A stretch of 56,149 nucleotides of DNA from an uncultured Bacteroidales bacterium (lineage in GTDB: Bacteria; Bacteroidota; Bacteroidia; Bacteroidales; Paludibacteraceae): assembly GCA_900317745.1 (NCBI GenBank), contig ONHW01000017.1:1-56149 (forward strand), read 5' to 3'. Positions 1-56,149 of this stretch are shown piece after piece. A model generated the notes under the pieces. The model worked only from the letters and a program-made list of their open reading frames with translations. It had not been told where the DNA came from and did no database searches. Position 1 is the first letter of the stretch; each line of letters starts with the position of its first letter. The translations under genes were made by a program, and so were the position numbers.

Positions 1-498
1 TGTGCCGATGGTGCAAGTAACAGGTTTCCATACAACGGTTGTGAGCGGGTTACCCTTGAATGCTCCGTTGCCGATTGAAGTAACCGTGCTCGGGATAGTA
101 ACCGAAGTAAGGTTGCAATTGTAGAACGCACGCTGATTGATGGTTGTCAGACCTTCCTCCAGATTCACACTGCCTAATTTCGTACAGCCGTAGAAGGCGT
201 CCGTGTTAATCGTGGTGATACTTGCAGGCAACGTAACAGACTGCAGATTGGAGCAGCTCTCAAATGCACTTGTACCGAGAGAAGTAACGGGGTACGTGTA
301 GTTGCTGTACGTTACGGATGCAGGGATGGTTACTGTCGTATAAGCCTTATAGACAGACATATCCGAACTCTGGTCTTTGACTACTTGTGCGGTAGTTGTA
401 CCCAAGGAAAAATAAAGACCGTTGATTTTGACGATCTCAGCCATAACTGAGCCGCTAATGGCAACAATCAGGCTGCAAACAAGAAGAAGTCTTTTCAT
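1..498 (-). CDS. BspA-like leucine-rich-repeat surface protein, N-terminal part
   Basis: The reverse strand is open from an ATG at 498 through the left edge (166 codons visible), so the C-terminus lies outside the window. The protein starts with a signal peptide (MKRLLLVCSLIVAISGSVMA). From about residue 85 it shows LRR_5 (Treponema/BspA type) repeats, such as LQSVTLPASITTINTDAFYG, LGSVNLEEGLTTINQRAFYN and LTSVTIPSTVTSIGNGAFKG, each about 23 residues long. Family members are exported and usually act in adhesion or as surface proteins; the ligand cannot be told. A canonical promoter lies at 574-605. Whether this protein carries the C-terminal tail seen on other secreted proteins here cannot be checked, because that end is missing. 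Confidence 0.9.
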   Translation of the reverse strand, partial: MKRLLLVCSLIVAISGSVMAEIVKINGLYFSLGTTTAQVVKDQSSDMSVYKAYTTVTIPASVTYSNYTYPVTSLGTSAFESCSNLQSVTLPASITTINTDAFYGCTKLGSVNLEEGLTTINQRAFYNCNLTSVTIPSTVTSIGNGAFKGNPLTTVVWKPVTCTIGT

Positions 499-573
499 AA
501 TATTGAGTAATTAAATTTTATGTTCACGATAGCAATCGGACCAGTGACGAATATTTTTCACAAAATCCGCCTA

Positions 574-605
574 CAAAGATACGGAAAAAATATCGTTTTT
601 GCAAA
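574..605 (-). promoter_or_regulatory. Bacteroidetes-type promoter for the BspA-like gene
   Basis: On the minus strand TTTG (602-605) is followed after exactly 20 bases by TATCTTTG (574-581), matching the Bacteroidetes -33/-7 consensus. It lies about 75 bases upstream of the ATG at 498. Confidence 0.8.
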
Positions 606-650
606 TTATTGAAGATTTTTTTGCAGAAAAACATTTTTATTGTTATAAAA

Positions 651-682
651 TTTGCATATATCGATATTTTTTTGTACTTTTG
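651..682 (+). promoter_or_regulatory. Bacteroidetes-type promoter with no protein gene directly downstream
   Basis: TTTG (651-654), 20 bases, TACTTTTG (675-682). It resembles the promoter at 949-980 (both have TTTGCATATAT followed by a T run), but it points into about 260 bases without a convincing gene. It may drive a small RNA ending near the hairpin at 813-840, or be an extra upstream promoter for the endonuclease operon. Confidence 0.6.
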
Positions 683-948
683 TTGCGATTTTTTGCAAAC
701 CTTACTACTTGCAATACACCTAATACTAATTTGCGTGCGCGTTGCGAAGATAGCGCGTGCCGATACAGAATTATAATTCGCATAAAGAAGAATTCAGAAA
801 TCGTGATCGAAAGAGGGTGTGCCAAATATGACACGCCCTCACTCTTGATATTAACTCGACAAAGGAACGACAATTCTCCGATAAAACCCCGATGGAACAG
901 CACGTTTTTGCGCAAAAAAGGTATTTTTAGAAGATTTTGCCGAAATTA
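683..948 (+). other. Gene-poor stretch of the 499-1092 intergenic region
   Basis: The region from 499 to 1092 has no convincing protein gene. Besides the three promoters it contains an imperfect hairpin at 813-840 (GAGGGTGTG / CACGCCCTC, 9-bp stem with one G-T pair, 10-base loop) and a small hairpin (CTGCC / GGCAG) near 1000 in the leader of the first endonuclease gene. The open frames here are AT-rich, start inside the promoter at 651-682 and resemble no family. Confidence 0.5.
813..840 (+). terminator. Hairpin, possible terminator of a small transcript
   Basis: GAGGGTGTG at 813-821 pairs with CACGCCCTC at 832-840 around a 10-base loop. There is no strong T run after it (ACTCTTGATATT), so intrinsic termination is uncertain. 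It would end a transcript of about 150 nt from the promoter at 651-682. Confidence 0.35.
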
Positions 949-980
949 TTTGCATATATGATTTTTTTTTTGTAATTTTG
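949..980 (+). promoter_or_regulatory. Promoter of the endonuclease operon
   Basis: TTTG (949-952), a 20-base spacer containing TGCATATATG and a T run, then TAATTTTG (973-980). The predicted transcript has a leader of about 105 nt before the ATG at 1093. No other promoter of this quality was seen before mutA. Confidence 0.8.
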
Positions 981-1092
981 TAGGTTTTTATGAGCGAACC
1001 CCTGCCTATGGGCAGATTTGCGAATGGGAAACAGGTGTTGTACGCTGATAAAGACAAATGGATAAGCAATTAACCATTAATCATTCTATACA

Positions 1093-2874
1093 ATGCAAAA
1101 ACATACAATCTTTGTACTTGCGCTTGCAATAGTAGCGCAATTTGGCTGGGCTGCGAACGTAACAGCCCCGAGTGATATTCCTGCGTATTGGTCATCAGTT
1201 GACGGCAAGTCCGGCGGCGAATTGTGGTCGGCCGTCAGTGCCGCGACGAACAAAGGCTTCAAATCTATCGGTTACAACGGTTTGTACTCAGCCTACCTGA
1301 AAACCGATGTTTATCCATCGGACTCGGTGGGCAAAGCCGGCAAGATATGGGATATGTACGGCGAGTGCGTGTTCTCATCGGGTAACACATGCGGTAACTA
1401 TAGCGGTGTATGCGACTGTTACAACCGTGAGCACTCTATCCCCCAGTCGTGGTGGGGTGGCGGCACGGGCGGCATAGGCAACGACATCTTTCATGTGCTG
1501 CCTACCGACGGTAAGATCAACGGCGTACGCAGCAACTATGAGTATGGCGAGGTCAATGGTGGCACGAACTGGCGTGGTAACTACTACGGCGCAGCAGGAT
1601 CGTGGGCTACCGACAAGAAGACCATCGCTTCGACTGCGGGCGAAAGCGTGAAAGGTAGCGGCAATGTGTTCGAACCCAAAGACCAATACAAAGGCGACTG
1701 GGCACGAGGCATAATGGGCACAATAGTCAAATGGCAACAATCAAATCTGACGACCGGAAACAACTTTTTCAGCGGCAGTTATACTGCATCCAGCTACTAC
1801 GGATTGACAAAGAAAGCCGTTGTTCTGCTGATGAAGTGGCACCGCGAGGATCCTGTGAGCCAGAAGGAGATAGACCGCAACAACGGCATACAGGCTACGC
1901 AAGGCAACCGTAACCCGTTCATCGACTATCCGTACCTTGCCGAATATATATGGGGCGAGCACTACGGTGAGACGATAGATATGAGCAAACTGATTGCATC
2001 GTGCGAGGCAGGGTTTATTCCGGGCAAGAGTGACGGTTGGCGCGGAGGTGAAGCTCCGATTGATCCGTCGGAAACAACATATACCGTTACGTGGTCAGCT
2101 AACGGAGCACAACTGAAGGCAGAAGAGGTAGCCAAGAACGGCAAGATAAGCAGTCTGCCCCAGGCACCTGCATCCTGCTCTGCCGAGAGCGAGACATTCA
2201 TGGGCTGGACCGATGCAGCCATTGCAGGCACGATGGATGATGCGCCTACCCCGCTCTACACCAAAGCGACGGATATCCCAGCCGTGACAGCAGATGTGAC
2301 GTACTACGCCGTATATGCAAAGGAAGAAGTGACAGAAGGTGCAGCTCCGGCAACATACACGTTTGATGCCGAGAACCAGAGCGGTTGGACCAATACGGCT
2401 AACAAGACGAGCACATACTGGCTGCTTGACCAAGGCAAGTCGCTGACCTCGCCTGAGGTTGACCTGGCAGGATTGTCATCCATCCAAGTGAAGATGCGTA
2501 CATACGGCGGTACACAGTATGACAAACTGCAAGTGGCAGCCGGCAGCAAGGTGCTGACAACCATCGAAGCAAGCAAAGGCAGCACGATGAGCGATTATGA
2601 ATGGACGAACAGTCAGTCGTTGTCAGGCACATCGCCTATCACGTTCACCTGCTCGAATGCGGGAAGCAACAAAGGTATAGGATTCCAGGCAGTAACAATC
2701 AATACAACCGATTCCGGCATATCCTACAGCCGATATATCACGGCTTGCCAAACAGCTACAGAGGTGGTTGCTTTGCCTAAAGCTGTATCGGCAAAGAAGA
2801 TACTGATCGGCGGCGAGATATACATTCTGGTAGGTGAACAACTGTATAGTGTACAGGGAGTAAGAGTGAGGTAG
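1093..2874 (+). CDS. Secreted endonuclease I family protein, first of three tandem paralogues
   Basis: A 593-residue predicted exported nuclease. The signal peptide spans about residues 1-20 (MQKHTIFVLALAIVAQFGWA). The endonuclease I domain (about 25-290) has the metal-site pair E113-H114 in NREHSIPQSWW, then FHVLPTDGKINGVRSN and the late motif NRNPFIDYPYLAEYIWG. An InlB/Flg_new-like module follows (about 330-410, YTVTWSANG to FMGWT), then a beta-rich domain (about 420-545, GWTNTANKTSTYWLLDQGKS). The last 25 residues (KKILIGGEIYILVGEQLYSV plus VQG and basic residues) match a tail found on four other predicted exported proteins in the window. Family members are periplasmic or extracellular non-specific nucleases that may serve in nutrient or phosphate acquisition. 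The function is inferred from the family; the substrate was not tested. Confidence 0.87.
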   Translation: MQKHTIFVLALAIVAQFGWAANVTAPSDIPAYWSSVDGKSGGELWSAVSAATNKGFKSIGYNGLYSAYLKTDVYPSDSVGKAGKIWDMYGECVFSSGNTCGNYSGVCDCYNREHSIPQSWWGGGTGGIGNDIFHVLPTDGKINGVRSNYEYGEVNGGTNWRGNYYGAAGSWATDKKTIASTAGESVKGSGNVFEPKDQYKGDWARGIMGTIVKWQQSNLTTGNNFFSGSYTASSYYGLTKKAVVLLMKWHREDPVSQKEIDRNNGIQATQGNRNPFIDYPYLAEYIWGEHYGETIDMSKLIASCEAGFIPGKSDGWRGGEAPIDPSETTYTVTWSANGAQLKAEEVAKNGKISSLPQAPASCSAESETFMGWTDAAIAGTMDDAPTPLYTKATDIPAVTADVTYYAVYAKEEVTEGAAPATYTFDAENQSGWTNTANKTSTYWLLDQGKSLTSPEVDLAGLSSIQVKMRTYGGTQYDKLQVAAGSKVLTTIEASKGSTMSDYEWTNSQSLSGTSPITFTCSNAGSNKGIGFQAVTINTTDSGISYSRYITACQTATEVVALPKAVSAKKILIGGEIYILVGEQLYSVQGVRVR

Positions 2875-2881
2875 ATGAGGA

Positions 2882-2976
2882 ACACCCCTCCGGCTCCCCT
2901 CTCAAAACCACCCCACTTCCGTTGGGCGTGGGGACCCTGGGAGGGGAGTGGAACGTTGAGAGTTAAAGTTGAAAGT
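2882..2976 (+). repeat. Nested palindrome plus short tandem array between nuclease genes 1 and 2
   Basis: ACACCCCTCCG (2882-2892) is followed by CTCCCCTC (2894-2901), which pairs with GAGGGGAG (2941-2948). Inside lies a second pair, CCCCAC (2911-2916) and GTGGGG (2928-2933). It is followed by GTTGAGA, GTTAAA, GTTGAAA (about 2955-2975), ending right at the ATG of the next gene. The same opening 11-mer, next to a palindrome and next to heptads, recurs at 49630-49697. Confidence 0.75.
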
Positions 2977-4665
2977 ATGAAGAAATATATCGTAATAGCA
3001 TTTGCGCTGGTGGCGCAGTTGAGTATGGCGAACGTTGTGACAGGCGTGGCGGCTATACCCGACGGTTACTATAATGGTGTGAGCGGCAAGAAAGGTGCAG
3101 ACAACATACTGAACGCATTGCAGACCTGTATATCCAAGGACTATAACGAGATATCCTACAAAGGTCTTGAGCCGCACTATTTGCAGACGGACTTCTACGC
3201 CGATACGCTGTGGGATATGTACTCCACGTGCCGGTTTGTATATGAGGACGCCAATATTCCGCAAAAAGCCGTGTGTGACGGATGGAACAAGGAGCATGTA
3301 TGCTGCCAGTCATGGTTAGGCAACGGTCCGATGGTATCGGATATGTTCAACGTCTATCCGACAGACGCCCGCGTGAACAACCTGCGTTCGAACTACCCGT
3401 ACGGCGTGGTAGGAACGAACAAAGGAATAAGCGGTGACCCCGATCACCATGCTTTGGGCAAGTTAGGCACCTCAGCCAAATCCGGCGTAAGCGGCACGGT
3501 ATATGAGCCGGACGACCGATACAAAGGCGACTTTGCGCGCACGTTCTTCTATATGGTAGCGCGCTACCGCAACAACATTCTGAACTCCGGCGACGGGTCG
3601 GTAATGTTCACCTCCAGCCCTACTAACCTGACGAGTTACAGTCTGTCGTTCCTGCTGGACTGGCACCGCAATGATCCTGTCAGCGAGAAAGAGGTAGATC
3701 GTAACCAAGGCGTGTATGGCGAGCAGAACAACCGCAACCCGTTTATTGACTATCCTGAACTGGTGGAATATATCTGGGGCAACAAGAAAGGCGAACAGGT
3801 TGACCTGAGCACGATGATACCTACCTGCGAGAGCATAACGCCAGAGGCGACCGTCAAATACGGCGTGACATGGATGGTGAACGGCAAGAGACTTCGTACA
3901 GACTCCGTTAAGGCAAACAGCAAGCCAGCCGCCCTACCCGATGCACCGGCATCCTGCTCGGAGACCAGCGAGAGTTTCTACGGTTGGGCAGGAGGATCAT
4001 GGGAAGGTGTATTGCCTGACTACCTGCCGATGGATATCATCGAGTTCTCCAACATTGCATACATGCCTGCCGTGGAGTTTGACGTGACATATCACGCTGT
4101 GTTTGCTCACAAGGACGTAATCACCAGCGGCAAGGAAGAGGAAACGGTGACTATCGACCTGTCGCAAAACGGCTACAGCAACGGTCAGGAGGTAACGGAG
4201 GTTAAGCAAGGTGACGTAACGCTCCTGTTCGGCAAAGGTACGGCAGGCAGCAACGTGCCCAAATACTACAACACAGGCACGGCAGTACGTTGCTACAGCG
4301 GCAATACTATGACCGTTAAGGCAGAAAGCATAACCGCTATTGAGATTACCTTCGGCTCCGGCGACGGCAGCAATCCTATCACGGTGAACAAAGGCTCGCT
4401 CAACGGCAGCAAATGGACAGGTGAGGCGGATGAAGTGATATTCAGCGTTGGCGGTTCAAGCGGTCACAGACGTATAGCCGGAGTAACAGTGACGCTGAAC
4501 GGCGAGAGTACGATGGTAATTTACACCGATTATATGACCAGTTGCGACGCGGGCACAGGTATTGACAATACAGCAACGGATACTCCAGCAGCAACAAAAG
4601 TGCTGCGTGACGGACAACTGATAATCATTGTGGACAACAAAGAGTACAACATCTTAGGATTCTAA
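2977..4665 (+). CDS. Secreted endonuclease I family protein, second paralogue with altered motif
   Basis: The chosen start at 2977 gives a clean signal peptide (MKKYIVIAFALVAQLSMA); the frame is open further upstream but only through the intergenic repeat. The 562-residue product has an endonuclease I domain with KEHVCCQSW and NVYPTDARVNNLRSN. The Glu-His pair and the Asn/Arg cluster are kept, but the family His before the VxP motif (FHV in paralogue 1) is Asn here. An InlB/Flg_new-like module (YGVTWMVNGKRL) and a distinct beta-rich domain follow. The tail ends TKVLRDGQLIIIVDNKEYN-ILGF. The next gene starts two bases after the stop, so the three genes are probably one transcript. Divergence may mean changed specificity or reduced activity. 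Confidence 0.84.
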   Translation: MKKYIVIAFALVAQLSMANVVTGVAAIPDGYYNGVSGKKGADNILNALQTCISKDYNEISYKGLEPHYLQTDFYADTLWDMYSTCRFVYEDANIPQKAVCDGWNKEHVCCQSWLGNGPMVSDMFNVYPTDARVNNLRSNYPYGVVGTNKGISGDPDHHALGKLGTSAKSGVSGTVYEPDDRYKGDFARTFFYMVARYRNNILNSGDGSVMFTSSPTNLTSYSLSFLLDWHRNDPVSEKEVDRNQGVYGEQNNRNPFIDYPELVEYIWGNKKGEQVDLSTMIPTCESITPEATVKYGVTWMVNGKRLRTDSVKANSKPAALPDAPASCSETSESFYGWAGGSWEGVLPDYLPMDIIEFSNIAYMPAVEFDVTYHAVFAHKDVITSGKEEETVTIDLSQNGYSNGQEVTEVKQGDVTLLFGKGTAGSNVPKYYNTGTAVRCYSGNTMTVKAESITAIEITFGSGDGSNPITVNKGSLNGSKWTGEADEVIFSVGGSSGHRRIAGVTVTLNGESTMVIYTDYMTSCDAGTGIDNTATDTPAATKVLRDGQLIIIVDNKEYNILGF

Positions 4666-4667
4666 AC

Positions 4668-6401
4668 ATGAAAAAGACACTATTCATACTTATCAGCCTT
4701 GTTCTGAGCATCGGTTTCGCCGTGGCGGAAGATATGCCTGCGGGCTATTACGATGCAGTAAACGGAACGAAAGACGGCAAGCTGAAAGGTACACTGAAAC
4801 TGATCATCCGTGACCACACGGTTATCCCGTACGGTGATGATACGTGGGAGGTATTCTACTACTGCGACCAGGATGAGAACGGCTACTGCATGGATATGTA
4901 CTGCGACGACTGGGAGAAGTTCGGAGCACCGGGTTCGGCTGTGTCAGGGTGTAACATAGAGCACAGTTTTGCCAAGAGTTGGTGGGGTGGCGCAAAGAAT
5001 GATGCCTATAAAGACTGCTACCACCTTAATCCGTCCAACAGCGTTGCGAACAGTGCACGCAGCAACTATCCGCTGGGCGTGCCGGTAAAAGATGTGAAGA
5101 CGGCAGGCTCATTGAAAATAGGAAAGATTCACCACGAGACCCTGGATGTGGACTTCAGCGTGTTTGAGCCGAAAGATGAATACAAAGGCGACTTCGCACG
5201 CGCGTACTTCTATATGGCTACGTGCTACGGCAAAGATATCAACGGCAACTTTGACCCAACCATTTGCTCTGCATATCAAGGCTGGCGGCTGGATAACAAA
5301 GATGTCGGTTCGAAGTTCGCCATGCAGAATGACAACTACCTTGAGTTTCAACCCTGGGAACAAGAGGTGCTGATTACATGGCACAGACAAGACCCCGTAA
5401 GCGAGAAAGAGATCAAGCGTGCGGATGCAGTGAGCAATTTCCAGCACAACCGCAACCCGTTCATCGATTATCCGTATCTTGCCGAATATATCTGGGGTGC
5501 GCACGCGGGCGAAGAAGTGAATATGGCACAGTTGATAGCCTCGTTTGAGGACGGATTCGTCCCGGGCGTAAGCAACGGTTGGCGAGACGGAGAAGTGCCG
5601 GTTGTAGTGAAGCCTAAGTATGGCGTGACATGGATGGTAGATGGCGATGTCTTGCGTCTGGATTCCGTTATGGAGAACAAGAAAGTAGTTACCCTACCCG
5701 ATGCTCCCGAGTCGTGCTCAATGGAGAGCGAGACGTTTATGGGCTGGACCACCACACCTATCCAAGGCACAAGCGACCTGGCACCCGAGGTGCTTTACAC
5801 AACGGCGGCAGAACTGCCGGCTATCGTTGAGGATATAACATTATATGCCGTGTTTGCAAGAGAGAATTCACAATCAGGTGCAGCACCGACTGTATATACC
5901 TACGATGCCGAACATGAACAGGGCTGGACGAACACAGGCACAGACAAAGGTTCGTACTGGCTGCTGGATTCGGGCAAAGAGTTGACCTCACCGGAAATTG
6001 ACCTGGCAGGATTGAGCACTATCACAGTAAGTATTGCCACGTACGGAGGCAAAGAGTACAACACACTGCAGATCAAAGCCAACGGAGAAGACATTGGCTC
6101 GATTTCGACCGACAAAGGCACAACGCTAACCGAGTTCACATGGACGAACACCGCTTCGCTGACAGGTATATCGCCTATCACGTTCTACAGCAATTACGGC
6201 TCAAACAAAGGCATACGTATATCTTCAGCAACCATCAATGCTACAGGTGCAAGCGTTACGTATGACAGGTATATCACCTCATGCACAGAAATAACCGATT
6301 TAACAGTTCTTCCCGCCAAACCGGCAGCAACAAAAGTGCTGCGCGATGGGCAGATCGTGATCATCTGCAACGGACGAGAGTACAATATACTGGGGCTGTA
6401 G
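4668..6401 (+). CDS. Secreted endonuclease I family protein, third paralogue
   Basis: 577 residues with a signal peptide (MKKTLFILISLVLSIGFAVA). The endonuclease I domain carries NIEHSFAKSWWGG and CYHLNPSNSVANSARSNYP: Glu-His and Asn/Arg are kept, but the PxD of paralogue 1 is PSN here. The InlB/Flg_new-like module (YGVTWMVDGDVL to FMGWTT) and the beta-rich domain (GWTNTGTDKGSYWLLDSGKE) are close to those of paralogue 1, so genes 1 and 3 are more alike in their rear half than gene 2. The tail (TKVLRDGQIVIICNGREYN) is nearly identical to that of gene 2. The mix suggests duplication followed by domain exchange. Confidence 0.86.
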   Translation: MKKTLFILISLVLSIGFAVAEDMPAGYYDAVNGTKDGKLKGTLKLIIRDHTVIPYGDDTWEVFYYCDQDENGYCMDMYCDDWEKFGAPGSAVSGCNIEHSFAKSWWGGAKNDAYKDCYHLNPSNSVANSARSNYPLGVPVKDVKTAGSLKIGKIHHETLDVDFSVFEPKDEYKGDFARAYFYMATCYGKDINGNFDPTICSAYQGWRLDNKDVGSKFAMQNDNYLEFQPWEQEVLITWHRQDPVSEKEIKRADAVSNFQHNRNPFIDYPYLAEYIWGAHAGEEVNMAQLIASFEDGFVPGVSNGWRDGEVPVVVKPKYGVTWMVDGDVLRLDSVMENKKVVTLPDAPESCSMESETFMGWTTTPIQGTSDLAPEVLYTTAAELPAIVEDITLYAVFARENSQSGAAPTVYTYDAEHEQGWTNTGTDKGSYWLLDSGKELTSPEIDLAGLSTITVSIATYGGKEYNTLQIKANGEDIGSISTDKGTTLTEFTWTNTASLTGISPITFYSNYGSNKGIRISSATINATGASVTYDRYITSCTEITDLTVLPAKPAATKVLRDGQIVIICNGREYNILGL

Positions 6402-6403
6402 AT

Positions 6404-6432
6404 GAATTGAAAATTGAAAATTGAAAATTAAG
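6404..6432 (+). repeat. Heptad tandem array upstream of mutA
   Basis: Four 7-base units: AATTGAA three times, then AATTAAG, just after the stop of nuclease gene 3 and 28 bases before the mutA ATG. Confidence 0.8.
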
Positions 6433-6460
6433 AAATTATAACAACAAAAACACAATCTTT

Positions 6461-8410
6461 ATGGCAGAAGAAAAAATTCCCGTAAACCTGTTAGCGGATT
6501 TTGCACCGGTCTCCACAGAGACATGGAAGAACAAGATCATCGCTGACTTGAAGGGCGCCGACTTCGACAAGAAGCTCGTATGGCGCACCCCGGAAGGCTT
6601 CAACGTACAGCCTTTCTACCGTCGTGAAGACCTCAAAGGTCTGAAGACAACGGCTTCCGCACCCGGACAATTCCCATACGTCCGCGGTACACGTACCAAC
6701 AACGAGTGGGATATCCGTCAGAACATCTGCGCTTGCCAGAACGCCCGCAAGGCTAATGCCAAAGCACTGGAGGTACTGAACAAAGGTATCAACTCCATCG
6801 GTTTCTGCTTGAGCAAGGAGAAACTGAATTACCACTTCATCAAGGTATTGCTGCAGGATATCCGCATTGATGTTATCCCTGTTAACTTCACCGTTTGCGC
6901 CTGCAAAGCTCCCGAGCTGGCGAACATCCTCGTTCGTTACATCGGTCGCGAGTACAAGGGCACAGACATCAAGCTGTTCCGCGGTTCAATCAATGTCGAT
7001 CCTATCAAGGCTATGCTCATCAAGGGCAAACCGCTGAGCCGCGAGCAAGTGAGTGAGAAAATTGCTGCCGTGGTTAAGGCTGCCAAATCGCTGCCCGGAT
7101 ATCGCGTAGTAGGCGTAAACAGCGTTGTACTGAACAACTCAGGTGCTTATGCAACTCAAGAACTGGCTTACGCTCTGGCTTGGGGTGCCGAGTACATGAC
7201 CATGCTGACCGAAGCCGGTGTGCCTAACTACCGTGCCGCCAACGCTATCCGTTTCAACATGGGTATTGGTGGTAACTACTTTATGGAGATTGCCAAGTTC
7301 CGCGCTGCACGTCTGCTATGGGCAAAGATCGTTGAGGCATACAAAGCTCCTATCTTCACTACCGCGCTGAAGAACGCAGCCAAGATGAACGTCAGCGCCG
7401 AGACGAGCAAGTTCAACATGACTATCTTCGATGCATACGTCAACCTGCTGCGCAGCCAGACCGAGACGATGAGTGCCGCTTTGGTAGGCGTGGACGAGAT
7501 CACCGTTACGCCGTTTGACGTGACTTACGAGCGTCCGACAGATTTTGCTGAGCGTATAGCCCGCAACCAGCAGTTGCTGCTCAAGGAAGAAGCACACTTC
7601 GACAAGATCGTTGACCCCGCTGCCGGATCGTACTATCTGGAGAACCTGACCGCATCTATCGCTGCAGAGGCATGGAAGCAGTTCCTGGGTATTCAGGAGC
7701 AAGGCGGAATGTACCAGATGGTTGCTGAAGGCAAGGTTCAGGAGCATATTGCTGCCAACCTCAAGGCTCGTCTGCAAGATGTAGCCAAGCGTAAAGAGGT
7801 GCTACTGGGCTCGAACCAGTTCCCGAACTTCACCGAGGTGGCTGCTAAGAAGATCAAAGCTGATGCCGGTGCTTGCAGCTCAATCTGCAACTGCAAGAGC
7901 AAACCTCAGGCATCCTGCGGATGTGGCGAGAAGTGTGAGAACGCTCTGCCTACCCTGCCCGTGGCTCGTGCTGCCGAGGAGTTTGAGACCTTGCGTCTGG
8001 AGACCGAGGCAAGCAAGAAGCAGCCTGTTGCATTCATGCTGACTATCGGTAACTTGGCTATGCGTATCGCACGAGCACAGTTCAGCTGCAACTTCCTCGC
8101 GTGTGCAGGATATAAGGTAATAGACAACAACGGCTTCAAGACCGTTGCTGAAGGTATCAAGGCTGCCAAGAAAGCCAAGGCGGATATTATCGTGCTATGC
8201 TCGTCGGATGACGAATATGCAGAACTCGCACCCAAGGCATGGAAGGTACTGCAAAAGATGGACGAGCAGAAACGCCCGATGTTCATCGTAGCCGGTGCAC
8301 CGGCTTGCATGGAAGACCTGCAGAAGCTCGGCATCGAGAACTTCATCCACGTACGCGTAAACGTACTGGATACACTGAAGAAATTTAACGCCCAACTCCT
8401 TAAAAAGTAA
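6461..8410 (+). CDS. mutA: Methylmalonyl-CoA mutase small subunit
   Basis: The 649-residue small (non-catalytic) subunit of coenzyme-B12-dependent methylmalonyl-CoA mutase, which interconverts succinyl-CoA and R-methylmalonyl-CoA in propionate formation. The TIM-barrel part (about 1-455) contains [19 protein letters not shown] and [20 protein letters not shown]. The degenerate cobalamin-binding domain (about 520-649) lacks the DxHxxG motif, as is normal for this subunit. Between them is a cysteine-rich insert (C472, 476, 478, 486, 488, 492) with mirror spacing CX3CXC-X7-CXCX3C, which I do not recall as a family feature. mutB follows 5 bases later. No cobalamin riboswitch is visible in the short leader. 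Confidence 0.95.
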
Positions 8411-8415
8411 AAGCA

Positions 8416-10557
8416 ATGAAACCAGATTTTAAGCAAATTGATATCAAACAGGTTTCAGCCTCTAAGGTGCTGGGACCTAACACCGCCGATTGGCAGACGC
8501 CGGAACTGATTGACGTCAAGCCGATCTATACCAAAGAAGACCTGAAAGGTATGGAGCACTTGGATTATGTATCCGGTATTCCTCCGTTCCTTCGTGGCCC
8601 GTACAGCGCTATGTATCCGTTGCGTCCGTGGACTATCCGTCAGTATGCCGGTTTCTCCACTGCAGCTGAGTCGAATGCGTTCTACCGTCGTAACCTCGCC
8701 TCGGGTCAGAAAGGTCTGTCAGTAGCCTTCGACCTGCCGACCCACCGCGGCTACAATGCCGATAACTTGCGTGTGGTAGGTGACGTAGGTAAAGCAGGCG
8801 TAAGTATCTGCTCGCTCGAGGATATGAAGGTGCTGTTCGCAGGTATTCCTTTGAACAAGATGTCCGTATCCATGACCATGAACGGTGCTGTGCTCCCTAT
8901 CCTCGCCTTCTACATCAATGCTGGTTTGGAGCAAGGAGCCAAGCTCGAAGAGATGGCTGGTACTATACAGAACGACATTCTGAAGGAGTTTATGGTGCGT
9001 AACACGTACATCTATCCTCCTAAGTTCTCGATGAAGATCATCGCTGACATCTTCGAGTACACCTCGCAGAACATGCCTAAGTTCAACAGCATCTCTATCT
9101 CCGGCTACCACATGCAGGAGGCAGGTGCTACGGCTGATATCGAGTTGGCATACACGCTGGCTGACGGTATGGAGTATCTGCGTGCCGGAGTGAACGCCGG
9201 TATGGATGTTGATACTTTCGCTCCGCGTCTGTCGTTCTTCTGGGCTATCGGTATGAACCACTTCATGGAGATTGCCAAGATGCGTGCCGGACGTATGTTG
9301 TGGGCAAAGATTGTTAAGTCGTTCGGCGCGAAGAACCCGAAATCGATGGCTCTGCGTACGCACTGCCAGACCTCTGGCTGGTCGCTCACCGAGCAAGACC
9401 CGTTCAACAACGTAGGCCGTACATGCATCGAGGCTATGGGTGCCGCACTGGGTCACACACAGTCGTTGCACACCAACGCTCTGGACGAGGCTATCGCTCT
9501 GCCGACAGACTTCAGCGCACGTATAGCACGTAACACACAGATCTATATCCAGGAGGAGACGAAAATCTGCAAGGAGATCGATCCGTGGGGTGGCTCATAT
9601 TACGTAGAGTCTCTCACCAAAGAGTTGATGGAGAAAGCCTGGGCACATATCCAGGAGATCGAGAAACTGGGCGGCATGGCTGCTGCTATCGAGACCGGCA
9701 TTCCTAAGATGCGTATCGAGGAGGCTGCTGCACGTACGCAGGCTCGTATCGACTCCGGCAACCAGAAGATCATCGGCGTGAACGAGTATCGTCTGGATCA
9801 TGAAGACCCGATCGATATCCTTGAGATCGACAACACAGCCGTACGCACCGAGCAGGTTGAGCGTCTGAAGGATCTGCGTGCTCACCGCGACGAAGCAGCC
9901 GTGCAAGCCGCTTTGGCAGAGATCACCAAGTCTGTTCAGGCTTGGGCAGACGGTGGCAAGGGCGAGAACCTGCTGGCATTGGCAGTCAAGGCTGCCGGTC
10001 TGCGCGCTTCGCTCGGCGAGATCAGTGATGCCTGCGAGAAGGTCGTAGGACGTTATAAAGCAACCATTAGAACAATTTCAGGCGTGTACGCATCAGGAAC
10101 AAAGAACGACGCAGACTTCCAGGAAGCCTGCCGTCTGACGGCAGAGTTTGCCAAGAAAGAAGGTCGTCAACCCCGTATCATGATTGCTAAGATGGGTCAG
10201 GACGGTCACGACCGTGGTGCCAAGGTTGTAGCAACGGGTTATGCTGACTGCGGCTTCGATGTGGATATGGGACCGTTGTTCCAGACTCCGGAAGAGGCAG
10301 CCAAGCAGGCTGTTGAAAATGATGTGCACGTACTCGGCGTAAGCTCGCTGGCTGCAGGTCACAAGACCTTGATCCCGCAAGTGATTGCCGAGCTCAAGAA
10401 ACTGGGGCGTCCGGACATCATGGTTACCGCCGGTGGCGTTATCCCTGCTCAGGATTATGACTTCCTGTACAAAGCAGGTGTAGCCGCCATCTTCGGTCCC
10501 GGTACGCCGGTTGCCTACTCCGCCAAGGTAGTTATGCAACTGCTGATGCAGGAGTAA
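8416..10557 (+). CDS. mutB: Methylmalonyl-CoA mutase large (catalytic) subunit
   Basis: 713 residues, normal length for the catalytic subunit. The substrate barrel (about 1-560) includes [20 protein letters not shown] and GYHMQEAGA. The C-terminal B12 domain contains [10 protein letters not shown] with the lower axial ligand His598, then the usual GxSxL (GVSSLAAGH) and GG (VTAGGVIP) motifs. It forms the heterodimer with MutA, encoded 5 bases upstream. No methylmalonyl-CoA epimerase or decarboxylase gene is next to it here. A strong hairpin follows at 10579-10610. Confidence 0.97.
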
Positions 10558-10578
10558 GCAAACTGTGCTGAATACGAT

Positions 10579-10610
10579 AAGAGCGCGTCAATTCATCTTG
10601 ACGCGCTCTT
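10579..10610. terminator. Bidirectional terminator hairpin between mutB and the YitT-like gene
   Basis: AAGAGCGCGTCAA (10579-10591) pairs perfectly with TTGACGCGCTCTT (10598-10610): a 13-bp stem with a 6-base loop. It sits 22 bases after the mutB stop and between convergent genes. The flanks are not rich in T runs. Confidence 0.8.
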
Positions 10611-10666
10611 GCTATTCAGTCGGTTCTGAAGGCAGGTTATCTGTCACTCAGAGATTAGCCTCCATA

Positions 10667-11650
10667 TCAGCGGATAGATTCAAAACCTTTTCCGAAGACT
10701 CCGGATACGTTCGCCTGGCTTACGAAGGCATTCGGGTCGATATCGCGTACGATGCGCATGATTTGCTGCGCCTCGTGACGACGTGCAAGTACAGTAACGA
10801 CGTGCACGGACTGCTTGGAGTACCACCCCATCCCATCCAACACAGTCACGCCACGGTTGACGGTCGTGTTGATGGCAGTGGCAATCTCGGCATAGTGGTT
10901 CTGCGAATAAATGAAGAACTGCACCGAACGTCGCAGGTGGCTCATCATCACATCCACCGACAGGGTATAAGACACCGTCATGCATAGTCCGTACAGAATA
11001 CGGCGCGTCTTGAAGTCGGCAATCTGTTGCGGAGTTATGCAGTCGAACGTGAACTTGTCGGGCAGCGGCAGCATATACGACGAAGCGATAATAATCAGGT
11101 CGCAGATGATCATCACGCGTCCAAGCGAGATGTCGCGGTAATGATGCACAACCTTAGCCACGATATCCGTACCGCCTGACGAACCGTTGTTAGCCATCAC
11201 TATTCCCAGCGCAACACCAAAAGCCAGGCCGCCCACGATACAAGCCGACACAGGGTCGTCGATCAGCGGTGTGTCACGGATAGGTATGACACGGTACCAC
11301 ATCGCCAGCGTGAGCGTACCGAACAGCGTGCGGACACAGAAACGCCAATCTACCGTAAAATATGCAATCGCCAGCAGGATGACATTGAACACCAGCGTTG
11401 TCAGCCAAACAGGAATAGAGCCTCCGTACAAGGCAAACGTCTCGGGAAACATGCCGCTGGTGGCGTAGTAAATGATAGCACATATACCCGTCAGTCCGCC
11501 ACTAACGATGTTCTGCGGCAGGATAATCCAGTTGACAATCATTGCCATGGGGAACATAGCCAGGAAGATAAGGACGTACTCGACAGCCGTCTTGATAGGT
11601 GTCTGGCCGTAATGTCCACCGTAAAGTTGTTCGTGTAAGGATTTATTCAT
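10667..11650 (-). CDS. YitT family integral membrane protein
   Basis: 327 residues. The N-terminal half is hydrophobic with about five to six membrane segments (for example VEYVLIFLAMFPMAMIVNWI and NIVSGGLTGICAIIYYATSG) and the family glycine-rich motif GIVMANNGSSGGTDIVAKVV. The C-terminal about 85 residues form the cytoplasmic DUF2179 domain (GVTVLDGMGWYSKQSVHVVT). YitT proteins are inner-membrane proteins of unsettled function, suspected transporters. It has its own promoter (11681-11712), is divergent from the patatin gene and convergent with mutB, so it is probably a single-gene transcript. Confidence 0.9.
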   Translation of the reverse strand: MNKSLHEQLYGGHYGQTPIKTAVEYVLIFLAMFPMAMIVNWIILPQNIVSGGLTGICAIIYYATSGMFPETFALYGGSIPVWLTTLVFNVILLAIAYFTVDWRFCVRTLFGTLTLAMWYRVIPIRDTPLIDDPVSACIVGGLAFGVALGIVMANNGSSGGTDIVAKVVHHYRDISLGRVMIICDLIIIASSYMLPLPDKFTFDCITPQQIADFKTRRILYGLCMTVSYTLSVDVMMSHLRRSVQFFIYSQNHYAEIATAINTTVNRGVTVLDGMGWYSKQSVHVVTVLARRHEAQQIMRIVRDIDPNAFVSQANVSGVFGKGFESIR

Positions 11651-11680
11651 GTATCAGATATGTTATATGCTTTGCGGATG

Positions 11681-11712
11681 CAAAGGTACAAAAAAATTCT
11701 CACATTTGCAAA
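11681..11712 (-). promoter_or_regulatory. Promoter of the YitT-like gene
   Basis: On the minus strand TTTG (11709-11712), 20 bases, TACCTTTG (11681-11688). The -33 element lies in ATTTGCAAAT, a palindrome also found at the promoters at 30779 and 39971. Confidence 0.8.
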
Positions 11713-11791
11713 TAAAAAGTAAGCATAAGCGATTATTTATCACATTCGGTACAGTTTTTGTGGCACTGAGACAGAAAATTACAGCAAACAG

Positions 11792-12730
11792 ATGGAAAAA
11801 GATACAACAATAAAGAAAGATGTCGCCCTGGTGTTGGGTTCGGGCGGAGCACGCGGTTTGGCACACATCGGTGCCATTGAGGCACTGGAGGAAAACGGCT
11901 ACAGGATACGTTCAGTATCGGGCTGCTCGATGGGTTCGATCATTGCGGGCATGTTCTGTGCCGGCAAACTGCAGGAAAGCAAAGAGTGGTTTCTGTCAAT
12001 CAAACGGCAAGAGATCTTCCAACTCACGGATTTCTCCATAACCGGCAACTCACTGGTGAAAGGCACGAAGGTGATCAAAGCACTGCAGGAGATTGTGCCG
12101 GATTGCAATATCGAGTCGTTACCCGTACCTCTAACTCTGGTTGCTTCCGACCTGCTGACGACAGATGAGGTGGTGTTCCGCAGCGGTTCGCTGTTTGAGG
12201 CGATACGTGCGTCGATATCCATACCGCTATTCTTCCAGCCGGTACAATGGCAGGGACGACTGCTGGTAGATGGCGGCATACTCAATCCCTTACCTCTGAA
12301 GCAGGTACAGCGCCACGAGGGAGATATACTTGTAGCGATGAACATATCCGGCAAGGACGGTCTGACCATCGAACACAAAACCTCCGACCTCCTGAAGATT
12401 GCCAACGTCCTGCAGCAGCAGCGTTTGCCGCACATGCCCAAGGCGATACAGCAGTTACGCGACAATGTCAGCCAGCGTCTGACAGCCATCGACCGTGCCA
12501 AACGACTGAGTCTGCAAGGTACGGTGAACTATGTAACGATGCTCGACAGAATGTCCGACATGCAGATTCAGCAGAGCACCCTGCTCGCTCTCCAACTCAC
12601 GCCACCGGATATGCTGGCAACTATGCCGCAGTATGCGTTCAACACCTTTGATTTTGACAAGGCGGAACAAATCATCGCCGAGGGTCACCGACTGATGAGC
12701 GAGGAAATTAAGAGGTATGAGAATGCGTAA
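11792..12730 (+). CDS. Patatin-like phospholipase (RssA type)
   Basis: 312 residues. The patatin fold spans about 8-200: oxyanion-hole motif GSGGARGLAH at the N-terminus, nucleophile elbow GCSMGS, and catalytic DGGILNPLP. There is no signal peptide, so it is probably a cytoplasmic or inner-face serine lipid acyl hydrolase. About 110 residues follow the catalytic core (from DLLKIANVLQQQRLPHMPKA) with no family I can name. The gene ends 11 bases before the convergent end of the exporter gene, with no terminator visible between them. Confidence 0.9.
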   Translation: MEKDTTIKKDVALVLGSGGARGLAHIGAIEALEENGYRIRSVSGCSMGSIIAGMFCAGKLQESKEWFLSIKRQEIFQLTDFSITGNSLVKGTKVIKALQEIVPDCNIESLPVPLTLVASDLLTTDEVVFRSGSLFEAIRASISIPLFFQPVQWQGRLLVDGGILNPLPLKQVQRHEGDILVAMNISGKDGLTIEHKTSDLLKIANVLQQQRLPHMPKAIQQLRDNVSQRLTAIDRAKRLSLQGTVNYVTMLDRMSDMQIQQSTLLALQLTPPDMLATMPQYAFNTFDFDKAEQIIAEGHRLMSEEIKRYENA

Positions 12731-12741
12731 CGCGCCCTATA

Positions 12742-14829
12742 TCAAACAGGCTTGCGCGACAGACGCACATACAAGCGAAAGAGCATAGGCGGGACAGTGA
12801 CTGCCATCAGCAGAACAACCGACATGCCGATGAGCGTAACTACGCCCAAGGAGTGCATGGCAGGATGAACGGCTAACACCAGTATCCCCACACCAATCAA
12901 CATAATGAGCGCCGACAGCAGGATGGATTGCCGGTACTGAGGTAAGATAGGCTTGCCTGTACGATGCTCGTACAGCAGGCCTTCTACGATAAAGATTGTA
13001 TAGTCGTCACCCTGGCCGAAGATAAACGTGGCAAGAATGATATTCACGATATTAAACTGAATATCGAACAGTTGCATGATTGCCAGGATCCATACCCAAC
13101 TCAATGCCATCGGGACGAACGCAATCAACGCCAGCCAGAAATTGCGGAAACTTAGCCACAGGAATGCAAACACAATCAGTGAGCAGCACACGCCGATATA
13201 ATCGAAATCGTCACTCAACCGTTGCGTGAGTTTGCTCATATCGAATGCTTTGACAGGTTTCCACGAGGTCAGTAGATCATAGAACGGCGCAAAGGCGTCA
13301 GGACGGAAGCCTGTAGCCACCGCCTCTGTGCGTATGGTGCTAACCAGGCTGTCGGCAGAGTGAGTGTTCCAGTACGTCTGCCACTGCTCCGCACGGGTAG
13401 ATTGCGTGCTTGTGGCAGGTGAATCCGAATTGAAGATATTGAAAGCCTGCATATCCGCACGCTGCTCAGGCGACATGTAGTTGATATGATTGAGGTTGGA
13501 ATCAAACCATTTACCATTTGACCATTTACCATTTTCATATTTACCTTCTGTCATTTGCGAGGCGATGAGGTACGTACCCATGGCAATCGTGAGTGCTACC
13601 ACCAGCCATTGACCGGCAGCAATATGTTTGGCGCGAGGTGCAACAGGCAACTTGATCTCTCTGACAGGTGTCGGCTTGGCGGACATCATGTGCGGAAGAA
13701 CGAAGATGCAGAACAAGATTGTACCTACCAGCATTGCCGAGGCAAATATCCCCAGGTGTCTGAGCGCCGTAGCCTGCAAAGGGATAAGTGCCAGGAACGC
13801 ACCTACAGTAGTTATATTTCCCACCACGAGCGGCGAGAGAACTTCCTCCAAGGTCTGCCGCACCGATGAGGTGTAACGCTGATGAACAAGCAGGTGCAGC
13901 GGATAATTGACGGCTATACCGATCAGCACACTGCCTATACCCAACACAACAGCACTAATAGTAGGCGTAACGATTCGCAACACCGCCATACCCATGAGCC
14001 AGCCGAACGAAACAGAAAGGAGAATAAGCCATAGATCTCTGCGACGCGGAAACGAATATGCGAGCAGCAGGATGATCAGCACTAGCGAAAGACTGATGCA
14101 GAGTATCGTATCGAGTTTGATACGCCGGGCATTGCTGACAGATATTACCGGTGCGCCTGTCCAGCGTATATGCAGCGTGGGAAAATGCTGCGCTACCCGA
14201 TCGGTGATTGTTTGTAATGAGTCGATGAGCAAGGCGTTGCGTTGGGTTTCGGTGCTGCCGTACGGCGAGTCGTAGAAGGCAAAGGATCTGTTGAGCGTTG
14301 AGCGTTGAGCATTGAGCGTTGAGAGTTCGATCAGTCCTAAAGGGTCATAAACGATAGCCGTACTTAGGATGCTTGCTCCGGGGATCGCTAATATTGCCTT
14401 GTCGCGCAGCAATGCCGCGTTGACAGCCTGCGGCGTGAAGATTGAATCGAAGCGCGCATACACACTATCGGCAATCCTGTAAGGCATTTGGCTGTACAAA
14501 GCCACCAAACCCTCTGCCGGATCAGGTTCGGCAAGTTGTCCGCCAGCCATACGGCAGTCAATACTATCCGCTAATTGCCAGACAGCCTCTTCGCGCAGGC
14601 TGTCGCCCTCCACCACCAGCACCAGACGAGTGGCAGACTGCTGCGACTGATACTGTGCCAACGCCTCACGATTGTCATCGTCCAGAGGCAGGAAATCCAT
14701 GATATCCTCGCTAAAATGCAAGGACGCAGCCAGAGCGACGAACACCAGCAGCACCAATGCTACCCCGCTCCACAGCCATCGGCGGCGAGTAACGAAAAAA
14801 TCGTATATGCGGAGCAACAGATTCTTCAC
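12742..14829 (-). CDS. MMPL/RND-type lipid exporter of the aryl polyene locus
   Basis: 695 residues, an inner-membrane transporter of the MMPL/RND superfamily (Patched-like), at the downstream end of the APE locus. An N-terminal membrane helix (WLWSGVALVLLVFVALAASL), a periplasmic loop, then membrane bundles at about 235-375 and about 535-690 (two sets of five to six helices). Charged helix residues (GQGDDYTIFIVEGLLYEHRT) fit proton coupling. APE clusters carry such exporters to move the lipid-linked polyene. Two short tandem arrays lie inside the coding sequence: heptads at 14291-14325 (encoding LSTLNAQRSTLN) and AAATGGT units at 13504-13545 (KYENGKWSNGKWFDSN), both in predicted periplasmic loops. 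Confidence 0.85.
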   Translation of the reverse strand: MKNLLLRIYDFFVTRRRWLWSGVALVLLVFVALAASLHFSEDIMDFLPLDDDNREALAQYQSQQSATRLVLVVEGDSLREEAVWQLADSIDCRMAGGQLAEPDPAEGLVALYSQMPYRIADSVYARFDSIFTPQAVNAALLRDKAILAIPGASILSTAIVYDPLGLIELSTLNAQRSTLNRSFAFYDSPYGSTETQRNALLIDSLQTITDRVAQHFPTLHIRWTGAPVISVSNARRIKLDTILCISLSLVLIILLLAYSFPRRRDLWLILLSVSFGWLMGMAVLRIVTPTISAVVLGIGSVLIGIAVNYPLHLLVHQRYTSSVRQTLEEVLSPLVVGNITTVGAFLALIPLQATALRHLGIFASAMLVGTILFCIFVLPHMMSAKPTPVREIKLPVAPRAKHIAAGQWLVVALTIAMGTYLIASQMTEGKYENGKWSNGKWFDSNLNHINYMSPEQRADMQAFNIFNSDSPATSTQSTRAEQWQTYWNTHSADSLVSTIRTEAVATGFRPDAFAPFYDLLTSWKPVKAFDMSKLTQRLSDDFDYIGVCCSLIVFAFLWLSFRNFWLALIAFVPMALSWVWILAIMQLFDIQFNIVNIILATFIFGQGDDYTIFIVEGLLYEHRTGKPILPQYRQSILLSALIMLIGVGILVLAVHPAMHSLGVVTLIGMSVVLLMAVTVPPMLFRLYVRLSRKPV
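13504..13545 (-). repeat. AAATGGT tandem units inside the exporter gene
   Basis: On the coding strand, units close to AAATGGT repeat about five times with small irregularities, encoding Asn-Gly-Lys-Trp. The same AAATGGTAAATGGT pair appears inside an unrelated gene at 55582-55597. Confidence 0.7.
14291..14325 (+). repeat. Five heptads inside the exporter gene
   Basis: TTGAGCG, TTGAGCG, TTGAGCA, TTGAGCG, TTGAGAG in immediate tandem (written on the plus strand). Gain or loss of one 7-base unit would shift the exporter reading frame. Confidence 0.9.
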
Positions 14830-14844
14830 GGGAAGATTTCTTTC

Positions 14845-16134
14845 CTATCGTTCGTCTATAAACTTGACGGGTTTGCGACTTTTGGCAGGGAAATTGATTT
14901 GCCGGATCACATCATCGGGCAAGATCTCCACCAGCGGTGCTACACGCAGACGGCTGCGGAAATGATCCTTGAGCGTCTTGATAGCATCGTCCGGCAAGAT
15001 AGGTTCGCGCAGACTGATGCGCACAATCACTTCGTCAGTACCTGCATCCGATGGGCGCACGACAACCACGTAACTGCCTACAAAAGGCGTGTTGTCCAGC
15101 ACATCGTTGATAGCCGGCGGATAGATGGTTGTGCCCTTGAGTTTGATCATGTTGTGTTTGCGTCCGATGAGCGGTGTGAGTCGGTAGGAGTTTCTACCGC
15201 AGGCACAAGGCGCAACGACCTTGGCGGCTATATCTCCGGTTCGGAAGCGCAAGAGCGGCATACCCTCGACGCCCAAGGTGGTGATAACAATCTCTCCGGG
15301 CTGACCATCAGCAACAGGCAGATCATCCTCACCGATAATCTCCACGATGATCAGTTCGGGATGCACGTGTCCTCCGCACGCATGTTCGCACTCGCTGAAC
15401 GTAGCGGACATCTCGGTGGAGGAATAGGTGGCGTAGAGTTCGACCTCGGGCCACTTGTCGTGAATACGTTGTCCGAGCAGGTTGAGGCGGAACTGCTGGT
15501 CACGCAATCCCTCGCCTATGCCTATGATTTTGCGGATAGACGAGTGGCGGTAATCAATATTGTGCTGCTCGGCGTACTCTATAAGCCTAAGAATGAACGA
15601 CGGCACACACATGATAGCCGTAGGATGCAGGCGGTTGATTGTATCCCATTGCAGTTCGGGAATACCGTTACCTACGCGGATAATACTTGCTCCCATGCTG
15701 CGTATGCCCAGCCAATATGCCAAGCCTGCCATGAAGCGTTTGTCGATAGTGGTCATCAGTTGGAGTATATCTCCCTTGTGCAGTCCTGCACAGGCAAACG
15801 ACTTGTGCTCGTTGTACGCCAGGCGTTGCAAGTCAGCCTCGGTACAACCGAAGAGGACAGGATCGCCCAATGTGCCGGAGGTGGTGATATAATCGATTAT
15901 ATCCTCGCGCGGGACGCACAGAAAATCATCGTTATACCGCTGCAGATCAGCCTTTTCGGTGAACGGAAGGCGTTGCAAGTCGGCTATGGTACGTATCGAC
16001 TCGGGGTCGATAGCATGCTCGGCAAACATTCGCCGGTAGTACGGCGAGTGAGCCGCCAGATAGGCAATCTGCTTGCGCAGCAACTCCTCCTGAAACAAGC
16101 GTATTCGCTCTATAGATTCAAATTCGATATCCAT
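14845..16134 (-). CDS. Adenylate-forming ligase (PaaK-like), probably loads the aryl starter
   Basis: 429 residues, resembling phenylacetate-CoA ligase / coenzyme F390 synthetase type enzymes. It has the Ser/Thr/Gly-rich phosphate-binding loop TTSGTLGDPVLFG, the YATYSSTEMSATFSECE segment of the adenylation core, LLRFRTGDIAAKV, and a small C-terminal domain (GRKHNMIKLKGTTIYPPAIN). In APE loci a ligase of this kind activates the aryl acid for transfer to an acyl carrier protein; that role is inferred from the neighbours. Two cysteines pairs (CEHACGG, CACGR) may bind zinc, as in some PaaK relatives. The start overlaps the end of the hydrolase gene by 25 bases, indicating coupled translation. Confidence 0.85.
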   Translation of the reverse strand: MDIEFESIERIRLFQEELLRKQIAYLAAHSPYYRRMFAEHAIDPESIRTIADLQRLPFTEKADLQRYNDDFLCVPREDIIDYITTSGTLGDPVLFGCTEADLQRLAYNEHKSFACAGLHKGDILQLMTTIDKRFMAGLAYWLGIRSMGASIIRVGNGIPELQWDTINRLHPTAIMCVPSFILRLIEYAEQHNIDYRHSSIRKIIGIGEGLRDQQFRLNLLGQRIHDKWPEVELYATYSSTEMSATFSECEHACGGHVHPELIIVEIIGEDDLPVADGQPGEIVITTLGVEGMPLLRFRTGDIAAKVVAPCACGRNSYRLTPLIGRKHNMIKLKGTTIYPPAINDVLDNTPFVGSYVVVVRPSDAGTDEVIVRISLREPILPDDAIKTLKDHFRSRLRVAPLVEILPDDVIRQINFPAKSRKPVKFIDER

Positions 16135-16973
16135 TGTAAAAATTCATTTTTCCATTGTCGGCACTCCTCCGTGCCTTTTGTATCCGATGCGCCAAAACCG
16201 TGACCGCCTGTCGTGTATTGGATATACCGGTGCGGCACATGATTGGCATTAAGGGCAGAATCCAGCAGTTCGGAGTTTCTGTATTTGACAACAGGGTCAT
16301 CGATACAGTTAACCAGAAAGACAGGCGGGCATGTAGGCGAGATATGTTTCTCCAGCGACAGAGAGTCACGCATCGACTGATTGAGGTGTCTCCACACACC
16401 CAAAGCGCCACGGCGTGAGCGGTGATGCACGTAGCGGTTGTCAGCCATCGTTACCACAGGATAAACGGGGCAGACGAATGCCGGTTTGTACTGCGTGCGG
16501 TTGTGTGTGGCACTCATCATACACAGATGTCCTCCGGCAGAAAAGCCCATGACACCGATGCGCGCCGTGTCGATATGCAGCGAATCAGCGTGCTGATAGA
16601 CGTAACGCAAAGCATCTTCCACATCGATGAGCATGTTCGGGTATTTGTTACCCAATCCTATCACGCGATAGCCCAGGCAGTAGGCGCTGATACTTGCCAC
16701 GCGGTACTTGAGCACAAAGGCGTTGATACCGTTTCTGTTCAGCCATTGTGCCACCTGTCGACCTTCATACTCCATGTCGTGCCAGCAGTAACTGCCACCC
16801 GGACAAACGATAACAGCCATGCCTGTATTGGCGGCACTGTCAGCCGGATACGCATACAGGCGCATGCTGCCGGCACCTTTCAGCACCAGACGGTCGGCGT
16901 CACTATTCGTTGCCGAAACGGCGTGAGAGAGTATCAATAAGCAGGCTAAAATTATCCGTTGCAATCGTCGCAT
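16110..16973 (-). CDS. Exported alpha/beta hydrolase (acetyl-esterase type)
   Basis: Starting at 16973 the product is about 287 residues with a signal peptide (MRRLQRIILACLLILSHAVSA). It has the alpha/beta hydrolase layout: oxyanion segment VIVCPGGSYCWHDMEYEG, nucleophile GFSAGGHL, late Asp in CIDDPVVKY and His in TTGGHGFGA. Relatives include BD-FAE/acetylxylan-esterase-like enzymes. Within the APE locus it could deacylate or trim the polyene-lipid in the periplasm, but this is only a guess from position. The frame is open 14 codons further upstream; the internal ATG was chosen because it gives a clean signal peptide and a smaller overlap with the upstream gene. Confidence 0.82.
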   Translation of the reverse strand: MRRLQRIILACLLILSHAVSATNSDADRLVLKGAGSMRLYAYPADSAANTGMAVIVCPGGSYCWHDMEYEGRQVAQWLNRNGINAFVLKYRVASISAYCLGYRVIGLGNKYPNMLIDVEDALRYVYQHADSLHIDTARIGVMGFSAGGHLCMMSATHNRTQYKPAFVCPVYPVVTMADNRYVHHRSRRGALGVWRHLNQSMRDSLSLEKHISPTCPPVFLVNCIDDPVVKYRNSELLDSALNANHVPHRYIQYTTGGHGFGASDTKGTEECRQWKNEFLQWISNLNL

Positions 16974-19456
16974 AAGGCTTGTACTGTTTGTTGTGCGGTC
17001 ATGGCTGTTCCGCACAGGCCGTGCAGGAAGATATTCTGACCGGACATATAGAATCCTTTGACATGTGTTCGCACCGATCCGACAGGTTCGGACATTCCGA
17101 ACATCGCACCTTCGGGTGTGAGATAGTCGTCGCGGTAGGTCAGAGAGGTAGAACTGAAAATATCAATCATCTGCTTGCGGATGTCGGGATAGACCGACTC
17201 GATGAGCGACAGCACCTCCTGTTCCTTGCGTTGCTTGAACGCTTCGTATTCGGCATAATGTGCCTTGCGGTCCGCCTGCCAGGACAAGAGTTCGGCGTAA
17301 TCCATCGGCATAACCGTTTCAATGGTTCGTGCAAACTGCTGTCCGCGTTCGCTGCATGGCGTAAGCAGCAGCATACGTTGCTCGGGCAGATAATGCGTCA
17401 CGGGGTCATAAGGCAACGAGTCGGGCTGCAAGCGGATATACGTCTTGAACGAACCGAATGTTTCCGGCGTGGCTTCGATACGTTTGCGCGTCACGTTGCG
17501 GTACAATGGCAGATCGGTCAGCCGTAGCAGTTGCTTGGGGTGCAAAGTGTTCACAATCCTGTCGAACGAATACGTACGATTGACGGTAGCAACGGCAAAA
17601 CAATCATTGTGCTGTGCGATGTTTGTCACCTTCTCACCGGTCATTATTCTGCCGCCATGACGAATGATAAATAATGCCAAATTATCGGCTAAATTTTGAC
17701 TGCTTCCGACAAATCTGTAAACGCCTGATTTACACTGCTCCCACTCGGGTTTTCCTATCAGGTTTTCGGGTATAAGGTCTAGGATTGTCTCGATAACGTC
17801 CGCATGCAGTCCCAATCCAGTCAGCATATTGGTCACAGCACCCTCCGGTTCCAAGCCGGAAAGGATATGCATGCCGGTGTACCATGTCTCTCCGTTACGT
17901 TGGTACGAATACAATCCTCCGCCAATGACAGGCAGTTGCTCGAGCAAGGTCACCTCGTAGCCGCGTTGTGCCAACAATGCGCCTGTGAACAATCCTCCTA
18001 CTCCGGCGCCGAGAATACCTACGCGCATACGATTGGAGTGCAGCAGCGCATCGTAATGGAGTTCAAAGGATTTGGCACGTTTCTTATACGTTGCGCCCCA
18101 CAGTTTGTCGTCGGCAGCAACTACGGGCAGAATTGTCAGCCGCACATCAGCCGGCTTGAGCACAAACCGGATCTTGCCCATATAATCGCACATTCCCTCG
18201 ATGAGCAAAGGCTGCACAGGCAAGCCGTAATGCTCGGCGTAATAGAATGCTCCACGGTGAAAACGTCCGATCTCTCCGGTAGTGGTGCGCGTTCCTTCGG
18301 GGAAGACAAAGAGCGAGTAGCCTTCGCCCAGCACACGCTGGATAGCCGCGTCGCGTTGCTCGTCGCTATAGCAGGTAGGTATGCAGTCCGAGTAGCGCGC
18401 TACCACGCCCAGGAACGGGTTGTACCACACATAATCCTTGACAATCATCACCATCTTTTCCGTAAGCGACAGAGTCAGGATAATATCGATGAACGACTGA
18501 TGATTGCTGATGATCACCGCCTGTCGGTCAGTCAGCGCAGCCTGATCGGTGTTGACTGTCAGTCGCAATCCGGTAATCAACCGGGTGAAGTGTGCCGCCA
18601 TACGTTGCACAAACCGATGGTATCGTGCCCGCGAAGCCGCGTTACGACCGTGAATAAGGAAGAACAGCCATGTATAGGGATTGACCATGAACAGCATGAC
18701 TACACCGAAATACAGGAAACTGATTATCGTTCGCCAGTACATATTGATGTAGCCGAACAATAATGCTCCTATGCACAGGAAGCAGTTAAGAATACTGATG
18801 CGCGTAAAGTCTCGTGCCGGCACAAAATGACTGACTCTTTCCTCCTTAGGCGGATAATAGACGCGTATGGGCACAGGTACGAGCGGCACATTATGCCACG
18901 CGGCAAACACGAGCAGTTCGAGTTCCGCCTCATAGCGGCTGGTGAGGATACCCAATCCGTAGAGCTGATGCAAAGGATACAGTCGCATGCCGGTTTGCGT
19001 GTCAGGCAGATGAATAGTCGTCTGCAAGGCAAACCAGAAGTTGGAGAACCGGTTGGCGAACTTGCTTTTGCCGGGCATATTGTCGTCAGTAAACTGCCTG
19101 CTGCCCACAATCAGCGCATTGGGATGCACATCGTGCGCGCGTAATATAAGAGGTATATCCTCGGGATAATGCTGACCGTCACCATCGATGGTCAGAGCGA
19201 AATCATACCCCATGTCCAGCGCCTTGCGAAAGCCGGAAACGAGTGCCACACCTTTGCCGCGGTTACGATCATGTTGCACAATAGTCAGCGGAAAACCGAT
19301 GTTCTGCAGCAAGGCGTACGAATCATCGGTGCTACCGTCCACAACAACGATAATATCGCGCATGTACTGATGTACACGGCGAACCACATCCACAATCGTT
19401 CCGGCATTATTGTACGTCGGAATCAGGGCACAAATATGTTGCTGTGAACTGCGCAT
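16952..19456 (-). CDS. Three-domain fusion: GT2 glycosyltransferase, PlsC acyltransferase, FAD oxidoreductase
   Basis: 834 residues in one uninterrupted frame. Residues 1 to about 230 form a GT2 domain (ALIPTYNNAGTIVDVVRRVH, VVDGSTDD, DGDGQHYPEDI). About 235-285 is hydrophobic. About 290-476 is a PlsC/LPLAT acyltransferase (NHQSFIDIIL, the HX4D-like motif in variant form; FPEGTR). Residues 477-834 start with MRVGILGAGVGGLFTGALLA, a classic N-terminal FAD-binding motif, and resemble phytoene-desaturase-like NAD(P)/FAD oxidoreductases. The junction at Met477 looks like the N-terminus of a free protein, so fusion of two genes is likely, and internal initiation is possible. GT2-acyltransferase fusions are known in APE/flexirubin loci; the added redox module is unusual. 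It may glycosylate and acylate the polyene and oxidise an intermediate. Confidence 0.88.
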   Translation of the reverse strand: MRSSQQHICALIPTYNNAGTIVDVVRRVHQYMRDIIVVVDGSTDDSYALLQNIGFPLTIVQHDRNRGKGVALVSGFRKALDMGYDFALTIDGDGQHYPEDIPLILRAHDVHPNALIVGSRQFTDDNMPGKSKFANRFSNFWFALQTTIHLPDTQTGMRLYPLHQLYGLGILTSRYEAELELLVFAAWHNVPLVPVPIRVYYPPKEERVSHFVPARDFTRISILNCFLCIGALLFGYINMYWRTIISFLYFGVVMLFMVNPYTWLFFLIHGRNAASRARYHRFVQRMAAHFTRLITGLRLTVNTDQAALTDRQAVIISNHQSFIDIILTLSLTEKMVMIVKDYVWYNPFLGVVARYSDCIPTCYSDEQRDAAIQRVLGEGYSLFVFPEGTRTTTGEIGRFHRGAFYYAEHYGLPVQPLLIEGMCDYMGKIRFVLKPADVRLTILPVVAADDKLWGATYKKRAKSFELHYDALLHSNRMRVGILGAGVGGLFTGALLAQRGYEVTLLEQLPVIGGGLYSYQRNGETWYTGMHILSGLEPEGAVTNMLTGLGLHADVIETILDLIPENLIGKPEWEQCKSGVYRFVGSSQNLADNLALFIIRHGGRIMTGEKVTNIAQHNDCFAVATVNRTYSFDRIVNTLHPKQLLRLTDLPLYRNVTRKRIEATPETFGSFKTYIRLQPDSLPYDPVTHYLPEQRMLLLTPCSERGQQFARTIETVMPMDYAELLSWQADRKAHYAEYEAFKQRKEQEVLSLIESVYPDIRKQMIDIFSSTSLTYRDDYLTPEGAMFGMSEPVGSVRTHVKGFYMSGQNIFLHGLCGTAMTAQQTVQALCDDCNG

Positions 19457-19769
19457 ACAATTCGGTTAATGACTTGTCACGTATCTCTATTTTACTTCCG
19501 TTAATAACAAACACGACCTGCATCTCCGGCGTTATCGGCTGTCGGAACTTCAGGTTTTTGATAGTATTGAAGTGTACGGTTCTGCCAAACTGCTGCGAGG
19601 TCAGATCCTCTGCAATCTGCACGAGGCAGGCTCCGGGCACAATAGGCTGACCGGGAAAATGCCCGGCAAAGATCGGATCGCTGCTATCGAAGCATACAAG
19701 ATGCATAAACCCTGCATCTGCCTCCGAATTGACCCCGATTATCCTGCACGATTTACTTCGCAACGACAT
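19407..19769 (-). CDS. Hotdog-fold dehydratase (FabZ/ApeI-like)
   Basis: About 120 residues, a single hotdog domain. The motif FAGHFPGQPIVPGACLVQIA is the FabA/FabZ active-site stretch with catalytic His in GHFPG and a conserved acidic residue after PGA. It is predicted to dehydrate 3-hydroxyacyl-ACP intermediates to trans-enoyl-ACP, giving the conjugated double bonds. Its 3' end overlaps the GT2 fusion gene by 50 bases and its start overlaps the LolA-like gene, so translation is probably coupled. A start four codons upstream (19781) is also possible. Confidence 0.85.
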   Translation of the reverse strand: MSLRSKSCRIIGVNSEADAGFMHLVCFDSSDPIFAGHFPGQPIVPGACLVQIAEDLTSQQFGRTVHFNTIKNLKFRQPITPEMQVVFVINGSKIEIRDKSLTELYAQFTATYLCPDSDVQ

Positions 19770-20157
19770 TGCTGAATTCAATTATAGTTGTGTCACCGTT
19801 TTTCTCGATGAGTTCAACGCGCTGCGCTACCCCGCCCGACTCATCCATAACGATATTTACCGACTTAAACATACGCTTCGACTCGCGCTGCAGTTTCGGG
19901 TCGTTGGCATTGTTGCCGGCTATGGCGGACATAATCATCTTGAGCAGGCGTTGCACCTGCGGATTAACGTTACTCTTGTCGCCATCCATCTCCCAAACCA
20001 TCGTTTGCGGCGAGGTGTATGCCCAACGCATATAGTCTGGTGAGCGATACGTCATGTGCCCGGCGGACACTTGCGGCTCGCTCATCATGGCAACAGATTT
20101 CGTCTGTACGAAATCCGCCTCAATGCTCATTATGACAGTCAGTAAGAGTGCTAACAT
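19753..20157 (-). CDS. LolA-like periplasmic lipid/lipoprotein carrier
   Basis: 134 residues. After a short hydrophobic start it has the LolA signature ADFVQTKSVAMMSEPQVSAG, then YRSPDYMRWAYTSPQTMVWE. LolA-like proteins with this motif are standard members of APE and flexirubin loci, where they are thought to carry the polyene-lipid across the periplasm to the outer membrane. It is somewhat short compared with LolA (about 180), so it may be a minimal version. The signal peptide is short in this start choice (MLALLLTVIMS), and the true start may lie slightly upstream. Confidence 0.83.
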   Translation of the reverse strand: MLALLLTVIMSIEADFVQTKSVAMMSEPQVSAGHMTYRSPDYMRWAYTSPQTMVWEMDGDKSNVNPQVQRLLKMIMSAIAGNNANDPKLQRESKRMFKSVNIVMDESGGVAQRVELIEKNGDTTIIEFSNVVAK

Positions 20158-20160
20158 ACA

Positions 20161-20565
20161 TCAATTGGCTACCAGGTAACATCCGCCCATAATCAACAAT
20201 ATACCTACCCATTGCGTCCAGGCTATATGCTCGTGGAAGACAAACATTGCGGCAATCATTCCGAACACATACGCCAGACTGCTCAGCGGGTACGCCTGCG
20301 AGAATGCCCAGTGTTTGAGTATGTACATCCACAGCAATCCGGCTGCCGTGAACGACACACCGCAGGCGAGCCACCACCAGTTGGTGAGCTGGCTAACGAC
20401 AAACGCCCAACTCCAGGAAACGGTACCCATAGCTTTGAGCGCCAGTTTCATGAACATCTGCCCGCCGCACAGGAGCAGGCTTTGCAGCAATGCCAATAGC
20501 AGTAGTCGAATCACGGCAGACTTACTCTTCGTTAAACTCTTTGCTTTTTGCGCGCAGATGAACAA
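20161..20565 (-). CDS. Small DMT/EamA-type membrane protein (ArnE-like half transporter)
   Basis: 134 residues with four membrane helices (for example LLLLALLQSLLLCGGQMFMK and VFGMIAAMFVFHEHIAWTQW). The size and helix pattern match half-size drug/metabolite transporter proteins, such as SMR and ArnE/F-type flippases, which work as dimers. Between a LolA-like carrier and a hypothetical exported protein in an APE locus, a role in flipping the lipid-linked intermediate is plausible but not shown. The start overlaps the end of the upstream gene by 44 bases. Confidence 0.75.
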   Translation of the reverse strand: MFICAQKAKSLTKSKSAVIRLLLLALLQSLLLCGGQMFMKLALKAMGTVSWSWAFVVSQLTNWWWLACGVSFTAAGLLWMYILKHWAFSQAYPLSSLAYVFGMIAAMFVFHEHIAWTQWVGILLIMGGCYLVAN

Positions 20566-20914
20566 TCACTGCGTCAAACAACGGAAAATCTTTATACTCG
20601 ATGTAGTACGACCACTCTTCAGGGAAATCTTTCTCCATCTGTATAGCCATCTTCGTGCCACGCGGGAAGCGGTCGGTATTGGAGTCGGACGATTTGAATC
20701 CGCGCAAGTTGTATGTGCCGTACACGCGGTTGGTGGTCTCGTCCTCGTTAAGAATCACAATACGGCAGCTGAAGTCCGACTGCGAGGTCTCGTTAACAAC
20801 GCGCACCTGATTGTACGTTTCTTCAGGACCCTCGATCACAAAGATGTTTTTGGCACTTGCATTTGTCAGCACCAGCAGCATAGCCAAGGCGCTAATGATG
20901 AATCTTGCTTTCAT
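20522..20914 (-). CDS. Small exported protein of unknown function in the APE locus
   Basis: 130 residues with a signal peptide (MKARFIISALAMLLVLTNASA). The mature part is beta-rich and has no family I recognise. It has a run of acidic residues and ends in AKSKEFNEE. There is no lipobox cysteine. Its position directly after the fused ketosynthase and before the flippase-like gene suggests a periplasmic accessory in polyene transport; this is inference from position only. Confidence 0.65.
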   Translation of the reverse strand: MKARFIISALAMLLVLTNASAKNIFVIEGPEETYNQVRVVNETSQSDFSCRIVILNEDETTNRVYGTYNLRGFKSSDSNTDRFPRGTKMAIQMEKDFPEEWSYYIEYKDFPLFDAVIVHLRAKSKEFNEE

Positions 20915-20925
20915 AATACAATAAG

Positions 20926-22644
20926 TTATTTGGTTGTAAAAACAGTTACTTTTGCTATGTTTTGCGTTTTGTCGCCTATGTGGCAGAGCACCGCATCCCA
21001 GGCATCCACCTGCTCGTCGAACTCAATGAGCAACGCGCTGCGGATCAGTCCGAGACTCAGTTGTGCGGTTATATCCGTCATTGCGCATGCCACGGACTGC
21101 CAGCCTTGCGAATAGGTGGCGTTGTAGCCGTGATTGCCGGTCATGATGGCTATGAGCGAAGCCACCGTATTGTGCGTAGATTGGATGAACGGCGTAGGTT
21201 TGAGTTGCTGCTCATCGGAGTCAATCATATCTTGCAGAAAACGCATGGATTGCAACATACACCCCCATTGCGTGGCGCAAACGATAGCGTCCGGCATATT
21301 TATCCCCGTGTCCGCCATTGCCTGCCTAACGGCAGCTACAACACGCCGCATTTGTGGTGTCATACGTCGTGCCTCGGCGGCACTGACGAACTTACCCAAC
21401 TCTGCATCTTCGGGCAGTGCAAAGGAGCATGACGCAGGCGATATGCTGTCCAATATTGCTACCGGCAGGTCTGTGCCTTCCGACGAAAGCACAACAGATG
21501 ACTCGTTGCCGCCAAAGCCGAACGAGTTGCATAGCACATGGCTGAGCGGTTGGCAGAGCGTATGCGCAGCAGGCTGAATCAGTCCCTCTGCGGTTTGTGA
21601 CCAATTCAGGTTAGCCGGCACGAACCCGTGCTGCATAGCCAGCAGGCAGATCACAGCCTCTATACCTCCGCTGGCGGAAGTGGTGTGCCCGGTAAATGCT
21701 TTGGTGCTGCTTACCGGCGGCATTTGAGTGCCAAACAGCCGCGTGAGTGCCACCGATTCGCTCAGGTCGTTGTTCGGCGTGGCGGTGCCGTGGGCGTTGA
21801 CGTAACTGATATCCGCCGGCTGCAATCCTGCCATCCGCAATGCACCTTGCATAGCGCGGAACGCTCCCTCACCGTTTTCAGAGGAAGCAGTCTGATGGTA
21901 GGCGTCACAGGTGTTGGCGTAGCCGCTTACATATCCGAGGATCGTTGCTCCGCGGGCAATCGCTTCCTCCTCCGGCTCAATGACCAAGTACCCTGCTCCC
22001 TCGCCGAGATTAAGCCCGTTGCGATTGGCATCAAACGGACGGCAAGGCTGATGATCAAGAATCATCAGGGTGTTAAATCCGTTCAGGTGGAACTTGCTCA
22101 GGCTTTCCGCGCCGCCTACCAATGCCGCTTTTGCCTTGCCGGTACGCAACAGGTTAGCACCGAGGATAATGGCATTCAAGGCAGACGAGCAGGCTGTGGA
22201 AGGAGTGAAGACATTTACCATTTGGTCATTTTGCAAATGGCGCAGGATGGCTTGCGTTGACTCGCCTGCCTCGTGCAGACGGATATTCTCCGTAGCCTTG
22301 CCTTGCTGATAGTCAAGCCAATGTTGCTCGGTCAGATCCATGCCACCGACCGTTGTGCCGCTGATAAACGTGTCGCACGTGCAGCCTGCCATAGCCAACG
22401 CCTCACGCGCGGCAAGCAGTCCGAGCAGGGATGTGCGCGGCATAGGCTCGTTATCTATACCGCAACGTGCGCGCAACTCATTATCCGTATAAGGCACTTC
22501 ACCCACAGGCAGTTCGGTGTGAGCACTACCTAAAACACGCATAACACCGATACCCGAACGTTCGTCGAGTAACGATTGCAGCGTTTCAGCGCAGTTCATG
22601 CCTATTGCACTGACCACTCCTATGCCGGTAACAGCGATGCGCAT
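20926..22644 (-). CDS. Beta-ketoacyl synthase fused to a ketosynthase-like C-terminal domain
   Basis: 572 residues, clearly longer than a usual ketosynthase (about 400). Residues 1 to about 390 are a FabF-type KS with Cys152 (TACSSA), His285 (NAHGTATP) and His320 (FTGHTTSASG). About 395-572 form a second partial ketosynthase-like domain (DAIVCATQWGCMLQSMRFLQ, PFIQSTHNTVASLIA), resembling the PF13723-type chain-length/initiation partner normally encoded separately in APE loci. The fusion puts an elongating KS and its partner in one chain. It condenses aryl- or polyenyl-ACP with malonyl-ACP. Confidence 0.87.
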   Translation of the reverse strand: MRIAVTGIGVVSAIGMNCAETLQSLLDERSGIGVMRVLGSAHTELPVGEVPYTDNELRARCGIDNEPMPRTSLLGLLAAREALAMAGCTCDTFISGTTVGGMDLTEQHWLDYQQGKATENIRLHEAGESTQAILRHLQNDQMVNVFTPSTACSSALNAIILGANLLRTGKAKAALVGGAESLSKFHLNGFNTLMILDHQPCRPFDANRNGLNLGEGAGYLVIEPEEEAIARGATILGYVSGYANTCDAYHQTASSENGEGAFRAMQGALRMAGLQPADISYVNAHGTATPNNDLSESVALTRLFGTQMPPVSSTKAFTGHTTSASGGIEAVICLLAMQHGFVPANLNWSQTAEGLIQPAAHTLCQPLSHVLCNSFGFGGNESSVVLSSEGTDLPVAILDSISPASCSFALPEDAELGKFVSAAEARRMTPQMRRVVAAVRQAMADTGINMPDAIVCATQWGCMLQSMRFLQDMIDSDEQQLKPTPFIQSTHNTVASLIAIMTGNHGYNATYSQGWQSVACAMTDITAQLSLGLIRSALLIEFDEQVDAWDAVLCHIGDKTQNIAKVTVFTTK

Positions 22645-22655
22645 GGTTTATACGA

Positions 22656-22913
22656 TTACTTCGTGCGGTTAGCCTGAATATATTCCGCCATAGTGCGTAC
22701 GGATTGGAAGATAGCCTTGCCGGCTTTGGGATCTGCCAGTTTGATACCATACTCACGGTCCATAAGCATGATCAGTTCAAGCGCGTCAATCGAGTCCAGA
22801 CCCAGACCTTCACCGAACAAAGGTGCATCAGTGTCGATATCGGCCGGAGTCATATCCTCGAAGTTGAGTGCTTCGATAATTTGCGATTTAAGTTGTTCAA
22901 TCAGTTGTTCCAT
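22656..22913 (-). CDS. Acyl carrier protein
   Basis: 85 residues from the ATG at 22913 (MEQLIEQLKSQIIEAL). The phosphopantetheine attachment site is GLDSIDALELI; the acidic helix pattern is typical. The start overlaps the stop of the ketosynthase-like gene by 13 bases (ATGGAACAACTGA shared), so translation is probably coupled. One of two ACPs in the locus; which one carries the aryl starter and which the extender cannot be told from sequence. Confidence 0.93.
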   Translation of the reverse strand: MEQLIEQLKSQIIEALNFEDMTPADIDTDAPLFGEGLGLDSIDALELIMLMDREYGIKLADPKAGKAIFQSVRTMAEYIQANRTK

Positions 22914-23419
22914 ATAAGTTGTAGTTTTGCGTAGAAATTGTCTTTTGTACTGCACTCGCACCAGCCGGCTAATGCCGACTCAAACGGTGTGGATGCTATG
23001 ATTGCGTCCAGCTGTTGCGGCGACTCTAGGATATAGAACGAGGTCTCACCCTGAATATGGTGGCGGATAGCAATCTCGCCGGTTACAATGTTCGGCAGTG
23101 TATATACGAACAATGCCGGGCTCGGATAATAATTCCCTTCTGAGATGGTAGCAAGGTAATCGCGGTCGTTCTTGATACTTGCGCTTCGGTTCGCCAGAAT
23201 GATGGCAGACGGCACATCGTTTGCTGCTTCTATCAGCATCTCTGCCGCAATGAACCCGAGTCGGCTGAGCGTATCCATCTTGAAGAACTTCGGATAGTCC
23301 CCCACATACTTGCGGTACAACTCCACGAGCATCTTTTCGCCCGACTGTTGCACCTGCACAGGCTGACCGTCCAGCAGAACGGAGGTAGCAGTTATCTCTA
23401 TTTCCCTTTCAATTTTCAC
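22901..23419 (-). CDS. Stand-alone ketosynthase-like protein without catalytic cysteine
   Basis: 172 residues, starting at a GTG that lies inside a heptad array. The segment SAIILANRSASIKNDRDYLA and SPALFVYTLPNIVTGEIAIR follow the ketosynthase fold, but the active-site Cys is missing and the rear half of the fold is absent. Small KS-like proteins of this type accompany APE ketosynthases and are thought to be structural or chain-length partners. It sits between the ACP and the KS of 23430-24404, a likely partner. The start is not certain because the upstream sequence is repetitive. Confidence 0.75.
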   Translation of the reverse strand: MKIEREIEITATSVLLDGQPVQVQQSGEKMLVELYRKYVGDYPKFFKMDTLSRLGFIAAEMLIEAANDVPSAIILANRSASIKNDRDYLATISEGNYYPSPALFVYTLPNIVTGEIAIRHHIQGETSFYILESPQQLDAIIASTPFESALAGWCECSTKDNFYAKLQLIWNN

Positions 23420-23442
23420 CTTTCAACTTTCACTTTTCAATT
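23407..23442 (-). repeat. Five heptads spanning the stop of one gene and the start of the next
   Basis: Plus-strand units TTTCAAT, TTTCACC, TTTCAAC, TTTCACT, TTTCAAT in tandem. The TGA stop of the KS (23430-23432) and the GTG start of the KS-like protein (23417-23419) both lie within the array. Confidence 0.9.
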
Positions 23443-24404
23443 CGTATTGCTGCATTCACTCCGCCGAAGCCGGACAGCATTTTTACGAATATACCGCGCT
23501 CAAGCATGCTTGCACCGATTATTGTCTCTACCACACCTGCTGCGCCCATGGTGTGTCCGAAGAATGGCTTAAGTACGCTCAGCGGCGCATTCTGCAAACC
23601 TGCGCGTTCTATGGCTATTTGTTCCATCGCATCGTTGTAGGGCGTGGCAGTGCCGTGTACACCCAGCAGACTGACGTCTTGCGGATGGATTCCGGCTAAT
23701 ACATCTTGCAGACAACGGTAAGATCCTTCGCCCGTACGGCTGGGTGCGGACAGGTGGTTGGCGTCGTTGTGTATGCTGCCTGCATGCAATCGCCACAAAG
23801 GCCGGCTGCCGTCTGCAGGCGACTCGCTACTGTAGATAATGGTTGCTGCCGCCTCGCCGAGATTCAGACCTTTGCGATCCGGACTGAACGGCAAACAAGG
23901 TTCGGGCGATAATGCCTTGAACGACTGAAAGCCACTGACAATGAAACGCGTTTGTATATCACAGCCAACCACTACCGCATACTTGTACAATCCTGCCTCC
24001 AGCAGGCGCTTGGCCGTGATCTGCGCACAAACGCCGGATGTACAGGCGTTGCTCACCACGACCGGCGGGTTCGTATTGCCGAAATGTGCAGCTATAGCCT
24101 TGGCGGGTGTCAGCAGATCCAGATTGTCACCTTTGGTGGTGCTAAGAATAAATATAGTCTCGCTATCCGAGAGCCGGGAGTTCATGACTGACCGGCAAGA
24201 GTCAAGCGCGCCTTCAATGCTGCGGATACACAGCGGCACAAACTCCTGCGGTGTATCGAACAGCGAGGCGCAGAACGGCTCTACATCGGCAAAGCGGTCG
24301 GTATAGATACGCAAGCCGCTACGACCCGCTTTGACTGCTTCTACATTCGCCTGTGAGCCTTCACCCAAGGGAGAAATGATAGTATGTCCGATACAATAAA
24401 TCAT
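23430..24404 (-). CDS. Beta-ketoacyl synthase, short form
   Basis: 324 residues, shorter than typical FabF (about 410) because of loop deletions rather than a broken frame. The catalytic triad is complete: Cys121 (NACTSGVCA), His250 (GVHGTATPYND), His284 (FFGHTMGAAG). The end reads LSGFGGVNAAIRIEK. APE loci carry similar compact ketosynthases that act with a small KS-like partner, which is the next gene. It starts four bases inside the upstream dehydratase gene (24401-24404 overlap), so the two are translationally coupled. Confidence 0.88.
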   Translation of the reverse strand: MIYCIGHTIISPLGEGSQANVEAVKAGRSGLRIYTDRFADVEPFCASLFDTPQEFVPLCIRSIEGALDSCRSVMNSRLSDSETIFILSTTKGDNLDLLTPAKAIAAHFGNTNPPVVVSNACTSGVCAQITAKRLLEAGLYKYAVVVGCDIQTRFIVSGFQSFKALSPEPCLPFSPDRKGLNLGEAAATIIYSSESPADGSRPLWRLHAGSIHNDANHLSAPSRTGEGSYRCLQDVLAGIHPQDVSLLGVHGTATPYNDAMEQIAIERAGLQNAPLSVLKPFFGHTMGAAGVVETIIGASMLERGIFVKMLSGFGGVNAAIRIEK

Positions 24405-24796
24405 TCTTCTGTCAATGCCAGTTTGAGTGTTGATGTGGCTATCAGTTCGTCGCCGATGCGCGTTGTGCAGTCAACCAGGCTGATGTTCAGCACCTCTTGC
24501 ACAAGCACCGCATCCGTAGTCAGTGTCTCGCCTACCCGCGGCAGACGCAGGGCTTGCATCTGCTTGACTGCACCTATATACCCTATTTTGTTCCCTGCAG
24601 CCTGTCCGGCACGCACAGCACAAGTCTGCGCAGCGTTTTCCAGCAGGCCAGCCAAAGGCAACACTCCGTCGGTTACCAACGGGCAGTCGGCAGGAATAGT
24701 GTAGCGCGTACGTGCCGCCTGAGCCGAGACGGACTCAACCGTGTCAATCAACACGAACGGCGGACGCTGGGGAATATAGTTTTCAACGGGTTGCAT
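24401..24796 (-). CDS. Hotdog-fold dehydratase (ApeP/FabZ-like)
   Basis: 131 residues, a single hotdog domain, with YIPQRPPFVLIDTVESV (the FabZ-like PxRxPFLxxD stretch) and LPLAGLLENAAQTCAVRAGQ, where the conserved acidic residue of the dehydratase helix sits. It is expected to be the second 3-hydroxyacyl-ACP dehydratase of the APE pathway; two such proteins with different sequences are usual in these loci. The stop overlaps the next gene's start in an ATGA. Confidence 0.82.
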   Translation of the reverse strand: MQPVENYIPQRPPFVLIDTVESVSAQAARTRYTIPADCPLVTDGVLPLAGLLENAAQTCAVRAGQAAGNKIGYIGAVKQMQALRLPRVGETLTTDAVLVQEVLNISLVDCTTRIGDELIATSTLKLALTEE

Positions 24797-24818
24797 TTTC
24801 TCAATTATCCTGGGGATC

Positions 24819-25664
24819 TTATGCCCAGAAATCGTAAAAGTTAAACCACTCGTACGGGTGTTGCAGGGCTACCTGCTCAACGGCCTGTGCGTACGTCTGT
24901 GCCAGATCTTTGTCCGGCAGCAACTCCTGACATGTCACGCGATACGTATGTGCATCCTGCTTGAGTACAAACACCAGCAGTACCGGTTTGCGTACCGCCT
25001 TGCATACGCGGAACGGACCTTCGGGTAGCGGTGCCCGGCTGCCCATGAATGTGCACATGGTGACTGCATCGCCTGTTCGACGGTCGGCTGCCATTGCCAG
25101 CACATCGCCCTGCTGCAACACCTCGCTGACACGATAGATATGACTCATATCACCGGGTTGAACAGCAATCATGTCAATGTTGTTGCGCGCTAACTCCTGC
25201 CGGCGGTGCTCCATCACTACGGGCGACTCACCGGCGTAGGCAAGGATATGCAGACGTTTGTCTGGTGTGGAAAGGAAGTAACCGGCCATCTCAGTGTTGC
25301 CTATGTGCGAGAACAGCATAACAAACCCTTCGTTACTCTGCACTCTGCCGTAGTACAACTCGCGGTTATCCACCTGTATTTCAAAACGCTGGCCGGCATA
25401 TACGGCAAACCGGTCGATGATAGCCTTGCCGAAGTGGTAGAACGAACGGTACACATCTACTGCTGCTTGCAAACGCGAACGACCGCGGCGGCGGTGAAAC
25501 GTATAGGCTCCGTTGCGTTCGGTGCGGCGGACAAGAATGTACCATATCAGCCACAAGTGCATCGCAGCGTACGCAACACGTATATCGGTGTGGCGTATGA
25601 TACTGATCAATGCACGTTGCATCCAATGTGTACCACCTGTTTGTCCGCTCCACTCCTGTGCCAT
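24819..25664 (-). CDS. LpxL/HtrB-like acyltransferase
   Basis: 281 residues, resembling the lysophospholipid acyltransferases of the LpxL (Kdo2-lipid A lauroyltransferase) type. The HX4D/E motif appears as HIGNTE (FSHIGNTEMAGYFL), with the DRRTGD and MGSRAPLPEGPFRV segments that follow in the family. A hydrophobic segment near the N-terminus (AAMHLWLIWYILVR) anchors it at the inner membrane. Such enzymes in APE loci are thought to move the polyene chain from ACP onto a lipid. Its ATG overlaps the stop of the ACP gene (ATGA). Confidence 0.85.
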   Translation of the reverse strand: MAQEWSGQTGGTHWMQRALISIIRHTDIRVAYAAMHLWLIWYILVRRTERNGAYTFHRRRGRSRLQAAVDVYRSFYHFGKAIIDRFAVYAGQRFEIQVDNRELYYGRVQSNEGFVMLFSHIGNTEMAGYFLSTPDKRLHILAYAGESPVVMEHRRQELARNNIDMIAVQPGDMSHIYRVSEVLQQGDVLAMAADRRTGDAVTMCTFMGSRAPLPEGPFRVCKAVRKPVLLVFVLKQDAHTYRVTCQELLPDKDLAQTYAQAVEQVALQHPYEWFNFYDFWA

Positions 25665-25903
25665 CAGACGTGCAATTGAATGTAGTTGTAGAACTCACCT
25701 AAGGTCTTGACGTTCTTCAGTTCTGAGGCTTGAGGCTTAAAGCCGAACTCGCAGTCGATAAGAACCACGATGTCCACAAAATCCAATGAATCGATCTCTA
25801 AATCCTGCTTGAGTGATGCCTCGGGAGTAAGCAGATCTTCTGCAATCTCAAATTCCTCCACGAGGAGGGCATTTACTTTGTTAATAATCTCTTGTTCTGT
25901 CAT
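25664..25903 (-). CDS. Acyl carrier protein (second)
   Basis: 79 residues from the ATG at 25903 (MTEQEIINKVNALLVEEFEI). The phosphopantetheine site is EIDSLDFVDIVVL. A second in-frame ATG lies five codons upstream (25918). It differs from the other ACP in the region after the serine (CEFGF vs REYGI), which could set partner specificity. It is coupled to the LpxL-like gene by a 4-base overlap. Confidence 0.92.
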   Translation of the reverse strand: MTEQEIINKVNALLVEEFEIAEDLLTPEASLKQDLEIDSLDFVDIVVLIDCEFGFKPQASELKNVKTLGEFYNYIQLHV

Positions 25904-25912
25904 TATAGTAGT

Positions 25913-25955
25913 TTTCAAATTTTCAAATCTTTAAATCTTCAAATCTTCAGTTCTT
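25913..25955 (-). repeat. Octad tandem array between the methyltransferase and ACP genes
   Basis: Plus-strand 8-base units TTTTCAAA, TTTTCAAA, TCTTTAAA, TCTTCAAA, TCTTCAGT, TCTTC. The methyltransferase stop (25947-25949) lies within the array. Confidence 0.85.
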
Positions 25956-27044
25956 CACAACAATGATGGAGTGTCCTCCGTTGCCTATACGGTCGTGAAT
26001 AGTTTCTATCTGCATTCCGGCTTCGTGTATGAGGCGTGTCATATCGTCGGTGTTGTACATCTTGCTGTTGCCGTTGGCGAGAGCGGTGAAGTACAGGCTG
26101 GTCATGGTCAGACTCATGGCTGCAGGCACATAATCCTGCCTGTCCCACAGCGTTTCCATGATAAATATGCGGTTGTCGGCGTCCATGATCCGCGCGGCAC
26201 GACGCAATATAGACACGATCTGCGCCTCGCTGAAGCAGTCCAGGAACTGCGACATCCATATCACATCATATCGTTTGTCGGTCGGGAACGCGTTGCTCTC
26301 ATCCAATATGTTCATCCCTACTCCATGTATGCGCTCGGCACCTTGTTTGCCTGCTGTAGCCTGCTGCATCAGTCCTATCTGTTGCGGCAGGTCGCAGATC
26401 GTAACCTCAATGTTCGGACTATACTGCACGCAACGCATGGCGAACCGTCCGGTGTTGCCGCCTACATCCAGCAGGTGAAGCGGCTGCCGTTCGTCTATCA
26501 GTGCCAACGCCTCGCTGAACGAGTGGTCGGAGTAGTAGTGATCGAACCCGAACCATGATTTCTGTACGTCCTGCGGCAGACTGCTCAGTCCCTCATAGAT
26601 CGTCGGCCAGTCGCCGAAATGTTTCAATCCGGCAGGACGACCTTCCTCCAGTGCTTTGTCCAGCACAAACCAGCCTTCATAATTGACATCGTGGTTGAAG
26701 TCTATATCCGCACGGATCATCTGGTCGCGCAGCAGGAACCAACCTGTCTTGGCAAGCATATATCGGTCTGTATCGGGGTCAATCAGCACGATGTGCAAGG
26801 TCAGCGCGGCCTCCAGCAGACACTTGGCTGCATAATCGCTCAGTCCTGCGGCTTTGGCAATCTCGCCTTGCGTCAGTCCCTCACGATGATCGTTGAGTTG
26901 CTCCAGTATGCCGTACTTGATCATCAAACGGCTTACCTGGAACACTACCGGTCCCCAGGAGTACAGAAGTGCCAACTCCTGTGCCTGACGGGCATTGTAC
27001 TGCTCGCGACTGAATACTTTCTTTATATTGTCAAACAAATGCAT
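25947..27044 (-). CDS. SAM-dependent O-methyltransferase (COMT/hydroxyneurosporene type)
   Basis: 365 residues. The N-terminal about 100 residues form the winged-helix dimerisation domain (GILEQLNDHREGLTQGEIAK). The class I SAM-binding core follows with motif I LLDVGGNTGRFAMRC, then VTICDLPQQIGLM and WMSQFLDCFSEAQI. The closest families are plant caffeate O-methyltransferase-like enzymes acting on aromatic hydroxyls. In this locus it probably methylates the aryl head group, as known for some APEs. The gene is bounded by an octad array at its 3' end and a palindrome cassette at its 5' end. Confidence 0.87.
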   Translation of the reverse strand: MHLFDNIKKVFSREQYNARQAQELALLYSWGPVVFQVSRLMIKYGILEQLNDHREGLTQGEIAKAAGLSDYAAKCLLEAALTLHIVLIDPDTDRYMLAKTGWFLLRDQMIRADIDFNHDVNYEGWFVLDKALEEGRPAGLKHFGDWPTIYEGLSSLPQDVQKSWFGFDHYYSDHSFSEALALIDERQPLHLLDVGGNTGRFAMRCVQYSPNIEVTICDLPQQIGLMQQATAGKQGAERIHGVGMNILDESNAFPTDKRYDVIWMSQFLDCFSEAQIVSILRRAARIMDADNRIFIMETLWDRQDYVPAAMSLTMTSLYFTALANGNSKMYNTDDMTRLIHEAGMQIETIHDRIGNGGHSIIVVKN

Positions 27045-27047
27045 CTT

Positions 27048-27109
27048 AACTTTTTAACGTCGCGGCTGCGACCATTTTAACTCTTTAACGTTTTGCAATA
27101 GCAAAACCC
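27048..27109 (-). repeat. Palindrome cassette A (two different palindromes in a TTTAAC framework)
   Basis: Read on the plus strand: TTTTTAAC, palindrome GTCGCGGCTGCGAC (27059-27072), CATTTTAACTCTTTAAC (27073-27089), palindrome GTTTTGCAATAGCAAAAC (27090-27107), CCTTAT. It fills the whole gap between the KS and methyltransferase genes. Cassette B at 33680-33752 has the same framework with other palindromes. Confidence 0.8.
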
Positions 27110-28327
27110 TTATAACGTCCTTAAGACAATCGCGCTATTTGTTCCGCCGAAGCCGAAACTGTTACTCAGCACGGTGTTAACAGGCGTCTCAACGGTTGTA
27201 GTGGCTATACGCAGTGTCTCGGCGGCAGGATCAACGTGCTCCAGATTGATGTTCGGCGCAACGAATCCTTCCTGCATCATCAGTACGGAGTACACCGCCT
27301 CGCTGGCTCCCGCCATCCAGCACTCATGACCGGTCATTGACTTTGTGCTGCTTACCCAGGCACGCTTGCCGCCGAACAGCCGGGTCAGCGCAACAGCTTC
27401 CTCCTCATCTCCCTGTTTGGTTGAGGTGGCGTGGGCGTTGACATAATCGATATCATCTGCAGTCACACCGGCGTCCTGCAAAGCGCGCTGCATGGCTATC
27501 AGCGAACCTTCACTGCTCGGCTGGGATATACCTCCGCCGTTGCTGGAGAATCCGTAACCGCATACCTCGGCAAGTATCGTTGCTCCGCGTGCTACGGCGT
27601 GCTCATAATCCTCCAGAACCAACGCTGCCGCACCGCCGCTGGGCACGAGTCCGTCACGATCGGTGTCGAACGGACGGCTGGCTTTCTGCGGCTCGGCTGT
27701 GCGTGCGGAGAACGTGCCTAATGCATCAAACGCCGCCATGGCGTACGGGTTAACCTCCTGCGCACCGCCCACCAGCACCATCTGCTGCAGACCCTGGCGG
27801 ATGAACATTGCACCCAGACCTATCGAATGACTGCCACTGGCGCAAGCCGCGCTCACCGAGAAGTTTATTCCGCGCAGGTGGAAGATAGTGGACAGGTTCA
27901 TATTCACCGTTGAGTTCATCGACTGAAATATCAGTCCGCTGCCGAGCAACGCCGTGTCATGCTTCGCCAACATCTGCTCGTGCATCTCCACGGTCGGCAG
28001 TGCCGTGCTGTCGTTGCCGAAAAGCACACCTACCTCATTATCCAGCAGATATTGTTCATCCACACCTGCCTGCTCAAACGCCTCGCGTGCCGCCATATAG
28101 GCATACTGCGCCTCTTGCGACATCCCTGTACGCAACCGCCGGTGCAGCAGCGCTTTCAGGTCAGGGGTATCCACTATGCCTGTCAGCGGACTGCGAAATC
28201 CGTACTCACTGCGTGCTGCATCAATACCTATACCGCTACGTCCGGCACGCAGAGAGGCACTCACCTCCTGCTTGTTATGCCCGATGCACGACCATATTCC
28301 TATTCCGGTTATTACTACTCTTTTCAC
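27110..28327 (-). CDS. Beta-ketoacyl-ACP synthase (FabF/FabB-like)
   Basis: About 405 residues, full-length KS. Catalytic Cys is in SAACASGSHS (about residue 162), with His in NAHATSTKQGDEEE and MTGHECWMAGAS. It has the FGFGGTNSA ending. A GTG at 28327 gives the usual N-terminus MKRVVITGIG; a TTG two codons upstream is the only other choice and no ATG is present. The start lies right next to a 12-unit heptad array, so the usual ribosome-binding region is made of repeat. This is the likely main elongating KS of the APE pathway. Confidence 0.9.
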   Translation of the reverse strand: MKRVVITGIGIWSCIGHNKQEVSASLRAGRSGIGIDAARSEYGFRSPLTGIVDTPDLKALLHRRLRTGMSQEAQYAYMAAREAFEQAGVDEQYLLDNEVGVLFGNDSTALPTVEMHEQMLAKHDTALLGSGLIFQSMNSTVNMNLSTIFHLRGINFSVSAACASGSHSIGLGAMFIRQGLQQMVLVGGAQEVNPYAMAAFDALGTFSARTAEPQKASRPFDTDRDGLVPSGGAAALVLEDYEHAVARGATILAEVCGYGFSSNGGGISQPSSEGSLIAMQRALQDAGVTADDIDYVNAHATSTKQGDEEEAVALTRLFGGKRAWVSSTKSMTGHECWMAGASEAVYSVLMMQEGFVAPNINLEHVDPAAETLRIATTTVETPVNTVLSNSFGFGGTNSAIVLRTL

Positions 28328-28338
28328 TTTCAAATTCT

Positions 28339-28422
28339 CTAAACACTAAACTCTCAACCCTAAACACTCAACCCTAAACACTCAACTCTAAACTCTAAAC
28401 ACTCAACTCTAAGCCCTCAACT
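28339..28422 (-). repeat. Twelve-unit heptad array between the ketoreductase and KS genes
   Basis: Plus-strand units CTAAACA, CTAAACT, CTCAACC, CTAAACA, CTCAACC, CTAAACA, CTCAACT, CTAAACT, CTAAACA, CTCAACT, CTAAGCC, CTCAACT in strict 7-base register (84 bases). It makes up almost all of the gap. Confidence 0.97.
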
Positions 28423-28426
28423 TCTC

Positions 28427-29152
28427 TCACCCCATTCCTCCTGCTATGCTTATCACTTGCCCGGTGATGTACGCCGCCTCCTCGGAGCACAGAAAACTTA
28501 CCAGCGCCGCCACTTCTTCGGGTTTGCCGAAGCGTCCGGCGGGGATAGTCTTTTTCAGTTCCTGCTCATCCAGGTCAGCCGTCATATCCGTGCAGATGAA
28601 TCCCGGTGCTACGGCATTCACGGTCACTTTCCTTGCCGCCACCTCTTTGCTCAACGCCTTTGTCGCACCAATCAGCGCGGCTTTGGCGGCGGAGTAATTC
28701 ACCTGTCCCGGCAGTCCGCTCACGCCTGACACCGAGGTGATGTTCACGATACGGCCCAGACGTGCCCGCAGCATGCCTGTCAGCACATGATGAGTGGTAT
28801 AGTAGAACCCGTTGGTGGTCGTATTGATTACATCGTGCCACTCCTGTTCACCCGTGAACACCAACAGTCCGTCGCGACGTATGCCGGCGTTGTTCACCAG
28901 CACACGGATATGCTCTCCCGGATGGGCGTTGTCCCATGCGGTAAGTGCTGTCTCGATAGCCGTTCCGTCGGTTACATCGAACTGCAACAACTCTGCTTTG
29001 CCGCCGGCTGACTCTATCGCCTCGCGGGTCTGCTCGGCAGCCAAGGTGTTGCTATGATAATTGATGACCACCGTGTACCCGTCGCGTGCCAGACGTTCGG
29101 CTATAGCACGACCAATTCCGCGGCTGCCACCGGTTATAAGTGCATAATTCAT
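28427..29152 (-). CDS. 3-ketoacyl-ACP reductase (FabG-like, ApeQ type)
   Basis: 241 residues, a short-chain dehydrogenase. NADP-binding TGGSRGIGRAIAERL at the N-terminus, NNAG in the middle, catalytic Ser and Tyr-x3-Lys in NYSAAKAALIG. The end AAYITGQVISIAGGMG is typical of FabG. It reduces the 3-ketoacyl-ACP made by the ketosynthases. The start overlaps the stop of the ammonia lyase gene by 4 bases (ATGA). Confidence 0.93.
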   Translation of the reverse strand: MNYALITGGSRGIGRAIAERLARDGYTVVINYHSNTLAAEQTREAIESAGGKAELLQFDVTDGTAIETALTAWDNAHPGEHIRVLVNNAGIRRDGLLVFTGEQEWHDVINTTTNGFYYTTHHVLTGMLRARLGRIVNITSVSGVSGLPGQVNYSAAKAALIGATKALSKEVAARKVTVNAVAPGFICTDMTADLDEQELKKTIPAGRFGKPEEVAALVSFLCSEEAAYITGQVISIAGGMG

Positions 29153-30681
29153 AATTGTCTCAGATATTTCTCAATGTTTGCCAAATCCTCGTAGAACGGC
29201 GTATCGTTAATCACTGTCGGCGTGATAGCCCGTATGGCGTCGTAGCAGGCTTTCGTCGCCGGCGCCAGTTCGTCTTGTATGCCCAGACAATCCACTGCCT
29301 GCGCCATTGCTAAATACAGAACCGACAGCACCTGATAGCAGTTGTCTATCACCTGTGCGCATAACTCCGCACTGTTCGTGCCCATCGACACGATATCCTG
29401 ATTGTCGTTGTTGTTCGGAATGGAGTGCACATAGTTCGGCATTGCCAGTGTCTGACACTCTGCCGTCGTACTGGTAGCGGTGAACTGACATGCCTGAATG
29501 CCGTAATTGAGTCCCAGCGTGCCTATGTTCAGGAACGGCGGCAGGATTCCGTTTATACGGTCGTGACACAGGTAGTTCAGTTGCCGCTCGCTAACCATCG
29601 CCAATCGAACCATCGCAATCTTCATCTTGTCGGCTTCCAGGGATATATAGTCGCCGTGGAAGTTTCCGCCGTGATACACGTTCTGCGTCACGGGATCGAC
29701 TATCGGATTGTCGCTCGCGGCGTTCAGCTCTTCCTCTATCACCTGACGGCTGTACGCGAGTGTGTCAAAGATCGGACCAAGTATCTGCGGAGCACAGCGC
29801 AGCGAGTAGTACGCCTGCACTTTGTCCTTGAATACGCCGTTCTCCTCTATGCTTTCGACTTTCGACTTTCGACTTTCGACTTGATACAGCACGTTCTCAC
29901 GTTTCTGCAAGCGCTTGCTGCCTGCGCTCAGTCGGCGCATCTCCTCGGCTATGCGTATCTGACCGTTGTGACGCCTATATTCGTTCAGCGGCGCAGCCAT
30001 CAGGTCGTCATAACTGCCGGCAATCTCGTTCATCCACACCGCGGCAAGCGTCGCATGGCGCAGCAGATTCTCGGCATGCAACTGATTGACACTGCTTATG
30101 CCGGTCATTACACTCGTGCCGTTCGTGCAGCTCAGACCTTCGCGTATATGGATGCTGATCGGCTTCAGCCCGCACTCTGCCAGCACTTCGGCTGTCGGAC
30201 GCCACTCGCCCTTGTAATGCACCTTTCCCTCGCCTATCAGACACAACGCTATATGCGCCAACTGCACCAGATCGCCGCTCGCACCTACGCTGCCGTGCTT
30301 TGGAATGTACGGATAGATCCCGCGGTTGATAAACTCGGTCAGCAACGCCACCAACTCCGGATGCACACCGCTCTTGCATTGTGCAAACGAACCGACTCGT
30401 GCGAGCATGCTCGCGCGTACAAAAAAGTCCCCGAGCGGTTCACCCATACCTGTGGCATGCGAGCGTATGATATTATACTGCAAGTCGCGCAAGTGATCGT
30501 CACTCACGCGCCATTGTGCCATCGGACCGAAACCCGTATTGATTCCGTAAATCACCTTGTCATGGGCAAACTGTTGCAGAAATTTGTAACAGTCCGCTAT
30601 GCCGTCAAGAGTGGCTTTGTCCCACTCCAAACGGCCGTCTCTGTACAAGAGGTCGTGTACTATTGATAAATCTAATTTCAT
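29149..30681 (-). CDS. Aromatic amino acid ammonia lyase (HAL/TAL family), starter-unit enzyme
   Basis: About 510 residues from the ATG at 30681. The Ala-Ser-Gly triad that forms the MIO cofactor is at 134-136 (GSVGASGDLVQ), and the family Tyr lies in YGINTGFG (45-52). Further on: NQDIVSMGTNSAELCAQVID. It removes ammonia from an aromatic amino acid to give an aryl acrylate (for tyrosine, 4-coumarate), the expected APE starter; whether tyrosine or histidine is used cannot be decided by eye. A heptad array (29852-29879) lies inside the gene and encodes QVESRKSKVES in a surface-type loop. An upstream in-frame start at 30723 lies next to the promoter, so 30681 was chosen. First gene of the minus-strand operon. 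Confidence 0.9.
   Translation of the reverse strand: MKLDLSIVHDLLYRDGRLEWDKATLDGIADCYKFLQQFAHDKVIYGINTGFGPMAQWRVSDDHLRDLQYNIIRSHATGMGEPLGDFFVRASMLARVGSFAQCKSGVHPELVALLTEFINRGIYPYIPKHGSVGASGDLVQLAHIALCLIGEGKVHYKGEWRPTAEVLAECGLKPISIHIREGLSCTNGTSVMTGISSVNQLHAENLLRHATLAAVWMNEIAGSYDDLMAAPLNEYRRHNGQIRIAEEMRRLSAGSKRLQKRENVLYQVESRKSKVESIEENGVFKDKVQAYYSLRCAPQILGPIFDTLAYSRQVIEEELNAASDNPIVDPVTQNVYHGGNFHGDYISLEADKMKIAMVRLAMVSERQLNYLCHDRINGILPPFLNIGTLGLNYGIQACQFTATSTTAECQTLAMPNYVHSIPNNNDNQDIVSMGTNSAELCAQVIDNCYQVLSVLYLAMAQAVDCLGIQDELAPATKACYDAIRAITPTVINDTPFYEDLANIEKYLRQL
29852..29879 (+). repeat. Four perfect heptads inside the ammonia lyase gene
   Basis: CTTTCGA four times without a mismatch (plus-strand writing), continuing into CTTGATA. 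One unit more or less would shift the frame of the ammonia lyase. Confidence 0.93.
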
Positions 30682-30700
30682 CTTTTCACAAAAAAACGTG

Positions 30701-30732
30701 CAAATATACAATATTTTTTTCAATTATGCAAA
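30701..30732 (-). promoter_or_regulatory. Promoter of the aryl polyene operon
   Basis: On the minus strand TTTG (30729-30732), 20 bases, TATATTTG (30701-30708), about 20 bases before the ATG at 30681. It is probably the main start for the about 18-kb operon; no other promoter of this quality was seen between the genes down to 12742. Confidence 0.75.
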
Positions 30733-30778
30733 TTATTCGCAAAATAATTTTCCTATTTGTTAAATTTTGCGTCTTATA

Positions 30779-30810
30779 TTTGCAAATGTCAGATTTTTTT
30801 AGTAACTTTG
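30779..30810 (+). promoter_or_regulatory. Promoter of the acyl-ACP thioesterase gene
   Basis: TTTG (30779-30782), 20 bases, TAACTTTG (30803-30810). The -33 element sits in ATTTGCAAAT. It is divergent from the operon promoter, 46 bases away, so both could share a regulator. Confidence 0.82.
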
Positions 30811-30843
30811 CATGTCAAAACACTTAAAGGCACTCTTTATAGC

Positions 30844-31707
30844 ATGATTACACACAATCAATACACACACCGTTATTCGCTCACCGCAGCGGATATGGAT
30901 ACGCGCTACCGCATGGCGCCAAATGCCGTCTTGCTCTATTACCAGGACTGTTGGGCGAGGTTTATGTCCTGCCTGCATCTCGCAGCGTTCGATATTGTCA
31001 AGATGCAACGCCTCTGGGTTATCACCGAGTTCAACGCCTGCTTTGAGCAGCAGACCGCACTCTGGTCCGACGATATCGATGTTACCGTCTGGAATAGCGA
31101 GATCAGCACGCTCCGACTGTATGCCGAGTTCCGTGTACGCCGAACCGATGGGATTGAAATTGCACATGGCTACGGTTGCTGGACACTTCTCGACACCGAA
31201 TCGCACCGACTCGCACCGCTCACGCCTATCCAGCAACTCATCCCTATTCTGCCGGAAGTAACGTCCGACAACCACCGCAAACGCCGTTTCCCGACCGATG
31301 GCACCACGCTACAGCAACTCGAGCACCGCGTCAACCCGATCAATCTTGACTTCAACGGACATGTCAACAACCGCACGTACCTGAGTATAGCCATGCAGTC
31401 GGCTGATGAACCGTTCATGGACGCTTATGCGATCCGTTGCCTCACTATCCATTGGCTCAAGGAGACGTTCCTCGGCGACACTCTTCTCTGCCGTCTGACC
31501 TTGCTTCCCAACAACGATTCACCCGATTCGGTCTATCATTACCTGCACACCATCACCCGCCACACCGCCGCACCATCCACCGAATCAACCACCGTCCCCG
31601 CCGCTGAAGCGACCGCACCCGCTACCGAAATAGCCGCCCAAGTTTATTCCGAGTGGGTTCCGCGCAAGCAGAACATTGATGCGTCACTTCACGTCAAGCG
31701 CGAATAA
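30844..31707 (+). CDS. Acyl-ACP thioesterase (FatA/FatB-like double hotdog)
   Basis: About 287 residues from the ATG at 30844; earlier in-frame starts would lie before or inside the promoter. The N-terminal hotdog (about 1-125) contains MAPNAVLLYYQDCWARFM; the second has NPINLDFNGHVNNRTYLS with the DxNxHVNN active-site motif. A low-complexity Ala/Thr/Pro linker lies near the C-terminus (TVPAAEATAPATEIAAQV). It hydrolyses acyl-ACP to free acid. Since it is divergent from the APE operon it may act in general fatty acid release or in polyene editing. Confidence 0.85.
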   Translation: MITHNQYTHRYSLTAADMDTRYRMAPNAVLLYYQDCWARFMSCLHLAAFDIVKMQRLWVITEFNACFEQQTALWSDDIDVTVWNSEISTLRLYAEFRVRRTDGIEIAHGYGCWTLLDTESHRLAPLTPIQQLIPILPEVTSDNHRKRRFPTDGTTLQQLEHRVNPINLDFNGHVNNRTYLSIAMQSADEPFMDAYAIRCLTIHWLKETFLGDTLLCRLTLLPNNDSPDSVYHYLHTITRHTAAPSTESTTVPAAEATAPATEIAAQVYSEWVPRKQNIDASLHVKRE

Positions 31708-31787
31708 TCCGCCACATCCTGCCGCTACACACATAGCAGAAACGCAACTGGAGTTTGCAAAACTTCACATTTTTGCATTTTTCTGAC

Positions 31788-31812
31788 AGGACTGACTTCT
31801 GGTGTCAGTCCT
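31788..31812 (+). promoter_or_regulatory. Perfect inverted repeat overlapping the promoter of the HIRAN gene
   Basis: AGGACTGAC (31788-31796) and GTCAGTCCT (31804-31812) with a 7-base loop. It is followed by a -7 element TATCTTTG at 31819-31826; the -33 position falls within the repeat. It could terminate the thioesterase transcript, or be an operator. Confidence 0.55.
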
Positions 31813-31872
31813 TTGTCGTATCTTTGCATCGAAAATTAATTTTCTTTTAAACAAAACTAAAATCATCTCACT

Positions 31873-32208
31873 ATGAAGATCAAACACGACAAGGAACATT
31901 TCCTTAGCTGCAAAGTAGCAGCGTTTACGTACTGCGATGGCGTTGAGGTGTTCAGCCAACTCAAGGTCGGCAAGAAAGTTCGCCTGGTGCGTGAGGACGA
32001 GAACCCGCACGACCACAATGCAGTCGCTGTCTTCTTTGGCGACACGCATATCGGTTACATCCCTCGCCAGCAGAACGAGACCATCTCCAAACTGCTCGAT
32101 CTCGGCTATGCCGACATCTTCGAGGCGCGCATTCAGGCAGTTGATCCCACCGCACATCCCGAGCAGCAGGTGGATATAGTTATTTACATTAAACGAAAGG
32201 AGAAATAA
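31873..32208 (+). CDS. HIRAN-domain protein
   Basis: 111 residues, almost wholly a HIRAN domain (VAAFTYCDGVEVFSQLKVGK, REDENPHDHNAVAVFFGDTH, IGYIPRQQNETISKLLDLG). HIRAN domains bind single-stranded 3' DNA ends in fork-remodelling helicases such as HLTF, and occur as stand-alone small proteins in bacteria. Here it stands alone, so its partner is unknown. The start ATG follows the promoter element by about 46 bases. A truncated SIMPL gene begins two bases after the stop. Confidence 0.85.
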   Translation: MKIKHDKEHFLSCKVAAFTYCDGVEVFSQLKVGKKVRLVREDENPHDHNAVAVFFGDTHIGYIPRQQNETISKLLDLGYADIFEARIQAVDPTAHPEQQVDIVIYIKRKEK

Positions 32209-32210
32209 TC

Positions 32211-32345
32211 ATGGAAACCGAGAAAATCATTGCCGTCACCGGACGGGGAAACATACACGTTGTGCCTGACGTCACACGCGTGGAGGTCAAGATTAACAGC
32301 ATTTTGCGCTCGTATAAAAGACTAACTAACCGCAAAAAATACTGA
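32211..32345 (+). pseudogene. 5' remnant of a SIMPL-domain (DUF541) gene
   Basis: 44 codons beginning METEKIIAVTGRGNIHVVPD, the usual N-terminus of cytoplasmic SIMPL proteins (normally over 200 residues). The match ends after VEVKINSI; the frame then runs through unrelated LRSYKRLTNRKKY to a stop. The promoter of the transposase-like gene starts 25 bases later, so the rest was probably lost on insertion or deletion linked to that element. No 3' part was found downstream. Confidence 0.7.
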
Positions 32346-32369
32346 TTTTCACATTTTCCTCATGGAAAA

Positions 32370-32401
32370 TTTGGATTATTCAGTATTTTTTTGTATCTTT
32401 G
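32370..32401 (+). promoter_or_regulatory. Promoter of the transposase-like gene
   Basis: TTTG (32370-32373), 20 bases, TATCTTTG (32394-32401). Between it and the ATG at 32486 lies an imperfect hairpin with TTGGGT / ACCCAA arms (about 32438-32460). Confidence 0.72.
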
Positions 32402-32485
32402 TACGATTTTTCGCATACCACGCACACCAAAGATAAATTGGGTAGCCATCGGTGACCCAAACAACGAGAGAAAAAGAAATTTATA

Positions 32486-33523
32486 ATGCCCTCTAATCAC
32501 GACACATGGCATTGGCAAGAACCGGGAACTGCATGGAAAGGCATCGGCATTTACCATGTCACGCTGACGATACCGTCGCGTGAGCCGTTGTTGGGTGAGC
32601 TTTGCATTCCTAATAATGATCCCAAGATAGCATATATCCAACGGACGGAATTAGGGGAAAAACTGGTCAATGAAATTTATGCGATCGGAGCTATTCATAA
32701 ACCGGTACGTATTCTTCAATTTTGTTTGATGCCTGATCATTTGCATCTTATTCTTCATCTCCGTCAAGACTCCGGAGTTAGTATCAGAGCTATCATACGC
32801 GGATTTTGGCAAGGTGCCAAGCGTTTAGGACGAGAGTACACTTTGTCAATTGATCCCGAATTTAATTCGGGGACAACCAACAAAGTCGATATACACAGCG
32901 CATTTCCAATTTTCACCGAGCAGCCCTTCATTCGCCCGCTTTCTCACCGAGGTCAACTATCCTCCATGTACCGCTACGTCCAGATGAACCCTCAGCGGCT
33001 GGCTACCAAGAAACTCATGCCGAGGTTCTTCCGCGTGCAAGAGGACATTGAGATAGCCGGACGGAAGTACCGCGGCATCGGCAATGCCAAACTGCTACAA
33101 GCCGAGCGACTTACGCCCGTTCATGTCCGCCGGACGATGATAGACGAGGCTATGCAAGGCAATAACAAACGGCTACGCGATTACATGAACGGCTGTGTGC
33201 TGGCTGCCCGTCAGGGAGCCGTGATGGTATCGCCGTTCATCTCCGACAAGGAGAAAGAGGTGATGATCGTTCTCCTCTTAGAGGAGCATCCCATCATCTA
33301 TATCGCGGATAAAGGTTTTAGCGATTATTACAAGCCCTCCGACGGTCTCTTTGATGCCGTCGCCGCAGGTCGCGTGCTGATACTCAGCCCGTGGGAATAC
33401 GATCCCTCCAAACGTCATGTCACCCGCCCAGAATGCGTCGAGATGAATAAAATGGCGGAAGAGATATGCACTTTGTCCATTGTTCCCGAATTTGATTCGG
33501 GGCAAAACAAAACTAATGAATAA
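32486..33523 (+). CDS. Y1/REP-associated-type transposase fused to a DprA/LOG-like domain
   Basis: 345 residues. Residues about 25-180 form a Y1 transposase domain of the IS200/RAYT type: GIYHVTLTIP, HUH motif in MPDHLHLIL (H85, H87), candidate catalytic tyrosines in MYRYVQMNP (Y162, Y164). From about 185 the C-terminal part (ARQGAVMVSPFISDKEKEVM, IYIADKGFSDYYKPSDGLFD, SPWEYD) resembles a Rossmann-type DprA/LOG domain, so the protein is longer than usual RAYTs (about 150-250). Two hairpins with CCCGAAT / ATTCGGG arms lie inside the coding sequence (32855-32872 and 33485-33502), both read as PEF-N/D-SG. There is no flanking target duplication I can identify. It may be domesticated. Confidence 0.78.
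   Translation: MPSNHDTWHWQEPGTAWKGIGIYHVTLTIPSREPLLGELCIPNNDPKIAYIQRTELGEKLVNEIYAIGAIHKPVRILQFCLMPDHLHLILHLRQDSGVSIRAIIRGFWQGAKRLGREYTLSIDPEFNSGTTNKVDIHSAFPIFTEQPFIRPLSHRGQLSSMYRYVQMNPQRLATKKLMPRFFRVQEDIEIAGRKYRGIGNAKLLQAERLTPVHVRRTMIDEAMQGNNKRLRDYMNGCVLAARQGAVMVSPFISDKEKEVMIVLLLEEHPIIYIADKGFSDYYKPSDGLFDAVAAGRVLILSPWEYDPSKRHVTRPECVEMNKMAEEICTLSIVPEFDSGQNKTNE
32841..32876 (+). repeat. Internal REP-like hairpin, copy 1
   Basis: CTTTGTC, then CCCGAATTTAATTCGGGG (7-bp arms, 3-base loop). About 90 % identical to copy 2 at 33471-33506; the two are 630 bases apart and in the same reading frame. Confidence 0.85.
33471..33506 (+). repeat. Internal REP-like hairpin, copy 2
   Basis: CTTTGTC, then CCCGAATTTGATTCGGGG at the 3' end of the transposase-like gene. 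Same framework as copy 1 with the loop TTG instead of TTA. Confidence 0.85.
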
Positions 33524-33528
33524 TCCCC

Positions 33529-33672
33529 ATGCCCTGTCCACATAATCACATAGATTGCCCATGTCCTAAAGACTGTCCTCGTCACGGACATTGTTGCGCC
33601 TGTGTCGCCCACCACAAAGCCGCAGGAACCAAACTTCCCGCCTGCTTGCGTGGAATAGATTGGCAGAAGTGA
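33529..33672 (+). CDS. Small cysteine-rich protein (DUF6485-like)
   Basis: 47 residues beginning MPCPHNHIDCPCPKDCPRHG, with eight cysteines and histidines arranged as possible metal ligands, ending LPACLRGIDWQK. It resembles small cysteine-rich cytosolic proteins annotated as DUF6485. It starts five bases after the transposase-like gene stop, but may be unrelated to it. The motif spacing makes it likely to be a real gene despite its length. Confidence 0.7.
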   Translation: MPCPHNHIDCPCPKDCPRHGHCCACVAHHKAAGTKLPACLRGIDWQK

Positions 33673-33679
33673 TTCTTGA

Positions 33680-33752
33680 CTAACCATTTAACGTTTCCAA
33701 AGGAAACCATTTTAACTATTTAACCCTTTAACGTCACATCGTGACCTAATCT
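33680..33752 (+). repeat. Palindrome cassette B (same framework as cassette A)
   Basis: CATTTAAC, palindrome GTTTCCAAAGGAAAC (33693-33707), CATTTTAACTATTTAAC plus CCTTTAAC (33708-33732), palindrome GTCACATCGTGAC (33733-33745), CTAATCT. It lies directly before the WYL gene ATG at 33753, so it makes up the leader region. Confidence 0.8.
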
Positions 33753-34670
33753 ATGGCAGCACAGAATAAATTGTTTCAACGGTTGATTTGGCTGGTGGAT
33801 ACGATCTACAGCGCAGGGCATATATCGCGTGAAGAGATTGACCGCCGGTGGGCGACTGCACGCTACAATGATATGCACGAGACCACGTACGGCGAGCGAA
33901 ATTTCCACCGCCATCGCGAGACTGTTCAGGAGATCTTCGGTATCGACATCGTGTGCAATCACACCACCAAAGAATATTCCATCCAAGGTCTCGACAAAGC
34001 CAATGGAGCCGGTATGCGTTCGTGGCTGATGAACACCTTTGCCTTCAACAACCTAATTAACCTCGGCAGCAGGCTGCAAGCCCGCATCATCTTTGAGGAA
34101 ATACCCGAAGGCACACGTTTCTTATCCACGATTGTCAATGCGATGAAAGACAGCCGGCAACTATACGCCGTTTATCAGGGTTATAAACGCGCCGAGCCGC
34201 ATACGTTCCTGCTTTCACCGTACTGCCTGAAGGTTTTCAAGCAGCGGTGGTATCTCGTTGGCAAACCCGATGATCACCCCGAGGAGGCAGAGCCGCGCGT
34301 GTATGCACTCGACCGCATGGTTGATCTGACATCCACCGACAAGCCGTTTAGGCTGCCTAAGGATTTCAAGCCGTCGTTGTTCTTCAAAGGTCAGTACGGC
34401 GTGGATCGTTCGATACGTGAGGAGCAGAAGATCGTAGTGAAAGTCGAGTCGTACGATGCCAACTTCTTGCGCTCGCTGCCACTGCATGCCAGTCAGATTG
34501 AGATGAAGCAGGACGACCGATATACATATTTCGGGTTCTACGTTGCGCCGACATACGACTTTATCCAGGAGTTGCGTAAGTTCGGACCATCACTCGAAGT
34601 CCTCGAACCTGCCCCACTCCGCGATGCGTTCAAAAAAGACAGCGAGAAACTAAGGAATTTATATGCATAG
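33753..34670 (+). CDS. WYL-domain transcriptional regulator
   Basis: 305 residues. N-terminal helix-turn-helix-like part (about 1-80: FQRLIWLVDTIYSAGHISRE, RNFHRHRETVQEIFGIDIVC). WYL domain at about 125-225 (YAVYQGYKRAEPHTFLLSPY, CLKVFKQRWYLVGKP, RVYALDRMVDL), followed by a WCX-like C-terminal region. WYL proteins bind ligands, often nucleotides or nucleic acids, and many regulate DNA-damage or phage-defence genes. It is followed 10 bases later by the ADP-ribosylglycohydrolase fusion, a likely co-transcribed partner. The leader carries palindrome cassette B. A second paralogue lies at 45000. Confidence 0.9.
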   Translation: MAAQNKLFQRLIWLVDTIYSAGHISREEIDRRWATARYNDMHETTYGERNFHRHRETVQEIFGIDIVCNHTTKEYSIQGLDKANGAGMRSWLMNTFAFNNLINLGSRLQARIIFEEIPEGTRFLSTIVNAMKDSRQLYAVYQGYKRAEPHTFLLSPYCLKVFKQRWYLVGKPDDHPEEAEPRVYALDRMVDLTSTDKPFRLPKDFKPSLFFKGQYGVDRSIREEQKIVVKVESYDANFLRSLPLHASQIEMKQDDRYTYFGFYVAPTYDFIQELRKFGPSLEVLEPAPLRDAFKKDSEKLRNLYA

Positions 34671-34680
34671 AAAATAAATT

Positions 34681-35868
34681 ATGTTAGGAGCAATTATTGG
34701 TGATACTATCGGTAGTATCTACGAGTTCAACAACATTCACACGAAGGTGTTTCCGTTGTTTGGCAAGTCCAGTACGTTTACTGACGACAGTATAATGAGT
34801 ATGGCTGTGGCGAAATGGCTGCTGACTGACGAGCACCACACTCATTCCTCGCTCATCGGGATAATGGAGGACTACTACAAGGCGTTTCCCAATCCCATGG
34901 GAGGTTACGGTGCACGATTCAGCGTGTGGCTCGCAACACCCACTGCTCAAAAGGAACCGTATCAGTCGTTCGGTAACGGTAGCGCAATGCGTGCCTCTGC
35001 CTGCGGATGGGTGGCAAGCAGCCGTGAGGAAGCTATGCGGCTGGCGAAGATCTCTGCAGAAGTAACACACAATCACCCGGAAGGTATCAAAGGTGCACAA
35101 GCCGTGGCTGCAGGTGTATATATGTTGCGTCACGGCGCATTGAAGTGCGATGTCAAGGATTTTCTGACCAAGCAATCAGGCTATACGTTTGACGAGAAAC
35201 TGGCGGAATTGCAGAGCACCTACTCTTTTGACGAGACCTGCCAAGGCACTGTTCCTGCGGCGTTTACAGCCTTTGGCGAGTCGGCAGATTTTGAGGATGC
35301 TATCCGCAACGCCATCTCCATTGGCGGAGACAGCGACACGGTAGCCTGCATTACGGGTGCTTTTGCCGAAGCGTTCTATAAGGTCATTCCGGCAGACATC
35401 GTTTATGAGATGCGCAAACGTCTGCCTTCCGATTGGTGGCAAATCATCTGGCGCATCAAGGCGTACGAAAACCAACGTGTGGCTTCTGACAATATCGACT
35501 ACCTGCAATCAGGTCAGATTTTTGTGTTCGGCAGCAACAAACAAGGCTTCCATGCAGGCGGCGCAGCAGCATACGCACACAGGAACTTTCATGCCGAATG
35601 GGGCGTGGGCGAAGGAATAACCGGTCTGTGCTATGCTTTGCCGACTATGGAAGGACCGAAAGAAATGGAGAAAGCAATTAAGCGATTTACGGAACATGCA
35701 TTGGCTGATCCCGAGCATACTTATCTGGTGACTGCCATCGGTTGCGGAATTGCAGGATATACACCGGAGGAAGTGGCACCGATGTTTCTGGAAGCCGCTT
35801 CACTACCAAACGTCTATCTCCCGCAATGCTTCTGGGATGTTTTGAAAACGAAATATAGCAATTTTTAG
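34681..35868 (+). CDS. ADP-ribosylglycohydrolase fused to an A1S_2505-type domain
   Basis: 395 residues. Residues about 1-265 are a DraG/ARH-type ADP-ribosylglycohydrolase: MLGAIIGDTIGSIYEF, metal ligands in TFTDDSIMS and SIGGDSDTVACITGAFAEA. These enzymes remove ADP-ribose from proteins or nucleic acids using Mg. Residues about 275-395 (IFVFGSNKQGFHAGGAAAYA, VTAIGCGIAGYTPEEVAPMF) match the GSN-x-GxHxxGAA family annotated as A1S_2505 phage-associated protein. A fusion of both suggests two steps on ADP-ribose-type substrates, but the second activity is not known. It is next to a WYL regulator. Confidence 0.86.
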   Translation: MLGAIIGDTIGSIYEFNNIHTKVFPLFGKSSTFTDDSIMSMAVAKWLLTDEHHTHSSLIGIMEDYYKAFPNPMGGYGARFSVWLATPTAQKEPYQSFGNGSAMRASACGWVASSREEAMRLAKISAEVTHNHPEGIKGAQAVAAGVYMLRHGALKCDVKDFLTKQSGYTFDEKLAELQSTYSFDETCQGTVPAAFTAFGESADFEDAIRNAISIGGDSDTVACITGAFAEAFYKVIPADIVYEMRKRLPSDWWQIIWRIKAYENQRVASDNIDYLQSGQIFVFGSNKQGFHAGGAAAYAHRNFHAEWGVGEGITGLCYALPTMEGPKEMEKAIKRFTEHALADPEHTYLVTAIGCGIAGYTPEEVAPMFLEAASLPNVYLPQCFWDVLKTKYSNF

Positions 35869-35889
35869 AAGTGCCCTATACATACCAAT

Positions 35890-36555
35890 ATGAAAGCAAT
35901 ATTTATCAATGGTTCGCCACGCAAGAACAAAAATACCGCGCAGATGTTAGAGAGTGCCATGCGTGGCGCACAAGAAGCCGGCGCAGAAGTGGAGATGATT
36001 CACCTCTATGGTCTTAATTACAAAGGTTGCATGAGTTGTTTCCTCTGCAAGCGCAAGGGCAATACGGCAAATGGTCTTTGCGGCTTCAAGGATGAGTTGC
36101 AGCCCGTTTTGGAGAAAGTGGTCAACGCTGACGTGCTGGTTGTCGGTTCGCCGGTTTATGACTCGTTCCCGACCGGCATGACACGTGCTTTCATCGAGCG
36201 TCTGGTCTTTCCTGCGGTTAACTACAACGACTACTCCACTCCGCTCATCCGCAAGCCGCTACAATGCGCTACGATTTACACGATGAACGCGCCCGAGAAC
36301 CTGATGCAACCGCTGCATTACGATATCATTCTCGGTGAGAGTAACCGCGTGTTAGGAATATTCGGCAGCCGGCCGGAAATGCTCTGTTCGCACGAGACGT
36401 ACCAGTTTAACGACTACTCCAAGTACGAGACCGCCGTTGACGAACCAACGCGTGCTCGTATTCGCGAGACGCGTTTCCCGCAGGATCTGCAGAAGGCATA
36501 CGATTTAGGCAAACGTCTGGTGGAGAGAGCCAAGGCATGCTCATGCAAGGAGTAA
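35890..36555 (+). CDS. Flavodoxin-fold NAD(P)H-dependent FMN oxidoreductase
   Basis: 221 residues, no signal peptide. FMN-binding loop FINGSPRKNKNTAQMLESAM, then GCMSCFLCKRKG with a Cys cluster, and VVGSPVYDSFPTGMTRAFIE, as in NADPH-dependent FMN reductases and iron-sulfur flavoproteins. The short CX2CX2C-like cluster may bind an Fe-S cluster or may only be structural. It starts 21 bases after the previous gene. Substrate unknown. Confidence 0.85.
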   Translation: MKAIFINGSPRKNKNTAQMLESAMRGAQEAGAEVEMIHLYGLNYKGCMSCFLCKRKGNTANGLCGFKDELQPVLEKVVNADVLVVGSPVYDSFPTGMTRAFIERLVFPAVNYNDYSTPLIRKPLQCATIYTMNAPENLMQPLHYDIILGESNRVLGIFGSRPEMLCSHETYQFNDYSKYETAVDEPTRARIRETRFPQDLQKAYDLGKRLVERAKACSCKE

Positions 36556-36629
36556 ATACAAAAGCGTGACGGTTGGCAATAATAAGGTGATGATAACGAG
36601 AAAACGGATAGAAGAAGATAAATCAACAT

Positions 36630-37973
36630 ATGAAAAAGCATCTCTTATCTTTGGTAACGCTTTTGATTAGCGTTGCTGGTAGTGTTTCTGCACAGAGTTC
36701 CGGTTATCCTGAGTTGGACGCCATGGTGCAGACATGGAAAGAAGCCCAACAAACAACGATCGGCTATCCGGCGAGCCAGGAGTCGAACTTGGCGCTATTC
36801 TATCAATGGTATCTGGACTCCGGCATGGATGTAGTGAACCTCAACAACGCCGGAGATCCCATGACCGATAATCCATCGACACTCTCTACCCAGAAGTTCG
36901 AGCGTCAGGTGATTGAGTTCTTTGCGCCGCTGTATGGCTTCAAGTTGGAAGATGTGTGGGGACTTGTGACGCATAGCGGAACAGACGGCAACAATCATGG
37001 TATCTACTTCGGGGTCAACTACTTACGCAACCAAACAGGCATGGAGCCCGTGCTCTACGTGAGCAACGAAGCGCACTACTCGAACATGCGTCTGGCGCAC
37101 TTGCAGAATGTGGAGATGTACCTTGTGGCGAGTGACAGTATGGGACGTATGATCCCGGACTCGCTGGAAGAGGTGCTTGTGACCTCCCGTCCGGCGTTGA
37201 TGGTATATGCGATGGGTTCGACCTTCAAAGGGGCTATTGACGACCAAAAAGCGCTGAACGCTGTACTGGCGTCACACCCCGAGATACCGGCAGTCTATCG
37301 CCATGTGGACGCGGCTCTCTTCGGCGGCTACCTGCCTTTCACACCGTACAGAGCACTCGTCAACCGCGATACCATGCACTATGAGTCCATCTCTGTCAGC
37401 GGGCACAAGTTCTTCGGTCTTGACTCGCCTTCGGGCTTGTTCATTTGCACCAAAGAGATCTATGACAACCAGGTGGACTACAACGTGCCCTATCTGAACA
37501 GCAACATGCGGATGATCAACTGCTCGCGTGACGCGCTACAGCCGCTCAAGTTCTGGTGGCTTACCAAGTCTATCGGACACACAGGATGGACTTATCAGGC
37601 AGCCAAACTGCTTGCGCAACGCGATTATCTCAAGCAGCAGTTAGACTCCATCGGTTGGCCGAACTGGGTGAACGAGTACAGCAATACCGTCTTCTTCCGT
37701 CGTCCCTCGAAACGCGTGGTAAGCAAATACACCTTAGCACAAGGCTACGACGACTGTTTTGGCGGTGAGCTGGCGCATGTCGTGGTTATGCAACATGTGT
37801 CCAAAGAGAAAATCGATATGTTCATCGCCGACCTGATTGAGGAACTGCCGGACGGAATTCCCGGAGCACCCGCTTCATCGCAAAAGAGCACAGAGAAAAT
37901 ACTATGTGATGGACAACTCCTTATCCGCCACAACGATAAGCACTATGCTGTTCAAGGGCAAGATACGAAATGA
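36630..37973 (+). CDS. Predicted secreted PLP-dependent decarboxylase (histidine decarboxylase-like)
   Basis: 447 residues. Signal peptide (MKKHLLSLVTLLISVAGSVS), then a group II-type PLP fold: THSGTDGNNHGIYFG, HVDAALFGG with the PLP-binding Asp227, and SVSGHKFFGLDSPSG with the Schiff-base Lys260. The closest match I can recall is histidine decarboxylase; the substrate is not certain. The C-terminus carries the tail EKILCDGQLLIRHNDKHYAV shared with the nucleases. PLP enzymes are normally cytoplasmic, so a signal peptide plus the shared tail suggests an exported decarboxylase. No permease or antiporter gene is adjacent. Confidence 0.82.
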   Translation: MKKHLLSLVTLLISVAGSVSAQSSGYPELDAMVQTWKEAQQTTIGYPASQESNLALFYQWYLDSGMDVVNLNNAGDPMTDNPSTLSTQKFERQVIEFFAPLYGFKLEDVWGLVTHSGTDGNNHGIYFGVNYLRNQTGMEPVLYVSNEAHYSNMRLAHLQNVEMYLVASDSMGRMIPDSLEEVLVTSRPALMVYAMGSTFKGAIDDQKALNAVLASHPEIPAVYRHVDAALFGGYLPFTPYRALVNRDTMHYESISVSGHKFFGLDSPSGLFICTKEIYDNQVDYNVPYLNSNMRMINCSRDALQPLKFWWLTKSIGHTGWTYQAAKLLAQRDYLKQQLDSIGWPNWVNEYSNTVFFRRPSKRVVSKYTLAQGYDDCFGGELAHVVVMQHVSKEKIDMFIADLIEELPDGIPGAPASSQKSTEKILCDGQLLIRHNDKHYAVQGQDTK

Positions 37974-38122
37974 TGACGATTGATACCACCCTGCCAAAGT
38001 GATCAAGATGGTTGAATGATTATGAGAGACAATCTACCCCATCACACTCATCGGCGGGGATTACGGATGAGCTTTATCAATTTCTATATCGTGACTAATT
38101 TATGCAAAAGGAATAAGACAAT

Positions 38123-38941
38123 ATGATTCTTTATTTTTCAGCAACAGGCAACAGCCTCGCTATTGCACGGCAATTGGCAGAACGGCTCAACGAACGACTT
38201 ATGCTGCTGACTGAAGCGGTTAAGCAGGACTTGACAGGCGAAAAACGTATCGGGTTGGTCTTTCCTACATACGATTTCAATCTGCCACCCGCTATGCCCG
38301 AGATGGTAGCGCGACTGAAGATCAGTCCGCAATCGTACGTCTTTACGGTCATCACGTGCGGCAGTATGGCGGGTAACTGCGTATGGGTGTTGCGGCGCTT
38401 ACTGCGCAAGAAAGGTATCGAACTGGCATACAGCCACAAGGTGAGTATGCCCGACAACAGTGCACTTGCGTTCGGGCGTAATCCTAACAAGCAGTTGGGT
38501 AAGTACGAACGAGTGCCGGCTCGTATGGAGCAGATCATCCGCGAACTGCAGAACGAAAGCCACACGCTGCATTACAGTTGGTTCGGTTTGCTGTCATGGC
38601 TACTCGGTCGCCCGGCTATGGAGAGAGGGATGATTCATTACCTGGGTCCGAAGGTGAATGCCGACAAGTGTACAGGTTGTGGAACTTGCGTGCGTGTCTG
38701 TCTAATGAACAATATAATTCTCCAACCGCGAAGCGTTCAAACAGAGCAAAGTTCAAACAACGCAAGCGCTCAAACAGGCGAAGCCGTTCAGGTCGCTGTC
38801 ACCGGAGACCGTTGTACCGTATGCCTGGCTTGTGTTCATGCTTGTGCACAGCAGGCAATCAGTACGAATGGTAAAGTTACTCTGAAAGAACGCCAGTACC
38901 GCCATCAGCAGATCAAACTGAAAGACCTGCTGCTGAGATAG
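38123..38941 (+). CDS. EFR1-type flavodoxin-ferredoxin fusion protein
   Basis: 272 residues. The N-terminal flavodoxin part (MILYFSATGNSLAIARQLAE) is followed by two 4Fe-4S ferredoxin motifs, CTGCGTCVRVC and CTVCLACVHACAQQAI. Proteins of this type act as low-potential electron carriers. The linker between the two clusters holds an imperfect repeat (38731-38792) encoding RSVQTEQSSNNASAQTGEAV, an insertion not needed for the fold. About 150 bases upstream contain only a weak 34-codon frame. Confidence 0.88.
   Translation: MILYFSATGNSLAIARQLAERLNERLMLLTEAVKQDLTGEKRIGLVFPTYDFNLPPAMPEMVARLKISPQSYVFTVITCGSMAGNCVWVLRRLLRKKGIELAYSHKVSMPDNSALAFGRNPNKQLGKYERVPARMEQIIRELQNESHTLHYSWFGLLSWLLGRPAMERGMIHYLGPKVNADKCTGCGTCVRVCLMNNIILQPRSVQTEQSSNNASAQTGEAVQVAVTGDRCTVCLACVHACAQQAISTNGKVTLKERQYRHQQIKLKDLLLR
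38731..38792 (+). repeat. Imperfect tandem repeat in the EFR1 linker
   Basis: Units of about 15-17 bases around GTTCAAACA / GCTCAAACA / GTTCAGG, each preceded by AAG or AAGC. It lies in frame between two ferredoxin motifs. Confidence 0.6.
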
Positions 38942-38983
38942 ACCGGAGTAGCAACGGATTTTAATGATTGAACAGTAAGCAAA

Positions 38984-39907
38984 ATGCAACGAATCTGTGA
39001 TTTTATCGCCAAATGGATGGGCGTAATAGTGCTGATAGTAGCGGCACTAAGTCTTATAGTCCCCTCTTCGCTCGTGTGGATTGGCACGTGGGTTATCAAT
39101 CCGATGTTAGGTATCATTATGTTCGGCATGGGATTGACACTTTCGGCGAATGACTTCAAAATAGTGCTGAGTCGTCCGAAAGATATCCTTATCGGTTGCC
39201 TCACGCAGTTCACCGTTATGCCGTTGTTGGCATGGTGTCTGACCAAGGTTTTCTCGCTACCGCAAGAGCTGGCGATAGGCGTCATCCTTGTCGGTTGTTG
39301 CCCGGGTGGAACGGCATCTAATGTGATCACCTATCTGGCAAAAGGCGACCTGGCTCTTTCTGTGGGCATGACGGCTGCATCTACCTTGCTTGCGCCGATC
39401 CTGACACCACTGCTTGTCTGGCTGTTGGCAGGCACGATAGTTGATGTGCATACAACGGGAATGTTACTCAGCATCGTTTATATCGTTATTCTGCCTATTG
39501 TATGCGGACTGCTGTGCCAGCGTTTTATTCCCAAGATTACGCAACGCGTCACGCCTTACCTGCCGGCGTTCTCGTCCCTCGCCGTTGCCTTTACAGTCGG
39601 CATTGTCGTTTCGCATAACGCCGACCGGCTTATGACCGCAGGTCTGCTTGTCGTGCTCGTGGTAATGCTTCACAACCTCTTCGGACTCGGTATCGGCTAT
39701 CTGGTCGGACGCCTGTTGCGTCTGCAACGCCCGAAGAGCGTGGCACTCAGTATAGAAGTCGGCATGCAGAACTCCGGTTTGGCTACCTCGCTGGCTGTGA
39801 TGCATTTTGCTGCCTTCCCCTTAGCCACCATTCCCGGGGCAGTATTCAGCGTTTGGCATAACATCAGCGGTGCCATCGTTGCGCGCATCTATTCGCGCCA
39901 TGCGTAA
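38984..39907 (+). CDS. Bile acid:sodium symporter (BASS) family transporter
   Basis: 307 residues with about nine to ten membrane helices. Family signatures: GMGLTLSANDFKIVLSRPKD, LAIGVILVGCCPGGTASNVI (the conserved PGGxxSN sodium-site motif), and VGMQNSGLATSLAV near the end. BASS proteins take up organic anions such as bile acids, pantoate or other carboxylates with sodium. The substrate cannot be assigned. It follows the EFR1 gene by 42 bases. Confidence 0.92.
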   Translation: MQRICDFIAKWMGVIVLIVAALSLIVPSSLVWIGTWVINPMLGIIMFGMGLTLSANDFKIVLSRPKDILIGCLTQFTVMPLLAWCLTKVFSLPQELAIGVILVGCCPGGTASNVITYLAKGDLALSVGMTAASTLLAPILTPLLVWLLAGTIVDVHTTGMLLSIVYIVILPIVCGLLCQRFIPKITQRVTPYLPAFSSLAVAFTVGIVVSHNADRLMTAGLLVVLVVMLHNLFGLGIGYLVGRLLRLQRPKSVALSIEVGMQNSGLATSLAVMHFAAFPLATIPGAVFSVWHNISGAIVARIYSRHA

Positions 39908-39970
39908 TGTCTGCATTTCAATATTGTAAATGATTGGTTTTGGATTTTAATGGGACATAAGTAAAAAATA

Positions 39971-40002
39971 TTTGCAAATATCAGAAATTTTTCGTAACTT
40001 TG
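39971..40002 (+). promoter_or_regulatory. Promoter of the YbjQ-like gene
   Basis: TTTG (39971-39974), 20 bases, TAACTTTG (39995-40002). The -33 element lies in ATTTGCAAAT, as at 30779 and at 11709 (minus). Confidence 0.82.
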
Positions 40003-40056
40003 CAAACCATTTAGAAAGAACCAGCTGAAGTTGGAACGATTAACATTTTGAAGGTT

Positions 40057-40377
40057 ATGATAATTACTACTACACCGACCATTGAAGGTCACACGATTAA
40101 GGAGTACAAAGGACTTGTATCCGGAGAGGTTATATTCGGAATGAACTTCCTGAAAGATTTTGGTGCGTCGCTTCGCGACTTTTTCGGAGGTCGTACGGAC
40201 AGTTACGAAAAAGCCATGCTTGAAGGTCGCGAGACAGCGCAGCAAGAGATGCGTGAGCGTGCCGAGAAACTTGGTGCCAACGCCATTGTCGGAGTCAGCT
40301 TCGGTTATGAGACAATGGGTCAAGCCAACGGCATGATCATGATCTCAGTCAGCGGCACAGCCGTAAAGATAGACTGA
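40057..40377 (+). CDS. YbjQ/DUF74 family protein
   Basis: 106 residues from the ATG at 40057 (MIITTTPTIEGHTIKEYKGL); a TTG three codons earlier is less likely. It has the family pattern of a pentamer-forming YbjQ protein (ARETAQ-like EGRETAQQEMRERAEKLGAN, then AIVGVSFGYETMG). Function unknown; often annotated as heavy-metal binding without proof. It has its own promoter at 39971-40002. Confidence 0.87.
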   Translation: MIITTTPTIEGHTIKEYKGLVSGEVIFGMNFLKDFGASLRDFFGGRTDSYEKAMLEGRETAQQEMRERAEKLGANAIVGVSFGYETMGQANGMIMISVSGTAVKID

Positions 40378-40410
40378 TGAGATACGACGCAAACATAACT
40401 CAGCAGCAAT

Positions 40411-40905
40411 ATGAAACGACTTCGTGATATAGCAGGCTATGTGCTTGGCGGAGTGCTGTTTGTAGTGCTATTGCCAACGCTTATGTGGCTGGCGTCGGGT
40501 ATGCCGGCATTGGAACATATTGGTGCGTTGCGCGCATCGTTGACCGGAGTGTTGATGCTTGGCGGGCTATCGCTCAGCGTTTGTACTATCGTCTATATGA
40601 AACGTCGCGGCAAAGGCAACCCGATGGATGCGTTCGGGCACGAAGTGGCTCCGCGCACACAACATCTGATGACTGACGGACCTTACCGCCTCAACCGCAA
40701 TCCGATGCTGACAGGAACGCTGATCTATCTTGCATCGTTCATCGTCTGGCTTTGGACATGGCAGGCGGTATTGGTGTGGTGCGTGTTCTTTGCGATCATG
40801 TTCGTGCAAGTGCTGACCGAAGAGAAACGTCTCAGTCGAGACTTTGGCGAGGAATACGAAGCCTATTGCCGGTGTACAGGGCGGTTCTTGCCATTCAGAT
40901 TATGA
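40411..40905 (+). CDS. Isoprenylcysteine methyltransferase-like membrane protein
   Basis: 164 residues with about four membrane segments. The C-terminal half has the ICMT/phosphatidylethanolamine methyltransferase-like signature: GPYRLNRNPMLTGTLI, then EEKRLSRDFGEEYEAYC. Such proteins methylate lipids or small thiols at the membrane; the substrate is unknown. It is followed 13 bases later by the YjbR-like gene. Confidence 0.82.
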   Translation: MKRLRDIAGYVLGGVLFVVLLPTLMWLASGMPALEHIGALRASLTGVLMLGGLSLSVCTIVYMKRRGKGNPMDAFGHEVAPRTQHLMTDGPYRLNRNPMLTGTLIYLASFIVWLWTWQAVLVWCVFFAIMFVQVLTEEKRLSRDFGEEYEAYCRCTGRFLPFRL

Positions 40906-40918
40906 CGACAAAAAGACT

Positions 40919-41263
40919 ATGAATATTGAAGAATATAGGGATTACTGCCTATCGTTAGGTGCGGATGTGGAGGAGAAGTTTCCTTTCGTCAAGTTCATGA
41001 ACGGTGACGGAGTGCTGGTGTTCTACGTAAGCGGGCACATGTTCTGCTTCTTCGATATCAATGATTTTCAGGTCGTCTCGCTCAAGTGCCAGCTGGAACG
41101 GATAGACGAGCTGAAGGCTGAGTATGATTGTGTCGGTAACCCGTACAACGAGTCGCCGAAACATTGGATAGGACTTGATCCGCACACCTCGCCGGACGAA
41201 TTGACGCGCGAGCTCATCCGCAATTCGTACGAGATTGTCAAAGCCAAATACGGAAAAAAATGA
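40919..41263 (+). CDS. MmcQ/YjbR family protein
   Basis: 114 residues from the ATG at 40919 (MNIEEYRDYCLSLGADVEEK), the usual start for this family. It has FPFVKFMNGDGVLVFYVSGH in the middle and SPKHWIGLDPHTSPDELTRE near the end. YjbR-like proteins have a CyaY-like fold; the function is not settled. The stop overlaps the DUF4153 gene start by four bases (ATGA). Confidence 0.88.
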   Translation: MNIEEYRDYCLSLGADVEEKFPFVKFMNGDGVLVFYVSGHMFCFFDINDFQVVSLKCQLERIDELKAEYDCVGNPYNESPKHWIGLDPHTSPDELTRELIRNSYEIVKAKYGKK

Positions 41264-42963
41264 ATATAGAATCTCTCAAACAACGTTTGTCGCTTCGCAA
41301 CATCAGTGAGACACTTCTTCGCGTAGTAAAGCGCTTTCCTGTTGCGACCGTACTGGTGGTTGCTCAGACCGCTGTGCTTTCTTATATGGTGGCAACCGAG
41401 ACGGAGCCCGGTAGCAAGTTATTGTGCCTTCTTGCGTTTCTGTCAGCCGGGCTCTTTATCAGCATTGCGACCTCGTTGTGGGGCGAAGAACAGCGTGACC
41501 GTCGGCTCAGATGGATAGTAGAAGGCGTGTCGCTTGGCGTATGTGCCTTGTATTGCGTGCTTGTTTTCCTGACGGATGTGATCCCCAACCGTGAACTGCC
41601 AGCGTTCAAGATAGGCAACGCAGCATGGATAGCGCTTGTCGTACTGCTCATCCCGTTCGGCTCTTTCTTGCGGGAAAAAGACGACCTCAAAGTGTGGCAT
41701 TTCATTCTGTCGCTATGCGGAGCATTGCTCATCAGCGGTATTGTGGCATGGGTGATGACAGGCGGATTGGAAGGCCTACTCTTCGGAACGGCTGCCCTCT
41801 TTGATTTTGACGCAGGAAAGAAACTGCCGTTGGTGATAATGATTGTGTGCACGGTGTTGCTCTTTTGGATGTTGCTTTTGGCACTTATCCCTCAGTCCGA
41901 ACGCAAGCACAACGCTTCGTCGTCAATGCCGTCTTTCCTAACGAAAATCGTCTCGTGGTTGTTACTTCCGTTGTTAGGGTGTTACATTCTGGTTCTATAT
42001 GCCTACGGTCTCAATATCCTGATTCAATGGGAACTACCAAAAGGTATGATTTCATGGCTTGTGTCAGCCGTAATGGCAGTTTATGTCCTATGTTATGTTC
42101 TGCTTTATCCGCAAGTGACGCACCAAGAATCGTGGCAAAGTAAAGTGCTTACTCGCTGGCTTCCGATAGTTATCCTGCCGCTGTTAATTCTGATGTCAGT
42201 TGGCGTTGTGCGCCGTTTCGCGGACTACGGCGTCACTCCACCCCGGCTCTACCTGCTGACTTTGCTGCTGTGGTTCTATGCTATCTGTATCGTTATGCTC
42301 GTAGTGCCACGCAAGCGCTTCCGCTGGATCGCACTATCTTTTGCGGCTCTGTTCATCCTGTCTTCCGGACATCCGCTCAATTATTACCGTCTCTGCCGGC
42401 CGTATTTGTCGGCGAAGATAGACAAGGTGATTGCCGAGAAAGGTCTGCAAGTGCCGTTCAAATGGTATTCCCTGTATCAAGAATCGTCGGAGGACGATGA
42501 ATTGGACAAACTGGATAAAGAAATAACCTATATGAAAAGTTGTTACGGGAAGGAATATATCAGCCGTTGGATTGGAGACAGCGAACGGTATTTTTCCCGA
42601 GAAAGCGAATCAGAAGCAACGCGTGTAGAAATCCGGAATATATACTATACCAGACACCCATCCGGAAACCTTTGTCCGCAGGGATATGCTACATTCCGCT
42701 GGGTGGACAACAGCTCCAATGAGTTACCTGCCAAACTAACGGAAGACAGTATAGTGAACGGTGTATTGCACGTGCCGTATAAGGATGCTATTCTTTTGTT
42801 TGACACTGCTGCTATCCGGCAGACAAACCAAGACAAAGTACATTTTGTTATCCCATCCTTGAACGGCAAAGTGGCATGTTCGGCACAAAATATATCTATC
42901 TCCACGTATTCGGATCGCACGATTGAAATCCGGTACAGTGGCTATATGTTTGCAAAAGAATGA
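41260..42963 (+). CDS. DUF4153 membrane protein
   Basis: 567 residues. About ten to twelve membrane segments occupy residues 25 to about 370 (for example VATVLVVAQTAVLSYMVATE and LYLLTLLLWFYAICIVMLVV), followed by a soluble C-terminal domain (about 380-567) without catalytic motifs I recognise. It matches the DUF4153 pattern of Bacteroidetes. It overlaps its neighbours on both sides by 4 bases, so YjbR, DUF4153 and the acetyltransferase are probably co-translated. Confidence 0.82.
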   Translation: MNIESLKQRLSLRNISETLLRVVKRFPVATVLVVAQTAVLSYMVATETEPGSKLLCLLAFLSAGLFISIATSLWGEEQRDRRLRWIVEGVSLGVCALYCVLVFLTDVIPNRELPAFKIGNAAWIALVVLLIPFGSFLREKDDLKVWHFILSLCGALLISGIVAWVMTGGLEGLLFGTAALFDFDAGKKLPLVIMIVCTVLLFWMLLLALIPQSERKHNASSSMPSFLTKIVSWLLLPLLGCYILVLYAYGLNILIQWELPKGMISWLVSAVMAVYVLCYVLLYPQVTHQESWQSKVLTRWLPIVILPLLILMSVGVVRRFADYGVTPPRLYLLTLLLWFYAICIVMLVVPRKRFRWIALSFAALFILSSGHPLNYYRLCRPYLSAKIDKVIAEKGLQVPFKWYSLYQESSEDDELDKLDKEITYMKSCYGKEYISRWIGDSERYFSRESESEATRVEIRNIYYTRHPSGNLCPQGYATFRWVDNSSNELPAKLTEDSIVNGVLHVPYKDAILLFDTAAIRQTNQDKVHFVIPSLNGKVACSAQNISISTYSDRTIEIRYSGYMFAKE

Positions 42964-43514
42964 GAACAGAACGAGAGAAAATGCTGGCAGGCGAAATGTA
43001 TAACGCCTGTGACGCGGAGTTGTTGGCAGACCTCAACCGCGTGAAAGTGCTGTGTCAGCAGTACAACAACCTGCTGCCGACGGATTTTGCGGGACGAAAC
43101 AAGATGATTCGCGAGATATTGGGTCAGGCGGATGAAGATACGTTCATCAACCAGCCATTCTATTGCGACTACGGCAAGCATATCCGCGTGGGCAAGCGTT
43201 TCTTTGCGAACTTCGGATGGATAGTGTTGGACGAGGCGTACGTGACAATCGGTGACGACTGTTTCTTAGGACCGGGCGTGCATATCTACTGCGCGTGTCA
43301 CAGCACCGACCCGCGCGAGCGCAAGACGCGTCAGGAGTGGGCTAAACCTGTAACCATCGGCAATGATGTGTGGATAGGCGGCAATGTGACCATTCTGCCC
43401 GGTGTAACGATCGGTGACAACTGCACGATAGGCGCCGGAGCGGTCGTCACGCACGATATTCCCGCGAACTCCATTGCTGCCGGTAATCCCGCCAAAATAA
43501 TCAAGAAATTGTGA
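42960..43514 (+). CDS. Sugar O-acetyltransferase (maltose/galactoside type)
   Basis: 184 residues. The N-terminal Mac domain (MRTEREKMLAGEMYNACDAE) precedes a left-handed beta-helix of hexapeptide repeats (VTIGDDCFLGPGVHIYCACH, IGNDVWIGGNVTILPGVTIG). The acetyl-CoA-dependent catalytic His is in CACHSTDP. The end AAGNPAKIIKKL is typical. It probably acetylates small sugars or thio-galactosides. A second member of this family is at 53560. Confidence 0.92.
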   Translation: MRTEREKMLAGEMYNACDAELLADLNRVKVLCQQYNNLLPTDFAGRNKMIREILGQADEDTFINQPFYCDYGKHIRVGKRFFANFGWIVLDEAYVTIGDDCFLGPGVHIYCACHSTDPRERKTRQEWAKPVTIGNDVWIGGNVTILPGVTIGDNCTIGAGAVVTHDIPANSIAAGNPAKIIKKL

Positions 43515-43580
43515 AAATCAATCAACTTATAGCAGCCCAATCGATGAGTATGCAAAGTTAAAAACAATCCGGTATAAGAA

Positions 43581-44492
43581 ATGAATAAACACTCCTTCGG
43601 ACAACGGGTAATAGGTATCGGTGAGACGGTTTTGGATATTCTGTTCAAGGATAACCGACCGCAAAAAGCCGTTCCCGGCGGCTCGACGTTCAACAGCATC
43701 ATTTCGCTCGGTCGTGCAGGCGTGCCGTGTGCTATGGTGACCGAGGTCGGCGATGACCATATCGGCGACATGACTTGTCAGTTTCTGCGCGAGAACGGTG
43801 TGTCCGATGCGTTCGTTCGCCGTCGCAAGGGCACAAAATCGCATGTCACGCTGGCGTTTCTGGACGAGCACAACGATGCGCAGTATATCTTCTACAAGGA
43901 TCACGCGTCTGCGGCTTTGGATGGCGAGTTGCCACATATACAGGAAGATGATATGGTTCTTTTCGGTTCGTTCTTTGCCATCAATCCCGCTATCCGTCCA
44001 GCCGTTCGTTCGATGTTAAGCGAAGCGCACAACGTAGGAGCGTGGCTGTACTATGACATCAATTTCCGCAAGACGCACATCGCAGATATCCCTGATGTGA
44101 TGCCGAACATCGAGGAGAACATGCGGCTGGCAAATGTCGTGCGCGGGTCGATGGAAGATTTCGGGTATCTGTACAACCTGACCGATGCCGATGCTATCTA
44201 CGCACGTGTACGGCGGTTCTGCTCCACCCTGATCCTGACGGACGGCGCACGTACCATACGCGTTTATACGCCGGAAGGTTGCGCTACGTATCCTGTTAAG
44301 CCTATCGAGACCGTCAGTACAGTAGGAGCCGGAGACAACTTCAATGCCGGATATATCTATGCTATACGCAATGGCATTGACAATCCGGCAGCACGCATCG
44401 CAATGGCGCAACGCTGGAGTCAGGATGTATGCCGGCAATTAGGCAACAATATATCCGACGAACTGGTTACGCAGTTACAATTACGCAGATAA
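43581..44492 (+). CDS. PfkB family carbohydrate kinase
   Basis: 303 residues. N-terminal GIGETVLDILFKDNRPQKAV and GGSTFNSIISLGRAG, then the PfkB signature 2 with the catalytic Asp in STVGAGDNFNAGYIYA. It phosphorylates a sugar; fructokinase or ribokinase would fit, but the substrate cannot be told. It lies between the acetyltransferase and a Nudix gene, with a 66-base gap upstream that holds nothing recognisable. Confidence 0.92.
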   Translation: MNKHSFGQRVIGIGETVLDILFKDNRPQKAVPGGSTFNSIISLGRAGVPCAMVTEVGDDHIGDMTCQFLRENGVSDAFVRRRKGTKSHVTLAFLDEHNDAQYIFYKDHASAALDGELPHIQEDDMVLFGSFFAINPAIRPAVRSMLSEAHNVGAWLYYDINFRKTHIADIPDVMPNIEENMRLANVVRGSMEDFGYLYNLTDADAIYARVRRFCSTLILTDGARTIRVYTPEGCATYPVKPIETVSTVGAGDNFNAGYIYAIRNGIDNPAARIAMAQRWSQDVCRQLGNNISDELVTQLQLRR

Positions 44493-44504
44493 GACAGAAT
44501 TACA

Positions 44505-44993
44505 ATGACAGACTACACAAAAACATCAAGCGGCTTATACGCCTATCAATACCCGCGTCCATCGGTGACGGCAGACGCCGTACTCTTTGCCGAACGCGCA
44601 GGAGAAGTGTTTGTGCTACTCATTAGGCGCGGTAACGAGCCTTACAAAGGTTGCTGGGCTTTCCCCGGAGGATTCCTCAACATGGATGAAACGGTGGCTC
44701 GTTGCGCCGAGCGCGAACTGGAAGAAGAGACAGGTATCAAGCTGACCGGCATGCAGTTAGTGGGCATCTATTCCGATGTGGAACGCGATCCGCGCGGACG
44801 CGTCATCACCGCAGCGTATTCCGCAATGACGACTATGCAGGAAGCCACTGCTGCCGATGATGCAGCCGCAGCACAATGGTGGCCGCTGAACGCCCTACCC
44901 CAACTCGCCTTCGACCATGAGACGATTCTCAGGGACGCAATGAGGGTTATGAAAATCAAAGAAAGCGGTATCTGTGCAACAAAATTGAAGTAA
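44505..44993 (+). CDS. Nudix hydrolase
   Basis: 162 residues. The Nudix box reads GFLNMDE, seven residues, RELEEETGI, fitting GX5EX7REUXEEXGU. The N-terminal YAYQYPRPSVTADAVLF and RRGNEPYKGCWAFPGG are typical of the ADP-ribose/NADH-type group, but the substrate is not certain. It ends 6 bases before the WYL gene start, so it may be co-transcribed with it. Confidence 0.9.
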   Translation: MTDYTKTSSGLYAYQYPRPSVTADAVLFAERAGEVFVLLIRRGNEPYKGCWAFPGGFLNMDETVARCAERELEEETGIKLTGMQLVGIYSDVERDPRGRVITAAYSAMTTMQEATAADDAAAAQWWPLNALPQLAFDHETILRDAMRVMKIKESGICATKLK

Positions 44994-44999
44994 CAGACA

Positions 45000-45932
45000 A
45001 TGTCCAAACTCAATACCGCATTGCTCTTTCGCTCCTATATCTGGTTGACGGAAACCATTTATTCAGCCGGTTACATCACTCGTCAGGAGATTGATGACAA
45101 ATGGGCGCGAAACACGACGCTCAATCATCACAACGAAAGCCATATTCCCGAGCGCACCTTTCATAACTGGAAAAATGCTATTCAGGATCTGTTTCAGATT
45201 GTTATTGCTTGTGATCGCTCGCGAGGTAGCGCGTACTACATTGAGAACAAAGACGACCTGAAGCACGATGACGTTCGTGCGTGGATGCTGAACACGTTTG
45301 CCGTCAACACGCTTGTCAGCGAAAGCCGGGATATCAACCGGCAGATCTTGTTCGAGAAGATTCCTTCAGGGCAGCATTTTCTGGCACCGATCATTGAGGC
45401 GATGAGGGACAAGGTGGTACTCAAGATGACCTATCAGAGTTTCAGCAAGTCGCATTCTGCTACTTTTATCGTCAAACCGTATTGTGTTAAAGTGTATAGG
45501 CAACGCTGGTATATGTTAGGCAAGTCTGAAGTCTCTGAACTTCGTATGTATGCGTTGGACCGCATCGTAGAGCTACAACCGACCGGCAAACATTACAGGT
45601 TGCCTGCAAACTTTGACGCCGAGGCGTATTTCGCCCATTTGGTCGGAGTAAGTGATGTAAAAAACAAGCCGGAGTTTGTTTCCGTCCGCGTCAATAAGCA
45701 TCAAGCCGATTATCTGCGCACTTTGCCTATCCACGATTCACAACACGAAGAAGAAAGGAATAAGGACTATTCTATATTCCGGTATTTTGTAGTACCAAAT
45801 TTTGAGTTTGTGCAAGAACTTCGCGCACAAGGCTCGGCTCTGCAAGTTTTGGAGCCCAAATGGCTTGCCGACCGAATGAGGAAAGAAAGCAAAAAAGTTA
45901 CCGCACTATATGAAGATGAACAACGCAAATAG
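45000..45932 (+). CDS. WYL-domain transcriptional regulator, second paralogue
   Basis: 310 residues, clearly paralogous to the protein at 33753: N-terminal LLFRSYIWLTETIYSAGYIT and FHNWKNAIQDLFQIVIACDR; WYL domain with KPYCVKVYRQRWYMLGKSEV, where the third signature residue is Met instead of Leu. Its stop lies 23 bases inside the next gene, an unknown protein with a GESHY motif. Regulators of this class in this position often control the adjacent gene. Confidence 0.88.
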   Translation: MSKLNTALLFRSYIWLTETIYSAGYITRQEIDDKWARNTTLNHHNESHIPERTFHNWKNAIQDLFQIVIACDRSRGSAYYIENKDDLKHDDVRAWMLNTFAVNTLVSESRDINRQILFEKIPSGQHFLAPIIEAMRDKVVLKMTYQSFSKSHSATFIVKPYCVKVYRQRWYMLGKSEVSELRMYALDRIVELQPTGKHYRLPANFDAEAYFAHLVGVSDVKNKPEFVSVRVNKHQADYLRTLPIHDSQHEEERNKDYSIFRYFVVPNFEFVQELRAQGSALQVLEPKWLADRMRKESKKVTALYEDEQRK

Positions 45933-46584
45933 TGAATTGTATTCTTTAGATATCGACTGCCAATTATTGGCAATCGAAAATTTAAAGTGGTTACCATGGG
46001 TTGGCAATGAGTATTTTGATAGCGAGCGCCGCATATTGATTGTCGGCGAGTCGCACTATCTGACAGGCTCGAAATCCAATCGGTTAGAAGCTGAGAAGCT
46101 GAATTTTACCCTCAATGTAATACAAACTTTCTGCATTGATCACAGGGAACTACAACCCACTTTTGACAATCTCAACCGATGCTTGTTCGGCAAGAAGAAC
46201 CCGAAGAAAAAAGTGCGCACGGAAATGTGGAAACAACTTGCGTTTTATAACTTCGTTCAACGTCCCATGGAGTCAATTGATGAGCGTCCGACAAATGAGG
46301 ATTTGAAGACAGGCTGGAAAGTATTTGCCGAACTAATTAAGATTTTGAAGCCGACACATTGCATTTTCATTGGCTTTGCTGCAGCGGATAGTAGCAGTAA
46401 ACAGTATAAATGCAATCATAGCAAAGAGAAAGTCGGCAGATCTGCTGCGCGCCTCTTTTCCGTCAAGTTAGATGAGCAAACTATAATTCAGTGCATAGCT
46501 ATCAAACATACTTCGCAGTATTTTTCTTGGGAAAAGTGGCATGATTTATTAACAAACAAAAATTTTCTTACCAGACTGCAATAA
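45910..46584 (+). CDS. Unknown protein with a uracil-glycosylase-like start
   Basis: 224 residues, not firmly recognised. After about 40 residues it has RRILIVGESHYLTGSKSN, a pattern seen near the start of the uracil-DNA-glycosylase-like fold, and further on FIGFAAADSSSKQYKCNH and IKHTSQYFSW, where a UDG-like fold would have the second motif. The match is weak. It overlaps the WYL gene by 23 bases, so the two are co-translated. Base composition is somewhat AT-richer than the neighbours. The start at 45916 is also possible. Confidence 0.6.
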   Translation: MKMNNANSELYSLDIDCQLLAIENLKWLPWVGNEYFDSERRILIVGESHYLTGSKSNRLEAEKLNFTLNVIQTFCIDHRELQPTFDNLNRCLFGKKNPKKKVRTEMWKQLAFYNFVQRPMESIDERPTNEDLKTGWKVFAELIKILKPTHCIFIGFAAADSSSKQYKCNHSKEKVGRSAARLFSVKLDEQTIIQCIAIKHTSQYFSWEKWHDLLTNKNFLTRLQ

Positions 46585-46610
46585 TTTGGCAGTTTGGAAT
46601 TGTAATTTTG

Positions 46611-46635
46611 CAGCGTGATTGAACAAGTCACGCTG
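46611..46635 (+). terminator. Hairpin between the unknown gene and the small ORF
   Basis: CAGCGTGA (46611-46618) pairs with TCACGCTG (46628-46635): an 8-bp perfect stem with a 9-base loop, followed by TAACTTTATTATT. It fits a terminator of the WYL/unknown pair; an upstream TAATTTTG (46603-46610) might also act as a promoter element. Confidence 0.5.
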
Positions 46636-46670
46636 TAACTTTATTATTAACGTAATAGTCTTAATGCATT

Positions 46671-46784
46671 ATGGGTAAATTTGAGAGAATCGCAAACAAG
46701 ATATGTGACCTGTTCGGGGTTACTGCAACCGACGACCAATCAGGAGAGTCTTCGTCATCGGATATAGAAGAAACAGAAATATAA
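46671..46784 (+). CDS. Small acidic ORF, 37 residues
   Basis: MGKFERIANKICDLFGVTAT, then an acidic, serine-rich end (SSSSDIEETEI). No family recognised. It sits 18 bases before the unknown gene at 46803. The amphipathic N-terminus and the acidic tail look protein-like, but the length leaves real doubt. Confidence 0.4.
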   Translation: MGKFERIANKICDLFGVTATDDQSGESSSSDIEETEI

Positions 46785-46802
46785 TCATTTAAACTTTATA
46801 AT

Positions 46803-47477
46803 ATGGAAACTTCGTATAATAATGCAGACATCAGACATGTCGAGCAGGAAATCTTGAAAATCAGTACGAGCAAAACGCCAAAAGACACGGAACAGGTGAA
46901 GACTCTTCTTCGCCTGCGTAAGTCTATGATTGACAGTCGGGCGCGTGCATATGAGAAAGAATTTCTTCCTGTAATCAAGGAATTTAACTTGGCTACCGAG
47001 CGCGCACTCAAAGATTTGTATGATGTGGCTCATCGTTACTATGAGTACATGGCAACCTTTGATTACGGAATCCAATTGGTAGCGCGATTACACTTTACAA
47101 GCACCTACCCTCACCTGCATCCCTTTCAATCTACCGACCGATTCCGGATATGGAAAGCATTGCTTGAGTATGGATGGAACCCGCTGTTTCAGGCAGGATT
47201 AACAGAAGTACCTTTATTGTTTCCCTATGATGTCAATAAGTCTTTCCCGCTGTTTGCCGGCATGTATGAGCAGACACAACTCGCATACTGGCGAGGCGGA
47301 GGATTTTTTGCGGATGCGCAGGACGATGAGATGGAAAGTTATCGTTTTAACAGCGTGTTCTATCATTTGGCGGAGCATACCTGTTTTGCCCTGACTGATT
47401 TCATCTATGTGCGTGATTTAGAGCCATCCATCGACATCCATTGGGGAGAGCAAAAGTCCTATTCGCGGTTGGGATAG
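46803..47477 (+). CDS. Unknown protein, 224 residues
   Basis: No family recognised. The N-terminal third is helical and charged (VEQEILKISTSKTPKDTEQV, KTLLRLRKSMIDSRARAYEK) and could form a coiled coil; the middle and rear are rich in aromatic residues (YPHLHPFQSTDRFRIWKALL, WRGGGFFADAQDDEMESYRF). There is no signal peptide or membrane helix. Together with the small ORF before it, it may be a two-gene unit. Confidence 0.6.
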   Translation: METSYNNADIRHVEQEILKISTSKTPKDTEQVKTLLRLRKSMIDSRARAYEKEFLPVIKEFNLATERALKDLYDVAHRYYEYMATFDYGIQLVARLHFTSTYPHLHPFQSTDRFRIWKALLEYGWNPLFQAGLTEVPLLFPYDVNKSFPLFAGMYEQTQLAYWRGGGFFADAQDDEMESYRFNSVFYHLAEHTCFALTDFIYVRDLEPSIDIHWGEQKSYSRLG

Positions 47478-47527
47478 TAATTTGGCACGGTATTTGTTCT
47501 CATAGCCGAGGATAAAAACTCGGCTGT

Positions 47528-47707
47528 ATGAAACACTTCTTTTGGGCACTCAAAGTGCTGTTGGTATTGGTTGCAGCACTATCTTATTTCTGCATGATAA
47601 AAGTGCTGTATTGCGGTTGTTGGGCATGCAATACGTGCATCGTAATCGGCGTTCTGGCAACTCTTCTCGGATTGTACGACCGCTATAAAGAATTCCGTGC
47701 CTTGTGA
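47528..47707 (+). CDS. Small membrane protein with clustered cysteines
   Basis: 59 residues with two predicted membrane segments (about 5-25 and 38-52), joined by a short CGCWACNTC loop with four cysteines. Its TGA shares a base with the ATG of the SUMF1-type gene at 47707, so the two are coupled. The function is unknown; the cysteine loop could bind metal or form disulfides. Confidence 0.6.
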   Translation: MKHFFWALKVLLVLVAALSYFCMIKVLYCGCWACNTCIVIGVLATLLGLYDRYKEFRAL

Positions 47708-49023
47708 TGCCTTCCTGCCGTACTGCCATAACCGCTCTGTTGCTGCTTCTTTTGCTGCCCTTGGCAGCGAAGAAACGGCAGCCTGTGCCCGATTCATTGC
47801 AGACGCTCACTTTTGAGGTGAACGGTGTGCCTATTCTAATGCAGCGAGTGGAAGGCGGTTCGTTTGTGATGGGTGCTACGCCCGACCAGCACGACCCGGA
47901 CACCTATACCGACAAGCCTGCGCACCTCGTTTTTCTCTCCCCTTATTATATGGCGACTACCGAAGTCACCAACCGTCTCTGGCGCGCCGTGATGAACGAA
48001 CGCGAGATGCTCAACCTGTCAGGCTATCCCGAACATCCTGTCTCTTTCGTATCCTGGCTTGAAGCACAAGAGTTCATACGGCGGTTGGACAGTATAACAG
48101 GTATGACGTTTCGGCTTCCCACCGAAGCAGAATGGGAGTTTGCGGCGAGAGGAGGAGAACAAAGCAAACATTTCCGTTTTGCAGGATCGAACGAAGCGGA
48201 TACTGTGGGGTGGCTCTTTCCTGTTGCCGGACAATGGACGCACCCGGTGGCAAGCAAACAACCCAACGAACTCGGGCTGTACGACATGACAGGCAATGTA
48301 GCCGAATGGTGTCAGGATATATACGGACCGTATGAGTTGTCCACGCGTCCGGATCCTTGCGGAGCAGATACAGGTTCTTACCGAACCGTACGCGGTGGCA
48401 GTTATGACAACTGTATTGCCAACAGCCATCTGTCAGTGCGAAGTTGGTACACGCCGGAAACATCCGTTGGATATATAGGTTTTCGCGTGGCTTTGACACT
48501 ACCGGATGATCCGATGAGACAGACCATGCCCGAAGAGCCCGAACTCACCCGGAAGATTCGAATCAAAGGGCGCAGACTGAATTTTGCCCTTGTGCCGGGC
48601 GATTTTCCCTACTATATCTCCGAGGAAGTGAGTGCCTCGCTCTGGAAAAAAGTCACAGGCTCCGAACCGCCGGACAAAGAACATGGTATAGCCATCGGCA
48701 TGTCGCAACAAGAACGTATCCGCTTTGCAGAACTAAGCAGCCGCTCAGCCGACCAACCGCTCTCCGTTGCCACGTTGGCAGAAACAGACACCGCACTATC
48801 AAAAGGTGTTATTACGCCACCCAAGCAACACAAACGCCAACGCTCCGTTCGTGCCACACAACGCAGCCGCAGAACACGCAAACAGCTTTCGCCTTGGACA
48901 GAACTTATCGGCGTCAAACTATCACAACCCGATGATCCTGTCCTATTGGATATCAAAGGCGATGTCAGCGATAATCTCCCACTGCGTCTCATCATGAGAT
49001 ATAATCATCAACCAGCAAAATAA
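47707..49023 (+). CDS. Exported SUMF1/formylglycine-generating-enzyme-like protein
   Basis: 438 residues from the ATG at 47707. A hydrophobic N-terminus (AITALLLLLLLPLAA) acts as a signal peptide or anchor. The SUMF1 domain (about 35-265) has GGSFVMGATPDQHDPDTYTD, FRLPTEAEWEFAARGG, MTGNVAEWCQDIYG, VRGGSY and YIGFRVA. The cysteine pair of true FGE enzymes is not clear, so it is more likely a structural or other-activity member. About 170 residues without a recognised domain follow, with a basic stretch (KQHKRQRSVRATQRSRRTRK). A terminator lies at 49041. Confidence 0.85.
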   Translation: MPSCRTAITALLLLLLLPLAAKKRQPVPDSLQTLTFEVNGVPILMQRVEGGSFVMGATPDQHDPDTYTDKPAHLVFLSPYYMATTEVTNRLWRAVMNEREMLNLSGYPEHPVSFVSWLEAQEFIRRLDSITGMTFRLPTEAEWEFAARGGEQSKHFRFAGSNEADTVGWLFPVAGQWTHPVASKQPNELGLYDMTGNVAEWCQDIYGPYELSTRPDPCGADTGSYRTVRGGSYDNCIANSHLSVRSWYTPETSVGYIGFRVALTLPDDPMRQTMPEEPELTRKIRIKGRRLNFALVPGDFPYYISEEVSASLWKKVTGSEPPDKEHGIAIGMSQQERIRFAELSSRSADQPLSVATLAETDTALSKGVITPPKQHKRQRSVRATQRSRRTRKQLSPWTELIGVKLSQPDDPVLLDIKGDVSDNLPLRLIMRYNHQPAK

Positions 49024-49040
49024 CACATTATATGAATTAG

Positions 49041-49070
49041 AAAAGAGACGACAAACGCCTCTTTTTTATT
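49041..49070 (+). terminator. Intrinsic terminator after the SUMF1-type gene
   Basis: AAAAGAG (49041-49047), a short loop region with internal CG/CG pairing, then CTCTTTT followed by TTATT. It lies 18 bases after the stop. Confidence 0.7.
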
Positions 49071-49107
49071 TCAAAATTTACAAATTCGGACGAATTGGAA
49101 CAAAAAA

Positions 49108-49139
49108 CTTGCATATTTCAAAAAAAAGCAGTATCTTTG
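49108..49139 (+). promoter_or_regulatory. Promoter of the GNAT gene
   Basis: CTTG (49108-49111), 20 bases, TATCTTTG (49132-49139), 48 bases before the ATG at 49187. The -33 box has one change from TTTG. Confidence 0.68.
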
Positions 49140-49186
49140 TAATGTTTTTTCATCACAAGCATATTTTAATGAAATAAACAGACTGT

Positions 49187-49663
49187 ATGAATACCACTAA
49201 TACTATCAGGCAAGCGTCAGTAGCGGATATCCCGCAGCTCATCAATTTGCTGCATCAGGTGGATATGGTGCATCACCGTTTGTGGCCCGAACTGTTCAAG
49301 CCCTACACCACCAAGTATAGCGAGCAAGAACTGGAGACGCTGCTCGGCGACGAATCGAAGCCGGTTTTTGTGTATGATGACGGTGAGGTGCGCGGCTACG
49401 CGTTCTGCCAGATATCGGTAGTGAAAGACGACCGCTTGCTGCAAGACCGCAAGACCTTGTATCTCGATGACCTCTGTGTGGACGAAGCAATGCGCGGCAG
49501 GCATATCGGTAGCGCCTTGTTCCGTTTCGTGCGCGAATATGCCCAATCAATAGGCTGTCAGGATGTCACGCTCAATGTATGGGCGGGCAATGACGCAGCC
49601 ATGCGGTTCTACCAAAGCATGGGGATGCAGATTAGAGCTGAGCGGTTAGAGTTGAGTGTTTAG
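49187..49663 (+). CDS. GNAT family N-acetyltransferase
   Basis: 158 residues. Acetyl-CoA-binding motif A is in LYLDDLCVDEAMRGRHIGSA (R/Q-x-x-G-x-G/A), followed by LFRFVREYAQSIGCQDVTLN and the typical AMRFYQSMGMQIR end. The substrate is unknown. The last codons and the TAG stop lie within a heptad array (49630-49664), so the C-terminus RAERLELSV is partly repeat-encoded. Confidence 0.88.
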   Translation: MNTTNTIRQASVADIPQLINLLHQVDMVHHRLWPELFKPYTTKYSEQELETLLGDESKPVFVYDDGEVRGYAFCQISVVKDDRLLQDRKTLYLDDLCVDEAMRGRHIGSALFRFVREYAQSIGCQDVTLNVWAGNDAAMRFYQSMGMQIRAERLELSV

Positions 49664-49697
49664 CGACACCCCTCCGACTCCCCTTTCAAAGGGGAGT
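49630..49697 (+). repeat. Heptads plus GGGGAGT palindrome at the end of the GNAT gene
   Basis: Five heptads GATTAGA, GCTGAGC, GGTTAGA, GTTGAGT, GTTTAGC (49630-49664), then ACACCCCTCCG (49666-49676) and the palindrome with arms ACTCCCCTTT / AAAGGGGAGT around a single C (49677-49697). Similar to the compound element at 2882-2976. Confidence 0.85.
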
Positions 49698-49709
49698 GAG
49701 ATTTGAGCG

Positions 49710-49809
49710 ATATCAAACAATATCAAACGATTTCAAACATTATCAAACGATTTCAAACATTATCAAACCATTTCAAACCATTTCAAACCATTTCAAACGA
49801 TTTCAAATA
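49710..49809 (+). repeat. Ten-unit decamer array directly before the pectate-lyase-like gene
   Basis: Ten consecutive 10-base units: ATATCAAACA, ATATCAAACG, ATTTCAAACA, TTATCAAACG, ATTTCAAACA, TTATCAAACC, ATTTCAAACC, ATTTCAAACC, ATTTCAAACG, ATTTCAAATA. The array ends one base before the ATG at 49811. Confidence 0.95.
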
Positions 49810-49810
49810 T

Positions 49811-51889
49811 ATGAAAAAACTATGTTTTGCTATTGCAACAATCTTATGTGCAAGTGCCATAAGAGCTGATCTGAAAGAGGACTTCAATTCCCTCAGTTCC
49901 GGTTCGTGGGCAACAGAGACACCGGTTGAGTTACCATCCGGCACATGGACGTTCGGAGGCGGATTGCAGTACAACAAATCGAATAATGTGGTATCGCTCA
50001 AGTTCAATCAAACCGGAGCGTATCTCATCACACCGGTAATGGACAGTGTGACTTCGGTTGAGTTCAAGCATCGCAGCGGTGGCAGCAAAAAACAGATTGA
50101 TATCGCCTATCGTATCGGTTCAGGCGAATGGGTGGAAGCAGGTTCGGTCAGCAGTCCTTCCAGCTCGACGTTTTCCACATTCTCCTGCAAGTTGGGAACC
50201 GATTCCGCTCTGAACATGCAGGTGCGATTTAGCGGAACCAACAACACCTACATCGATGATGTGGTTATCAAGCAAGCGGTTAACGGCTCAGGCGACCAGG
50301 GAACCGTTGTGCCGGCTGAACCCGATCCGGAGTTCACGCGACCGACCTATACAGCCACACACGCTACCTATCATATCTCACCCGCCGGCAATGACGAGAC
50401 AGGTGACGGCTCGTTTGAAAAGCCTTGGTTCAATCTTGGCAAAGCCGTTTCTGTGGCGCAAGCCGGAGACGTGATCTACTGCCGTGGAGGCGTGTATAAG
50501 ATGTCATGGCGCGGCACAGACGGCAAACTCACCATCCGCCTCAAGCAGTCCGGTACAGCTGAGGAACCGATCGTTATCTCTGCCTACGAAAACGAGAAAC
50601 CTGTCTTCGACTTCGAGCAACAGCTGCTTGACTGCAACCGCAAGCCGTCCAATGTCGGCGACCGAGGCATACACCTGACCGGTGACCATTGGATCATGTT
50701 CGGCCTGCATATCATGCACGCTGCCGACAACGGAATCAAACTCGAAGGCTCCTACAACCGTATTGAGCGTTGCGAGTTCAGTTATAACCTCGACACGGGT
50801 CTTCAACTCGGTTTCGGGCATAAATTCTCGGATACGTTCCCCGGTGTGAGCAAGAATGACGGTTCGTATTGCGCGTACAACGATATAGTGGACTGCGACA
50901 GCCATCACAACTGCGACTGTGATGCCAACTACGGGTCGGATGCAGACGGATTTGCATGCAAGATGCATAACGGCAAAGGTAACCGCTTTATCCGTTGCCG
51001 TGCTTGGCGTAACTCCGATGACGCATGGGATCTGTATGAGACGGATTACGATGTTATTCTGGCTGAGTGCTGGGCGTGGGAGTCGGGTAACAAAGAGGAT
51101 CACTTGTGGGTCAAAGACTACCTCGATACGAGTGCTTCATTTTCCGGCAACGGTAACGGAATCAAGTTAGGCGGCAACGGCACAGGCGGTAGCAGCCAGG
51201 GTACCCATTACGCCTATCGCTGCATCGCTTTCGGGTGCGATATCAGTTCTTCGGTCAAAGGTTTTGACTGCAACAGCCACAAGGACGGACACGTGCTCGT
51301 CGGTTGTCTCGCGTTTGACAACAGCTATGATTATATGTTCGAGTCCGGAGGTTCAGATGCCAAGACGTTCTATTACAACAATGTCTGCTTCGGCAGGCAG
51401 GAGATCTGTGTCGGCACGGATGACTACAACGCGGTTGTCACGCCGCCGTCCAAACTCGGTTGGACTAATCATCTGGTAACCGGTTTCTCTCGCGATGAAT
51501 ATGTCTCGCTCAGCGAGGATGATGCTATCGCTCTGCGACGCGGCGACGGCTCTATGCCGGCTCGGTTCGGACGACTGATGCCGGGCAGCAAACTCGTGGA
51601 TGCTGGCGGCGAAGTGCCGGAAGCGGTTATACCTAATTGGAACCGGCTGATTACGGATTTTCCGTTCCTTGCTTCACCTGCTTCAGGCAAGGCACGTGAC
51701 CTCGGACCGTACGAACTGAAACAGGAACAGCCTGCTGCTATCGACATGACGGTGTCCCCGCAAAACGGGGAAACCCTAGACGGAAAGGGCTCACATCTTC
51801 AGGCTATCAAGATCCTCCGCAATGGTCAGATCCTCATCTTGCACGGTGGCAAGGCTTATACTGTTACCGGGCTGGAGATCAGGGATTGA
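49811..51889 (+). CDS. Secreted pectate-lyase-like (PL9-type) beta-helix protein
   Basis: About 692 residues from the ATG at 49811; the longer open frame runs through the decamer array. Signal peptide MKKLCFAIATILCASAIRA. An N-terminal beta-sandwich-like domain (about 20-150) precedes a right-handed parallel beta-helix with GIHLTGDHWIMFGLHIMHA, DADGFACKMHNGKGNRFIRC and NSDDAWDLYETDYDVILAEC, typical of PL9 pectate lyases (calcium-binding Asp residues and a nearby Lys). It would cleave pectin-type polysaccharides outside the cell. The C-terminus AIKILRNGQILILHGGKAYT is the shared tail. No SusC/D pair is adjacent. Confidence 0.87.
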   Translation: MKKLCFAIATILCASAIRADLKEDFNSLSSGSWATETPVELPSGTWTFGGGLQYNKSNNVVSLKFNQTGAYLITPVMDSVTSVEFKHRSGGSKKQIDIAYRIGSGEWVEAGSVSSPSSSTFSTFSCKLGTDSALNMQVRFSGTNNTYIDDVVIKQAVNGSGDQGTVVPAEPDPEFTRPTYTATHATYHISPAGNDETGDGSFEKPWFNLGKAVSVAQAGDVIYCRGGVYKMSWRGTDGKLTIRLKQSGTAEEPIVISAYENEKPVFDFEQQLLDCNRKPSNVGDRGIHLTGDHWIMFGLHIMHAADNGIKLEGSYNRIERCEFSYNLDTGLQLGFGHKFSDTFPGVSKNDGSYCAYNDIVDCDSHHNCDCDANYGSDADGFACKMHNGKGNRFIRCRAWRNSDDAWDLYETDYDVILAECWAWESGNKEDHLWVKDYLDTSASFSGNGNGIKLGGNGTGGSSQGTHYAYRCIAFGCDISSSVKGFDCNSHKDGHVLVGCLAFDNSYDYMFESGGSDAKTFYYNNVCFGRQEICVGTDDYNAVVTPPSKLGWTNHLVTGFSRDEYVSLSEDDAIALRRGDGSMPARFGRLMPGSKLVDAGGEVPEAVIPNWNRLITDFPFLASPASGKARDLGPYELKQEQPAAIDMTVSPQNGETLDGKGSHLQAIKILRNGQILILHGGKAYTVTGLEIRD

Positions 51890-51956
51890 CAGTCGAAAGA
51901 TTTCAAACAGCATATCATCAATGCGTTAGCATAATAATCATAAAAACAATCGAATT

Positions 51957-52409
51957 ATGTATTCAGACCCAAAAGATTGTCTCTATTGCACCAACAATGA
52001 GACCTTGCATAATCTCATGATTGAGATTTGCCACCTGCGCGTGTCGCGTGCTTTCCTGTTCAAAGAACAGACCTATCATGGCCGTTGCCTTGTGGCATAC
52101 GACAAGCATGTTAACGACCTCAACGAACTGGATGACGAACAGCGCAATCTGTTCATGGCGGATGTTGCGGACGTGACGCGTGCGATGCAGCAACTGTTCA
52201 AGCCCGAGAAAATCAACTACGGCGCATATTCCGACAAACTGAGTCACCTGCATTTCCATCTGGCGCCGAAATATGTGGATGGTCCGGATTACGGTGGCAC
52301 CTTCCGAATGAATCCTGGTGAGGTCTATCTGACCGAAGCGGAATACAACGAAATGGTTCAGTCTCTTCGCCGGGCCATCGAAGCATCATTATGTTCAGCA
52401 CGGGCTTGA
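51957..52409 (+). CDS. HIT family hydrolase
   Basis: 150 residues with the histidine triad HLHFHLAPK near residue 98-106 and an N-terminal CLYCTNNETLH motif that may bind zinc with later His. HIT proteins hydrolyse nucleoside phosphoramidates or dinucleoside polyphosphates. It is followed 6 bases later by the CDF exporter gene. Confidence 0.9.
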   Translation: MYSDPKDCLYCTNNETLHNLMIEICHLRVSRAFLFKEQTYHGRCLVAYDKHVNDLNELDDEQRNLFMADVADVTRAMQQLFKPEKINYGAYSDKLSHLHFHLAPKYVDGPDYGGTFRMNPGEVYLTEAEYNEMVQSLRRAIEASLCSARA

Positions 52410-52415
52410 CGAATT

Positions 52416-53309
52416 ATGAGTCACGAACATCATCACCATACCGCGCCAACGCAGTCGTTGAACGGCATTTTTATCTTCGCTATCGTACTGAACGTCCTCT
52501 TCGTGCTTATCGAAGCAGGTGTCGGATTATGGCAGGACAGTCTTTCGCTGCTTAGCGATGCTGGACATAACATGAGCGATGTATTTAGCCTGCTGTTGGT
52601 ATTGATCGCTTTCCGTTTGGCTAAAGTGCACAGCAACGACCATTTCACTTACGGCTACCGCAAGTCCACGGTGCTGATCTCGCTGCTCAATGCCGTTATC
52701 TTGTTGGTGGCGGTTGGAGCAATCGTTATTGAAAGTATCCATAAGTTCAGCGAACCGGCAGCAGTGAACGGCATCGCAGTCTCATGGACTGCGGGAGCAG
52801 GCATCATCATCAACGGTTTGACAGCCATGATGCTGATGCGCGGGCAGAAGCATGACCTGAACGTACGTGGCGCCTTTCTGCACATGATGGCTGATACGCT
52901 CGTATCAGTGGGCGTGGTGATAAGCGGTATAGTCATCTATTATACTGGCTGGAACATCGTCGATCCGATTGTATCCCTCATTATTGCTGCTGTCATCCTG
53001 ATCACTACATGGGAACTGTTAGCCGATAGCCTTCGGCTGGCTGTGGACGGCATACCCGAGGGTATCAACCGCAAGGAGATAGAACAACTGCTGACCGAAG
53101 ATGAGCAGGTGCAGGAAGCGCATCACATACATATCTGGGCAATCAGCACGACCGAAACGGCGCTAACAGCACACATCGTTCTTAACGACCTGACGCATTG
53201 GACGCAGGTGGCAGAGCATATCAAACACGAACTTGCCGAACACGGCATCACACACGCTACGCTTGAACCGGAAACGCCCGATGCAATGTGCCATCAAAAA
53301 GATTGCTGA
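52416..53309 (+). CDS. Cation diffusion facilitator (CzcD/ZitB-like)
   Basis: 297 residues with six membrane helices. The histidine-rich N-terminus (MSHEHHHH) and the two HxxxD-type metal sites, SDAGHNMSDV in helix 2 and HMMADTLVSV in helix 5, fit a Zn/Co/Cd-proton antiporter of the CzcD group. A cytoplasmic domain follows (about 205-297), ending in CHQKDC. It lies 6 bases after the HIT gene. Confidence 0.95.
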   Translation: MSHEHHHHTAPTQSLNGIFIFAIVLNVLFVLIEAGVGLWQDSLSLLSDAGHNMSDVFSLLLVLIAFRLAKVHSNDHFTYGYRKSTVLISLLNAVILLVAVGAIVIESIHKFSEPAAVNGIAVSWTAGAGIIINGLTAMMLMRGQKHDLNVRGAFLHMMADTLVSVGVVISGIVIYYTGWNIVDPIVSLIIAAVILITTWELLADSLRLAVDGIPEGINRKEIEQLLTEDEQVQEAHHIHIWAISTTETALTAHIVLNDLTHWTQVAEHIKHELAEHGITHATLEPETPDAMCHQKDC

Positions 53310-53318
53310 CCATATACT

Positions 53319-53525
53319 ATGGACCACCTGCCGCAAAACTCTGCCATATTAGTATCGAGCATCAATATGCTACTCAGGGACGAGGAATTTGACTCGCTCG
53401 AATCGCTATGCTATAACTTCAACACCGAGCCGGAGAAACTCAAAGCCGGCCTCTTCGAAGCAGGCTATGTCTATAGCGAAGAACAGGAACAGTTCCGGCC
53501 GATTGGATACGATGAAAACAGATAG
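53319..53525 (+). CDS. DUF4250 protein
   Basis: 68 residues beginning MDHLPQNSAILVSSINMLLR and ending FRPIGYDENR, a clear match by pattern to DUF4250 proteins, which are small and uncharacterised. It starts 9 bases after the CDF stop. The next gene begins 35 bases later; an alternative upstream start of that gene would overlap it. Confidence 0.85.
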   Translation: MDHLPQNSAILVSSINMLLRDEEFDSLESLCYNFNTEPEKLKAGLFEAGYVYSEEQEQFRPIGYDENR

Positions 53526-53559
53526 CGTGATCCCCACTCAAAATATAACAAAAGATTTT

Positions 53560-54114
53560 ATGACTGAATACGAGAAAATGCTTCATAACTTGCCGTATGA
53601 CTACACGGACAAGGAGGTTCAGGCGAATATCCTGCGTGCTTATCATGCCATGCGGGATCTCAATCAATGCGGAGCATGGGATATGGACGAGTTGCACCGT
53701 TGTATCAAAGCCCTCATCCCTGATGCGCATCCTTCGGTAATCATTTGTCCGCCATTTCACTGTGACCACGGCAACCGGATCAGCATCGGCGAAGGTTCGT
53801 TTGTGAATTTTAATGGCGTTTTCCTGGATGGAGGAGGTATTTCTATCGGCTCTCATACGCTTATCGGACCTAACTGTCAACTGCTGACGCCCGATCATCC
53901 GCATGATTATTTAGAACGCCGCCAGACCATAGAAACAGGCCTGCCTATTCGTATCGGCGATGACTGCTGGCTGGGCGGAGGAGTGATCGTCTGTCCGGGT
54001 GTTACCATCGGCAACCGTGTGATTGTTGGAGCCGGTTCGGTCGTCACGCATGATATTCCTGACGATGTAGTCGTTGCCGGTAATCCGGCTATGCTTATTA
54101 ATACAAGAAAATGA
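53560..54114 (+). CDS. Sugar O-acetyltransferase, second member
   Basis: 184 residues from the ATG at 53560 (MTEYEKMLHNLPYDYTDKEV); an ATG at 53512 is an alternative. Left-handed beta-helix hexapeptide repeats (ISIGSHTLIGPNCQLLTPDH, IGDDCWLGGGVIVCPGVTIG) and the catalytic His in LTPDHPHDYLERR. Same length as the protein at 42960, but with low identity outside the repeats, so this is not a recent duplicate. Confidence 0.9.
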   Translation: MTEYEKMLHNLPYDYTDKEVQANILRAYHAMRDLNQCGAWDMDELHRCIKALIPDAHPSVIICPPFHCDHGNRISIGEGSFVNFNGVFLDGGGISIGSHTLIGPNCQLLTPDHPHDYLERRQTIETGLPIRIGDDCWLGGGVIVCPGVTIGNRVIVGAGSVVTHDIPDDVVVAGNPAMLINTRK

Positions 54115-54200
54115 AATTGGGTAGCGTTTGTCTCCATTGTTATAAGAATACGCAACTTCGACGACAGAGTTCTTGAATAGCCTCAACATGCGGCTAATCC

Positions 54201-54233
54201 CGACGGTCAACCGACGGTCAACCGACGGTCAAG
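54201..54233 (+). repeat. Three-unit 11-mer tandem repeat
   Basis: CGACGGTCAAC, CGACGGTCAAC, CGACGGTCAAG in perfect register. It lies in the 212-base gap between the acetyltransferase and the small conserved protein. Confidence 0.9.
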
Positions 54234-54292
54234 GCTTTTATGACAACCGAAAAAGAGCAAAGAACAAACTATTTTGTATAACGCATCATAAT

Positions 54293-54310
54293 TATATTAT
54301 ATATAATATA
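54293..54310 (+). promoter_or_regulatory. 18-base perfect AT palindrome upstream of the small protein gene
   Basis: TATATTATATATAATATA is its own reverse complement. It sits 16 bases before the ATG at 54327 and could be an operator, or a melting region. Confidence 0.4.
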
Positions 54311-54326
54311 CAATAAATCTATTTTT

Positions 54327-54677
54327 ATGGCAGACATCGAAACAACATCAGCTATCGACATCGTTCATGGCAAATTTAAGAAAGCAGACAAGGGCTATTT
54401 TTACGTTCGCAATGGCAAGCAGTTCTATCGTGACCGCGAAGAAACTTACCAGAAGAACCAGTCTCCGAAGCAAAAATACAACTCCGAAGCATTCGCTTAT
54501 GCTAATCGTCAATTGGCTCTGCTGAAAGCCTCTCCGGAATCTGAAGCGCAATTAAAGTCCGCATACGAAGCCGCCAACCATATTGCCTCCAACGGAAAGA
54601 CCTACTCTACTCTTTGGGCATGGAAGTTCAACTCTTTGTTGTACGAATATAAGCAATCACACCCCTTTGCCGGATAG
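54327..54677 (+). CDS. Small conserved-looking cytosolic protein, unknown
   Basis: 116 residues, no signal peptide. DIVHGKFKKADKGYFYVRNG and YRDREETYQKNQSPKQKYNS are rich in Lys and aromatic residues, suggesting nucleic-acid binding; LWAWKFNSLLYEYKQSHPF closes the protein. I do recall similar short Bacteroidetes hypothetical proteins but no function. The upstream AT palindrome and the AT-rich leader suggest its own promoter. Confidence 0.75.
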   Translation: MADIETTSAIDIVHGKFKKADKGYFYVRNGKQFYRDREETYQKNQSPKQKYNSEAFAYANRQLALLKASPESEAQLKSAYEAANHIASNGKTYSTLWAWKFNSLLYEYKQSHPFAG

Positions 54678-54743
54678 GTCAAAAGCGCACCCGGGCTAAT
54701 TATACTGACATTATGAGCGAACGGATTTGATTTGATATAGAGT

Positions 54744-55265
54744 ATGGAATTTAGGCCAATGCGCCGGAAACGGCAAGAACTCCCTAAAGAGGAGTGTGAG
54801 AAGATTTTGAGAAATGCCACAGCCGGAGTGCTTTCCGTCCTGGGCGACGGCGGCTATCCGTATGGTGTGCCGATGAGTTTTGTTTATGCAGATGGAAAAC
54901 TGTATTTCCATTCGGCGGTAGAGGGACACAAGCTGGATGCCATCGCCCGCGAAGACAAGTGCTCGTTCACGATTATCGATCAGGACGAGATTCACCCGGA
55001 CGAATACACCACCTATTTTCGCAGCGTGATTGCTTTCGGACGGATCCGCCGGCTGGAGAGCATGGAAGAACTGATCCACGGCTTGCGTCTCTTAGGCGGC
55101 AAATACAACCCCGGAGACCATGCCGGTTTGCAGCACGAGATAGACAAGTCGGTCGCCATGCCCGGCGGCATTCCTCACACCCGCGTGGCGGTTCTTTGTA
55201 TGGAGATTGACCACCTTTCCGGCAAAGAGGCGATAGAACTTGTGCGAGCACACAAAGGACAATAA
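54744..55265 (+). CDS. Pyridoxamine 5'-phosphate oxidase-like FMN protein (NimA-type)
   Basis: 173 residues, split-barrel FMN-binding family. VLSVLGDGGYPYGVPMSFVY, LYFHSAVEGHKLDAI and RSVIAFGRIR are the FMN contacts of NimA/PNPOx-like flavoproteins. Such proteins reduce nitro groups or bind FMN or heme; the activity here is unknown. It follows the previous gene by 66 bases. Confidence 0.87.
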   Translation: MEFRPMRRKRQELPKEECEKILRNATAGVLSVLGDGGYPYGVPMSFVYADGKLYFHSAVEGHKLDAIAREDKCSFTIIDQDEIHPDEYTTYFRSVIAFGRIRRLESMEELIHGLRLLGGKYNPGDHAGLQHEIDKSVAMPGGIPHTRVAVLCMEIDHLSGKEAIELVRAHKGQ

Positions 55266-55341
55266 AATACAAACTATGATAGACCAGATTATGGATTACA
55301 AGAAACAATAATACAGGGCACTTCTAAACTTCCCATATACA

Positions 55342-55965
55342 ATGAAACAGAATATGGAAACAACGACTTCTGCGCTTCCGGAGCACGTACTGTACCTCTG
55401 CGCTTGCGCGGCATGTGCGGCAAAGGGTGATTTGGAGCACTTGGAAACAGCTATTCCGCAAGCCTTGGACCACGGCGTTACTATCAACGAACTGAAAGAC
55501 GCGTTCGCGCAACTCTACGCCTACGCAGGCTTCCCGCGTTCGCTCAATGCCCTTGGCGTACTGGAGAAAATCCTAAATGCCCAAATGGTAAATGGTACTT
55601 TGTCCCTTGGTACTTGGCAGTGGGGTAAGCCTTTTGTGCGTCCTGCTGTATGGGACGATGCCGCGGAGGCATTGCGCACCGGTACCGCCATGCAGACACG
55701 CGACGAAGGAGGCACGCCGTGGGACTACACTTTCTGCCCGCAGGCGGACTATTACATGAAGTCGCACCTCTTCGGCGACATCTACGCCTCCGACCAACTC
55801 ACGCCTGCCGTCCGTGAACTCGTCACCGTGGCAGCCCTGAGCACCATGGACGGTGTCACGCCGCAGTTCGAGGGGCACAAGGAGTGCGCCGTCTTCATGG
55901 GCAACACCCCGGAGCAAGTAACCGAACTCTGCCACTGGCTCAGCCATGTGATGAATGCGGAGTAA
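55342..55965 (+). CDS. Carboxymuconolactone decarboxylase family protein (two CMD domains)
   Basis: 207 residues. First CMD segment ETAIPQALDHGVTINELKDA, second RELVTVAALSTMDGVTPQFE. The AhpD-type CxxC is not in the usual place; an early CACAACA cluster is present. The segment between the domains contains AAATGGTAAATGGT (55582-55597, encoding QMVNGT), the same unit as in the exporter gene at 13504. The start could also be 55354 (second Met). Function unknown. Confidence 0.85.
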   Translation: MKQNMETTTSALPEHVLYLCACAACAAKGDLEHLETAIPQALDHGVTINELKDAFAQLYAYAGFPRSLNALGVLEKILNAQMVNGTLSLGTWQWGKPFVRPAVWDDAAEALRTGTAMQTRDEGGTPWDYTFCPQADYYMKSHLFGDIYASDQLTPAVRELVTVAALSTMDGVTPQFEGHKECAVFMGNTPEQVTELCHWLSHVMNAE

Positions 55966-55987
55966 CGGGTAGGACACTCGCCGGCAA

Positions 55988-56027
55988 ATAAATAATGGCA
56001 GGTCTTGGTGACACTGCCGTTATTTAT
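55988..56027. terminator. Bidirectional terminator near the right end
   Basis: ATAAATAATGGCAG (55988-56001) pairs with CTGCCGTTATTTAT (56014-56027) with one G-T pair and a 12-base loop. It is AT-rich on both outer sides and lies between convergent genes. Confidence 0.75.
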
Positions 56028-56038
56028 AATAGGGATGA

Positions 56039-56149
56039 CTACCATTTCAAAGGCTCTTTCAGAATGTTGCCGTCTGTCATTGGGCTGTCATCGGGTCCGA
56101 AAGCATTGGCTTTGTACTGGATGCACAACATCGTCAGATTCTCTTTGCC
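56039..56149 (-). CDS. C-terminal fragment of an unknown gene
   Basis: The reverse strand is open from the right edge to a TAG at 56039-56041, giving 36 residues (LTMLCIQYKANAFGPDDSPM, then TDGNILKEPLKW). No family can be assigned. The convergent terminator just downstream supports a real gene whose start lies outside the window. Confidence 0.5.
   Translation of the reverse strand, partial: GKENLTMLCIQYKANAFGPDDSPMTDGNILKEPLKW

Follow-up and report, generated by a model that had tools for sequence, protein, structure and literature searches.

Comparison with known systems

REP, BIME and REPIN elements are short intergenic hairpins with a conserved foot motif that occur in tandem or inverted groups and are restricted to species or genera, and compensatory changes are on record for REPINs, as far as these elements are described in PMC3733652, PMC6006769 and PMC3116915. 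Intergenic heptamer direct repeats of the TAACTGA type are described from genomes that include some Bacteroidetes (PMC4679880). At the level of the single hairpin, GNA and GNNA mini-hairpins whose stems contain two or more G-C pairs are reported to be 'extraordinarily stable', resisting both heat and nucleases (PMC4686876), while the promoter hairpins of phage N4 extrude under natural supercoiling, require G and A in the loop together with the closing pair, and tolerate any identity of the non-conserved stem bases that still allows the hairpin (PMC4496689).

The window, the whole 56,149-nucleotide stretch of Bacteroidales DNA that was analysed, carries two cassettes, A and B (Table 1), which resemble each of these systems in part. 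Like REP, BIME and REPIN elements as described, the arrays are short, mostly intergenic hairpins with a conserved foot motif, tandem groups, some inverted pairs and a restricted range, but their foot motifs are TTAAC, CTGTCA and TCCTATA rather than GTAG or CGTC, their stems vary among copies of one genome, and they combine fixed linkers on both sides with a GNA loop rule. With the TAACTGA heptamers they share direct repeats of 7-8 nt, placed in small gaps near start codons and missing at the corresponding gap of relatives; direct repeats of this kind are found in the linkers and not in the hairpins, and alternating hairpins do not feature in the part of PMC4679880 drawn on here. The loop type is that of the d(GCGAAGC) mini-hairpins, and the CTGTCA family has sequences of this sort in its slots (GCGAAGC, GCGCAGC, GCGCCAGC); the mini-hairpins of PMC4686876, however, are presented there as synthetic oligonucleotides and not as a genomic repeat class, and many stems of the TTAAC family are A-T rich. 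The N4 early promoter hairpins are likewise small, with a 5'G/3'A loop, strand asymmetry and free but paired stem bases, but those described are three phage promoters for the virion RNA polymerase and not arrays. Furthermore, all pattern matches in viral contigs (3 + 5) are unpaired, and a phage origin was rejected.

The cyanobacterial short dispersed repeats (SDR) of Elhai et al. 2008 are reportedly also very small and without a transposase of their own, with families defined by sequence; the present arrays would differ from them in their fixed linkers and free stems. Integron attC sites consist of inverted core sites flanking a variable hairpin, and an attC reading was set aside on the sole ground that the frame here repeats directly, not inverted. 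A CRISPR reading was considered unlikely, the slots being self-complementary.

Architecture of the cassettes

Re-reading the slots at their coordinates upheld the predicted form of all four window palindromes, which begin with GT, end with AC and have perfectly matched arms; the outer GT/AC pairs are part of the frame. The TTTAAC frame that the original prediction took as fixed is present in both cassettes and is refined here to an array of octamers, NNTTTAAC, cassette B corresponding to cassette A with one extra octamer. The C-T-rich end that had been proposed as a common feature is not shared, as the array simply ends there. Cassette A is antisense to its flanking genes because both neighbours are on the minus strand. 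Orthologous junctions in relatives were found for both cassettes.

Table 1. Features of the window and their positions
Feature	Position	Strand	Details
Cassette A	27048..27109	+	wholly occupies the gap between two minus-strand genes
Cassette A, TTTTTAAC			first element
Cassette A, slot	27059-27072		GTCGC-GGCT-GCGAC
Cassette A, CATTTTAAC	27073-27081
Cassette A, TCTTTAAC	27082-27089
Cassette A, slot	27090-27107		GTTTTGC-AATA-GCAAAAC
RAYT-like gene	32486..33523	+	Y1 HUH transposase-like; 160 bases from cassette B
Cassette B	33680..33752	+	immediately 5' of a WYL-domain gene (start codon at 33753)
Cassette B, TTTAAC	33687-33692
Cassette B, slot	33693-33707		GTTTCC-AAA-GGAAAC
Cassette B, CATTTTAAC	33708-33716
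Cassette B, TATTTAAC + CCTTTAAC	33717-33732
Cassette B, slot	33733-33745		GTCAC-ATC-GTGAC
TTTAAC in cassettes A and B	27053, 27084, 33687, 33719, 33727
Related array, TTCAAACA-type linker	38727..38789	+	in frame in an EFR1-family ferredoxin gene (38123-38941)
Ferredoxin-gene array, slot CGCGAAGCG	38727-38735
Ferredoxin-gene array, slot CGCAAGCG	38761-38768
Ferredoxin-gene array, slot GGCGAAGCC	38777-38785
Bare CATTTCAAAC-type tandem array	49708..49807	+	without hairpins; upstream of a gene

Distribution and frame families

Further copies, on whose existence the original prediction had staked the element, were found with the family-1 pattern TTAAC-[GT..AC]-CATYTTAAC. Within the genus to which the window belongs, a group of gut bacteria, 78 of 178 genomes carry it, with 7 copies in the window's own genome; in a sample of 393 genomes of the order, the sole carrier was that same genome. 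The reversed pattern gave no match in the own genome, one across all 178 genus genomes and none in the scan that showed inverted pairs in G001, while the order-wide TTAAC scan returned about 15 reversed-pattern matches, versus the 7 real copies in the own genome. With pairing ignored, the own genome holds 9 ACCATTTTAAC sites (2 for the reversed control), 8 of which lie, by inspection, directly 3' of a hairpin. Three off-clade pattern matches (Clostridia, Proteobacteria, Flavobacterium) are all unpaired, whereas 144/160 are perfect in other records, and the reversed-pattern controls together with these unpaired matches rule out a chance origin of the arrays.

Several frames, TTTAAC, CTGTCA and TTCAAACA, coexist in the own genome. 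Family 2, CTGTCA[..]GGTCTGTC, has 77 copies there, versus 3 reversed-pattern matches in one scan and 1 in another; in its 7-mer slots the inner pair is complementary in 22/23 and the loop is GNA in 20/23. Within unselected stretches of the own genome, 10 of 24 CTGTCA copies overlap a called ORF, so the label 'intergenic' is less sure for this family. Family 3, TCCTATA[..]GTCCTATA, occurs in relatives with a reversed-pattern control of 0 and pairs in 20/28 slots, a modest excess over shuffles (mean 12.7, maximum 18). For a putative fourth frame, AATCATTC, spotted by eye, a pattern search found nothing. Among the sampled genomes, two frames are confined to one genus.

Pairing and exchange of stems

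Perfect pairing is seen in 198 of 223 machine-read slots, versus a mean of 67 and a maximum of 88 after shuffling of the 3' arm, and in 115 of the 140 distinct slots, versus a shuffled mean of 33. The expectation that the hairpin is always paired therefore holds for the 198 perfect slots and fails for the 25 imperfect ones. The anticipated diversity of hairpin sequences is confirmed by the 140 distinct slots among 223, and co-variation of the arms by 33 of 78 aligned orthologous pairs in which the stems differ and both are paired; these 78 pairs are not independent, since some loci recur in several of them. Frame identity in these alignments was left out of the evidence as circular, because the search pattern itself fixes the frame. 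The orthologous differences are often wholesale, as in GTCGC-GTA-GCGAC versus GTTTTTAT-GCA-ATAAAAAC, and the central proposal of a fixed frame with a variable hairpin is borne out by the spread through the genus, the pairing excess and these stem swaps.

Arrays also turn over as a whole. Spacers are wholly different between 99% identical flanks (L135 versus L123), with similar turnover at the cassette-A junction, and decayed and deleted copies exist (L298, L303). The arrays thus exhibit fixed linkers, variable but paired stems, paired stem differences between orthologues, and turnover, a pattern which suggests that DNA shape rather than sequence is kept in the slots.

The main rival explanation is purely mutational: slippage would grow intergenic microsatellites, and fold-back or template-switch synthesis, favoured by stable GNA turns, would copy one arm inverted, so that neither pairing nor loop type would require function or recognition. 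Template switching has been proposed to generate a perfect stem in a single step and to contribute to its upkeep (PMC8794818). The linkers resemble slippage products, with bare arrays in L269 and in the window (49708-49807); some hairpins at array edges run into the end of a coding sequence and look like copies of it (L107, L207), and decay is observed in L298. However, identical stems recur at unrelated loci in many genomes (GTCGC in 34, GTTTTGAT in 24 and GTTTGC in 18 of 192 perfect slots), contrary to what local fold-back would lead one to expect, adjacent slots of one array are identical in just 2/68 pairs, and the linkers are kept through wholesale stem swaps. Loop inversion, as expected of strand switching, is absent (0 TNC), and a purely mutational origin is judged rather unlikely.

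The stem sharing within a genome that marks REP and REPIN elements was not found, with 140 distinct slots among 223 and identity in 7/451 dispersed slot pairs within genomes versus 269/24234 between genomes. This slot-identity comparison gives no signal of recent within-genome amplification; recent copying within a genome is not visible because slots of one genome are scarcely more alike and loops are not genome-specific.

Loop rule and hairpin stability

On the frame strand, triloops are GNA in 112/143 (family 1), 30/38 (family 2) and 9/15 (family 3) cases, the background being 27 of 358 among intergenic triloops at large, counted by strand, and TNC triloops number 0 in all three frame families. 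Tetraloops are GNNA in 24/49, 9/11 and 1/5 cases, respectively. Most slots, though not all, thus carry the mini-hairpin loop type. Family 1 has many A-T-rich stems that are closed by a T-A pair, and among perfect family-2 slots the arm is GC in 24/49 and GT in 9/49. The loop rule holds in 24/35 copies that are sense and 42/59 that are antisense to transcription; it is tied to the frame strand and independent of transcription. No signal of genome-specific loops was obtained (36/261 versus 798/6715, permutation 62/300), including in the unnamed-genome subset (8/65 versus 182/1985, permutation 70/300), although such loops would be expected if a trans factor chose the loop in each genome. The DNA folding model, which lacks a GNA bonus, assigns GCGAAGC +1.2 kcal/mol (RNA +2.0); folding energy by strand was uninformative, and the folding models used do not demonstrate hairpin formation.

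Gene context

Of 122 placed copies, 111 lie between called ORFs, and inverted pairs are seen in G001. Co-directional genes flank 94 of these 111 copies; in stretches of the own genome taken without selection, they flank 143 of 198 gaps (p 0.017). The gaps that hold copies have a median of 80 nt, often leaving few bases to a start or stop codon, and 35 of the 94 copies are sense and 59 antisense to the co-directional transcription. This placement is in favour of another alternative, RNA hairpins between co-transcribed genes that would act as terminators, processing or translation-coupling elements. Stem length moreover drops as GC content rises (rho -0.65, 44 arms), predicted stem stability is evener than random and more so for RNA (sd 1.84 versus 3.22) than for DNA (sd 1.41 versus 1.88), and a simple terminator scan accepts the first slot in both cassettes. 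That scan, however, gives no excess in 26900-33900 (5 found, 6.5 expected), the same interval is without an Rfam match, the even stability may stem from T-run length alone and was kept out of the main evidence, and both orientations occur with a loop rule that follows the frame and not the transcript. An RNA role is accordingly regarded as very improbable, and intrinsic terminators specifically were rejected on the 59/94 antisense copies, the lack of scan excess and the CTGTCA linker without a T tract.

The RAYT-like gene near cassette B raises a further alternative, namely a REP-like family spread by the common Y1 (RAYT) transposases of the genus, with the linker as guide at the hairpin foot. 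The gene matches Y1_Tnp (E 0.0048) and REP_Tyr_transpos (E 3.8e-06), below the cut-offs of Pfam and NCBIfam, respectively. Y1 enzymes are described in PMC6006769 as hairpin binders that make use of a tetranucleotide at the hairpin foot. Homologues occur in 131 of 178 genus genomes, inverted element pairs are seen (for example on G001 contigs 3, 86 and 112), and RAYT presence is associated with that of the elements at odds ratios of 4.0 (TTAAC) and 3.4 (CTGTCA), kinship not being controlled. Nevertheless, elements are present in 10/47 and 11/47 RAYT-negative genomes, some of them incomplete, G112 carries ten without a RAYT, and Y1_Tnp itself was matched in just 68/178 genomes. Thirty fetched RAYT loci yielded one TTAAC element, cassette B itself, and no CTGTCA element, while another hairpin family was seen in or near RAYT genes (GACAATAGACAAAG frame, loops not GNA). 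Spread by these transposases is therefore improbable, and RAYT was rejected as the cognate enzyme because there is association without linkage and copies do not lie beside RAYT genes as those of REP elements do.

Proposed mechanism and significance

The preferred reading, held at about even odds (roughly 0.5), is that of DNA mini-hairpin arrays addressed by shape and inserted and exchanged mostly between genes. Such arrays would form a class built from a short constant linker and short self-complementary slots in alternation. These slots would act as DNA mini-hairpins, mostly GNA- or GNNA-capped on the linker strand, with polarity set by the linker. Hairpins presumably form in vivo, and their shape, likely to be what is recognised, would be read in single-stranded or negatively supercoiled DNA. 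If the hairpin is read by shape, almost any stem suffices provided that it is paired. Units may be inserted and exchanged between linkers, conceivably by a process handling single-stranded DNA that copies or exchanges hairpins, and whole arrays may be gained, replaced by other repeat families or lost, mostly in intergenic gaps. More tentatively, an active structure-reading process might add and exchange GNA-capped hairpins at linker-marked sites, several independent families per genome sharing the loop rule only.

Sequence is the usual basis for defining and detecting repeat families. The present arrays conserve sequence only in their linkers, and in their slots they conserve shape, so that repeat finders relying on sequence will probably break them up or overlook them. 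The many natural replicates with orthologous sites can serve to weigh selection, recognition and template switching as sources of perfect stems. Should the hairpins arise in supercoiled or single-stranded DNA, the arrays would show the GNA mini-hairpin in natural use on the scale of a genome, a structure described in the sources drawn on here for oligonucleotides (PMC4686876) and phage N4 promoters (PMC4496689).

Other arrays in the window

The array in the ferredoxin gene is probably an insertion in frame, and suggests that such arrays can alter proteins too; a relative with 48.5% identity (L058) lacks 21 residues in this stretch. A linker of the same kind as that of the bare CATTTCAAAC-type array is accompanied by a hairpin in L280.

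Architecture, pairing and loop rule

Each cassette contains, in this order, TTTAAC, a perfect palindrome of the form GT...AC, CATTTTAAC, the octamer NNTTTAAC once or twice, and a closing palindrome, and re-reading of the window sequence agrees with the layout that the original prediction had described for both. Judged by the strands of the neighboring genes, cassette A is antisense and cassette B sense to the genes adjoining it.

Analysis of copies read from the fetched loci reveals that 198 of 223 slots (the palindromes between the frames) pair perfectly from their ends up to a loop of five nucleotides or fewer; after redealing of the 3' parts inside each length class over 1000 rounds, the mean was 67 and the maximum 88. 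Among distinct slots, 115 of 140 are perfect (shuffled mean 33, maximum 48), and 44 different arms were counted. The outer GT and AC are fixed by the search pattern, and the pairing test therefore covers the inner part. The perfect arms originally described are thus found in both cassettes and in most copies, whereas 25 of the 223 slots are imperfect. Slot likeness within genomes barely exceeds that between genomes, and no signal of genome-specific loops was detected.

The loops follow a strand-specific rule. In family 1, the TTAAC/TTTAAC frame, GNA accounts for 112 of 143 perfect triloops and TNC, which is a GNA loop read from the opposite strand, for none; the tetraloops are GNNA in 24 of 49 cases and TNNC in one. 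General intergenic hairpins with arms of at least 5 carry GNA in 27 of 358 strand-counted triloops. Between co-directional genes, a G..A loop of 3–4 nt occurs in 24/35 sense and 42/59 antisense copies, counted at 80 of 118 named loci together with the window and two loci of its own genome. If selection acted on RNA, the complement of this loop would be expected on the frame strand of antisense copies; mainly because the rule holds in both array orientations, the structure is placed at the DNA level. For orientation and for gap type alike, the bias is weak, with p 0.017 in each case.

Positions of the features (window coordinates unless a fetched locus, L-number, is named)
Feature	Position	Setting or content
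Gene cluster	25947-30723	O-methyltransferase, ketoacyl synthase, short-chain dehydrogenase and aromatic amino acid lyase domains
Cassette A	27048-27109	fills the gap between O-methyltransferase-domain gene (minus) and ketoacyl-synthase gene (minus)
RAYT-like gene	32486-33523	Y1 transposase-like, near cassette B
Inverted repeat, 23 nt, imperfect	32840-32886	in RAYT-like gene, flanking CCCGAATTTAATTCGGG
Inverted repeat CCCGAAT..ATTCGGG	33485-33501	near end of RAYT-like gene
Small ORF, 47 codons	33529-33672	cysteine-rich; no Pfam or NCBIfam match
Cassette B	33680-33752	between small ORF (downstream of RAYT-like gene) and WYL-domain gene
GNA-hairpin array CGCGAAGCG-TTCAAACA..CGCAAGCG-CTCAAACA-GGCGAAGCC	38727-38789	in frame in EFR1-family ferredoxin gene
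Short tandem arrays, units ~7-8 nt	6405-6429, 13506-13545, 14290-14327, 23401-23442, 25914-25957, 28337-28422	mostly at gene boundaries
Own-genome hairpin family ATCAGCCAA..TTGGCTGAT	L229 18245-18274; L232 13593-13655; L237 16936-17003	intergenic, slightly varying

Distribution and sister families

The pattern TTAACGT..ACCATTTTAAC has seven copies in the window's own genome, four of them in a single array ahead of a gene, and its CATYTTAAC version was matched in 78 of 178 genus genomes with up to 44 copies, so that the further copies proposed as a check were found in both places; the reversed pattern gave one match across all 178. In an even sample of the order (393 genomes) the own genome is the sole match, the reversed control giving about 15. 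A contig scan returned at least 118 stretches. Among the matches listed, 115 are Bacteroidota, the one Flavobacterium apart, with titles naming Paludibacteraceae or Bacteroidales nearly throughout and often ruminants; the three other listed matches (Clostridia, Proteobacteria, Flavobacterium) have unpaired slots, and in the remaining listed stretches 144 of 160 slots are perfect. The arrays are a real and abundant repeat class with a shape rule, found in one genus only among the genomes sampled.

The same plan with other frames was seen when unselected stretches were read, both from the own genome and from three genomes without family 1 (G010, G013 and G016). Specifically, family 2 (CTGTCAG..CGGTCTGTC) was found 77 times in the own genome and is carried by 78/178 genus genomes (reversed control, 3 overall). 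In an order sample of 305, five other genomes gave one match apiece (control, 1); the four checked are all unpaired, and the fifth looks unpaired as listed. Its tiny seven-mer slots have a complementary inner pair in 22/23 and a GNA loop in 20/23, its eight-mers a complementary inner pair in 11/12 and a GNNA loop in 10/12, and in unselected own-genome stretches 10 of 24 copies overlap ORF calls, which may be genuine or spurious. A third family, TCCTATAG..CGTCCTATAG, occurs in 16/178 genomes, the own genome being negative (control, 0), and pairs modestly above shuffles (20/28 against a mean of 12.7 and a maximum of 18). Families 1 and 2 co-occur: with kinship ignored, both are present in 55 genomes, only one of them in 23 and 23, and neither in 77.

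Stem exchange and array turnover

Candidate orthologous pairs were drawn from different genomes; 78 of the 97 could be aligned and 19 could not. The pairs are not independent, as loci are reused, and the pattern misses decayed copies. Among the aligned pairs, slots are identical in 22, differ in the loop only in 15, have different stems that are both paired in 33, and include an imperfect slot in 8, and the proposed co-variation of arms is thereby borne out in 33 of 78. The change is often wholesale, as in GTCGC-GTA-GCGAC versus GTTTTTAT-GCA-ATAAAAAC.

The cassette B junction was obtained from 7 of 30 fetched loci, own included (L213 and L187 repeat L293 and L294). The array is retained in L293–L296, with GTTTTGAT..ATCAAAAC in slot 1 and GTTTCC..GGAAAC in the own copy; it is decayed in L298 and absent from L306. 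Among 22 resolved cassette A junctions, TTTAAC with hairpins occurs in three (own, L263, L264), the hairpins partly different; L269 has bare octamers, L280 a different frame with hairpins, and the remaining loci other short repeats or spacers. L135 and L123, whose flanks are 99% identical, carry TTTAAC hairpins and GCTAACA-type repeats, respectively, in the gap before ATGGCAAGATATATTGG, between putative ribosomal protein genes. These junction comparisons therefore indicate that arrays are quickly gained, swapped and lost, and decayed and deleted copies were found among relatives.

The array in the ferredoxin gene sits between its two 4Fe-4S motifs and measures 63 bases by tandem-repeat finder; one of its four slots (GAGCAAAGTTC) is unpaired. 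At this place L058 (48.5% identity), the sole relative among fetched loci, is shorter by 21 residues, or 63 bases. Length and place would be compatible with insertion, for which one relative is thin evidence.

Proposed mechanism and novelty

The slots may act as DNA mini-hairpins on the linker strand, forming in open or negatively supercoiled duplex, and could be copied or exchanged by a shape-reading process. The available text of PMC4686876 describes GNA/GNNA-looped DNA mini-hairpins with at least two G-C pairs as resistant to nucleases and extraordinarily stable, with a melting temperature of 78 degrees for GCGAAGC; folding models were unsupportive for two-base-pair slots (GCGAAGC, +1.2 kcal/mol as DNA and +2.0 kcal/mol as RNA). 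Also counting against the proposal are the near-equal likeness of slots within and between genomes, the missing signal of genome-specific loops, the decayed, deleted and imperfect copies, the weak biases in orientation and gap type, and the overlap of family 2 copies with called ORFs. A precedent for shape reading is offered by Y1 transposases, which bind hairpins and rely on a guide tetranucleotide at the foot (PMC6006769, available text). Template switching, which involves no recognition (PMC8794818, available text), is a serious rival to shape reading, against which stand the recurrence of stems, the strand specificity of the loop rule and the unlikeness of neighbors in one array.

The RAYT-like gene near cassette B is at most a weak candidate for the cassette-handling enzyme. 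Association is moderate (odds ratio 4.0 for family 1 and 3.4 for family 2), but 10/47 and 11/47 RAYT-negative genomes, respectively, have elements, linkage is absent (30 RAYT loci contain one family 1 and no family 2 element), and the RAYT genes inspected carry a different hairpin family. REP insertions within genes of subclass 2.4 are reported in the available text of PMC6006769.

Known counterparts exist for both parts: the linkers are similar to intergenic direct repeats, and the hairpins to a physical motif, the GNA/GNNA mini-hairpin. In the literature searched, a collection with few subscription papers, nothing listed describes arrays that combine fixed linkers with exchangeable GNA hairpins; as far as could be checked, the combination of linker and hairpin with stem exchange is new.

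Additional observations

The small ORF's stretch is matched in many genus genomes, in some several times. At L305, L299 and L303, cassette B copies lie behind the same ORF with a downstream gene differing from the window's, as if ORF and cassette were portable together. The tabulated gene cluster is reminiscent of aryl-polyene or flexirubin pigment clusters. In L066 and L067, the hairpins CCGGAATATGATTCCGG and CGGCATACGATGCCG lie in tandem directly ahead of the RAYT gene, in a further fixed frame of GACAATAGACAAAG type; the hairpins differ and their loops are not GNA. The many short tandem arrays tabulated for the window differ in sequence, and the orthologous gaps in relatives carry other units.
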